36,089 nucleotides of DNA from NCBI GenBank assembly GCA_017519305.1, contig JAFWSN010000010.1, positions 1 to 36,089 of the forward strand. The letters run 5' to 3'. The stretch's first letter is position 1. Each line of letters starts with the position of its first letter. This document shows, piece by piece, positions 1 to 36,089 of the stretch. The notes beneath the pieces were generated by a model. The model saw nothing but the letters and a program-made list of their open reading frames with translations, made no database searches and was not told where the DNA came from. The stretch comes from Candidatus Saccharimonadota bacterium. Lineage in GTDB: Bacteria > Patescibacteriota > Saccharimonadia > Saccharimonadales > Saccharimonadaceae. Both the position numbers and the translations under genes were made by a program.

Positions 1-265
1 GATCGTTAGGAATTTTGAGGAGATCTGTCTCTAGTACGAGAGGACCGAGATGGACGAATCTCTAGTGTACCGGTTGTGGTCACCTACTGCATCGCCGGGT
101 AGCTATGTTCGGAAGAGATAAGCGCTGAAAGCATATTAAGCGCGAAGCCCACTCCAAGATAAGAATTCCCTAGGAGACTCCAGAAAGAAGATCTGGTTGA
201 TAGGCGCAAGGTGGAAGCATGGTAACATGTGGAGCCGAAGCGTACTAATAGGTCCATCGCCTTTT
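1..265 (+). rRNA. 23S ribosomal RNA, 3' end (partial)
   Basis: The window opens inside domain VI of 23S rRNA. The sarcin-ricin loop core AGTACGAGAGGACC lies at about 33-46, and the conserved 3'-terminal block (GGTTGATAGGC, then GTACTAATAGGTC) lies at about 196-254. The 3' end is placed near 265 by analogy with other bacterial 23S genes, so it is accurate only to a few bases. The 5' part lies outside the window. A 5S gene and a terminator follow in the usual 16S-23S-5S order. Confidence 0.95.
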
Positions 266-290
266 TATGTCTTGAACATAGCTAGCAACC

Positions 291-357
291 GACGCTCGAT
301 GCGTCGCCGTCATTTAAAATCTAACACCTTATGGACATCAACAGCTTCAAAATGACG
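291..357 (+). other. 23S-5S internal spacer with processing-type stems
   Basis: The spacer between 23S and 5S rRNA holds a short hairpin, GACGC (291-295) with GCGTC (301-305), and a longer-range inverted repeat, CGTCATTT (308-315) with AAATGACG (350-357). Such stems are typical substrates for RNase III-type processing of the rRNA precursor. That role is inferred from position; no gene is seen here. Confidence 0.5.
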
Positions 358-371
358 AATTTTGTAGCAAC

Positions 372-478
372 TTGGTGCCCATAGCGCTGAGGTAATACCT
401 GTTCCCATTCCGAACACAGAAGTCAAGCTCAGTAGCGCCGATTATACTGCATCAGCGGGAAACTAGGAAGGTGCCAAA
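372..478 (+). rRNA. 5S ribosomal RNA
   Basis: About 107 nt with the canonical 5S core CCCATTCCGAACACAGAAGTC at roughly 404-424. The terminal helix I pairs TTGGTGCC at 372-379 with GGTGCCAA at 470-477, including G-U pairs. The ends are set from helix I and may be off by one or two bases. It follows 23S and is closed by the terminator at 489-515. Confidence 0.93.
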
Positions 479-488
479 TTATGAAAAG

Positions 489-515
489 TCCACCCGAAAG
501 GGTGGATTTTTCTTT
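489..515 (+). terminator. rRNA operon terminator
   Basis: Perfect 7-bp stem TCCACCC / GGGTGGA closed by a GAAA tetraloop and followed by TTTTTCTTT. It is an intrinsic terminator placed directly after 5S rRNA. The promoter of the next gene starts within 5 nt of its U-tract. Confidence 0.93.
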
Positions 516-523
516 GTTATAAT
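515..523 (+). promoter_or_regulatory. Extended -10 promoter of the methyltransferase gene (leaderless)
   Basis: TGT-TATAAT with the hexamer at 518-523. Only 6 nt separate it from the ATG at 530, so the expected transcription start coincides with the start codon. No convincing -35 is present; the upstream sequence is the rRNA terminator stem. Confidence 0.75.
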
Positions 524-529
524 ATCTCT

Positions 530-1189
530 ATGAGCAAAGAGAACGAGGAAACCCTCAAAGTCTACGAAAGTTTTGGGAGTGCATATCTAGATAATGCGCA
601 CAAAAGGCATGCCAAGAATATGCAAGAAGTGAGGGAGAAAAAAGCCAGGACTATCTTAGACGGATTCTCTGCACTTGGTAAAAACGCTAAGATTCTCGAA
701 ATCGGTTCGGCCGACGGAGAAGTGGCGCTGCTCGCAAAGGAGCTAGGTTTTAACGTGACCGCCAGTGACGTTTCGAAACAATTTTTGGCAGAAATTATAA
801 AAACCGGATTACCTTATTTTAAATTCAATGTGTTAAAAGATAACTTAGACGGGTTGGAGTTTGATGGGATTATGGCTTTTCACGTGTTTGTGCATTTTAC
901 ACCGGAAGACTTGTCTGAGGCTCTAGCTAAAATTTACAGATTGCTTCGCCCTGGCGGAAGATTTATTGGTGATGCTTTGAATTCTGAAGACAAAAATGGC
1001 AAGGTCTCTGAATGGTGCGACTTTGGCAATGGTTACGAAATTGGGGCTGGTCGATTTTTCTATTATTACAACGAGACGCAAATAAAGAAAATCATTGAAG
1101 ATTCCAGCTTAATATTGGAAAATTTCTATCTGAGTGGTGGCGATAACGATCGTAAATGGATTAACTTTGTTCTAGCTAAACCAGAGTAA
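530..1189 (+). CDS. Class I SAM-dependent methyltransferase
   Basis: 219-aa cytoplasmic protein with a Rossmann-type methyltransferase fold. Motif I is visible as ILEIGSADGEVALLAKELG, followed by the acidic end of strand beta2 (NVTASDVS). Motif IV-like FDGIMAFHVFVHF and the post-motif LLRPGGRFIGDALN match the Methyltransf_11/25 group that transfers a methyl group from S-adenosylmethionine to a small molecule or macromolecule. The substrate cannot be told from sequence. The N-terminal YESFGSAYLDN resembles the lead-in of ubiquinone/menaquinone-type methyltransferases, but no quinone pathway is visible nearby. The gene stands alone after the rRNA terminator with its own leaderless promoter and converges on nusA. 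Confidence 0.85.
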   Translation: MSKENEETLKVYESFGSAYLDNAHKRHAKNMQEVREKKARTILDGFSALGKNAKILEIGSADGEVALLAKELGFNVTASDVSKQFLAEIIKTGLPYFKFNVLKDNLDGLEFDGIMAFHVFVHFTPEDLSEALAKIYRLLRPGGRFIGDALNSEDKNGKVSEWCDFGNGYEIGAGRFFYYYNETQIKKIIEDSSLILENFYLSGGDNDRKWINFVLAKPE

Positions 1190-1219
1190 AAAAAGAACGC
1201 CTCGAGGGCGCTCTTTTTT
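1187..1219. terminator. Bidirectional terminator between the methyltransferase gene and nusA
   Basis: A-tract, stem CGCC/GGCG extended by a mismatched AAAAGA/TCTTTT arm, loop around TCGA, then TTTTTT. A-tract and T-tract flank both sides, so it can stop transcription from both convergent genes. It overlaps the TAA of the methyltransferase gene. Confidence 0.8.
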
Positions 1220-1230
1220 GTTGATATGAA

Positions 1231-2337
1231 TTATTCTTCTTCAGCTTCTTCAAGGGCAGAGAGCAAAGAATCTTCCACGTTTTGTTTCTTCTTCTTTGGT
1301 GCAGCTTTTGAAAGCTCGATGTCGATATCAAATCCAGTGAGCTTAGAAGCGAGGCGGACGTTTTGGCCTTGCTTGCCGATGGCGATAGATTGTTGATCGT
1401 CAGAGACAGAAACTTTAGCTTTCTTGCCATCAATATCAACCTTGATGATTTCGGCAGGAGACAAAGCTTCGCGGATATATTCAGAAGCGTTGTCGCTCCA
1501 GTTGACGATATCAATTTTTTCACGTTCACCAATTTCGTTCATCACGGCTTGAACACGGACGCCGCGGCCACCAACGAAGGTACCAACTGGGTCAACACCA
1601 GGAACAGCTGACATTACAGCGATCTTGGTGCGGCGACCAGCTTCGCGAGCGATAGCCTTAATTTCGACGGTGCCATTTTCGATTTCTGGAACTTCCTGGC
1701 GGAAGAGATATTCAATAAACTCAGCGCAACCGCGAGAAAGAATGAGTTGTGCACCGCGGTCGTCACGTTCGATGCCTTTGATGTAGACTTTGATACGTGA
1801 GCCGACAGTGTAGTACTCGCCTTCAATTTGTTCGCTTCTTGGCATGATACCGTTAGCGCGGCCAAGGTCGATGCGGACAAGTTTTTGCTCAACACGAGCA
1901 ACCGTGCCGTTTACAACAGTACCAACTTTGTCTTCGAACATCGTAAGCACAGCTTCACGCTCGGCTTCACGAAGTCTTTGGACAACAACTTGCTTAGCGG
2001 TCATTGCGGCAACGCGACCGAATGATTTAACGGCAAATTTCTCTTCGATAATATCACCAACTTTTTTGCCTTTGCCAGCTTCCTTTAGTGGGATTTCGGT
2101 GGCTGGGTTGTAAGCGACATCGTCTTCGATAACTTCGCGCATTACAAAGACATCGGCTTCGCCAGTTTTAGTATTAAGGGAAGCGCGTACATTCATATCG
2201 CGGTCACCATTGTCTTTACGCCAAGCGGCGGCAATGGCTTGTTCGATAACGTCAAGCACGGTTTCTTTTGGTAGGTTTTTCTCTTCAGCGATTACATCAA
2301 CGAGTGCTGCCATCTGCTTGAGATCGAGATCTTCCAT
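1231..2337 (-). CDS. nusA: Transcription termination/antitermination factor NusA
   Basis: 368-aa RNA polymerase-binding factor that modulates pausing, termination and antitermination. The order is canonical: N-terminal RNAP-binding domain (about 1-125), S1 domain (about 130-200, GTVVNGTVARVEQKLVRIDLG), then two KH domains, with the KH2 signature SIAIGKQGQNVRLASKLTG near residues 315-335. The protein ends with a short acidic tail (EEAEEE) and lacks the C-terminal acidic repeats of the ~495-aa E. coli protein, the compact form common in Gram-positive and reduced genomes. The start is set by AAAGGA at 2342-2347 just upstream of the ATG. The usual partners rimP, infB and rbfA are not adjacent; nusA stands alone here. 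Confidence 0.96.
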   Translation of the reverse strand: MEDLDLKQMAALVDVIAEEKNLPKETVLDVIEQAIAAAWRKDNGDRDMNVRASLNTKTGEADVFVMREVIEDDVAYNPATEIPLKEAGKGKKVGDIIEEKFAVKSFGRVAAMTAKQVVVQRLREAEREAVLTMFEDKVGTVVNGTVARVEQKLVRIDLGRANGIMPRSEQIEGEYYTVGSRIKVYIKGIERDDRGAQLILSRGCAEFIEYLFRQEVPEIENGTVEIKAIAREAGRRTKIAVMSAVPGVDPVGTFVGGRGVRVQAVMNEIGEREKIDIVNWSDNASEYIREALSPAEIIKVDIDGKKAKVSVSDDQQSIAIGKQGQNVRLASKLTGFDIDIELSKAAPKKKKQNVEDSLLSALEEAEEE

Positions 2338-2357
2338 ATTATCCTTTCTTTAAATTA

Positions 2358-2386
2358 AAAATACCGTCCCTCTTCAGGCCGGTCAA
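2358..2386 (-). promoter_or_regulatory. nusA promoter
   Basis: On the minus strand, TTGACC (2386-2381) is separated by 17 nt from TATTTT (2363-2358). The expected start is near 2352, giving a leader of about 14 nt that contains AAAGGA. This is one of the few promoters here with a good -35 and a Shine-Dalgarno leader. Confidence 0.6.
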
Positions 2387-2440
2387 ATTCTGTATAATAT
2401 TATGTTATCACAGATAAGAAACAAATGCAAGAGGGTATTT

Positions 2441-2467
2441 TTAGCACTCTTGCATTTAGAGTGCTAA
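2441..2467 (+). promoter_or_regulatory. CIRCE operator (HrcA-binding site)
   Basis: Perfect match to the CIRCE consensus: TTAGCACTC at 2441-2449, a 9-nt spacer, and GAGTGCTAA at 2459-2467. CIRCE is bound by the heat-shock repressor HrcA. It sits across the -35 region of the clpC promoter, so bound HrcA should block RNA polymerase directly. The whole clpC-clpP operon is therefore predicted to be derepressed by heat or unfolded protein. hrcA is not in this window. Confidence 0.93.
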
Positions 2468-2478
2468 TTTGTTATACT
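2450..2478 (+). promoter_or_regulatory. clpC operon promoter (leaderless, overlapped by CIRCE)
   Basis: TTGCAT at 2450-2455, 17-nt spacer, TGT-TATACT with the hexamer at 2473-2478. The ATG at 2485 is 6 nt beyond the -10, so the mRNA should be leaderless. The -35 begins inside the CIRCE spacer. A further TATAAT at 2393-2398 could be a secondary upstream promoter, which would place CIRCE in a leader RNA. Confidence 0.82.
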
Positions 2479-2484
2479 GAGAAC

Positions 2485-4962
2485 ATGCAAGAAGAATTTA
2501 GTGAAATCATGAATCGTCTTTCTGAAAATGCACGTTTTGCTTTGCAAAAAGGAGATTTTTATAGCAAAAGATATAACAAAGGCTTCATGGGCACAGAACA
2601 TCTTTTAATGGGTATTCTGAGCATCGACACTTCTACTGGTGCCAAGATTATCCGCGAGGAAGGTGCCACGCTTGAGGAGGTTGAAAAGGCCATTAACAAG
2701 CCAGCCGTTGATGTACCTGGTTCCGATATGGCAATGATGTCGCTCTCCGAAGCTATTATTCTTACTCTTCGTATGGCCCGCAACTTTACTAAAGAACAAG
2801 GCCTTTCCGTAATTGGTACCGAGCATATTCTTTACTCGCTACTTTCTCAGCCAAACTCTCGTGCTGCGCTAATTCTTGAGAGTCTCAACGTTGATATTGA
2901 TAAAGTTCTTGATGGTATCGAAAAACTCGTCGAGAAACAAACCGCCGACGAAAAAGTCAAAAAAGAAAAAGCTAAATATTTGCGCAAAGCGCCACTTAAA
3001 TTCCTTGGCCGCTACGGCAAAGATTTAACCGAAGAAGCCCGCGCTGGCAAACTTGATACCGTAATTGGTCGCGAAAACGAAATCGAACGCGTAGTTACAG
3101 TACTCTCGCGCCGCACCAAATCAAACCCGGTTTTGATTGGTGAAGCTGGCGTCGGTAAAACCGCTATCGTCGAAGGCCTCGCTACCAAAATTGTCAAAAA
3201 CGAAGTGCCGGGTTCGCTCATCGGCAAGCATATCTATCAAGTCGATTTAAGCTCTGTTGTTGCTGGAACCAAGTTCCGCGGCGAATTCGAAGAGCGTATC
3301 AAAGGCATCATCGACGAAGCTACTGGTGACGATTCGATTGTGCTCTTTATTGATGAGATTCATTTGCTCTGCGGTGCTGGTTCATCCGAAGGTTCAATGG
3401 ATGCGGCCAACATTTTAAAACCAGCTCTCGCTCGCAACACGATTAACCTGATCGGCGCCACCACGCTTGATGAATATCGTAAAACCATCGAAAAAGACAA
3501 AGCCCTTTCGCGTCGTTTCCAAACCGTAATGGTTGAAGAGCCGAGCGCTGCTGTGACTTTGCGAATCTTAAAAGGTATCAAAGGTCATTATGAGAAACAT
3601 CACGGCGTAATTATCCCAGACAAAATTCTTGAAACCGCCATCGCGATGTCCGGTCGTTATATTAATGATCGCTTCATGCCGGATAAAGTTATCGACGTAA
3701 TCGATGAAGCTTCCGCCATCGCCAAAGTTGCAGCCGATAAAAAAGGCGGCAGCAAATACAAGAAACTCAAAATCGAAAAATCTACATTGGATGACAAAAT
3801 TGCCGAAGCTGCCGAAAACGAAGACTACGAAAAAGCTGCCAATCTCAAAACCGAAGCTATCAAAATTGAACAGGAAATCAAAAAACTCGAAAAGGCTGGC
3901 GTCAAAAAAGACGAAACGCCAACCCTTACCGAAGAAAATTTGGCTACTGCCATTTCACTCAAAACCGGCATTCCAGTTTCTAAAGTCCACGGCTCCGAAA
4001 TGAAGCTATTAAATTCATTGGAAGACCATCTCAAAGAATCTATCATTGGCCAAGACGAAGCTATTGAAGCCGTTTCTAAAGCTATCCGCCGCGGCCGCTC
4101 CGGCGTGGCTGATCCAAAACGTCCAATTGGTTCATTTATCTTTATGGGTCCAACTGGCGTTGGTAAAACCGAACTCGCCAAAGTTATCGCGCGTGAAGTT
4201 TTTGGCGGCGAAAACGCATTAATTAAAATCGACATGTCTGAATTTGGTGAGAAACACAATGTTTCACGCTTAGTTGGTGCGCCAGCTGGTTATGTTGGTT
4301 ACGACGATGGCGGCAAACTCACTGAGGCTGTGCGTCGTAAGCCATATTCCGTAGTCTTGTTTGATGAAATTGAAAAAGCTCACCCAGACGTCTTTAATAT
4401 GTTGCTTCAAATTTTGGAAGACGGCGTTTTGACCGATGCGCAGGGCAACAAAATTAAGTTCAACAACACAATCGTAATTCTTACTTCCAACCTCGGCTCG
4501 GCCGACATGTATCGTGAATCCGAACTTGGCTTTACGGCTAAAACTCCGAAAGACAAAAAGGCTCTCGCCGAAGAGTATGAGGAGAACAAAGAATACGCGA
4601 TGAAAGCCTTTAAAAAAGCCATGCGCCCAGAACTCATCAACCGTCTCGATGCCATTCTGGTTTTCCACGCTCTTACTAAACAGAATGTGGAAAAAATCTT
4701 TGATAATCTTATCAGCGATCTTGGCCGCCGCTTGGCCGATAAGGGTATCGGCGTAAAAGTTGCCAAGTCTGCCAAAGAATATTTGATTAAGAAAGGCTAC
4801 GATCCAAAGAATGGCGCTAGACCACTTCGCCGCGCTATCGACGACGAAGTTGGCTCACTACTTTCCGAAGCAATTATCAATGAAAAGATTAAGAAGGGCG
4901 AAATTGCCACTATTGATTTGGCCAAAAATAAGCTTACAATGAAGGTGGAACATGAAAAGTAG
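2485..4962 (+). CDS. clpC: ATP-dependent Clp protease ATPase subunit ClpC
   Basis: 825-aa Hsp100 unfoldase that feeds substrates to ClpP. Order: two Clp N-terminal repeats (about 1-150), AAA+ module D1 with Walker A GEAGVGKT and Walker B VLFIDEIH, a short middle region carrying a UVR-type helix pair ([19 protein letters not shown]), AAA+ module D2 with [12 protein letters not shown] and [14 protein letters not shown], and the C-terminal ClpB_D2-small domain. The UVR motif and the short middle domain mark ClpC rather than ClpB. A longer in-frame start at 2425 exists but would translate the CIRCE and promoter; the 2485 start matches both the family N-terminus ([20 protein letters not shown]) and the leaderless promoter. 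Its 3' end overlaps the next gene by 11 nt. Confidence 0.96.
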
Positions 4963-5923
4963 TAAACTTAGGATTATCTTTGGTTTTACCATCGTGGCGC
5001 TCGCGCTTGCCGTAACGTTTATAGTTGGAACCAATTATTATGCCATCCACGATACGATTCGTAGCTGGTCGTTTAATCCTACACCGGCAGTTGAAAATGT
5101 CAGAAAAGAACTCAACCTCACGGATGCTGGCGACCTGATTTTTAAGGCGACCAATCCAACTCTCGACGAAAGCCAAGCTTTTAATTCGAGTTGTCAGAGT
5201 TTCGACCAGGCAGTTACGATTTTGGGCTGCTATACCGATGGCAATATTCATGTTTATGATGTTAAATCAGATGAACTAGACGGCATTGTCGAAGCTACCG
5301 TTGCACATGAAATGCTTCATGCGGTTTGGGCTCGCCTCTCCGAAGATGAGCGCAGTAGTCTAACTGAAGATTTGAAAACAGTTTTTAAAAACAACTACGG
5401 ACGTCTTTCGGTTGTCAACGATTACGCCGACGACGTTAAGTTCGATGAGCTTTTTGCTCGTGCCGGCACCGAGATTCGTGACATTCCGGAAAACCTAGAA
5501 AAAGTTTATTCTCGCTATTTTACTAATCGCTCAGCAATCGTCAGCAAATACGAGCGCTTCCGTGCTGTATTTGACGAACTGGCCGACGAGATCGAAACTC
5601 TTTCTAGTGAAATCGAAAATTTGCGTACCAAAATCGACGCCGATGTTAAAAGTTATAAAGAACGCGTGGCGAGCTTCAATGCTGCTGCCGCAGAATTTAA
5701 CGACTGTGCCAATACGACAAATTGTTTCACTTCAGAATATACCTTCACTAAGCGTCGTTCCGAAATTATTGCCGAACAAGAAGAGCTCAACGAATTTTAT
5801 GAACGCATCATGAAAGAAGTCGAAGAATGTAACGAAAAAATTCGTCAGTACAACAATAACGTTTTGAAAACCAATCAATACAACGAAGTCATTAATTCTA
5901 ATATCGAAAGGGTAGAACAATGA
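4952..5923 (+). CDS. Membrane-anchored HEXXH putative zinc metalloprotease with coiled coil
   Basis: 323-aa protein of no family I can name firmly. An N-terminal membrane anchor (about residues 8-27) is followed by a domain with a zinc-protease motif HEMLH at 119-123 inside [14 protein letters not shown] downstream [10 protein letters not shown] (Glu about 166) could give the third zinc ligand, as in gluzincins. The C-terminal half (about 195-320) is rich in Glu/Lys heptads and probably forms a coiled coil. The basic N-terminus and single anchor suggest an extracytoplasmic body, and the Cys pairs at 81/93 and near 250 fit an oxidising compartment. It overlaps clpC by 11 nt (start preceded by AAGGTGG) and clpP by 4 nt, so it is translationally coupled inside the Clp operon and under CIRCE control. 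Protease activity is inferred only from the motif. Confidence 0.72.
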
Positions 5924-6501
5924 AAAATACACTAGTCCCAACCATCATCGAAGAAACCAACCGCGGTGAACGCGCCTACGATATTTATTCGCGCCTTTTA
6001 AATGACCGCATTATTTTCCTCGGCGAAGATGTCAATCCACACACTGCCAACTTGGTCGTGGCACAGCTTTTGTATCTCGCGCACGAAGATCCAAAGAAAC
6101 CAATCAAACTCTATATCAACTCTCCTGGCGGCACTGTTTATGACGGTCTCGCCATTATCGATACCATGAACTACATCGAGCCAGATGTTGAAACTATCGG
6201 TATCGGCCTTCAGGCTTCGATGGGCGCAATGTTGCTTTCATCCGGCGCCAAAGGCAAACGTTATTGTCTCGAAAATGCTCGCGTTATGATTCATCAGCCG
6301 TCTTCTGGCACTGAAGGTAAAATTACCGACCAGGAAATTACGCTCAAAGAAGGTATTTTCCTCAAGAAACGCCTTGCTGAAATCTTTGCTAAAAACACTG
6401 GCAAGAAACTCGAGCAAGTTGAAAAAGATATGGATCGCGATCACTGGATGTCTGCTGAAGAAGCCAAAGACTACGGCATTATCGATAAAATTATTAAATA
6501 A
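5920..6501 (+). CDS. clpP: ATP-dependent Clp protease proteolytic subunit ClpP
   Basis: 193-aa serine peptidase that assembles as a tetradecameric chamber docked by ClpC. The catalytic triad is complete: Ser100 in [14 protein letters not shown], His125 in [11 protein letters not shown], and Asp174 in [12 protein letters not shown]. The oxyanion-loop INSPGG is at 67-71. Length is normal for the family. The ATG overlaps the stop of the preceding HEXXH gene (ATGA), and truB begins 2 nt after its stop. Co-transcription with clpC keeps ATPase and protease under one heat-shock operator. Confidence 0.97.
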
Positions 6502-6503
6502 CC

Positions 6504-7157
6504 ATGGATTCTGAGATTTTGCTAATTGATAAACCAGACAGCATGTCGTCGTTCGGCGTGGTGGCCAGAGTACGCCGCGTGCTTTCTGAGCGCGCTGGCC
6601 ACAAGGTCAAAGTTGGTCATACCGGCACTTTGGACCCTTTTGCTACTGGGCTTTTGATTTTGCTTACCGGCAAGGGAGCTAAGCGCTCGAACGAATTTCT
6701 AAAATTAGATAAAACCTACGAAGCCACTATTCGCCTCGGCGCCACTTCTACGACCGGCGATCCAGAAGGCGAAATCTCCGAAAAATCCTGTGAACCTGTG
6801 CAGCGTGCACAAGTTGAAGCCATTATCCCGCAGTTCTTGGGTGAAATTGAACAGCGCGTACCACAATTTTCCGCCGTTAAAATTAACGGTGAACGTGCCT
6901 ACAAACTTGCCCGCAAAGGCGAGCAGGTCGAAATGCCGGTCCGCAAAATCAAGATTTATAGCCTCGAAATTCTAGACTACAATTGGCCAGAACTCAAGAT
7001 TCGCTGTCATGTTTCTTCCGGTACCTACATCCGCACACTGGGCGAAGATATTGGTAAAGCTCTTGGTACTGGCGCTTACCTCACGGCACTCCGCCGCACC
7101 GAAGTTGGTGAGTATTCGGTTGATGCCGCCACTAGATTAGACGATTTCATGTCATAG
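6504..7157 (+). CDS. truB: tRNA pseudouridine(55) synthase TruB
   Basis: 217-aa enzyme that isomerises U55 in the T-loop of tRNAs. The catalytic motif GHTGTLDPFATGLL is present (Asp44), as are the lead-in LLIDKPDSMSSFGVV and the motif SSGTYIRTLGEDIG. It is shorter than the ~300-aa E. coli enzyme and lacks a clear C-terminal PUA extension, as in several reduced genomes. It starts 2 nt after clpP without an SD of its own and is presumably read by translational coupling as the last gene of the clpC operon. Confidence 0.95.
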   Translation: MDSEILLIDKPDSMSSFGVVARVRRVLSERAGHKVKVGHTGTLDPFATGLLILLTGKGAKRSNEFLKLDKTYEATIRLGATSTTGDPEGEISEKSCEPVQRAQVEAIIPQFLGEIEQRVPQFSAVKINGERAYKLARKGEQVEMPVRKIKIYSLEILDYNWPELKIRCHVSSGTYIRTLGEDIGKALGTGAYLTALRRTEVGEYSVDAATRLDDFMS

Positions 7158-7162
7158 GGGTG

Positions 7163-7200
7163 TATAATAATACTGACCGCACTTTTATAGAGAAAGGGGG
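7163..7200 (+). promoter_or_regulatory. Promoter and variant Shine-Dalgarno of the 128-aa protein gene
   Basis: TATAAT at 7163-7168 lies 39 nt before the ATG at 7208, giving a leader of about 33 nt. The leader ends in AAAGGGGG (7193-7200), 7 nt before the ATG. That octamer pairs with the usual anti-SD end CCUCCUUU over 8 positions if one G-U is allowed. Confidence 0.65.
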
Positions 7201-7207
7201 GATCATT

Positions 7208-7594
7208 ATGAATACTAATGATCTTTTTGCGGTAGCAAAAATCTTGGCCGAGCTCAATCGGTTTAGATGTGATTTCAAGCTAATCATTTGTGGCGAAGAG
7301 TTTAAAAACACCAACGACAATAATTTTTCAATCTATCATTGGCACTTTGTCCTTAGAAGCAGGCTCGAAGAAAAATTAAAGAAAGAGGCAGACAATAAAA
7401 TTAACTATGAATTATTTCTGACTCTAGCTAGTGACCCTCGTAGAAGACACTGCAAAGTTTGGTGGGACGATTCGATCCGACGTTATAAATTTTCTATGAC
7501 GCGAGTGGGGGATATTCCCAAAGTGAAAACCTTTTACAGCCTCAATAGTGAAGAGGCTCACAAAGAAATCATCAAAATGATTAGCTCGTACTAA
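7208..7594 (+). CDS. Hypothetical protein, 128 aa
   Basis: No family recognised. A soluble protein with no signal peptide or membrane segment, rich in charged and aromatic residues (KVWWDDSIRRYKFSM), with N-terminal MNTNDLFAVAKILAELNRFRC. The start at 7208 is chosen over an in-frame ATG at 7160 because the TATAAT at 7163-7168 and the AAAGGGGG leader would otherwise lie inside the coding region. It stands alone between truB and a strong terminator. It shares its leader style with 8431-8625 and 28737-29522, which may reflect shared expression. Confidence 0.6.
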   Translation: MNTNDLFAVAKILAELNRFRCDFKLIICGEEFKNTNDNNFSIYHWHFVLRSRLEEKLKKEADNKINYELFLTLASDPRRRHCKVWWDDSIRRYKFSMTRVGDIPKVKTFYSLNSEEAHKEIIKMISSY

Positions 7595-7621
7595 ACGGCT
7601 TTTTTAAAAAAGCCGTTTTTT
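7593..7621. terminator. Bidirectional terminator, perfect palindrome
   Basis: AAACGGCTTTTTT / AAAAAAGCCGTTTTTT: an almost gap-free hairpin overlapping the TAA of the upstream gene. It serves both the plus-strand gene and the convergent alkylation-repair gene ending at 7627. Confidence 0.9.
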
Positions 7622-7626
7622 CGTTA

Positions 7627-8322
7627 TTAAGATTTTCTCAGAGTTTTTAGATATTTTTTTGTTTCTGATTCAACCCTAAACGAATCACAAATTTTAGAGA
7701 CAGTCTTATTAAAAGTCCAGGCCGGCAATTTTGTCGCCTTCAAAAACCCGAGCGTCTCTTCTGGGAATTTAACGAAACATTCAGACAAAAGCCACGCGAT
7801 AGCCATCTTAACATAATATTTATCAACATTTTTTAGACTTTCTACGCGGTCAAAAATCAAACCCAAATAATCGGCGTCAAGATAACTGCTTTTTAGGATA
7901 ATTAGCCCAACACGAATCGCAAATTCTTCGCCGGATTTTAAGAGCGGTTCAACCTTCTCGTCTAAAAATTCCGCGCGGTGCTTTTTGATAATCTTTTTCA
8001 GCCCCGGGCAAAAGGTATCGCACGTCGCCCAGTCGTCGATATATTCAACCTGCGAATCAAAATATTTCAGCATTTCACTGTATGGTAAACGACAAATTAG
8101 CATGCCCCGAATCAAAACTTCTTCAAATGCGACTGGCTTAAAATCCAAAAATTCTACAATTTTTTCCTGCGGAATCTGCCCAGCGATTTTTCGAACTTGC
8201 GGAATCCGCACGCCAAAAAATGGTCGCTCGCTTGGGATGCCTCGCATTGTAAATTCGCGAAAACTATCTTCGGCGTAAAAATCCAGCTGCGCCCGTAGTT
8301 CTTCGTAGGTTGTGATCTGCAT
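7627..8322 (-). CDS. AlkD-like DNA alkylation repair protein
   Basis: 231-aa all-helical protein resembling the DNA alkylation repair family (AlkD/AlkC, HEAT-like repeats), which removes or handles N3- and N7-alkylated purines. Family hallmarks include the N-terminal FFGVRIPQVRKIA, the central YIDDWATCDTFCPGL, and VDKYYVKMAIAWLLSECF, where the Trp/Asp residues of AlkD that cradle the lesion lie. The start is placed at 8322 rather than an in-frame 8361 because a TATACT (minus strand, 8334-8329) sits exactly 6 nt before the 8322 ATG. Length matches the family. Single-gene unit, convergent with the 128-aa gene. Enzymatic specificity cannot be told. Confidence 0.82.
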   Translation of the reverse strand: MQITTYEELRAQLDFYAEDSFREFTMRGIPSERPFFGVRIPQVRKIAGQIPQEKIVEFLDFKPVAFEEVLIRGMLICRLPYSEMLKYFDSQVEYIDDWATCDTFCPGLKKIIKKHRAEFLDEKVEPLLKSGEEFAIRVGLIILKSSYLDADYLGLIFDRVESLKNVDKYYVKMAIAWLLSECFVKFPEETLGFLKATKLPAWTFNKTVSKICDSFRVESETKKYLKTLRKS

Positions 8323-8328
8323 AGCTTC

Positions 8329-8334
8329 AGTATA
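8329..8334 (-). promoter_or_regulatory. -10 element of the AlkD-like gene (leaderless)
   Basis: TATACT on the minus strand with a 6-nt gap to the ATG at 8322, which predicts a leaderless transcript. No TGN extension and no obvious -35. Confidence 0.6.
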
Positions 8335-8384
8335 TATTAAGGCGACGTTTAAAGAAAGCAAACGATAACGAAATAGGGGATTGA

Positions 8385-8424
8385 TGGTATAATTGTCTCT
8401 ATAGCACCTTTATAAGAAAGGGGG
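8385..8424 (+). promoter_or_regulatory. Extended -10 promoter and variant SD of the two-gene micro-operon
   Basis: TGG-TATAAT (hexamer 8388-8393) gives a start near 8400 and a leader of about 30 nt. AAAGGGGG at 8417-8424 lies 6 nt before the ATG at 8431. The layout closely resembles the leader of the 128-aa gene at 7163-7207. Confidence 0.7.
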
Positions 8425-8430
8425 ATTGCA

Positions 8431-8625
8431 ATGTCAGGATCGTACAAAAGAGTGCCGGTCATAAAGCACGCTAAGGTTCGCCGCGTTCATAAATTGGACG
8501 AAAAACAAATGGCTGCTATTGAATGTAATACTTGGGAGCGAATTGCGCAGAATCAAGCGCGTCGTGAAGCAGCAATGCCCAGCATTCTTGCAATGAGAGT
8601 AGGGGGAGGGAACTTATGGCAATAA
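8431..8625 (+). CDS. Small basic hypothetical protein, 64 aa
   Basis: No family recognised. A 64-aa, Arg/Lys-rich soluble protein with no membrane segment; the middle stretch (EKQMAAIECNTWERIAQNQARREAA) should be helical. Support for it being real is the promoter, the variant SD AAAGGGGG at proper spacing, and a second small gene overlapping its end by 10 nt. Both end before one terminator, so the two form a compact bicistronic unit. It could be a nucleic-acid-binding or regulatory peptide, but nothing in the sequence settles that. Confidence 0.55.
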   Translation: MSGSYKRVPVIKHAKVRRVHKLDEKQMAAIECNTWERIAQNQARREAAMPSILAMRVGGGNLWQ

Positions 8626-8804
8626 TAAAAATGACAGAGCCGGAAAAAGTCCCATTCGTAAAATGTAGCTCGAATCTCGTTATTGAACGCGTGTCATCGC
8701 GAGCAATGAACGAACTTGAGAGACAAGTTGCAAAGGAATGTAGGGAAAGAGAAGCGCGGCAGGCGGACGGGCTCATGCGAGCCATGCAGTACATCGTTAG
8801 ATAA
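8616..8804 (+). CDS. Small hypothetical protein, 62 aa, coupled to the preceding gene
   Basis: No family recognised. It starts 10 nt before the stop of the upstream gene, behind a G-rich SD-like stretch (GTAGGGGGAGGG), so translation is probably coupled. The C-terminal half (RAMNELERQVAKECREREARQ) is a highly charged predicted helix resembling the helix of its neighbour (both have WER/LER..Q..RE patterns), so the two may be distant paralogues or partners. That relation is inference. The pair could in principle be a toxin-antitoxin couple, but no known toxin motif is present. Confidence 0.55.
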   Translation: MAIIKMTEPEKVPFVKCSSNLVIERVSSRAMNELERQVAKECREREARQADGLMRAMQYIVR

Positions 8805-8823
8805 CTGAATATTGCAAAAACCA

Positions 8824-8854
8824 AAAACCAGGACATAGGGCCTGGTTTTCTTTT
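8824..8854. terminator. Bidirectional terminator
   Basis: AAAACCAGG (8824-8832), an 8-nt loop, CCTGGTTTT (8841-8849), then CTTTTA. It separates the micro-operon from the convergent NTPase gene, whose stop it overlaps. Confidence 0.8.
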
Positions 8855-9500
8855 ACTTCAATAGGTCACACTGTTTGATTAAGCTATCGATGACTTCGGC
8901 TTGAACATTCCAGTAAGCCTCCCAGCTTTCTTCTTCGGTTAGCTCAGTATCATATTTCCATTCGTCGCCAATCAAGACTTTCATTACTGATGCAAAGCAA
9001 AAACCTGGAACCGTTTTTGGCGAAGGGTGTTCAACGATTTTCGCGCGTTCGGCACCGGTAGTAGCTAGTCCGTGGACGACTTTGATTTCGCCATTTTCGT
9101 GCCAAGCTAGAGCGTATCCCCAATCGAAACAAGTTGGAACCTCGCCGCCGTATTTATGCGCAACCTCACTAAAAACTTTTTCGCCATTAGCATCGGTGTA
9201 TTCGCCCATACGCTTCGCAACAAATTCTTTGTTGTGATTTTTCGGATCATCTTCTTCGTCCACGCCAATCAATGTGTTTGTATCATCTCTAGCTAGTACC
9301 GGGAAATCTGCGAATTGCTTAGCATAGCCCAGGGCTTTTTCGGTAGCAATCTCTTCGGCAGTTTCCATAGTCTCGTCGGGCTCTTCTAAATGCAGATTAA
9401 GATCGGCGAAAGATAAACCCTCATAGCCGAGCTTTGCTAAAATTTTCTTGGCAGTCATAATTTTGCCAGGATTAGTGGTTGCAATTAAAATCTTTTTCAC
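8853..9500 (-). CDS. Ham1/RdgB-like non-canonical purine NTP pyrophosphatase
   Basis: 215-aa protein of the Ham1/RdgB (ITPase) type, which hydrolyses ITP/XTP/dITP to the monophosphate and keeps them out of nucleic acids. The N-terminal KILIATTNPGKIMTAKKILA matches the family ATxNxGK substrate loop, and PVLARDDTNTLIG corresponds to the family's acidic active-site strand (usually ADDSGL). The central and C-terminal parts diverge from RdgB (for example HGLATTGAERAKI), so this may be a distant subfamily with another substrate. Translation begins with GTG at 9500-9498, 6 nt after a minus-strand TATAAT: a leaderless GTG start. Confidence 0.75.
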   Translation of the reverse strand: MKKILIATTNPGKIMTAKKILAKLGYEGLSFADLNLHLEEPDETMETAEEIATEKALGYAKQFADFPVLARDDTNTLIGVDEEDDPKNHNKEFVAKRMGEYTDANGEKVFSEVAHKYGGEVPTCFDWGYALAWHENGEIKVVHGLATTGAERAKIVEHPSPKTVPGFCFASVMKVLIGDEWKYDTELTEEESWEAYWNVQAEVIDSLIKQCDLLK

Positions 9501-9506
9501 AATTCA

Positions 9507-9512
9507 ATTATA
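9507..9512 (-). promoter_or_regulatory. -10 element of the NTPase gene (leaderless, GTG start)
   Basis: TATAAT on the minus strand, 6 nt before the GTG at 9500. It lies in the 38-nt gap to the end of the upstream membrane-protein gene. Confidence 0.68.
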
Positions 9513-9538
9513 TAACAGATTAAAAAGGATATATGACT

Positions 9539-9793
9539 CTATTTGGATTTCTTTTTGGTTTTGATTTTAGCGATAGCAACGATTGCAATCACGCCCCAAA
9601 CGACTTGAAGCACGAAAGAGAACCAAGCATTTTTTGGAAAAACTCCAATGGCCATAAAAGTTGCTGCAAGAAGATTGAGCAACTGGTAAGAGAGGCCGTT
9701 TTTGATTTTGCCAAGTGAAAGTAATAAATAGGCGGCTAGGACTAAAACCATCCCAATCCAACCAAAGATGTCGAAAATGATCATGCTTTCCAT
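9539..9793 (-). CDS. Small CBU_0592-like integral membrane protein
   Basis: 84-aa hydrophobic protein with three predicted membrane helices (about 5-25, 33-52, 57-74) and a basic C-terminus (KIKTKKKSK) expected on the cytoplasmic side. The pattern GWIGMVLVLAAYLLLSLGKI followed by YQLLNLLAATFMAIGVF and AWFSFVLQVVWGVIAIVAI fits the CBU_0592 family of small membrane proteins of unknown function. The ATG at 9793 is exactly 6 nt after a minus-strand TATAAT. A second in-frame Met at residue 4 is possible but fits the promoter less well. No operon partner is evident. Confidence 0.7.
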   Translation of the reverse strand: MESMIIFDIFGWIGMVLVLAAYLLLSLGKIKNGLSYQLLNLLAATFMAIGVFPKNAWFSFVLQVVWGVIAIVAIAKIKTKKKSK

Positions 9794-9799
9794 ATCGTA

Positions 9800-9805
9800 A
9801 TTATA
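9800..9805 (-). promoter_or_regulatory. -10 element of the small membrane protein gene (leaderless)
   Basis: TGT-TATAAT on the minus strand, hexamer at 9805-9800, with a 6-nt gap to the ATG at 9793. Confidence 0.7.
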
Positions 9806-9842
9806 ACAAAAAAGAGCCTCACGGCATCTTTTTCATAAAATC

Positions 9843-9917
9843 TGGTGATCTCGGCGGGAGTCGAACCCGCGTTGTCGGGATGAAAACCCGATGTACTAAC
9901 CGTTATACTACGAGACC
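9843..9917 (-). tRNA. tRNA-Glu (anticodon UUC)
   Basis: Complete cloverleaf on the minus strand. The acceptor GGTCTCG pairs with CGAGATC (one G-U), the anticodon stem-loop TCGGG-TTTTCAT-CCCGA carries TTC, and the T-arm CGGGT-TCGACTC-CCG is canonical. Discriminator A and an encoded CCA lie at 9846-9843. It reads GAA and GAG. Confidence 0.95.
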
Positions 9918-10013
9918 AGTACACGAGATTTACTAGATATATTTTACACTACTTCTTTAAAAAGTGCAACCCTAAAGCTGCCGCACAAACCCCCTTAAGT
10001 TTATCGAAAAAAC

Positions 10014-10022
10014 TGGTATAAT
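10014..10022 (+). promoter_or_regulatory. Extended -10 promoter of pyk-pgk
   Basis: TGG-TATAAT, hexamer 10017-10022, 8 nt before the ATG at 10031, so the leader is at most one or two nucleotides. Confidence 0.75.
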
Positions 10023-10030
10023 AAGTCCAT

Positions 10031-11464
10031 ATGAGCAAACTATTTAAACGTACTAAAATTTTGGCGACGATTGGACCGTCGACCAATACCAAAGAAAAAA
10101 TCGAAGAAGTTATCATGGCCGGCGTTAATGGCTGCCGTCTTAACTGTTCACATGGCTCCAACGAAGAGCGTGATCAACAAATTAAATGGATTCGCGAAGC
10201 GGCCGAGAAAAAAGGTCGTTCCGTGGCAATTTTGCAGGATTTGCAAGGTCCAAAAATCCGTCTTGGCATTTTGAAAGACAATCATTTAAACCTTTCGGCT
10301 GGCGACGAGCTCGTCCTCGACTATGCTATCGAAGAGCATGACGGTTCTTTAAATGTTCCAATCCAATACAACTTGGCCAAAAAAGTCCAAATTGGCGAGC
10401 CGATTTTCCTCTTTGACGGCCGCATCCGTACTCATGTAGTGGAGATTGTTTCTGACACCGCTATTAAAGTCGCAGTCGAAAACGACGGTTTCATCATGTC
10501 CAGGAAAGGCCTCAACCTTCCAGAAACCAACTTTGATGGCGATATTCTCACTGAAAAAGATTTCGCAGACATCGAATACGGTGCCAAATGCGATTACGAC
10601 TATGTTGCTCTATCTTTTGTCCAAACCGCACACGACATTGAAAACTTGCGCCAACTTCTTCTCGCGCATGGTTCAACTGCCAAAATCATCGCAAAAATCG
10701 AAACCAAACGCGCTATCGAAACCGACGAAGCCCTCGAAGCCATCGTTAAGGCTGCCGATGGTATCATGATCGCTCGTGGCGATATGGCCGTCGAAGCTGG
10801 TGCTGAAGTTGTGCCAATTATCCAGCGCAAACTTATCGCTATGTGCCGTGCTTATTCTAAGATTTGTATTGTAGCAACTCAAATGATGAGCTCCATGGTA
10901 GATAGCCCAGAGCCAACTCGTGCTGAAGTTTCCGACGTCGCAAACGCTGTAATCCAAGGCGCCGACGCCGTAATGCTTTCGGACGAAACTGCCAACGGTG
11001 AATATCCACTCGAAACCGTCAAGGCAATGAAGAGGGTAATTCTTTATACTCAAAACCACTCACGCATTACTACGATTAATCACGAGCCAGTAGGCAAATA
11101 TCATAGCTATGATGCAATTTCTGACGCTGCTGCCCGTCTCGCTGAAAACATTAATGCAGATGTCATTATCTGCCAAACCGCCTCTGGTGCTACGCCAATT
11201 TCAATCGCTGCTCAGCGTCCAAACGTGCCAATCATCACGGTTACTAGCGACCATCGCGTAGCTAACCAAATGGCATTAATCTACGCCAACTCCGCCTTTG
11301 TTCGTCCGTATTCCGAAAAATACGGTTACGATCTCGCTAAAGAACTCAAAGATTCTGGTTACCTTCAGCTTGGTGAAGGCAAAAAAGATCTAGCCGCCGT
11401 CATCGTATCTGGTGGCAAAGACAAAATTGGTGGGACCGACACAATTCAAGTACGCTACATCTAA
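10031..11464 (+). CDS. pyk: Pyruvate kinase
   Basis: 477-aa enzyme converting phosphoenolpyruvate and ADP to pyruvate and ATP, the last step of glycolysis. The N-terminal TKILATIGPSTNTKEKIEEVI and NGCRLNCSHG, the metal/substrate segment IIAKIETKRAIE, GIMIARGDMAVEAG, and the signature VATQMMSSMVDSPEPTRAEVSDVANAV are all in place, followed by MLSDETANGEYPLE. A C-terminal allosteric-type domain (about 350-477) is present, including ADVIICQTASGATPISIAAQRP. Length is normal. It is the first gene of a pair with pgk, starting 10 nt upstream of it, so both ATP-generating steps of lower glycolysis are co-expressed. Confidence 0.96.
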   Translation: MSKLFKRTKILATIGPSTNTKEKIEEVIMAGVNGCRLNCSHGSNEERDQQIKWIREAAEKKGRSVAILQDLQGPKIRLGILKDNHLNLSAGDELVLDYAIEEHDGSLNVPIQYNLAKKVQIGEPIFLFDGRIRTHVVEIVSDTAIKVAVENDGFIMSRKGLNLPETNFDGDILTEKDFADIEYGAKCDYDYVALSFVQTAHDIENLRQLLLAHGSTAKIIAKIETKRAIETDEALEAIVKAADGIMIARGDMAVEAGAEVVPIIQRKLIAMCRAYSKICIVATQMMSSMVDSPEPTRAEVSDVANAVIQGADAVMLSDETANGEYPLETVKAMKRVILYTQNHSRITTINHEPVGKYHSYDAISDAAARLAENINADVIICQTASGATPISIAAQRPNVPIITVTSDHRVANQMALIYANSAFVRPYSEKYGYDLAKELKDSGYLQLGEGKKDLAAVIVSGGKDKIGGTDTIQVRYI

Positions 11465-11474
11465 AGGAGGTTAC

Positions 11475-12521
11475 ATGCGTCTTCAAACCATCAAAGACAT
11501 CGACGTAAAAAACAAAGTTGTCCTTATGCGTGCGGACTACAATGTCCCGCTAGACGAGGAACAAAAAATCACCAGCGATTTGCGCATTGTCACAAGTTTG
11601 CCAACGCTGCAATATTTACTCGATAATGGCGCCAAGAAAATTGTAATCATTTCACATCTTGGTCGCCCAGAAGGGGAAGACGAAAAACTCTCGCTTCGTC
11701 CGGTCGCCGAGCGTCTCGGCCAACTTTTGAAGGAGAAAGTTGGCTTCGCACCGCTCTTGAAGGGACCTTTAGTAAATCAAGAACGTGTGGTTTTGCTCGA
11801 AAACCTTCGCTTTAATGCTGGTGAGGAACAAAATTCAGAAGAATTTATCAAAGCTATCATCGATGAGGTCAACCCAGATTTTTACGTGCAAGATGGCTTT
11901 GCCGTCATTCATCGCGCGCACGCTTCAACTGATGCGGTCGCTAAATTCTTACCCGTCTACGCCGGTCTTTTAATCGAAAACGAAGTCGAAAAGTTATCTA
12001 AGGTCACCGAAGATCCAGAACATCCATTCGTCGTAATCATTGGTGGTTCCAAAGTCGAAGACAAACAACCGCTTATCGACAAGTTTCTTACTTCGGCCGA
12101 CAAGATTATCGTTGGCGGTAAAATTGCTGCTGATGGTTACGAAAGCACTAATGGAAAAATCTATGTCGCCGAAGATTTCGATGAAAATCTCGCTGGCGAA
12201 AAACTAGATATTGGCCCGCTTTCTACGGTTAAAATTGCTGAAATCTTAAAAGACGCTAAAACTGTAGTTTGGAATGGTCTACTTGATAAAGCCGAAGATC
12301 CAGCTTATGCCACTTCTTCTACTGTAGTTGCCGAAATCCTAGGCGAAACCGAGGGAATCAATACTGTAATTTGTGGTGGTGACACTACTGGTTTTGTAAT
12401 GGAAATGCTCGAAGAGCACGCAGGCCTCAATTATTCGTTAATTTCTACTGGCGGTGGCGCAGCCCTCGAGTTCCTCCTGGGCCAAGATTTACCGGGCCTA
12501 AATGCTATCAAAAAGCAATAA
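11475..12521 (+). CDS. pgk: Phosphoglycerate kinase (compact, divergent C-domain)
   Basis: 348-aa enzyme transferring phosphate from 1,3-bisphosphoglycerate to ADP. N-domain motifs are intact: RADYNVPL, SHLGRPEG, LLENLRFNAGEE, and HRAHAST for substrate phosphates. The C-domain keeps VVIIGGSKVEDK, DIGP, VVWNG, GGDTTG and STGGGAALEFLLG. It is about 40-60 aa shorter than typical PGKs: the segment between the IIVGG strand and DIGP is cut down, and the usual WNGPMGVFE reads WNGLLDKAE. The start at 11475 follows a strong AAAGGAGGT (11464-11472); an in-frame ATG at 11412 lies inside pyk. It is translated from the pyk transcript and followed by an independent murA promoter. Confidence 0.93.
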   Translation: MRLQTIKDIDVKNKVVLMRADYNVPLDEEQKITSDLRIVTSLPTLQYLLDNGAKKIVIISHLGRPEGEDEKLSLRPVAERLGQLLKEKVGFAPLLKGPLVNQERVVLLENLRFNAGEEQNSEEFIKAIIDEVNPDFYVQDGFAVIHRAHASTDAVAKFLPVYAGLLIENEVEKLSKVTEDPEHPFVVIIGGSKVEDKQPLIDKFLTSADKIIVGGKIAADGYESTNGKIYVAEDFDENLAGEKLDIGPLSTVKIAEILKDAKTVVWNGLLDKAEDPAYATSSTVVAEILGETEGINTVICGGDTTGFVMEMLEEHAGLNYSLISTGGGAALEFLLGQDLPGLNAIKKQ

Positions 12522-12559
12522 AAATTGTACTAAAATTCATTTACATTTTATGCGCCCCA

Positions 12560-12568
12560 TGATATAAT
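12560..12568 (+). promoter_or_regulatory. Extended -10 promoter of the HTH-murA gene (leaderless)
   Basis: TGA-TATAAT, hexamer 12563-12568, 7 nt before the ATG at 12576. There is no Shine-Dalgarno sequence. Confidence 0.72.
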
Positions 12569-12575
12569 TTTCCCT

Positions 12576-14126
12576 ATGAAAAAAGCTAGGAACTATCAGG
12601 AAGTTATTGGCGAAACCATCGAACAAATGCGCCTCCAAAAAGGCTGGACGCAAGGCGATCTGGCTGAGGCTGTCGGTTCTTCGCAATCCGCCATTCACCG
12701 CATCGAAAAAGGCGGTCAGAATGTTTCTCTCGAAATGATCAAAAAGCTCTCGAACGCTCTTGGCACCCAAATTCTCTCTATTAATGACTCAGCATCTCAG
12801 GGTTTCCGTATTCGTGGTGGCAAAGAATTGTCCGGCGAGATTACAATTAATACATCCAAAAACGCTGCCGTTGGCTTGCTTTGTGCCGCACTTCTTAACC
12901 GCGGTCGCACCGTAATTCATCGCATCGCTCGTATTGAAGAAGTCTATCGCATTATTGAAGTTTTGGAATCAATCGGCATGAAATGTAACTGGCGTAACCG
13001 TCGCCGCGACCTAGAAATTATATCACCGCGCGAATTGAAACTTGACGAAATGGACGTCGAGGCGGCTCGCCGTACTCGTTCGATCATCATGTTTCTTGGG
13101 CCATTAATGCACCGCTACAAACACTTTAGCATCCCATATGCTGGTGGTTGTTCGCTTGGCGTACGTACCGTTGAGCCTCATCTTCAGGCTCTAGAGTCTT
13201 TCGGTCTCAAAGTTGATGCCACTAAAAACAGTGGCTTCTACGACGTCTCGATTGACCAGAAAAAACTCAAAGGCAACGAAGACAAATACATCGTGCTCAC
13301 CGAACGTGGTGATACTGTCACCGAAAACGTCTTGATGGCTGCCGCGCTTTATCCAGGTAAAACTACTATCGTCGGTGCTTCATCTAACTACATGGTGCAA
13401 GATATTTGTTTCTTCCTCGAAAAACTTGGCGTTAAAATCTCCGGTATTGGTACTACGACCCTTGTGATTCGTGGCTGCCGTCGTATCGACACCGATGTTG
13501 AGTACTACCCATCCGAAGATCCAATCGAGGCGATGTCATTTATTGCCGCTGCGCTCGTTACTCATTCAGAAATTACTGTGCTTCGTGCACCAATTGAATT
13601 CTTGGAAATCGAACTTGAGATTTTGAAGACTATGCACGCCAAAATTGAGCGTTCACCAGAGTATCTTGCTGCCAATGGCCGCACCCGTCTAGTAGATTTG
13701 TATATCAAAAAGGCCGACCTGGTTGCACCAATTGATAAGATTCATCCAATGCCATTCCCAGGCCTCAACATCGACAACCTTCCATTCTTTTCGGTGATTG
13801 CCGCCGTGGCCGAAGGTCGTACGTTGATTCACGACTGGGTCTTTGAAAACCGCGCCGTCTACACGACTGAGCTTTCAAATTTGAACGCTAAGGTCGAATT
13901 GCTTGATGCTCACCGCGTATTCGTAGAAGGTCCAACCAACTGGCGTTCGGCTGAATTGGTCGCTCCGCAGGCTCTCCGCCCATCTGTGGTGGTTCTAATT
14001 GGCATGCTTGCGGCTCCTGGCACTTCGATTTTGCGTAACGTCTACTCAATCCAGCGTGGATATCAAGACTTCCCAGACCGTTTGCGCCACCTTGGTGCGG
14101 ATATCTCGCCGCTCACCGGTATTTAA
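12576..14126 (+). CDS. murA: UDP-GlcNAc enolpyruvyl transferase (MurA type) fused to an N-terminal XRE helix-turn-helix
   Basis: 516-aa fusion. Residues about 8-66 are a complete XRE/Cro-type HTH (IGETIEQMRLQKGWTQGDLAE, then SSQSAIHRIEKGGQNVSLEMI). From about 75 on it is an EPSP/MurA transferase, which adds enolpyruvate from PEP to UDP-GlcNAc in the first committed step of peptidoglycan synthesis. Catalytic positions are kept: Lys95-Asn96 in TSKNAAVGLLCAALL, Cys192 in AGGCSLGVR, Arg197, and an Asp in FPGLNIDNLPFF. Fosfomycin targets this Cys. Plain MurA is about 420 aa, so the HTH adds about 75 aa. No stop or frameshift separates the two parts, and the leaderless promoter points to the HTH start. 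It may be a DNA-binding, self-regulating enzyme; that is inference. Confidence 0.92.
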   Translation: MKKARNYQEVIGETIEQMRLQKGWTQGDLAEAVGSSQSAIHRIEKGGQNVSLEMIKKLSNALGTQILSINDSASQGFRIRGGKELSGEITINTSKNAAVGLLCAALLNRGRTVIHRIARIEEVYRIIEVLESIGMKCNWRNRRRDLEIISPRELKLDEMDVEAARRTRSIIMFLGPLMHRYKHFSIPYAGGCSLGVRTVEPHLQALESFGLKVDATKNSGFYDVSIDQKKLKGNEDKYIVLTERGDTVTENVLMAAALYPGKTTIVGASSNYMVQDICFFLEKLGVKISGIGTTTLVIRGCRRIDTDVEYYPSEDPIEAMSFIAAALVTHSEITVLRAPIEFLEIELEILKTMHAKIERSPEYLAANGRTRLVDLYIKKADLVAPIDKIHPMPFPGLNIDNLPFFSVIAAVAEGRTLIHDWVFENRAVYTTELSNLNAKVELLDAHRVFVEGPTNWRSAELVAPQALRPSVVVLIGMLAAPGTSILRNVYSIQRGYQDFPDRLRHLGADISPLTGI

Positions 14127-14129
14127 AAG

Positions 14130-14169
14130 AATCAAAAAATCCGCCTCAGCTAAAGGCGGATTTTTGATT
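14130..14169. terminator. Bidirectional terminator between murA and the ABC exporter genes
   Basis: Long near-symmetric stem: AATCAAAAAATCCGCC (14130-14145), a 9-nt loop, then GGCGGATTTTTGATT (14155-14169). Tracts on both sides serve the convergent units. Confidence 0.9.
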
Positions 14170-14173
14170 AGGA

Positions 14174-15478
14174 TTATTCGTAGCGCAATGCGTCGATTGG
14201 GTTCTTCTTGGATGCTTTGCGGGCCGGAAGCGTACCAGCAAGGAAAGCGATAAACATAATCATCGCTACGATTGCAAGCATCGTAAGTGGCTCAAAGATA
14301 GCAAGTTGGAAGGTTGGGAAATCTTTGAGGAAGGTTTCGTGTGCGACGCCGCTTACTGCAGTACCAATGATGATTGAGATAGCAACACCAATCACGGAAC
14401 CCCAGAAACCAAGCATGATAGCTTCGGCTGAGAAGCTCAAGAAAACTTTGCCGTTGCTCATGCCAAGAGCCTTGTCTAGACCGATTTCACGAGTACGTTC
14501 CTGAACGGACATAAACAAAGTGTTGATGATACCAATGGAAGCTGCGACAAGTGCGATGCCGCCAAAGATATTAAAGACGATTAGGATTGCGTCAAAGAAA
14601 GTACGGAACATACCGACTTCGTCGTCGACTGACATTGCTTTAAGACCGATTTCTTCGAGAGCCTTTTTAACATCTTCGATTTTGTCTGGCTCTACATCTG
14701 CGGTAGCCTGGTAGCTGCGATTGGTTTCGGCTGGCATGCCTTCGTAATTTAGTTTATTGATGTGTTTCCAAAGTGACAAACTAGCACGGCTGCCACCCAT
14801 TGAGAGGATGCCTGGAGCTTGAGTACCAGTAACTTTTACATCAACAATTGTTTGGCATTCGCTGCGCTTAATTGCGGTGTAGCATTTAAGATTGCTTGGC
14901 ACGGCAATTTGGACAGTTTCGTTAACAATCTCAGAGACGTCTTCGTAGCCGAGAGCGCGAGCCAAATCCTCATTAATGGCGATTTCGAAAGCGCCGTTCT
15001 CGTCAGTATTTGGCGAAACGCCGTTTGACATATCAAAGTTGATACCTTCTACGACGAGGTTAAGATTGATGCGATAACGTTTGTCTGTTCTGCTGCTAGT
15101 AACATAATCAGCTGAAGAATTTGGCAATACATTAAAGACTTTAATGCCATCGATTTGTTTAGCCTGCTCGACTTGCTCGTCTTTAATATAGGACGAAGCA
15201 TTGGTATTGTCTTTATCTTCGGTATATTCTTGTGGACCTGTACTGCCGATTAAACTCATAGCACTCTCATAAGCTTCGGTTGGCATCATTTCGAGATAGC
15301 CATCGCCGCCCATGTTGGCAATTTGTTTATCCATGAAATCATTCACGCCGGCATTGATGGCGGAGTTCATGATAATCGTGAAGCTACCAATGAAAATAGC
15401 GAGAATCGTTAAGAAACTGCGGATTTTATTGCGCCAAAGATTGGAGTTGGCATCGCGGATAACATCTAGGACTTTCAT
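14174..15478 (-). CDS. MacB/FtsX-type ABC transporter permease
   Basis: 434-aa permease with the MacB topology: one N-terminal membrane helix (about 20-42) after KVLDVIRDANSNLWRNKIRSF, a large extracytoplasmic domain (about 45-280), and three C-terminal helices of the FtsX domain (about 300-430). The FtsX loop ERTREIGLDKALGMSNGKVF after the second helix is typical. MacB-like systems use ATP in the cytoplasm to drive extracytoplasmic export or lipoprotein/peptide release. The substrate is unknown and no periplasmic adaptor is seen in the window. Its ATG overlaps the stop of the upstream ATPase gene by 4 nt, so the two form one unit. Confidence 0.92.
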   Translation of the reverse strand: MKVLDVIRDANSNLWRNKIRSFLTILAIFIGSFTIIMNSAINAGVNDFMDKQIANMGGDGYLEMMPTEAYESAMSLIGSTGPQEYTEDKDNTNASSYIKDEQVEQAKQIDGIKVFNVLPNSSADYVTSSRTDKRYRINLNLVVEGINFDMSNGVSPNTDENGAFEIAINEDLARALGYEDVSEIVNETVQIAVPSNLKCYTAIKRSECQTIVDVKVTGTQAPGILSMGGSRASLSLWKHINKLNYEGMPAETNRSYQATADVEPDKIEDVKKALEEIGLKAMSVDDEVGMFRTFFDAILIVFNIFGGIALVAASIGIINTLFMSVQERTREIGLDKALGMSNGKVFLSFSAEAIMLGFWGSVIGVAISIIIGTAVSGVAHETFLKDFPTFQLAIFEPLTMLAIVAMIMFIAFLAGTLPARKASKKNPIDALRYE

Positions 15479-16182
15479 TTTTTGGCTCCTTTCTTAGTTT
15501 TAACATCGGAGACAACCGTACCGTCAGCGATGCGGATTTGGCGCTTACACTTAGCAGCCAATTCTTCATCATGTGTGACCACGATTAAAGTGATATTCTT
15601 TTCGCGATTGAGGTCGAAAAGTAGTTTCTCGATTTTGTCACCAGTAGCAGAGTCGAGGTTGCCGGTTGGCTCATCGGCAAAAATCACCTTTGGATTATTG
15701 ACGATGGCGCGAGCAATACAAACACGCTGTTTTTGGCCGCCAGAAAGATCTTTGGCCTTATTTTTAAATTTGTCATCGAGCTCAACAATTTTGAGCGCTT
15801 CCATAGCGCGACGTTTGCGTTCGCGGCGACCAATGCCAGCAATTTTAAGAGGCAAAATCACGTTATTTAGCACAGAATCGTTGGCATTCATAAAGAAACT
15901 TTGGAAAACGAAGCCAAATTCTTTGTTGCGCAAGCGGTTGAGTTTGCGTTTTTTAAGCTTGCTAGTGTTTTTGCCGTTAAGGCGAATTTCGCCTTCGGTT
16001 GGTTTATCGAGCAAAGCGAGCAAATGCATCAAAGTGGATTTGCCGGAACCGGATTTACCAATAATTGCGACAGACTCGCCGGCGCCAATTTCAATATCGA
16101 TGCCTTTGAGAGCTTCAAACACGGTATCACGTTTGCCATAAACCTTTTTTAGGTTGTGCGTAGATAAAAGTGTATTTGTCAT
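15475..16182 (-). CDS. MacB/LolD-type ABC transporter ATP-binding protein
   Basis: 235-aa nucleotide-binding subunit for the permease encoded next. Walker A GKSGSGKS is near residue 42, the Q-loop sits in FGFVFQSFF, the ABC signature LSGGQKQR is followed by Walker B VIFADEPTGNLDS, and the H-loop is VVTHDEE. The LDS after Walker B and the overall length match the MacB/LolD/FtsE group. It ends in a basic tail (KTKKGAKK). First gene of the two-gene operon. A minus-strand TATAAT ends 9 nt before the ATG, so the leader is 2-3 nt at most. Confidence 0.94.
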   Translation of the reverse strand: MTNTLLSTHNLKKVYGKRDTVFEALKGIDIEIGAGESVAIIGKSGSGKSTLMHLLALLDKPTEGEIRLNGKNTSKLKKRKLNRLRNKEFGFVFQSFFMNANDSVLNNVILPLKIAGIGRRERKRRAMEALKIVELDDKFKNKAKDLSGGQKQRVCIARAIVNNPKVIFADEPTGNLDSATGDKIEKLLFDLNREKNITLIVVTHDEELAAKCKRQIRIADGTVVSDVKTKKGAKK

Positions 16183-16191
16183 AACTGCAAT

Positions 16192-16200
16192 ATTATATCA
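16192..16200 (-). promoter_or_regulatory. Extended -10 promoter of the ABC exporter operon
   Basis: TGA-TATAAT on the minus strand (hexamer 16197-16192), 9 nt before the ATG at 16182. Confidence 0.65.
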
Positions 16201-16233
16201 GCTCTTTTTACCTCGCGCAACGCTCCAAAGGTC

Positions 16234-16262
16234 TTGAAAAAAAGTCAGAAATGCGCTATACT
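16234..16262 (+). promoter_or_regulatory. rnj promoter
   Basis: TTGAAA (16234-16239), 17-nt spacer, TATACT (16257-16262). The expected start near 16269 gives a leader of about 33 nt containing AAAAAGGAAA before the ATG at 16302. This gene uses the classical -35/-10 plus SD arrangement rather than the leaderless one. Confidence 0.75.
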
Positions 16263-16301
16263 AAAGCTACTAATTTTTACTTGAAATTAAAAAGGAAACC
16301 T

Positions 16302-18413
16302 ATGAACATAAAGGAAGAGGAGCGCCGCGCCCGTCTTTTAAGGATGAGAGAGGAGCGTCTCCCAGACATCAAGAAGCAGTTTGAAGAAGCCCAAAAGCGT
16401 AATTTTAATTCAAACTTTGCCCCAGGCGGCAAAGATGAAAAGCTCGTAGCTAAAAAAGCCACTAAAGCTACCGCCAAAAAGGCTGCCAAAAAAGCTGCCC
16501 CAAAACCAAAAACCGAAGCTGAACAGCGCAAGGTTAATCTTTCTGTAACAACTAAAAAAGGCGAGATGGTTCACCATCAGCGCATGCTTTCCCAAGACGT
16601 CAACGCCCAAGCTACCCAGCATATTATCGGTATTCCGGTTAACAAATCCCGTTACAACGGTTACGGTGGGGAACAAGTTACTAACGCCAAACTCAAGAAC
16701 CTTCGTGTAGATCCAGATTCTGTCCGCATTATCCCAATCGGTGGTGTCGGCGAGTTCGGTATTGGTAAGAATATGACCATCATCGAATACAAGAACGAAA
16801 TGATCGTCATCGATATGGGTGTGCTTTTCGCTGGCGACGACTATCCTGGCGTTAACTACATGATTCCAGACATTAAGTATCTCGAAGACAATATGGCCAA
16901 GGTTAAAGCCATTCTCTTTACCCACGCCCACCTTGATCACATTGGTGCTTGCCGCCATCTTTTGCCGAAGTTTAGCCAATACGTGCCAATTTATGGTACC
17001 GACTTTACTATTGGTATGGTCAAAAAACAGATGTCCGAGCTCGACGACGCTCCAGAAATGAATTATCAAGTCGTCGATCCGTTTAAGCACGAAAAAATCC
17101 AGGTTAGCGAGAGCTTCTCAGTTGAATTTATCCATACTTTGCACTCAATTCCGGGTAACTGTGCTATCGTAATTCGCACCCCAAACGGCACCATTTATGT
17201 TTCTGGTGACTGGCGTCACGAAGAAAACCCAATGGGCGTTCAGACCGACTACGAACGCATCGACGAAATCGTCAAAAACGAGGGGATCGATTTGATGCTC
17301 AACGAATCTACCAACATCGACTCGCCAGGCCATCACCCACATTCCGAATATGATGTTGGCGAGAACCTTGGTAAAGTTATGGACAACTACGCCAACGGCC
17401 GTGTCATCATTTCTTGTTTTTCATCTCAGATTTCACGTATCGAACTAGTTTTAAAAGAAGCCGCCGCTCGTGGCCGCAAGGTTGCCTTCTCCGGTTTCTC
17501 AATGATTAATAACGTCGAAGTTGCTTTGCGCGCCAAGTCTATCAAAGTACCAAAAGACACCATCGTCAAAATGGAAGACATCATCAAGATGCCGGACGAA
17601 AAAGTCTGTATTGTTTGTACTGGTTCCCAGGGTGAGCTTAACGCCGTGCTCAGTCGCATGCTTTCTGGCGCGCACAAGTTTATTAAGATTAAATCTACCG
17701 ATACTATCGTATTCTCATCGAACCCAATTCCGGGCAACGAGCCACATGTTGTAAGCACTGTAGACGGCTTGCTTCGCGAGGGTGCCCAAGTTATTCAGAA
17801 TGGCAAAACCCACCTTTCAAATATTGGCCCACTTCACCTTTCAGGCCACGCCTACTTTGAGGATCACGTCGACTTCGTCACCCGTCTTCACCCAACCAAC
17901 TATTTGCCATACCACGGCGAATTCTACATGCTTCAGCATAACGCCGAGATGGCCGAGAACGTTATTGGTATCCCACGCGACCGCATCTTGCTTGCTGATG
18001 ACGGTGACATTATCGAATTTACTAAGGATAAAAAGATTAAAAAATCTGGTCGTATCCATGTTGGCAACAAACTTTATGATGATGCCGACCAACCAGTCCA
18101 CGAAGCCGTCGTGAAAGATCGTATTCATATTTCTCGCGAAGGTATCTTTGTGATTGTTTTGACCCTAAACAAGAAAACCGGCCACTTAGTCAAAACTCCA
18201 GATATCATCTCGCGCGCCTTTATTTATCTCGATAATTCGGAAGAGCTGATTGGCAAGATTCGTCACTATCTCCGTGCGAAGACCGACAAATCAATCTCTA
18301 CCGACCCAGAAATGAAGGTCTTAAAAGAGGAAATCAAAGAAGATATTACCCATATCTTGTTTGATGCCACCGGTCACACACCAATCGTGATCCCAGTCAT
18401 CAACAAAGTTTAA
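16302..18413 (+). CDS. rnj: Ribonuclease J with a long basic N-terminal extension
   Basis: 703-aa metallo-beta-lactamase/beta-CASP RNase, the 5'-3' exo- and endonuclease that matures and decays RNA. The nuclease core begins near residue 142 (VRIIPIGGVGEFGIGKNMTIIEY). The metal site HAHLDH is at 208-213, SGDWRHEENP and LHLSGHAYFED are the later metal and beta-CASP motifs, and a C-terminal domain completes it. Typical RNase J is about 555 aa. The extra ~140 N-terminal residues start with an Arg/Glu-rich helix (about 4-33) and then a Lys/Ala stretch (about 48-70) like bacterial histone H1-type tails, probably a flexible RNA-binding arm. The start at 16302 is set by the SD; an in-frame ATG at 16251 overlaps the promoter. 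Confidence 0.94.
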   Translation: MNIKEEERRARLLRMREERLPDIKKQFEEAQKRNFNSNFAPGGKDEKLVAKKATKATAKKAAKKAAPKPKTEAEQRKVNLSVTTKKGEMVHHQRMLSQDVNAQATQHIIGIPVNKSRYNGYGGEQVTNAKLKNLRVDPDSVRIIPIGGVGEFGIGKNMTIIEYKNEMIVIDMGVLFAGDDYPGVNYMIPDIKYLEDNMAKVKAILFTHAHLDHIGACRHLLPKFSQYVPIYGTDFTIGMVKKQMSELDDAPEMNYQVVDPFKHEKIQVSESFSVEFIHTLHSIPGNCAIVIRTPNGTIYVSGDWRHEENPMGVQTDYERIDEIVKNEGIDLMLNESTNIDSPGHHPHSEYDVGENLGKVMDNYANGRVIISCFSSQISRIELVLKEAAARGRKVAFSGFSMINNVEVALRAKSIKVPKDTIVKMEDIIKMPDEKVCIVCTGSQGELNAVLSRMLSGAHKFIKIKSTDTIVFSSNPIPGNEPHVVSTVDGLLREGAQVIQNGKTHLSNIGPLHLSGHAYFEDHVDFVTRLHPTNYLPYHGEFYMLQHNAEMAENVIGIPRDRILLADDGDIIEFTKDKKIKKSGRIHVGNKLYDDADQPVHEAVVKDRIHISREGIFVIVLTLNKKTGHLVKTPDIISRAFIYLDNSEELIGKIRHYLRAKTDKSISTDPEMKVLKEEIKEDITHILFDATGHTPIVIPVINKV

Positions 18414-18419
18414 CCTAGA

Positions 18420-18445
18420 AAGCGCCCCCAGAAAGGGCGCTTTTA
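18420..18445 (+). terminator. rnj terminator
   Basis: AAGCGCCC (18420-18427), a short loop, GGGCGCTT (18435-18442), then a short T run. Its weak T-tract runs directly into the tRNA-Leu promoter. Confidence 0.82.
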
Positions 18446-18454
18446 TGGTATAAT
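18446..18454 (+). promoter_or_regulatory. tRNA-Leu promoter
   Basis: TGG-TATAAT, hexamer 18449-18454, only 8 nt before the mature 5' end of the tRNA. The precursor should therefore carry a 5' leader of no more than about 2 nt. Confidence 0.72.
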
Positions 18455-18462
18455 TGGCCTAT

Positions 18463-18547
18463 GCCCGGATGGCGGAACTGGTATACGCGTTCGACTTAAA
18501 ATCGAATGGAGCAATCCGTGCGGGTTCGATTCCCGCTCCGGGCACCA
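18463..18547 (+). tRNA. tRNA-Leu (anticodon UAA)
   Basis: 85 nt including an encoded CCA. The acceptor GCCCGGA pairs with TCCGGGC, the anticodon loop contains TAA flanked by TTCGA/TCGAA, and a long class II variable arm and a canonical GGTTCGATTCC T-arm are present. Discriminator A. It decodes UUA and UUG. Confidence 0.95.
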
Positions 18548-18561
18548 AGGAGACGAGCAAT

Positions 18562-18584
18562 AAAAAAGAGCTCGCTCTTTTTTA
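18562..18584 (+). terminator. tRNA-Leu terminator
   Basis: AAAAAAGAG, loop CTCG, CTCTTTTTT: a 9-bp hairpin ending in a T-run. Confidence 0.82.
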
Positions 18585-18598
18585 TTCGAGACGACGCC

Positions 18599-18681
18599 GG
18601 TGCCCTAGTTTTTGCGAGGCAAAAACGTCGCACCAAGCTGGCGTCGCACCAACCGCCGCAGGCGGCTAGCGAAGCGTCTTC
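18599..18681. other. Hairpin-rich intergenic segment with a short direct repeat
   Basis: No gene is seen. Three perfect inverted repeats follow each other: a nested one with outer GGTGC (18599-18603) / GCACC (18630-18634) and inner GTTTTTGC (18608-18615) / GCAAAAAC (18619-18626); CCGCC (18653-18657) / GGCGG (18661-18665); and GAAG / CTTC (18671-18681). CGTCGCACCAA occurs twice (18626-18636 and 18642-18652), and its GCACCAA also matches the tRNA-Leu 3' end at 18542-18548. It may be a remnant of an element integrated at the tRNA or a small structured RNA; function unknown. Confidence 0.5.
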
Positions 18682-18693
18682 CTGCTCCGTATA

Positions 18694-18702
18694 TGTTAAA
18701 AT
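18694..18702 (+). promoter_or_regulatory. Extended -10 promoter of the GT8 gene (leaderless)
   Basis: TGT-TAAAAT, hexamer 18697-18702, 6 nt before the ATG at 18709. Confidence 0.65.
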
Positions 18703-18708
18703 AAGCCT

Positions 18709-19524
18709 ATGAACATTCTGTACTGCGGCGATCAGGGAATTAAAGACGGACTCCTCGTCTCAATTTTGTCGCTGATTAAAAACGTAGATGAAGCACTAAA
18801 TATATATATTCTCACTATCGATTACGGCAATAGCAAACCAATTTCCGAAAAGACCACAAAACTTCTAAATGAATTGGTTAAAAAACACAACAAATCCGGT
18901 TTCGTTAAAACCATTGACGCTACCGAAGTATTTAAAAAGCGCTTACCAAAAGCCAACATGAAGTCATATTTTACTCCGTGCTCGATGCTGAGGCTTTACC
19001 TTGACGAAATCCCGGAATTACCAAAAGACAGATTATTATATTTAGATTACGACGTGGTCTGTCGCAGAAATCCGCAAGAATTTTACAACACGGACCTCAC
19101 AAATATCGAAGCCGCTGGCGTGCTCGATATCTACGGCAAACATTTCTATCGTTATAATTTTCCAAAACGCGACTATATGAATTCCGGCGTTTTGCTATTT
19201 AATATGGCAGAATGTGAAAAATCTAATATTTTTGCTCGCGCTGTGGAGCTCTGTAGAAAGCGCAAAATGATGCTAGCGGACCAAGCTGCGCTAAATAAAG
19301 TCATCAAAAAACGCAAGCTAATGCCGCGTAGATTCAATGAACAGCAGGACTATCCAAAGCAGGACACTGTATTTCATCATTTCTCCAATAACTTCAAATT
19401 TTTGCCAGTTTTCCATGTTCAGAAGGTCAAACCATTTGAGGTTGAGAAGGTCCACAAAACCCTCAAAATTCACGAATACGATGACATTTTAGAAGAATAC
19501 GAAAAACTCAAAAATTCCCTGTAA
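18709..19524 (+). CDS. Glycosyltransferase family 8 protein
   Basis: 271-aa GT-A-fold retaining glycosyltransferase of family 8, which moves a hexose from a UDP-sugar to a glycan or glycoprotein acceptor. The N-terminus MNILYCGDQGIKDGLLVSILSL matches the donor-binding start. The metal-binding DxD is in LLYLDYDVVCRRNP, and the family motif MNSGVLLFNMAECE and the late DQAALN are present. No membrane segment, so it is likely cytoplasmic or peripheral. The acceptor is unknown; surface polysaccharide or protein decoration would fit, but no other glycan genes are adjacent. Monocistronic, with its own leaderless promoter. A short hairpin (CCCTGT/ACAGGG) overlaps the stop codon. Confidence 0.88.
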   Translation: MNILYCGDQGIKDGLLVSILSLIKNVDEALNIYILTIDYGNSKPISEKTTKLLNELVKKHNKSGFVKTIDATEVFKKRLPKANMKSYFTPCSMLRLYLDEIPELPKDRLLYLDYDVVCRRNPQEFYNTDLTNIEAAGVLDIYGKHFYRYNFPKRDYMNSGVLLFNMAECEKSNIFARAVELCRKRKMMLADQAALNKVIKKRKLMPRRFNEQQDYPKQDTVFHHFSNNFKFLPVFHVQKVKPFEVEKVHKTLKIHEYDDILEEYEKLKNSL

Positions 19525-19554
19525 AACAGGGGTAAAAATAAATGAAGATTATGC

Positions 19555-19582
19555 TTGATTTGTTCTAAATCTTTGTTAAAAT
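19555..19582 (+). promoter_or_regulatory. Promoter of the 28-codon ORF / small RNA
   Basis: TTGATT (19555-19560), 16-nt spacer, TGT-TAAAAT (hexamer 19577-19582). The expected start near 19589 gives a leader of about 77 nt before the ATG at 19666. Confidence 0.6.
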
Positions 19583-19665
19583 GGAACAAGTCGCTCTTAA
19601 TTTGAATCTCTATTTACGAGGTGGGTCGGTCGTATGGGCGATATCATTAAGGAGAAAATCGATAC

Positions 19666-19752
19666 ATGCGTATCAAACGACTCAAGCACTCAACCGAGCG
19701 CAAAAAGTCAACCATTGCTCCTGCCGCTTGGCAAGAGTTTATCGAAATCTAA
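19666..19752 (+). CDS. Very small basic protein, 28 aa (putative)
   Basis: A 28-codon ORF (begins MRIKRLKHSTERKKSTIAP, ends WQEFIEI) behind AAGGAGA at 19649-19655. It has a clear promoter upstream and an intrinsic terminator 15-20 nt downstream, so the transcript (about 19589-19798) is a defined unit. The first half is strongly basic and the end is acidic/hydrophobic. A different reading frame gives a longer 75-codon ORF from 19581, but it begins at the -10 element and runs through the terminator, so it is not preferred. The unit could also be a non-coding RNA of about 210 nt in which this ORF is incidental or a leader peptide. Confidence 0.45.
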   Translation: MRIKRLKHSTERKKSTIAPAAWQEFIEI

Positions 19753-19765
19753 TACGTAGATTTCG

Positions 19766-19798
19766 TGCAAAAAACCGGCAAGACGCCGGATTTTTTGT
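19766..19798. terminator. Bidirectional terminator
   Basis: AAAAAACCGGC, loop AAGAC, GCCGGATTTTTT. It closes the small transcription unit and also faces the convergent dsbA-like gene that ends at 19811. Confidence 0.88.
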
Positions 19799-19810
19799 AC
19801 CTAGGTGATA

Positions 19811-20539
19811 TTATTCTTCGCCGAGTTTAGCGGCGGCGATATCTTTAAAGAGGTTAGTAAAATCTTCAGCAGTAGTGCGGCCAGAACCCCAAGAAACGAC
19901 CTTGCCGTTTACGCGAACACTAGATTTAACGCTCCAATCAATGAGCTCGCCGTCGATATAGAAGGCTGGAGTACCCTGGAAATCCACCGCAGAAGCCAAT
20001 TTGGCATCGTTACTAATTTTTTTCTGGATATTTTCGGAAGTTAGGTTGCTAAGGAATTCGGCTTCGTCGCCTTCGCCATTTGAGGCGAGCTTGAAATATT
20101 CTTTAAATAAAGCGGTGCGTTCTGATGGGGAAGCGTCTTCCCATTCAGCTTGGTTGGCGAAGAGCAAATCGGCAAACGGTTTCCAATAGCCCTGAAGACC
20201 AGCGGATTCAGCAGCAGATGCGGCAGCATTGCCGTTCTTGTGGTAAGACAAAACATAGTTGCGATAGACTACGGCGACTTTGCCATCGAGAGCTTCGATT
20301 GCGGCATTAACGAGCTTGTTGACTGAAGCACAGCCTGGGCATTGGAAATCCGCGTACTCAACAATAATAACTGGTGCGTCAGCGGAACCTTTAACGTGGT
20401 CACCGATATTACCATTCTCTTCAGATGGGCCCATGATTCTACAATAATTATCATTATTGCGGTTATTAGCGGAAACAATTCCGAATCCAATTAGTATAAG
20501 TGCGGCCACGCCGAATACGAATGCCAAAATTCTGGTCAT
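19811..20539 (-). CDS. DsbA-family membrane-anchored thiol-disulfide oxidoreductase
   Basis: 242-aa protein with an uncleaved N-terminal anchor (about residues 5-24) and a thioredoxin-fold DsbA domain outside the membrane. The active-site CPGC is at 67-70 in IVEYADFQCPGCASV, the inserted helical domain follows, and the cis-proline loop is GTPAFYIDGELI near 190. It matches the Thioredoxin_4/BdbD group that forms disulfides in secreted proteins. The Cys-rich secreted proteins and pilins at 25.7-32.6 kb are plausible clients, by inference. It is transcribed divergently from the CBS-domain gene from one palindromic promoter and has a Shine-Dalgarno AAAGGAG (20554-20548). Confidence 0.92.
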   Translation of the reverse strand: MTRILAFVFGVAALILIGFGIVSANNRNNDNYCRIMGPSEENGNIGDHVKGSADAPVIIVEYADFQCPGCASVNKLVNAAIEALDGKVAVVYRNYVLSYHKNGNAAASAAESAGLQGYWKPFADLLFANQAEWEDASPSERTALFKEYFKLASNGEGDEAEFLSNLTSENIQKKISNDAKLASAVDFQGTPAFYIDGELIDWSVKSSVRVNGKVVSWGSGRTTAEDFTNLFKDIAAAKLGEE

Positions 20540-20557
20540 AAATAACTCTCCTTTAGA

Positions 20558-20573
20558 TGGTATAATTATAGCA
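20558..20573. promoter_or_regulatory. Palindromic bidirectional promoter
   Basis: TATAATTATA at 20561-20570 is its own reverse complement, so TATAAT is present on both strands (plus 20561-20566, minus 20570-20565). Each is preceded by its own extension: TGG on plus (20558-20560) and TGC on minus (20573-20571). Plus transcription starts at the ATG at 20573 (6-nt gap, leaderless); minus transcription gives a leader of about 20 nt with an SD for the dsbA-like gene. Confidence 0.85.
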
Positions 20574-21133
20574 TGTGGGAACGGTTTATGAGAAAGTTCG
20601 TGGCCTGGATTGATCCTAAATGGAACAAATATCGTGCACCAGCGCCAAAGTATACACCAAAGACTCTAAATGAGTTTGTTGATGTGATGCGCCGTACCCC
20701 AAAAGACGTCTTATCTGCCAGGGATCGTAAAAAGATTTCTGCCGTCATGAGTTTTGATGGCCGCAAAGTCAAAGATATTATGATTAGCAAAAACAATATG
20801 GTTTTCGTCTACGAAAAAGATTTTCTTGGCCCGCTCACGCTGGACCGTTTGTATAAATCTGGTTTTATGCATTTTCCAGTGGTCGACAACAAAGAACATG
20901 TCAAAGGTGTAATCCATACAGATGCTCTTAATACGCTAGAAATCAAAAAGACTGACCGCGCCGAAAAATATCTCGACAAAAACTTCCAATATCTTTACGA
21001 AGACGATTCTTTAAATAAAGTCATTGAGGAACTTCGCCGAACTGGCTGTTTTTACTTCCTCGTTTTGAATGAAAAAGAGGAGCTCGCTGGCTTCTTTACA
21101 TTAGAGATGCTTCTAGATTACCTTATCGGTTAA
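20573..21133 (+). CDS. CBS-domain protein
   Basis: 186-aa soluble protein with a tandem pair of CBS domains (about 62-125 and 130-186), a module that senses adenine nucleotides or SAM. Recognisable parts are VKDIMISKNNMVFVYEKD, YKSGFMHFPVVDNKEHVKGVIHTDAL, then DDSLNKVIEELRRTGCFYFLVLNEKEELAGFFTLEMLLDYL. It resembles the cytosolic CBS part of CorC/HlyC-type proteins but lacks their membrane domain. The first ~60 residues are basic and unassigned. The ligand is unknown. It is divergent from the dsbA-like gene and followed closely by aspS, which has its own promoter. Confidence 0.88.
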   Translation: MWERFMRKFVAWIDPKWNKYRAPAPKYTPKTLNEFVDVMRRTPKDVLSARDRKKISAVMSFDGRKVKDIMISKNNMVFVYEKDFLGPLTLDRLYKSGFMHFPVVDNKEHVKGVIHTDALNTLEIKKTDRAEKYLDKNFQYLYEDDSLNKVIEELRRTGCFYFLVLNEKEELAGFFTLEMLLDYLIG

Positions 21134-21138
21134 AATTA

Positions 21139-21147
21139 TGGTATAAT
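21139..21147 (+). promoter_or_regulatory. Extended -10 promoter of aspS (leaderless)
   Basis: TGG-TATAAT, hexamer 21142-21147, 7 nt before the ATG at 21155. Confidence 0.75.
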
Positions 21148-21154
21148 ATACCGC

Positions 21155-22918
21155 ATGAGAAGACTAACTAGTGAACTAAAAGATTTTTTGAGCCAAACTG
21201 TAACTGTTTCTGGCTGGGTTAATTCACGCCGCGACCACGGTGGATTGATTTTTATTGACCTCCGCGACCATAAGGGAATTATTCAGCTTGTTGTTACTCC
21301 GGAAAATACTGAAGCCTTTAAACTTGCCGAAACCGTGCGCGACGAATTCGTTTTGACCGCTACCGGTACTATGCGTGAGCGCGAGGAATCACTCAAAAAT
21401 CCAAACATCGCTACTGGCGATATCGAACTAGTTGTCTCAGAACTTACTCTTCTCAACCGCTCAGAACCACTTCCAGTTAATACTCACGACGATGGCGAAA
21501 AATCTTCCGAGGAAATGCGTCTTAAATATCGCTACCTCGACCTTCGTCGTCCATCAATGCAGAATCGTTTGAAACGTCGTTCCGAATACTATCGCTTTAT
21601 TCGTAACTACATGTATGACAATGATTTTACCGAAATCACCACGCCAATTCTTGCCAACTCTTCACCAGAAGGTGCTCGTGACTTCCTCGTGCCATCTAGG
21701 CTTCATCCAGGCAAATTCTATGCTTTACCACAGGCCCCACAACAGTTTAAGCAGCTTCTTATGGTCGGTGGCGTAAACCGCTACTTCCAAATCGCTCCAT
21801 GTTTCCGCGATGAGGATCCACGTGCAGACCGTCTTTATGGTGATTTCTATCAGCTCGATATGGAAATGTCCTTTGTTGACGACGGTGAAGTCGTTCGCCA
21901 AACCATCGAGCCACTCTACAAAAAACTCGTTACCGAATTTGCTGGTAAAAAATTACTTAGCGAAGATATTCCACGCATTCCATTCCAAGAATCAATGGAA
22001 AAATATGGTGTCGACAAACCAGATTTGCGCTACGGCATGGAACTTATCGAACTCACCGACGCTTTTGCCAATACTGATTTCAAAGTTTTCAAAGCCCCTT
22101 GCGTTAAAGCAATCTGTGTTAAAGGTGGCGCTAGCCTCACCCGTTCCCAAATCGACGACTTTACCGAAAAAGCCAAGAAACTTGGTGCTGGCGGTTTAGC
22201 TTACATTCTTTACAGCGAGGGTGAAGCCAAATCTCCAATCCTTAAATTCATGAGCGAACAGGAAATTGCTGCCGTTAAAGAACGCACCGGTGCTGAAGAT
22301 GGCGACGCAGTCTTCTTTGGCGCAGACGAACGCGCCGTCGTGAACAAAGTTCTCGGCCAACTTCGCATCGCCTTTGCTGATTTCTACAAGCTCAAAGATC
22401 CAAATCTTGTTTCACTTTGTTGGATTGTTGATTTTCCATTCTATGAATGGGACGACAAGAGAAATAAACTCGACTTCGGTCACAACCCATTCAGTATGCC
22501 AAAAGGCGGTCTTGCTGCGCTTGAAAACGCTAAGACCGACGAGGAGAAGCTCGCTATCGTAGCAGACCAATTCGATATGGTGATGAATGGCTACGAAGTT
22601 GCTTCTGGCGCCGTCCGTAACTACAACCCAGAAATCATGTTCAAAGTCTTCAATATTCTAGGCTACAGCAACGAATATGTTGAAGCTAGATTTGGTGGCA
22701 TGCTTAACGCCTTCAAGTTCGGTGCTCCACCGCACGCTGGCTGTGCTCCTGGTCTTGATCGTATCTTTATGGTACTTGAAAACGAAGAAAACATTCGCGA
22801 TATTGTCGCCTTCCCAAAGAACGGTAACGGTGTAGACTTGATGATGGATTCTCCATCCGTAGTCGACCAGAGCCAACTCGACGAGAGTCATCTCGCCATC
22901 ATTCCAGACGAAGATTAA
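21155..22918 (+). CDS. aspS: Aspartyl-tRNA synthetase (bacterial type)
   Basis: 587-aa class II synthetase charging tRNA with aspartate. Order: N-terminal OB-fold anticodon domain (about 15-100, VSGWVNSRRDHGG), catalytic core with the motif 2 region FQIAPCFRDEDPRADR, an inserted GAD-type domain (about 290-400), and motif 3 near APGLDRIFMVLE, then IRDIVAFPKNGNGVDLMMDSPS. Length and the GAD insert mark the bacterial form. His28 in RRDHGG is the residue type found in non-discriminating AspRS enzymes, which also charge tRNA-Asn, where E. coli has Leu; that suggests GatCAB-dependent Asn-tRNA but does not prove it. Motif 2 reads DRLYGDFYQLDMEMSF instead of the common DRQPEFTQIDxEMSF. Monocistronic. 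Confidence 0.95.
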   Translation: MRRLTSELKDFLSQTVTVSGWVNSRRDHGGLIFIDLRDHKGIIQLVVTPENTEAFKLAETVRDEFVLTATGTMREREESLKNPNIATGDIELVVSELTLLNRSEPLPVNTHDDGEKSSEEMRLKYRYLDLRRPSMQNRLKRRSEYYRFIRNYMYDNDFTEITTPILANSSPEGARDFLVPSRLHPGKFYALPQAPQQFKQLLMVGGVNRYFQIAPCFRDEDPRADRLYGDFYQLDMEMSFVDDGEVVRQTIEPLYKKLVTEFAGKKLLSEDIPRIPFQESMEKYGVDKPDLRYGMELIELTDAFANTDFKVFKAPCVKAICVKGGASLTRSQIDDFTEKAKKLGAGGLAYILYSEGEAKSPILKFMSEQEIAAVKERTGAEDGDAVFFGADERAVVNKVLGQLRIAFADFYKLKDPNLVSLCWIVDFPFYEWDDKRNKLDFGHNPFSMPKGGLAALENAKTDEEKLAIVADQFDMVMNGYEVASGAVRNYNPEIMFKVFNILGYSNEYVEARFGGMLNAFKFGAPPHAGCAPGLDRIFMVLENEENIRDIVAFPKNGNGVDLMMDSPSVVDQSQLDESHLAIIPDED

Positions 22919-22927
22919 TGCTATAAT
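22919..22927 (+). promoter_or_regulatory. Extended -10 promoter of the 231-aa membrane protein gene
   Basis: TGC-TATAAT, hexamer 22922-22927, overlapping the end of aspS. The gap to the ATG at 22939 is 11 nt, so a leader of about 4-5 nt is expected. Confidence 0.65.
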
Positions 22928-22938
22928 TAAAAAAGATA

Positions 22939-23634
22939 ATGGGTGGACTAAATTTTAAAAAAATCAAAAAGCTCAAATTCCATCGTCTTAAGACCTGGCA
23001 AATGCTTTTGATTTTGGTGCCACTGCTTTTCCTTGACGCTACATTGCTACGCTTTGACCATCTTAAAATGGTTGAGTTGCGCGATGCCGTATTAGCTGCG
23101 GATGCCGATGGTGACGAACCTGTGCTTTCGAGTAGGCTTGAAGAACTAAAAGATTTTACCTTTTCACATATCATTTTCAATATGACTGAGTCAAATGGTA
23201 CGCAGTCTTTGACGCTAGGCACCGGCATATTCTACCTTGAACAGCAGTATATTCGTGCCGCTGCCACCGCTCTGGCTGAAGCTCGAGCAATGCTAGTCGA
23301 TGTCGACGACAATCCAAACGGCAACGTTTTCGCGCAAGCCTCCGCGGTTTGCGACCCACTCGCAAGGGCCAATGGTTGGGCTTGGAACAGTTCGCAGTTC
23401 CTCGAATGTATGACCAACGAACTAGCCAAATATCCAACAACGGATAGCATTACGGATCAGATCTCTGCCAACATCCCATCCACGGAGCTTTATCGCAAAA
23501 ATTACGCTTCGCCACTTTGGGCCCCATGCCCAGCTGGCTTTGCTATACTTGCCACGCTTATTGTTATTTTGATCCTCTTCATCCGCTTCCTAATCTGGGT
23601 ATTCCTAAAGATTGCTCTCATTGCGATGAAATAG
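22939..23634 (+). CDS. Hypothetical bitopic membrane protein, 231 aa
   Basis: No family recognised. A basic N-terminus (FKKIKKLKFHRLK) precedes a membrane helix at about 16-33 (MLLILVPLLFLDATLL), and a second helix of about 28 residues lies near the C-terminus (about 200-228). The ~165 residues between them should sit on the outer face; they hold three Cys and an Ala-rich helical stretch (AAATALAEARAML). The final residues are Lys-poor and short. A topology with both ends inside and a large outer loop is inferred from the basic N-terminus. Downstream is a glutaredoxin-like gene with its own promoter. Confidence 0.7.
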   Translation: MGGLNFKKIKKLKFHRLKTWQMLLILVPLLFLDATLLRFDHLKMVELRDAVLAADADGDEPVLSSRLEELKDFTFSHIIFNMTESNGTQSLTLGTGIFYLEQQYIRAAATALAEARAMLVDVDDNPNGNVFAQASAVCDPLARANGWAWNSSQFLECMTNELAKYPTTDSITDQISANIPSTELYRKNYASPLWAPCPAGFAILATLIVILILFIRFLIWVFLKIALIAMK

Positions 23635-23640
23635 TAATAT
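23635..23640 (+). promoter_or_regulatory. Putative -10 element of the glutaredoxin-like gene (leaderless)
   Basis: TAATAT at 23635-23640, 6 nt before the ATG at 23647. It is a weaker match than elsewhere and has no TGN extension; the gene could also be read through from the upstream membrane-protein gene. Confidence 0.4.
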
Positions 23641-23646
23641 ATAAAT

Positions 23647-23853
23647 ATGATAAAAGTATTTTCAACTGCGACCTGCCCATATTGTCACGCCCTGATGGAT
23701 TGGCTTGATGGCATGGGGGTCGAATACGAAGAAGTCGACGCCTCAAACGACGAAAGTATCACCGTTGTGCCCGTTACGGAGATTAACGGTGAGCGCATCG
23801 TAGGTTTTGATCGCCCGGCAATCAAAAAGGCTTTAGCGAAAATCTCAAAATAA
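23647..23853 (+). CDS. Glutaredoxin-like protein
   Basis: 68-aa thioredoxin-fold protein with the glutaredoxin active site CPYC at 10-13 in KVFSTATCPYCHALMDWL. The glutathione/cis-proline region reads TVVPVTEINGERIVGFDRPAI, with the usual T-V-P before the strand and the GFDR turn of NrdH/Grx-type proteins. It is short, as NrdH-like and mini-glutaredoxins are (about 75-80 aa). It probably reduces disulfides or ribonucleotide reductase in the cytoplasm. Whether it works with glutathione, another thiol or thioredoxin reductase cannot be seen here. Confidence 0.9.
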   Translation: MIKVFSTATCPYCHALMDWLDGMGVEYEEVDASNDESITVVPVTEINGERIVGFDRPAIKKALAKISK

Positions 23854-23857
23854 AGTC

Positions 23858-23886
23858 TTGACATAACCCTCTCGGGGTCATAAGAT
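23858..23886 (+). promoter_or_regulatory. Strong sigma70-type promoter of the 67-aa protein gene
   Basis: Consensus TTGACA (23858-23863), 17-nt spacer, TAAGAT (23881-23886). The spacer region carries a dyad-like arrangement (TGAC..CCC-TCTC-GGG..GTCA, 23859-23880) that might be an operator. The leader of about 26 nt holds AAGGAGGA at 23903-23910. This is the only perfect -35 in the window. Confidence 0.82.
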
Positions 23887-23918
23887 AAGAGTATATTAAC
23901 TTAAGGAGGAAAGCTTAA

Positions 23919-24122
23919 ATGGCTTACGAACATACTAATGGCAAGGGAGTTAAGTACTTCTTGCACAAATCAGAAGTTACTCTTCGCGGTGGCAAACCTC
24001 AAACTATCTATTTCTTCACTAAAGACGAAAAAGGTGGCAAAGGTACCCCATGTGACCTTCCAGCCGATCGTATGGTTTGCGAAAATCCTCGCAATGGTTT
24101 CTTGACCCTCAAGAAAAAATAA
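23919..24122 (+). CDS. Small conserved-looking hypothetical protein, 67 aa
   Basis: No named family. A compact, Lys/Gly-rich soluble protein with motifs KYFLHKSEVTLRGGKPQTIYFF, DLPADRMV and a C-terminal NPRNGFLTLKKK. The pattern 'KYFLHxxxVTLRGGxxQTIYFF..LPxxxxVxENxxxGxxxLKKK' recalls short uncharacterised proteins I have seen in several bacteria; that is recollection, not a search. It has the best promoter in the window and a near-perfect SD, so it should be abundant. Lys-rich and small, it could bind nucleic acid or the ribosome, but no evidence decides this. It ends at a strong terminator. Confidence 0.75.
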   Translation: MAYEHTNGKGVKYFLHKSEVTLRGGKPQTIYFFTKDEKGGKGTPCDLPADRMVCENPRNGFLTLKKK

Positions 24123-24146
24123 TTGCGCGCAAAGTTAATTAGGTGC

Positions 24147-24181
24147 AAAATGACGCCCGTAGCGATACGGCGTCATTTTTT
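24147..24181. terminator. Bidirectional terminator
   Basis: AAAATGACGCC (24147-24157), an 11-nt loop, GGCGTCATTTTTT (24169-24181). It separates the 67-aa gene from the convergent HNH gene. Confidence 0.9.
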
Positions 24182-24184
24182 GTC

Positions 24185-25057
24185 CTATTTTTCTTCTTTT
24201 GCGCCTTTTTCTCTATTGCAACGCCAACATAATGTCTGTAGATTGTCGGCTTCTGTTTTACCACCCTTAGAAATAGGGACAATATGATCAACCTCTAGTA
24301 ATAGATTAGGCTCTTTGTAGACGCTATTCCCGCATTTGCAGCAAGTGTAATTGTCGCGCTTTTTGATTGCTTCACGCAAATCATTTGTCATCGCGGATCG
24401 CTGAGTCTTTTTGTGGCCGGCCTTACCGATATTCCCGCTGATAAGAGATACTAATTCTGGCAGAATGGGTCCTTCTAGCTTGATAAGAAATTCTCTACTT
24501 GATCTACCGGCTGGACTCACGTAGCGAAAACGTAGGTATGGTGATTCGATTTTTATTAAAGACATATCCATATCACATACTGCGTAGGGCAACCACTCTC
24601 TCTTTACGAAGCGTCTGCGAAATTTTGGCAAATTATCATAAATGATTTGACTCGCCTTTTCACAATCGGAAAAAAATAGAGATTTTTTCTCAACAAAAAT
24701 CCCCATAAATTCAAGGCCCCTAAGAGCCTCTTTACTGTTATCTAATTTCGAATATTTTAACAAATATTTAGTCGGGTTAGAGCTTGCATTTAGCACCACT
24801 GAGCTGGAACAGTTTATGGTTCTGTTTAGGCCGAAAATAGATGAAAGTTTTTCGAGCAGCTCGCGCCCATCGAGTATGAGTTGCCCCTCCTTTTTAAGTT
24901 TCGTAAAAAATTTTGAGTTTATTTTTAGGAGATTTTTACGATTTTTTATTACATATTTTTCGGCGTTGTATACGAACACGTTATAGAGAATTATTATAAG
25001 AACGATTAGTAGAGTAATGCCGACTATTAGCATACCTATTGAAGAAGATTTATCCAT
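24185..25057 (-). CDS. Membrane-anchored HNH endonuclease-domain protein
   Basis: 290-aa protein: an N-terminal membrane helix (about 8-30, rich in Ile/Leu/Val), a Lys-rich stretch right after it, an unrecognised middle region (about 45-225), and a C-terminal HNH nuclease domain (about 235-285). The HNH core shows CxxC in YTCCKCGN, the catalytic EVDHIVPISKGG, ADNLQTLC and a second CxxC (CWRC), i.e. a Zn-ribbon-supported beta-beta-alpha-metal fold. The positive-inside rule puts the nuclease domain in the cytoplasm. Base use is AT-rich compared with neighbours, with Ile AUA common near the start (4 of the first 7 Ile). It follows tRNA-Ile(UAU) on the same strand with no separate promoter seen. 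Defence against incoming DNA or DNA processing at the membrane is possible; substrate unknown. Confidence 0.82.
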   Translation of the reverse strand: MDKSSSIGMLIVGITLLIVLIIILYNVFVYNAEKYVIKNRKNLLKINSKFFTKLKKEGQLILDGRELLEKLSSIFGLNRTINCSSSVVLNASSNPTKYLLKYSKLDNSKEALRGLEFMGIFVEKKSLFFSDCEKASQIIYDNLPKFRRRFVKREWLPYAVCDMDMSLIKIESPYLRFRYVSPAGRSSREFLIKLEGPILPELVSLISGNIGKAGHKKTQRSAMTNDLREAIKKRDNYTCCKCGNSVYKEPNLLLEVDHIVPISKGGKTEADNLQTLCWRCNREKGAKEEK

Positions 25058-25086
25058 ATGAATACAATTTCAAAAAAGTTTTTCTT

Positions 25087-25163
25087 TGGTAGGGGCGCCT
25101 GGACTCGAACCAGGGACGCTGCGTGTATAAGACGCATGCTCTAACCAACTGAGCTACGCCCCC
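25087..25163 (-). tRNA. tRNA-Ile (anticodon UAU)
   Basis: 77 nt on the minus strand with encoded CCA. Acceptor GGGGGCG / CGCCCCT (terminal G-U), D-arm GCTCAGTTGGTTAGAGC, anticodon stem TGCGT / ACGCA enclosing the loop CTTATAC, so positions 34-36 read UAU. T-arm CCTGG-TTCGAGT-CCAGG, discriminator A. It would decode AUA directly. Most bacteria instead use a CAU tRNA modified by TilS to lysidine. Confidence 0.92.
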
Positions 25164-25172
25164 GACTACCCC

Positions 25173-25181
25173 ATTTTATCA
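25173..25181 (-). promoter_or_regulatory. tRNA-Ile promoter
   Basis: TGA-TAAAAT on the minus strand (hexamer 25178-25173), 9 nt before the tRNA 5' end. It lies back-to-back with the TATAAT of the divergent DivIC-like gene. Confidence 0.55.
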
Positions 25182-25186
25182 TATAA

Positions 25187-25195
25187 TGCTATAAT
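25187..25195 (+). promoter_or_regulatory. Extended -10 promoter of the DivIC/FtsL-like gene (leaderless)
   Basis: TGC-TATAAT, hexamer 25190-25195, 7 nt before the GTG start at 25203. Confidence 0.7.
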
Positions 25196-25202
25196 TTTAA
25201 GC

Positions 25203-25646
25203 GTGAGCAGGAACAAAATAGACAAGCTCAAACTCAAGACGCGCCGGCTGGTTTATTGGCTGAAGCACGACGTTTTTGTTGCCGAAAATACGGCGCTAAT
25301 TTTGGCCGTCGTCTTTTGCCTTGTCCTTACTTTTAACTCAATTAACGCTATGTCTAGAAACTGGCGTTTGATGGAAAAGCTCGGCGAAGAAAAACGCACA
25401 TTGCAGCTACTTAGCGTGGAGGTCGAGACTTTGGAACTAGAGAACGATTACTATCGCACCGAAGAATTCCAGGAGCTTTCGGCGCGCAAGCTGGCCAACA
25501 AAAAACTCCCAGGCGAAAACCTAGTTTATCTTCCAGCCAATTCGGAATATGCCAAAAATAAGCACGCGCAAGTCGCTGTAGAAAAAGTCGAAAAAGAGTT
25601 GCCGAACTTCAATAAATGGTTGAAGTTCTTGTTCCCAAATACTTAA
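25203..25646 (+). CDS. FtsL/DivIC-type septum formation initiator protein
   Basis: 147-aa bitopic protein: basic cytoplasmic N-terminus (KIDKLKLKTRRLVYWLK), one membrane helix (about 28-47), then an extracellular coiled coil (about 52-85) and the DivIC-type end YYRTEEFQELSARKLANKKLPGENLVYLP, matching the family pattern of a short helix, ARexLg and pGE-vvyl. Such proteins form the FtsL-FtsB/DivIC-FtsQ complex that licenses septal wall synthesis. Which of FtsL or DivIC it is cannot be decided. Translation starts at GTG, leaderless. It precedes the pilin cluster but that cluster has its own promoter. Confidence 0.8.
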   Translation: MSRNKIDKLKLKTRRLVYWLKHDVFVAENTALILAVVFCLVLTFNSINAMSRNWRLMEKLGEEKRTLQLLSVEVETLELENDYYRTEEFQELSARKLANKKLPGENLVYLPANSEYAKNKHAQVAVEKVEKELPNFNKWLKFLFPNT

Positions 25647-25653
25647 GCGCTTA

Positions 25654-25662
25654 TGCTATAAT
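25654..25662 (+). promoter_or_regulatory. Extended -10 promoter of the minor pilin operon (leaderless)
   Basis: TGC-TATAAT, hexamer 25657-25662, 6 nt before the ATG at 25669. It is the only promoter seen for the three pilin-like genes at 25669-28643. Confidence 0.75.
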
Positions 25663-25668
25663 ATACAC

Positions 25669-26430
25669 ATGAGGCGAAAAACTTCGGGTTTTACGATTAT
25701 TGAGGTGCTCTTATTTTTGGCGGTGAGTGCCGCTTTGATTATGGGTATCATGTTAAACGCTTCAAAATCCGTTGATCAGCAACGCTACGAAGATTCTGTC
25801 CAGAATTTCTCCGAATTTCTTCGCACTATCTATTCAGAAGTATCTAATCCGCGCGGCAAAGATTCCGGCACGGGCGGCGGTCGTTCAAACTACGCCATGT
25901 ACGGTAAGCTTGTCACCTTTGGTGAAGCCGCCGAAAACAATCCAGAAAACCGCGTCTTCGTCTACGACGTAGTCGGCGAAACTAATGAAGAAAACGAGCA
26001 GGGCACTACGATTGAATTGCTCAAGCTCCTCAATGCTGACGTAATTGAAAGAAAGAATGACACCACTAAAATTATCGCCAAGTCATCTGACTATATAGTC
26101 AACTGGGACGCCAAAATCGAGAACCCAGATCGTAGCAAATATGTTGGCGCAATTTTGATTGTACGCTCGCCAGTTTCCGGCACCATTTTCACCTATTCAC
26201 TAAATGGCTCAACTGTAGAAGTTCAAAAAGCCATCGCAAATGGTTCTACGGGCGTGCTCAAACCAAAACTCGACAGCTTTGGCACGAATTCAGTTAGTTT
26301 CTGTGTCGCCGCCGAGGGCATCTCGGTCTACAACGGTAAGCGCTATAATATTCGCATCGCAAACACCTCACACGATTCTTCCGGTGTCGAAATCGTCTCG
26401 CTTGATGCAGAGGATAATCAGTGTAAGTAA
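25669..26430 (+). CDS. Type IV minor pilin / pseudopilin (FimT/GspH-like)
   Basis: 253-aa prepilin. The class III leader MRRKTSG is followed by FTIIEVLLFLAVSAALI, with cleavage expected after Gly7, Phe at +1 and the Glu at +5 needed for assembly. The ~25-residue hydrophobic helix would insert in the membrane and then the filament. The mature globular part (about 40-253) carries two Cys near the C-terminus (FCVAAEG and NQCK), a likely disulfide as in other minor pilins. By position it is the first of three pilin-like genes, as FimT/GspH is in fimT-pilV-pilW-pilX and gspHIJK operons. The exact subclass is inference; the prepilin motif is firm. Confidence 0.88.
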   Translation: MRRKTSGFTIIEVLLFLAVSAALIMGIMLNASKSVDQQRYEDSVQNFSEFLRTIYSEVSNPRGKDSGTGGGRSNYAMYGKLVTFGEAAENNPENRVFVYDVVGETNEENEQGTTIELLKLLNADVIERKNDTTKIIAKSSDYIVNWDAKIENPDRSKYVGAILIVRSPVSGTIFTYSLNGSTVEVQKAIANGSTGVLKPKLDSFGTNSVSFCVAAEGISVYNGKRYNIRIANTSHDSSGVEIVSLDAEDNQCK

Positions 26431-26440
26431 GGAAAAACCC

Positions 26441-27355
26441 ATGAAAAAAAGTCGCAAAAAATCTGGTTTCACTTTAACCGAACTTTCCTTCGCGGTCCTT
26501 TTTGTAGCATTGCTTGCTCTTACTGTTATTGTCATTACGATGAATTTAATCGCTAGCTACAGACGCGGCCTGATGCTTAAACAAGTCAATACGGTGGGGA
26601 ATGACTTGATTGATGATCTTCGTGCTTCAATTTCGAGCTCTTCGTCCAATACTCTTGCCAATCTTTGCGAGCTGAAGTTTTCGACTCCAGCTGCCGCTAG
26701 AACCGCCTGCGAACAAGACGGGGCCTACAGTGCCACTTATCTCGTTCGCCTCGGCAACGTCACGGTTGGCAAAAATACTCGCGACGAAAAAACCATACAA
26801 AACGCTCCGCTCTACGGCGCATTTTGTAGCGGCTCGTATTCATACATTTGGAATAGTGGATATTATTTCAGCGATAATTACGAAGTCACTATTCCGTCTG
26901 CAACCCTGCACTACAAGCTAGACGGCGAATCCAACGTCAAAAATATTTCGGATTTTCGTCTCATCAAAATCAAAGATCCAAATCGCGTAGTTTGTATTTC
27001 AAAAATTACCGCCAACGGCTACACTAAAAACACAGATTTGTTTGGTTCTTTGAATGGCAATTTCAATCTCACTTCGTCGAGCGACGCCTTCAAAGAAGAC
27101 GCCATCGATATGCTCGAAAACGACACTTATAGCGACCTCGCCTTCTACGATTTGTCCGTCTTCCGCCCGGCCGTCGATACCACTAAGCGCAATGTTTTCT
27201 ATAATGGTTCATTTATCCTAGCCACCATTGCTGGCGGCATTAATATCACCGCGAGCGGCGACTACTGTGCCACTCCAGAAGAATACGACATCGAAGATTT
27301 CGATTACTGTGCAATCAACAAATTTAATTTTGCCATCCAGGCAAGTGGAGAATAA
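26441..27355 (+). CDS. Type IV minor pilin / pseudopilin (PilW/GspJ-like)
   Basis: 304-aa prepilin with leader MKKSRKKSG then FTLTELSFAVLFVALLALT: Phe at +1 and Glu at +5, typical for PilD-type peptidase processing. The large globular domain (about 45-304) has several Cys (for example ANLCELKF, RTACEQDG, GAFCSG, VVCIS). The start at 26441 is preferred over a longer in-frame start at 26240 because the prepilin leader begins there and a TAAGGAAA SD lies just upstream. It begins 10 nt after the first pilin gene and ends 1 nt before the third. Size and middle position suggest PilW/GspJ. Confidence 0.88.
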   Translation: MKKSRKKSGFTLTELSFAVLFVALLALTVIVITMNLIASYRRGLMLKQVNTVGNDLIDDLRASISSSSSNTLANLCELKFSTPAAARTACEQDGAYSATYLVRLGNVTVGKNTRDEKTIQNAPLYGAFCSGSYSYIWNSGYYFSDNYEVTIPSATLHYKLDGESNVKNISDFRLIKIKDPNRVVCISKITANGYTKNTDLFGSLNGNFNLTSSSDAFKEDAIDMLENDTYSDLAFYDLSVFRPAVDTTKRNVFYNGSFILATIAGGINITASGDYCATPEEYDIEDFDYCAINKFNFAIQASGE

Positions 27356-27356
27356 A

Positions 27357-28643
27357 ATGAAAAAACGTACCGGCGCCGCATCATTCTATATCGTAGCAAT
27401 CTCGACCTTGCTGTTCACGATTATCGCTATGAGCTTCGCCGCCGTGGTCATTTCCGAGCTCTCGCGCACGGTCAACAGCGACCTTTCACAATCCGCCTAC
27501 GACTCTGCACTAGCCGGCATCGAAGACGCAAAAATCGCCATCACGAATTATCAAAGATGTTTGGATCAGGGCTATTCAGCTGCCTCGAGTATTAGTTTGG
27601 CCAGCACGGTTAGCTGCGAAGAAATTATTTATTACATGGAACACCCAGACTGCGACATGGTCGGGCACATTTTGAACCGCATTCCAAAAGGCGAGCAAAC
27701 CGAAGTATTAGTGCAGGAAACTTCAACCATTTCCGGCAACAGCACAAATGATATGGAACAGGCTTATACCTGTGTCAAAATTAGCAAGAAGAACCCAGAT
27801 TATCGCGGTACAATTCCAGCTGGCGAAATCTCACGCTTGGTGCCACTTAGGGTCTCCAATGCTGACGGCGCCAAATCGATTCGTATCAAATGGTATTCGT
27901 CCGAGAACAGGAAACAAAGCGGCCTCAATCTTAATACGTTAACTAATGGCTACCTTGGCTTCCCGAAAGCCAACGCCGCTTCAGATCCACCAATTATGAG
28001 CGTACAGCTTATTCAAACCGCACAAGATTTCACACTAGACGAACTTAGTGTTTCACATATTACAAGCGGCGTATACGGCACCAGCGACAGCGGTCTGATT
28101 ACGCTCGTCCCGACCAATATTAAATCCGATCAGCACATCAGAAAAACCGCCCAAAACTATTTGGATGTTACCAGCAACAACTCAATCATGAGCGGCGATG
28201 CTACTAACTTTGTCACGGCAAACAGCAAGGTTGCCAAAAATTTGCCAGTATTAGTCAACTGTGGCGAACCGGGCGCTACCGGCCAAGATGCAGAATTCTC
28301 TTGCTCGGTATCAATTCAGATTCCGCGCCCAGTCTCAACTTCGTCTGGCGATGACACTAGAAACCCAAACACCTTTATGTTGGTGCTCTCTATCCCTTAC
28401 GGACAGCCAGATACTGATTTTGCTGTTGAAGTTTGTACTGATACTAATTGCCAAACCGCCAATCGTCTCTCATTCCTCAACCAGCTCAACGTAGACTCTA
28501 CCGGTCGCGCCAACGACCTCTATCGTCGTGTTGAAGCTCGTGTCGAAAACATCGCAGACGACGCAATTATTCCGCGCTTTGCCATGCAACTCACCAACGA
28601 GGATACTAGCCTAGAGAAGCTCGTCACCTACCCTGGGTTGTAA
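27357..28643 (+). CDS. PilX/GspK-like minor pilin-related protein
   Basis: 428-aa protein with a short basic start (MKKRTG), then a hydrophobic helix (about 9-33, ASFYIVAISTLLFTIIAMSF) lacking a Glu at +5, then an amphipathic segment QSAYDSALAGIEDAKIAI that matches the PilX_N pattern (..A..AAEAALRDA). GspK and many PilX proteins also lack the +5 Glu and are the largest member at the pilus tip. The remaining ~370 residues form an extracellular domain with several Cys pairs (for example RCLDQ, SCEEI, DCDMV, NCGEP, EFSCSV, VCTDTNCQ). The start at 27357 is supported by GGAG upstream and close coupling to the previous gene. No terminator is seen after it. Confidence 0.8.
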   Translation: MKKRTGAASFYIVAISTLLFTIIAMSFAAVVISELSRTVNSDLSQSAYDSALAGIEDAKIAITNYQRCLDQGYSAASSISLASTVSCEEIIYYMEHPDCDMVGHILNRIPKGEQTEVLVQETSTISGNSTNDMEQAYTCVKISKKNPDYRGTIPAGEISRLVPLRVSNADGAKSIRIKWYSSENRKQSGLNLNTLTNGYLGFPKANAASDPPIMSVQLIQTAQDFTLDELSVSHITSGVYGTSDSGLITLVPTNIKSDQHIRKTAQNYLDVTSNNSIMSGDATNFVTANSKVAKNLPVLVNCGEPGATGQDAEFSCSVSIQIPRPVSTSSGDDTRNPNTFMLVLSIPYGQPDTDFAVEVCTDTNCQTANRLSFLNQLNVDSTGRANDLYRRVEARVENIADDAIIPRFAMQLTNEDTSLEKLVTYPGL

Positions 28644-28657
28644 AATAACCAAAAGTG

Positions 28658-28727
28658 TGATATAATAAAGGGCAGGAGGGATTCTTTCTGAGTAATCAGG
28701 GGGAATCCTTTACTTCATGAAAGGGGG
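28658..28727 (+). promoter_or_regulatory. Promoter, structured leader and variant SD of the Pro/Thr-rich protein gene
   Basis: TGA-TATAAT (hexamer 28661-28666) with an expected start near 28673. The ~64-nt leader folds into a long hairpin: GGGATTC (28678-28684), TTT, CTGA (28688-28691), loop GTAA, TCAG (28696-28699), GGG, GAATCCT (28703-28709), in RNA nearly continuous with U-G pairs. AAAGGGGG (28720-28727) follows, 9 nt before the ATG. Confidence 0.62.
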
Positions 28728-28736
28728 TGCACATTA

Positions 28737-29522
28737 ATGTCAATGTCACCTAGAGAAAACAAACGCCGCTTTGTAGCGTGCATTGTCCTGTATATCTTTA
28801 TACCGGCAATGTTCATGCTCATGGCTGTTGCGTGCAATGGTTGTAACGGGAAGAAGACAGCGGTGACGGATACGTCAACGTCTGTGGTAGACACATCTAA
28901 CAAGGACACGACTACGGTCGCCCCTACAGATGAGCCTACAATAACTGATACACCGACGCCGACAAATACTTCGACTCCAACTCCGTCTCCGGAGCCGACG
29001 AATACATCGACGCCAGTGCCGACGGAAACGCCGACACCAACTTCGACTCCGTCTCCGGAGCCGACCAACACACCGACGTCAACGCCGGCACCGAAGCCCA
29101 CCAAGGCTCCGCCGACTCCGACGCTATCGCCCGTGCCAGCAACTCCGACACCGTCCCCGGTGCCCGATACGCCGACACCTACGCCTTTGCCGCCTCCGCC
29201 TCCGCCACCGACGGATACACCTACTCCGACACCGAAGCCTAGTAGAGACGTAAACGCTGAGTTTGATGCCGGATTGGCGAGAGTATCTGAATTAGGCTAT
29301 ATCCCAATGGGTATCGATAAGGATAACTTGACGTTTGATTTTTATAATGACAATTTCACCTATCAAGGAACTGTTGCATTTCGAGTAAAAAGCCAAAAAT
29401 GGTCTGTGCGCTATTATCCGTGCGACGCCAGTGATCCAGGCGCCACGTACGCATATTCTGATACTGGGCAAGATCTAGTTGCTTTAATTAATGCAATCGA
29501 TCATAGTTGGAAAAGTTATTGA
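28737..29522 (+). CDS. Pro/Thr-rich cell-surface protein, possible lipoprotein
   Basis: 261-aa protein in three parts. Residues 1-32 are a basic start plus hydrophobic helix ending [14 protein letters not shown] resembles a lipobox but has Ala at -3, so either lipidation or a plain anchor is possible. Residues about 45-170 are a low-complexity linker of [15 protein letters not shown] and an eight-Pro run, typical of a stiff wall-spanning stalk and a likely O-glycosylation substrate. Residues about 175-261 are a small globular domain ([33 protein letters not shown]). Repeated units in the DNA, such as CTCCGTCTCCGGAGCCGAC twice, indicate slippage or duplication. It lies between pilins and large secreted proteins. 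Function unknown; the neighbouring GT8 could modify it, by inference. Confidence 0.7.
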
Positions 29523-29596
29523 CTTCTGTCAACCGGTACGGTTAACTACGTTTGGCTAATTGCTGGTATCTGACAAAAAGAGAAGGAAGGTGATAA

Positions 29597-29626
29597 AAGT
29601 GCCGTTTTCAAAACGGCACTTTTTTG
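29597..29626 (+). terminator. Terminator after the Pro/Thr-rich protein gene
   Basis: AAGTGCCGTTTT, 1-nt centre, AAAACGGCACTTTTTT: a long, almost perfect hairpin with a T-tract. The next gene's -10 starts 2 nt beyond it. Confidence 0.9.
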
Positions 29627-29633
29627 TTATCAT
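29625..29633 (+). promoter_or_regulatory. Extended -10 promoter of the 1004-aa secreted protein gene (leaderless)
   Basis: TGT-TATCAT, hexamer 29628-29633, 6 nt before the ATG at 29640. It abuts the preceding terminator. Confidence 0.6.
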
Positions 29634-29639
29634 ATAGGT

Positions 29640-32600
29640 ATGAAGCGTAAGCATTATTTGACAATTAGCGCGATTGCTGCTGGATTTTTGCTATGTAGCG
29701 CTAATAGCGCTAAAGCATATGACTACAGCTATGATTATTGCATGAAGCAAACGCAACTATATCAGAGTGGAGCAGAGACAGATATCGATGAAATTGAAGC
29801 ACGTGTGCCAGACTTGGCTAGTGCTTGCAACACATGTGCGGCGCGCGCCGGTAAGAACGATTATGCCCAGGGCACCATGTGGTTAAATGGGGCTTCGCTA
29901 AACTCGCTAGACTATAATAATTTCCGCACGTCGGTAGAGAGTATGTATAGATCTGGTGACTTCATCACCGTCAACAGCGTTCATACTAATGAGGCGATAG
30001 TTTATGTTCACGGCCAAGTGTATAGCTGCGGTAATGACGACGGCCTCGCTAATCCAAATCAAATGAACGCTAAATGGATATACATATTAACCGGAAGCGC
30101 AGACCAACAATATACTACAAGTTCTGGCACAGTAAAAAACTGTGGAACAAAAGGAGACTTCAAGGGGGGTGCCCCAGTTAGCCGGTTGAATAGCTGTTCT
30201 AGGGAATACGTAACCAACAGGGCTGGCTTAGCTTCTGGGAGTAGCGAGTATACAATAAATAGGATGTATGGGTATAGTGGAAATCAACAGATGCCACAGG
30301 CTACGTGGAGCGACCCAGCGCAGGCTATTCCGGTCAAAATTGATATTACAGAATTTAAGAAAAAGGCAACATTCATAGGAGAAGGGTCTTATACGAAGGA
30401 CAACGTAACTTATGAATACGAGGAGTATTCTGATACCGTATGGGTATTTCGCTGTCCTCTGCTTGTATCTGAAGGTACTACAGGTGATCAGTGCGGCCCA
30501 GGTGACGCTGTGGCTACAATTAAGCTAAGGATTATTACAAAAGAAACGTTTCAACCCACTACCTGTCGCGAAGCGCACCAAAACGACCCAGATTACGGAG
30601 ATACCTACAACGGCGCCCCGAGCTGGTTTACTAGTCTCGGCATTTATTACAACAAATGTTACGGTGAAAGCGTTCTTGGCACAAGGGTTTCTACCAAGAA
30701 TATCAACGAATCAAACTACACCGAGCGTGCAATTCTTAAAAACAGCGACAGCACAAGGACCGCGACCGTCTATGTTAAGCCTGGCACAAACGTCCAAATC
30801 GATCAATTCTATTTCCCAGCCGCACAGCTAGTGACAAAAACCATTGTCGATGACGAAAGACTCACCGCTAAAGATAGTAATGGCGATCCTATCACGATAC
30901 CAAACAAGCCAGCGGGCAAAGTCACTCTTGCAGGCTCCGGCAACATCAGCAGCACATGGAATAATAGCCACGAAATTGGCGAAATCAACACAAAAACTAC
31001 CGGATATGGAAGCGTGAACTTTACTTTTACGAGAGGCGGATATAATAATGCCCCAAGCTTTAATGATAGCAACAATACCGGTACCGTTCACACCGGCAAC
31101 ACGATTACCGAAACCAACTCCGGCGACTCGAGTATCCTTGGTAGAGCCTCAGTGGGGAACCTAGACGAAAATGGTGTTACTAATGTCAAAAAATCAGTAG
31201 AATCCACCACGGTCACCGTCATTGCTCCATATAACTTCACAAACAGCGTTGGCTTGTCTGGTGCAAATTTCCAGGCGGGTGCTTTTGCCGGCTCCGAAGT
31301 TAGCTTTGGCGCTTCGTACACGACGAACGGTAAAAATAACCAATGGATTCCGGGCGGTGCATATGCTACGATTTCGCCAAATAGCAAATTGCGTTTGTAC
31401 TCATTTGTTTCAGATAGTGCCAACCCATCACAGAATTGTAATCCTGACGGTGATACACCTGCAGAGTGCAAAACGCACTATTCGAAAAATAATTTCGCTT
31501 TGAATGAAAATGAAAACCCTAGCGCCAAACACGACACCGAACTATACACCGTAAGCATCCCAGATGTCGATGCTGGCAAATACTTCTGCGTTGTGGCTGC
31601 CGTTTGGCCAACTTCTAGTGGCGCGGATGACAACTATACCAATCCTAGCGGTAACGGCCAATGGGAAATTAAGAAACAATGTGTAAGGATTCAAAAACGC
31701 GCCTTCTTCCAGGTTTGGGGCGGCAATGTATATGCCAAAGGCAAAGTCTCAAGCAGTACTACTACCAAAAAAACAGTAGGCGGCACAACTTACAGCCCAG
31801 CTATCACCTTCGGCTCATGGACTGAGCACGGCATTATTGCAAGCAAAAAAGAAGTCACCGGTGTGGCTTCGGGCGCCGCACTTGGTTACACCTCAAACGA
31901 CGACGGCAATTTAATTAATAGTCCAGGCGGCAAATCTGGAGCCAGCAAAAACTGTCGTTTCTCAACTTTCACTATTGCTAACACAGATTGTTATATTAAC
32001 ACCGGCATTAACGATGCTGCTACGCCGGGCTATTCGAATATCGACCTTAGCAACAATCTGCTGGATCTCACGAACTATACTAATACTGCTAGATCCACTA
32101 CGTCTAGGGGCAGCAGCGCAGAAAGCCAACTAGACCTCGCGAGCGAATATACCGAAAAAGATGGCATCCGCTACACTTATGCTGTAGGCAACCTATACCT
32201 CAAATCTTCCGCCGCATTACCAAAGGGAACCACCCATGTCGTTTATGCCACTGGCAGCGTCTATATTCACAGCAATCTCAATTACCAAAACATAACCTAC
32301 AGCAATCCGTCCGACATGCCACAGCTCATTATCATCGCTGGCGGCAATATTAATGTGGACGGTGCGGTTACCAACATCGACGCCTGGCTCTACACTAAAT
32401 CCGGCACTATCGATACCTGTACGCAGAACAATACCTCGTCAGCTTGTAGCAGGCAACTTCGTATCAATGGCCCAATCGTGGCTGGCAAAATGGTGCTAGA
32501 TCGCAACTATGGCGGCGGCACCGGCAACGACTCTGGCACCCCGGCCGAAATTATTAATTTCACTCCAGCTACCTACATTTTTAGCCAAGCTAAATCCACC

Positions 32601-32654
32601 GAAAACACTTCGCTTCGTGTGGTCTATTCTAAAGAAATTGCGCCGCGCTACTAA
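29640..32654 (+). CDS. Large secreted cell-surface protein, 1004 aa
   Basis: No family recognised. A cleavable signal peptide is clear: basic MKRKHYL, hydrophobic core ISAIAAGFLLC, then SANSAKA before the mature YDYSYDY. The mature protein is Cys-rich in its N-terminal third (DYCMKQ, ACNTCAAR, SCGNDD, NCGTKGD, SCSREY, CREAHQND, NKCYGES), pointing to disulfides. The middle (about 370-650) is Thr/Asn/Ser-rich and predicted beta, as in adhesins. The last ~200 residues carry regular beta-strand patterns (YAVGNLYLKSS, VVYATGSVYIHSN, LIIIAGGNINVDGAV, DAWLYTKSGTI, LRINGPIVAGKMV), suggesting a beta-helix or stacked-strand head. There is no LPXTG or other sorting signal at the C-terminus (KEIAPRY). 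By position it follows a minor-pilin operon, as PilY1 does; that analogy is inference. Confidence 0.75.
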   Translation: MKRKHYLTISAIAAGFLLCSANSAKAYDYSYDYCMKQTQLYQSGAETDIDEIEARVPDLASACNTCAARAGKNDYAQGTMWLNGASLNSLDYNNFRTSVESMYRSGDFITVNSVHTNEAIVYVHGQVYSCGNDDGLANPNQMNAKWIYILTGSADQQYTTSSGTVKNCGTKGDFKGGAPVSRLNSCSREYVTNRAGLASGSSEYTINRMYGYSGNQQMPQATWSDPAQAIPVKIDITEFKKKATFIGEGSYTKDNVTYEYEEYSDTVWVFRCPLLVSEGTTGDQCGPGDAVATIKLRIITKETFQPTTCREAHQNDPDYGDTYNGAPSWFTSLGIYYNKCYGESVLGTRVSTKNINESNYTERAILKNSDSTRTATVYVKPGTNVQIDQFYFPAAQLVTKTIVDDERLTAKDSNGDPITIPNKPAGKVTLAGSGNISSTWNNSHEIGEINTKTTGYGSVNFTFTRGGYNNAPSFNDSNNTGTVHTGNTITETNSGDSSILGRASVGNLDENGVTNVKKSVESTTVTVIAPYNFTNSVGLSGANFQAGAFAGSEVSFGASYTTNGKNNQWIPGGAYATISPNSKLRLYSFVSDSANPSQNCNPDGDTPAECKTHYSKNNFALNENENPSAKHDTELYTVSIPDVDAGKYFCVVAAVWPTSSGADDNYTNPSGNGQWEIKKQCVRIQKRAFFQVWGGNVYAKGKVSSSTTTKKTVGGTTYSPAITFGSWTEHGIIASKKEVTGVASGAALGYTSNDDGNLINSPGGKSGASKNCRFSTFTIANTDCYINTGINDAATPGYSNIDLSNNLLDLTNYTNTARSTTSRGSSAESQLDLASEYTEKDGIRYTYAVGNLYLKSSAALPKGTTHVVYATGSVYIHSNLNYQNITYSNPSDMPQLIIIAGGNINVDGAVTNIDAWLYTKSGTIDTCTQNNTSSACSRQLRINGPIVAGKMVLDRNYGGGTGNDSGTPAEIINFTPATYIFSQAKSTENTSLRVVYSKEIAPRY

Positions 32655-32687
32655 ATTTTATTAAGCGCAAAAAATATCAAAAAGTAC

Positions 32688-32716
32688 TTGCATTGTGCTT
32701 GTGTTTATGTTACGAT
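32688..32716 (+). promoter_or_regulatory. Promoter of the BspA-like gene
   Basis: TTGCAT (32688-32693), 17-nt spacer, TGT-TACGAT (hexamer 32711-32716). The expected start near 32723 leaves a leader of about 80 nt, the longest of any coding gene here. Confidence 0.65.
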
Positions 32717-32755
32717 AAGGGTACAAAAGGTCATATTAACAAAAATTAGCCATGC

Positions 32756-32773
32756 CAACATTTTTCTATGTTG
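32756..32773 (+). other. Leader hairpin of the BspA-like gene
   Basis: CAACAT (32756-32761), loop TTTTCT, ATGTTG (32768-32773): a perfect 6-bp stem in the leader, about 30 nt before the start codon and upstream of GGGAGAACA (32791-32799). It could shape mRNA stability or translation. No T-tract follows, so it is not a terminator. Confidence 0.45.
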
Positions 32774-32803
32774 ACGTGTCTAACAAAATTGGGAGAACAA
32801 ACA

Positions 32804-35800
32804 ATGGTTTTGTTGAATACAAAAAAGTTAAGAATTTTGGCGCTTTTTGTTGCCATATTCGCATTTAGCGCTATAGGTAGCGCAAACACTCAAGCCGCTA
32901 CCGGTACATTCTCGGAAAACGGTCTAGTCTGGGACTACGATACCGGCGCTGACAACGATAAAATTATCATTGGTGTTAACAATGCGATGGCAGCCCCTAA
33001 CCAGACTGTTAAAGTTCCAAGCCTTGCGCAAGCAATTGCCGGAGTTGGGGATTCTTCTCTCGCTGACCTTGATACGTATTACCTCGACTCACTATGTTAT
33101 GACTTTGATGGATGCGTGAACGCACGCACCTCTACCTCCCAAATCACGACCCTCGATATGACTGATACTTCTAAAATCCAGGTAAAAAATGTCTCCCGCA
33201 TGTTTAGCCCTGACCGCGAACTCAATGTATACTTTGGCGAAAATATGGTGATCGCAGATCCGGCTGACCTTAATTTGTCTGACAGTAGTTATGGAGATGG
33301 TATGACCAACCCGTACAATAGTTACACCGGTGCTTTTGAGGGTATGAAACTTAGGATTTATCCAGGAGAAAACAGCTTCGCCAATCTTAAATATATTGGC
33401 TGGAATGCCTTTAGAAACGTTGAATTCCATGAATCAAACGTAAATGTTACCATCAGCAACGCACAAACCGTTGGCGGCTACGTATTTGCTGGCTCCAACA
33501 TCGAGAGTCTCGATATTGATGCCACAGACATTGGCCAGGGATTCTGCCAGGGTTGTGAAAGCCTAGAGGCGCTTGGGTTTGGTAATAATGTTGCCACTAT
33601 TCGCGGCGGCGCCTTTGCGAACACTACCGCTCTTAGTATAGGCGTTACCATTCCTGCCGCAGAACTTTATGGTTCGATATTCGAGGGTTCAGCTATCGTG
33701 AGCGCTACCATCGCAAACGCTACGTATATTCCATACAATATGTTTAAGAACAGTGGTCTCACCAATGTTACATTCGGAGCCGCCAGCTATTCAATTGGTA
33801 ATAGCGCTTTTAAAAACGCCAATCTCGGCGCAGTAGATTTGATGGGCGTTGTCAGTATCGAAGCTGAAGCCTTTGCTGACAACAGCATTACAGAAGTATA
33901 TTTCCCAAAGACCTATAGAAAACGTGGCTACGATAATTCAGGGTCTGGTACGGCAGGAATTTTCCAAAACAATCCGCTTAAAAAAGTTACATTGGCTTAC
34001 GATTTAACGATTGGCGCCACGGGTCAGCAACCATTCTGGAACCAGATTGGTTCAGAAGCTATGAGGTCTCTCGAGGAAATTGTTTTGATTGCTCCTTATG
34101 CAGCAGACGAAACCGTATCCGCAGATCACGACTACAACATAGTCTCTTCTGACTCATATGGCATTGGCTTGCCAAATGATTTGATTCATGGACTCAAAAA
34201 CGTAATTCCGCGTGCTTTCTTTGATACAGCTGAACTCGAGGCTGTCGATGGAAACCTGAAAAAAATCGTAATCGATGATAATTATGAAATGATTGGTTGC
34301 CAAGCATTTAATTATACGAATATTAGCGCAATCCACACCATCAGCAACGGCGTAGAAAGCGAAGACAACCGCTTCCCGTCCAAGCTCAAAGTGATTGGCT
34401 CCCTTGCATTCTTCGAATCATTTATGTATGGCAACTTTGACGAGACTACCCATGAACTTAAAAACACCAACCAAACAATCGTCGAATTCGATAGTCTTCC
34501 AAGCAGCTTGGCATACATTGGCAGTGGCGCATTCTTGAGAGACAACGACTTGATCATTGATAACTTCGATTTGCCGAACTTGGTTTATCTTGGTAACTGG
34601 GTCTTCCAGCATGGCGCTGCCGTGAAAAACATTACCTTAAGAGAGTATGCAGGTTTCAGCCCTAACACCGCCATGTTCTATGGCACCGATTTGATCGAAA
34701 CTGTTACGGTGGACTTTGATATTTACGGTTCAGCACACTACAACGACAGATACTTTAGCTCGGTGTTTGGTGGATATCTCAGCGACATGTGCGAAAGGCC
34801 TGGTACGACCTTCGCAGATGCTACTGGCGCTGGATATTATGACTACGATATTTGGGAATATGTTTATCCTTTCCCAAAAACCTGCCACACGCAACAACAC
34901 TTTAAGAAAATTACATTTACCGCCAATGCCGCTACGGCTCCAAAAGAAGGCGACGAAACTTTCCTAGGCATCTGGGCAGACGAGATCGACCTCAGCGCGA
35001 CTCCATGGACCTCATTTAATAAATATGCTCCAAATGGTGTGACCAATATGTTTATCGGCGCCAAAATTGGTACACTCAAATTGCCAAGCAATCTTGAAAA
35101 CATTAACCCGTATGCATTCCTTGGCGCGGATATCGATAATGAATTAGCCATTCCAAGCACCGTCAAGGTAATTGGCGAGTATGCCTTCAACACTAGCCCC
35201 GCTGCAGCTTCCGATGGATGGGCAGTAAATGTTATCGAAAGATATAACGCAGAACATCCAGACGACCAAGTTGAATTTGAACCTGGCGTCACAATTGCCG
35301 GCCTTCCTACATCGATCGAAGAAATTGGCGACAACGCCTTCTCTGAAGGTGTAGAGTTTACCGCCGCAATCGATTTACAAAACCTCAAGGTACTTGGCTC
35401 GAACGCCTTCTCTGGTGCCACCATCGATAATGTTGCTATCCATGATGGCCTCGAGTCCCTCGGCATTAACGCCTTCTATAACGCAGATATCAACGACATC
35501 ACTATCGATGCGGATCTCTACGATGCGGACATCCGTAAGTCGCAGAACTGTATCGGCTCTTATTATAGCAACGGCGAAGAAATAACCTACAATCGCTGTG
35601 GCGAACCATATGACTCTGACCGTTCTGAAGCAGAGAACTATGCCGCCAACTTCTACGATTCCTTCGTCGCCACCTTCGGCAAAGATGCTAAGTTCGGTAC
35701 CATCACCTTCACAGAAAACGCCGGCGAACCATGTGGCGGTTTCGAGAACTGTGCTAAAGATCGTGCATACTTCTATGGTCTTGAAGCAGACAAAGTAGAT

Positions 35801-36089
35801 CTTTCTGCCACCAACTGGACCACCACCAGTGAGTCTATGTTCCAAGGTGCTACAGTAGGTGAAATTATCCTTCCAGAAGGTCTCACCACCATTGCAGCAG
35901 ATACCTTCTACGAGGCAGACCTTGGCGACGTAACCCTTCCAAGTACTCTTGAGACTATTGGCACCGAGGCCTTCCAATGGGCTACTGCCAATATCTCCAC
36001 CCTCCCAGAAGGTCTCTTGGATATTGATGACTCTGCCTTCTATGGCGCAGACACCACAGATAACATGGTTGTCCCAAGCACCGTTACCC
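32804..36089 (+). CDS. BspA-like leucine-rich-repeat surface protein (partial, runs off the window)
   Basis: Open frame of 1095 codons with no stop before the window end. A signal peptide (basic LNTKKLRILA, hydrophobic LFVAIFAFSAIGSA, cut near NTQA) is followed by about 150 residues of unique sequence. From about residue 180 it has many LRR_5/BspA-type repeats with the pattern IP.tv..Ig..AF....l, for example NLENINPYAF, IPSTVKVIGEYAF, SIEEIGDNAF and NLKVLGSNAF. BspA-type proteins are surface adhesins that bind host proteins or other bacteria. Later repeats toward the end are cleaner than early ones (for example LPEGLTTIAADTFYEADLGDVTLP). The start at 32804 is set by GGGAG upstream and by the signal peptide. 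C-terminal anchoring is not visible. Confidence 0.88.
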   Translation, partial: MVLLNTKKLRILALFVAIFAFSAIGSANTQAATGTFSENGLVWDYDTGADNDKIIIGVNNAMAAPNQTVKVPSLAQAIAGVGDSSLADLDTYYLDSLCYDFDGCVNARTSTSQITTLDMTDTSKIQVKNVSRMFSPDRELNVYFGENMVIADPADLNLSDSSYGDGMTNPYNSYTGAFEGMKLRIYPGENSFANLKYIGWNAFRNVEFHESNVNVTISNAQTVGGYVFAGSNIESLDIDATDIGQGFCQGCESLEALGFGNNVATIRGGAFANTTALSIGVTIPAAELYGSIFEGSAIVSATIANATYIPYNMFKNSGLTNVTFGAASYSIGNSAFKNANLGAVDLMGVVSIEAEAFADNSITEVYFPKTYRKRGYDNSGSGTAGIFQNNPLKKVTLAYDLTIGATGQQPFWNQIGSEAMRSLEEIVLIAPYAADETVSADHDYNIVSSDSYGIGLPNDLIHGLKNVIPRAFFDTAELEAVDGNLKKIVIDDNYEMIGCQAFNYTNISAIHTISNGVESEDNRFPSKLKVIGSLAFFESFMYGNFDETTHELKNTNQTIVEFDSLPSSLAYIGSGAFLRDNDLIIDNFDLPNLVYLGNWVFQHGAAVKNITLREYAGFSPNTAMFYGTDLIETVTVDFDIYGSAHYNDRYFSSVFGGYLSDMCERPGTTFADATGAGYYDYDIWEYVYPFPKTCHTQQHFKKITFTANAATAPKEGDETFLGIWADEIDLSATPWTSFNKYAPNGVTNMFIGAKIGTLKLPSNLENINPYAFLGADIDNELAIPSTVKVIGEYAFNTSPAAASDGWAVNVIERYNAEHPDDQVEFEPGVTIAGLPTSIEEIGDNAFSEGVEFTAAIDLQNLKVLGSNAFSGATIDNVAIHDGLESLGINAFYNADINDITIDADLYDADIRKSQNCIGSYYSNGEEITYNRCGEPYDSDRSEAENYAANFYDSFVATFGKDAKFGTITFTENAGEPCGGFENCAKDRAYFYGLEADKVDLSATNWTTTSESMFQGATVGEIILPEGLTTIAADTFYEADLGDVTLPSTLETIGTEAFQWATANISTLPEGLLDIDDSAFYGADTTDNMVVPSTVT

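Follow-up and report, generated by a model that had tools for sequence, protein, structure and literature searches.

Control of cell-wall synthesis at the level of MurA is usually viewed as a matter of enzyme inhibition and proteolysis. Among enzymes that also act on DNA, BirA resembles the protein described here in being an essential enzyme whose N-terminal helix-turn-helix (HTH) sits on an inverted-repeat operator and which controls synthesis in its own pathway; it differs in having a winged helix, in repressing the bio operon rather than its own gene and in having a known corepressor, whereas our protein carries an XRE-type HTH and its apparent target is its own gene. PutA and NadR are likewise metabolic enzymes fused to a DNA-binding domain, and the HTH of NadR is also of the Cro/C1 type, but they are other enzymes in other pathways and their control by ligands is established. 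The canonical MurA of E. coli (TIGR01072) shares the fold and the catalytic residues of our protein, including the equivalent of Cys115, but is only 25-30% identical to it and has no HTH. Finally, Streptomyces MurA2 (SCO5998, sven5810/vnz_28735) is a second MurA that is present besides the canonical one. In the open literature available to our search, which left most subscription papers outside, we found no report of an HTH on MurA or of MurA autoregulation, and both are likely, although not certain, to be new.

We analysed a stretch of 36,089 nucleotides from a Candidatus Saccharimonadota genome (the window), in which the initial annotation had described an XRE-type HTH joined in one frame to a MurA with all of its catalytic residues, including the Cys. 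The open reading frame and the Pfam and NCBIfam matches confirmed this description (Table 1): 516 codons run in a single open frame from the ATG at 12576 to the stop at 14126. Pfam HTH_3 matched residues 15-66 with an E value of 2.3e-15 (56.8 bits against a gathering score of 23) and EPSP_synthase matched residues 80-503. The NCBIfam MurA subfamily NF006873 was passed on residues 76-511 (324.7 bits, cut-off 297), whereas the cut-off of the equivalog TIGR01072 was missed (299.1 against 392.7 bits); the fusion is therefore a divergent MurA branch, filed as MurA-type at the subfamily level. Alignment to solved MurAs placed E. coli K22, N23, R91, C115 and R120 at K95, N96, R168, C192 and R197 of the fusion, and D305, R331, R371 and R397 at D400, R426, R468 and R494, and none of the nine positions varies in either family alignment. 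The same holds for the HTH residues S36, Q37, R42, E44, G46, Q48 and N49, and the recognition helix is conserved. In the AlphaFold model (mean pLDDT 88.5) the XRE helices span residues 7-21, 26-33, 37-44 and 52-62, and the MurA part matches the fold of MurA structures, with PDB entries of the MurA UDP-MurNAc/PEP complex among the matches.

Table 1. Features of the XRE-MurA locus, with positions in the window
Feature	Position	Strand	Basis
-35 element TTTACA	12540..12545	+	sequence
Operator O1 TATGCGCCCCATGATATA, 18-bp inverted repeat over spacer and -10 box	12549..12566	+	cross-locus comparison; pattern search in the window's genome (G000)
-10 element TATAAT (extended: TGATATAAT), 7 nt before ATG	12563..12568	+	sequence; conserved in genus
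XRE-MurA fusion gene, 516 aa	12576..14126	+	ORF, domain matches, orthologues
XRE/HTH_3 DNA-binding domain, residues 15-66	12618..12773	+	Pfam, predicted helices, invariant residues
Recognition helix, residues 37-44 (QSAIHRIE)	within HTH	+	model helices
Flexible linker, residues 68-73	12777..12794	+	model pLDDT <50
MurA (UDP-GlcNAc enolpyruvyl transferase) domain, residues 76-511	12801..14108	+	profiles, alignment, fold match
O2, operator-like site AATTCGCGCGGTGATATA in codons 148-154 (IISPREL)	13019..13036	-	position and codon conservation
Catalytic Cys192 of MurA domain	codon 13149-13151	+	
Terminator-like hairpin AAAAATCCGCCTCAGCTAAAGGCGGATTTTT	14133..14168	+	sequence

The full-length fusion was present in 57 of 60 relatives and was split across two contigs in one further relative, which makes it neither a chance event nor an annotation artefact, the latter as the initial annotation had argued from the leaderless promoter that starts translation at the HTH; the orthologues have thus kept the HTH. 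When the domain pair was searched across the CPR, it was found throughout the order Saccharimonadales and in some other Patescibacteria. When the phylum was sampled evenly, the Saccharimonadales, families f44 and f59 and single members of f98 and f37 had the fusion as their MurA; the same MurA branch occurs without the HTH in f70, f79, f88, f94, f48 and the remaining members of f37 and f98, and the other Patescibacteria have an ordinary MurA. One f37 genome (G067, locus L066) retains a degenerate HTH, with TSLLTEIELG instead of TSQSAINRIE. The XRE-MurA fusion is ancient. The window's assembly has only two PF00275 matches, both of them XRE-MurA: the second, 67% identical and with its own operator, lies on an 8.4-kb contig (G000:C1, L072:6822-8363, L001) whose G+C content is 46% as against 45%. 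As this copy clusters with a sister genus, it is a paralogue or else a contaminant from binning. In two other genomes of the window's genus the search shows an in-frame TAG in the matched murA stretch (L088 and L085; G017:C2 and G002:C13), for which an assembly error, a late stop or frame variation are the options.

A scan of named genomes found relatives in Candidatus Saccharibacteria and also in Streptomyces and Nonomuraea isolates, including one complete chromosome; no XRE-MurA was found in the viral contigs searched. About 60 of the 196 Actinomycetia genomes sampled (about 30%) carry the fusion, at 57-64% identity. All eight Streptomyces and Nonomuraea genomes examined have a canonical MurA alongside it, while in about 11 of the 196 Actinomycetia genomes (L374-L384; e.g. 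G439, G449, G459) it is the only MurA-like match, which suggests that there it has replaced the canonical enzyme. In several Streptomyces the fused locus has aconitase nearby, as SCO5998 (MurA2) has in S. coelicolor (PMC12161575); Streptomyces MurA2 is thus almost certainly the actinomycete branch of the XRE-MurA family.

In the tree, the copies from actinomycetes group together as one clade (SH-aLRT 99), which is nested among those of Saccharimonadales. The alternative, in which the Saccharimonadales copies form a clade without them, was rejected (delta lnL 118, AU p 1e-15) on a tree rooted among other Patescibacteria, with the canonical MurAs left out. With rooting on canonical MurAs, a topology in which one branch sets all Patescibacteria apart was not rejected (AU p 0.36); the canonical proteins are too distant to serve as an outgroup, and the nesting was therefore tested without them. 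The simplest interpretation is that Saccharimonadales were the donor and actinomycetes the recipient of the gene, and we consider this direction probable. As Saccharibacteria are known to live as epibionts on actinobacteria, the two may have been in contact.

Upstream of the fusion gene lies a TTTACA-17-TATAAT promoter (12540-12568), from which transcription would start at the ATG or immediately beside it. The initial annotation had assumed a leaderless promoter from which translation starts at the HTH; the position of the promoter fits and makes a leaderless start credible, while the start itself is read from the sequence only. The gene is followed by a terminator-like hairpin and is therefore probably monocistronic; a convergent FtsX gene comes next. 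Directly upstream are genes for pyruvate kinase (10031-11464) and phosphoglycerate kinase (11412-12521), both near PEP metabolism, and positions 1-479 of the window hold the 3' end of a 23S rRNA gene followed by 5S rRNA.

Comparison of upstream regions revealed an inverted repeat shared by the fused murA genes. It takes the form TATATCATnnATGATATA in most Saccharibacteria, TATTCRTnnnRTGATATA (degenerate, TATKCRYnnnRTGATATA) in the window's genus and TATCTCAnnnnTGAGATA in actinomycetes. Outside the window's genus, TATAYCATnnATGRTATA was found upstream of 29 of 34 fused murA genes as compared to 3 of 117 other upstream regions from the same loci (order- and phylum-level loci, up to 3 mismatches, within 150 nt). 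Within the genus, TATKCRYnnnRTGATATA occurred exactly in 31/34 fused murA upstream regions and in 1/49 others. In 29 further genera of the family, which were held out when the consensus was written, nearly all loci had the operator, usually 8-12 nt before the start codon. All 65 actinomycete fused loci had TATMTCAnnnnTGAKATA, usually 10-12 nt before the start; here the geometry is unchanged and the half-site TGAGATA replaces TGATATA. In three sets of loci taken together, the operator was present at 154 of 162 fused loci (up to 3 mismatches), with a consensus that was refined by eye on part of the scored loci, the family and actinomycete sets including loci not used for this. At two loci (L024, L031) operators lie in other orientations, and three loci with an intact HTH had none at the set thresholds. 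The significance of the palindrome was uninformative on single sequences because these regions are AT-rich, and fixed-position and cross-genome tests were used instead. Part of the conservation is that of the promoter itself, since the right half of the genus operator is an extended -10 (TGnTATAAT); this does not account for the left arm, the actinomycete form or the orientations at L024 and L031. Covariation of the recognition helix with the operator was considered and rejected, as L001 and L206 keep N yet have the genus-type arm; the N-to-H change in the genus coincides only uncleanly with the change of the operator arm, and we make no claim of covariation.

The operator is very nearly unique in the genomes that carry it. 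In seven of eight Streptomyces and Nonomuraea genomes (6.7-9.7 Mb), ATCTCAnnnnTGAGAT was present in exactly one copy, each just upstream of the fused murA, while the reversed control gave 0 matches; the eighth genome has an operator with one mismatch (L306). Across 79 Saccharimonadales genomes we found five exact sites for TATATCATnnATGATATA, four of which are murA promoters. A near-single copy per genome, located at murA, is the pattern of a dedicated autoregulator. The fifth site is a perfect TATATCATATATGATATA palindrome just downstream of the end of a 23S rRNA gene (L177:244-261, G037:C23). We rejected a wider regulon: exact matches to the genus operator outside murA were nearly all coding coincidences, made by Y-S-x-x-D-I codons in MurE-like, MurD-like and other genes, so that the raw tally of 60/60 genomes is no evidence for one. 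In the window's genome, tandem murA-type operators precede a FemAB-family gene (L142:8508-8560, G000:C9), and its orthologue in G005 (L186) has one such operator 9 nt before the start. The sites are missing in most orthologues, which excludes FemAB as a regular second target; it is possibly an occasional one in cell-wall synthesis. The same genome also has an operator-like site inside a TTGACT-17-TATAAT promoter (L094:1501-1620, G000:C10:426656), from which a short RNA of about 90-100 nt would be made; it ends in a terminator, looks non-coding and matches no Rfam family.

The operator also follows the HTH. Among 88 loci, it was present in 69 of the 72 whose recognition helix is intact and in none of the 16 in which the HTH is absent or degenerate (L066 being one of the latter). 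These losses represent only two or three phylogenetically independent events, all of them concordant, with which a sign test cannot reach significance; the association of HTH and operator, although complete, is thus strong by the number of loci but modest by the number of independent losses. The proposal that MurA acts as a DNA-binding regulator at its own promoter (12530-12576) is now strongly supported at the sequence level, by the invariant recognition residues, the ancient HTH and O1, as is the idea that XRE-MurA would control transcription directly.

In the window's genus the gene itself contains a second site, O2, at +443 to +460 of murA on the opposite strand, which differs from the genus operator by one mismatch and lies at the same place in most members. 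O2 ranked first in synonymous-codon conservation among 380 windows of the gene: nearly all 34 genomes of the genus retain the codons ATT ATA TCA CCR, and all 34 retain ATA, which elsewhere encodes only a minority of isoleucines. In three sister genera this place holds versions with two or three mismatches, and most of the family is without O2. The constraint on synonymous codons makes it very likely that O2 is under selection at the DNA level. Lying 470 bp inside the gene, it probably makes repression tighter, either through a DNA loop or by acting as a roadblock.

Taken together, XRE-MurA is very probably bifunctional, a working enolpyruvyl transferase that would also repress its own gene, as a dedicated regulator with essentially one target. 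We infer operator binding, dimerisation and repression rather than activation. The XRE domain, presumably as a dimer, would bind the 18-bp inverted repeat, and as this covers the spacer and the -10 box, binding there should block the access of RNA polymerase. At low MurA levels, the operator would be free and murA transcribed; as MurA accumulates, the gene would be shut off by its own product, and in the window's genus O2 would add to this repression. Negative autoregulation of this kind needs no ligand and accounts for all of the data.

A ligand may nevertheless take part. The open or closed state of MurA could switch DNA binding, as in a trigger enzyme, so that transcription would follow precursor supply, with UDP-GlcNAc and PEP, UDP-MurNAc or fosfomycin as candidates. 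Such gating would extend autorepression rather than compete with it, and everything that supports autoregulation applies to it as well. MurA closes on UDP-GlcNAc and forms stable UDP-MurNAc/PEP complexes, UDP-MurNAc being a tightly bound product-side inhibitor, and BirA and PutA are precedents for ligand-gated enzyme-regulators. The full catalytic site is preserved in every member, which makes gating by substrate or by UDP-MurNAc attractive; however, the linker (residues 68-73) is predicted to be disordered, with no sign of rigid coupling, and the model shows no route from the ligand state to the HTH. We consider gating quite possible, with doubt slightly the stronger.

The other explanations fare much worse. 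XRE proteins can activate, and the sequence by itself gives no direction, but an operator over the -10 box and the spacer is in the classical position for repression, and activation of the promoter by MurA is improbable. Still less probable, and in our opinion very unlikely, is that the palindrome is the site of another transcription factor, with the HTH of MurA serving for dimerisation or protein contacts. Other regulators do use this region in Streptomyces, where murA2 is described as a direct BldM-WhiI target (PMC4125116), as having a SigB-dependent promoter (PMC8346170) and as a predicted DmdR1 target (PMC12161575); overexpression of murA2 did not reproduce the whiI phenotype (PMC11005364). 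However, the BldM-WhiI site is non-palindromic and the DmdR1 site is an iron box, and a separate regulator with one target would have to track the fused murA across two phyla and vanish whenever the HTH does. That the motif is merely the extended -10 promoter of a leaderless gene has the least in its favour and is highly improbable. TGATATAAT does have the form of an extended -10, and the site is spaced from the ATG as expected, but the left arm is missing at other promoters of the same loci, the actinomycete -10 (TAnnnT) lies at and beyond the right edge of a palindrome that is still kept, the motif is absent from murA genes without the HTH, and a copy is retained inside coding sequence.

Autorepression by XRE-MurA, extended to the history of the gene, leads to a wider reading that we offer tentatively and on balance doubt: MurA, which catalyses the first committed step of the peptidoglycan pathway, would sense its own substrate or inhibitor state and signal it to its own promoter, through a two-operator loop in the window's genus, and the gene with its operator would have passed from Saccharibacteria to actinomycetes and become the developmentally controlled MurA2 of Streptomyces.

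The enzyme targeted by fosfomycin thus seems to act as the transcription factor of its own gene, through a defined operator open to testing in Streptomyces. If this is true, MurA joins the short list of enzyme-repressors, and the locus provides a concrete circuit for regulation in the almost unstudied Saccharibacteria. It would also help to explain why Streptomyces have two MurAs, and it would be a documented case of a self-regulating gene passing between Saccharibacteria and actinomycetes, a group to which known Saccharibacteria hosts belong.
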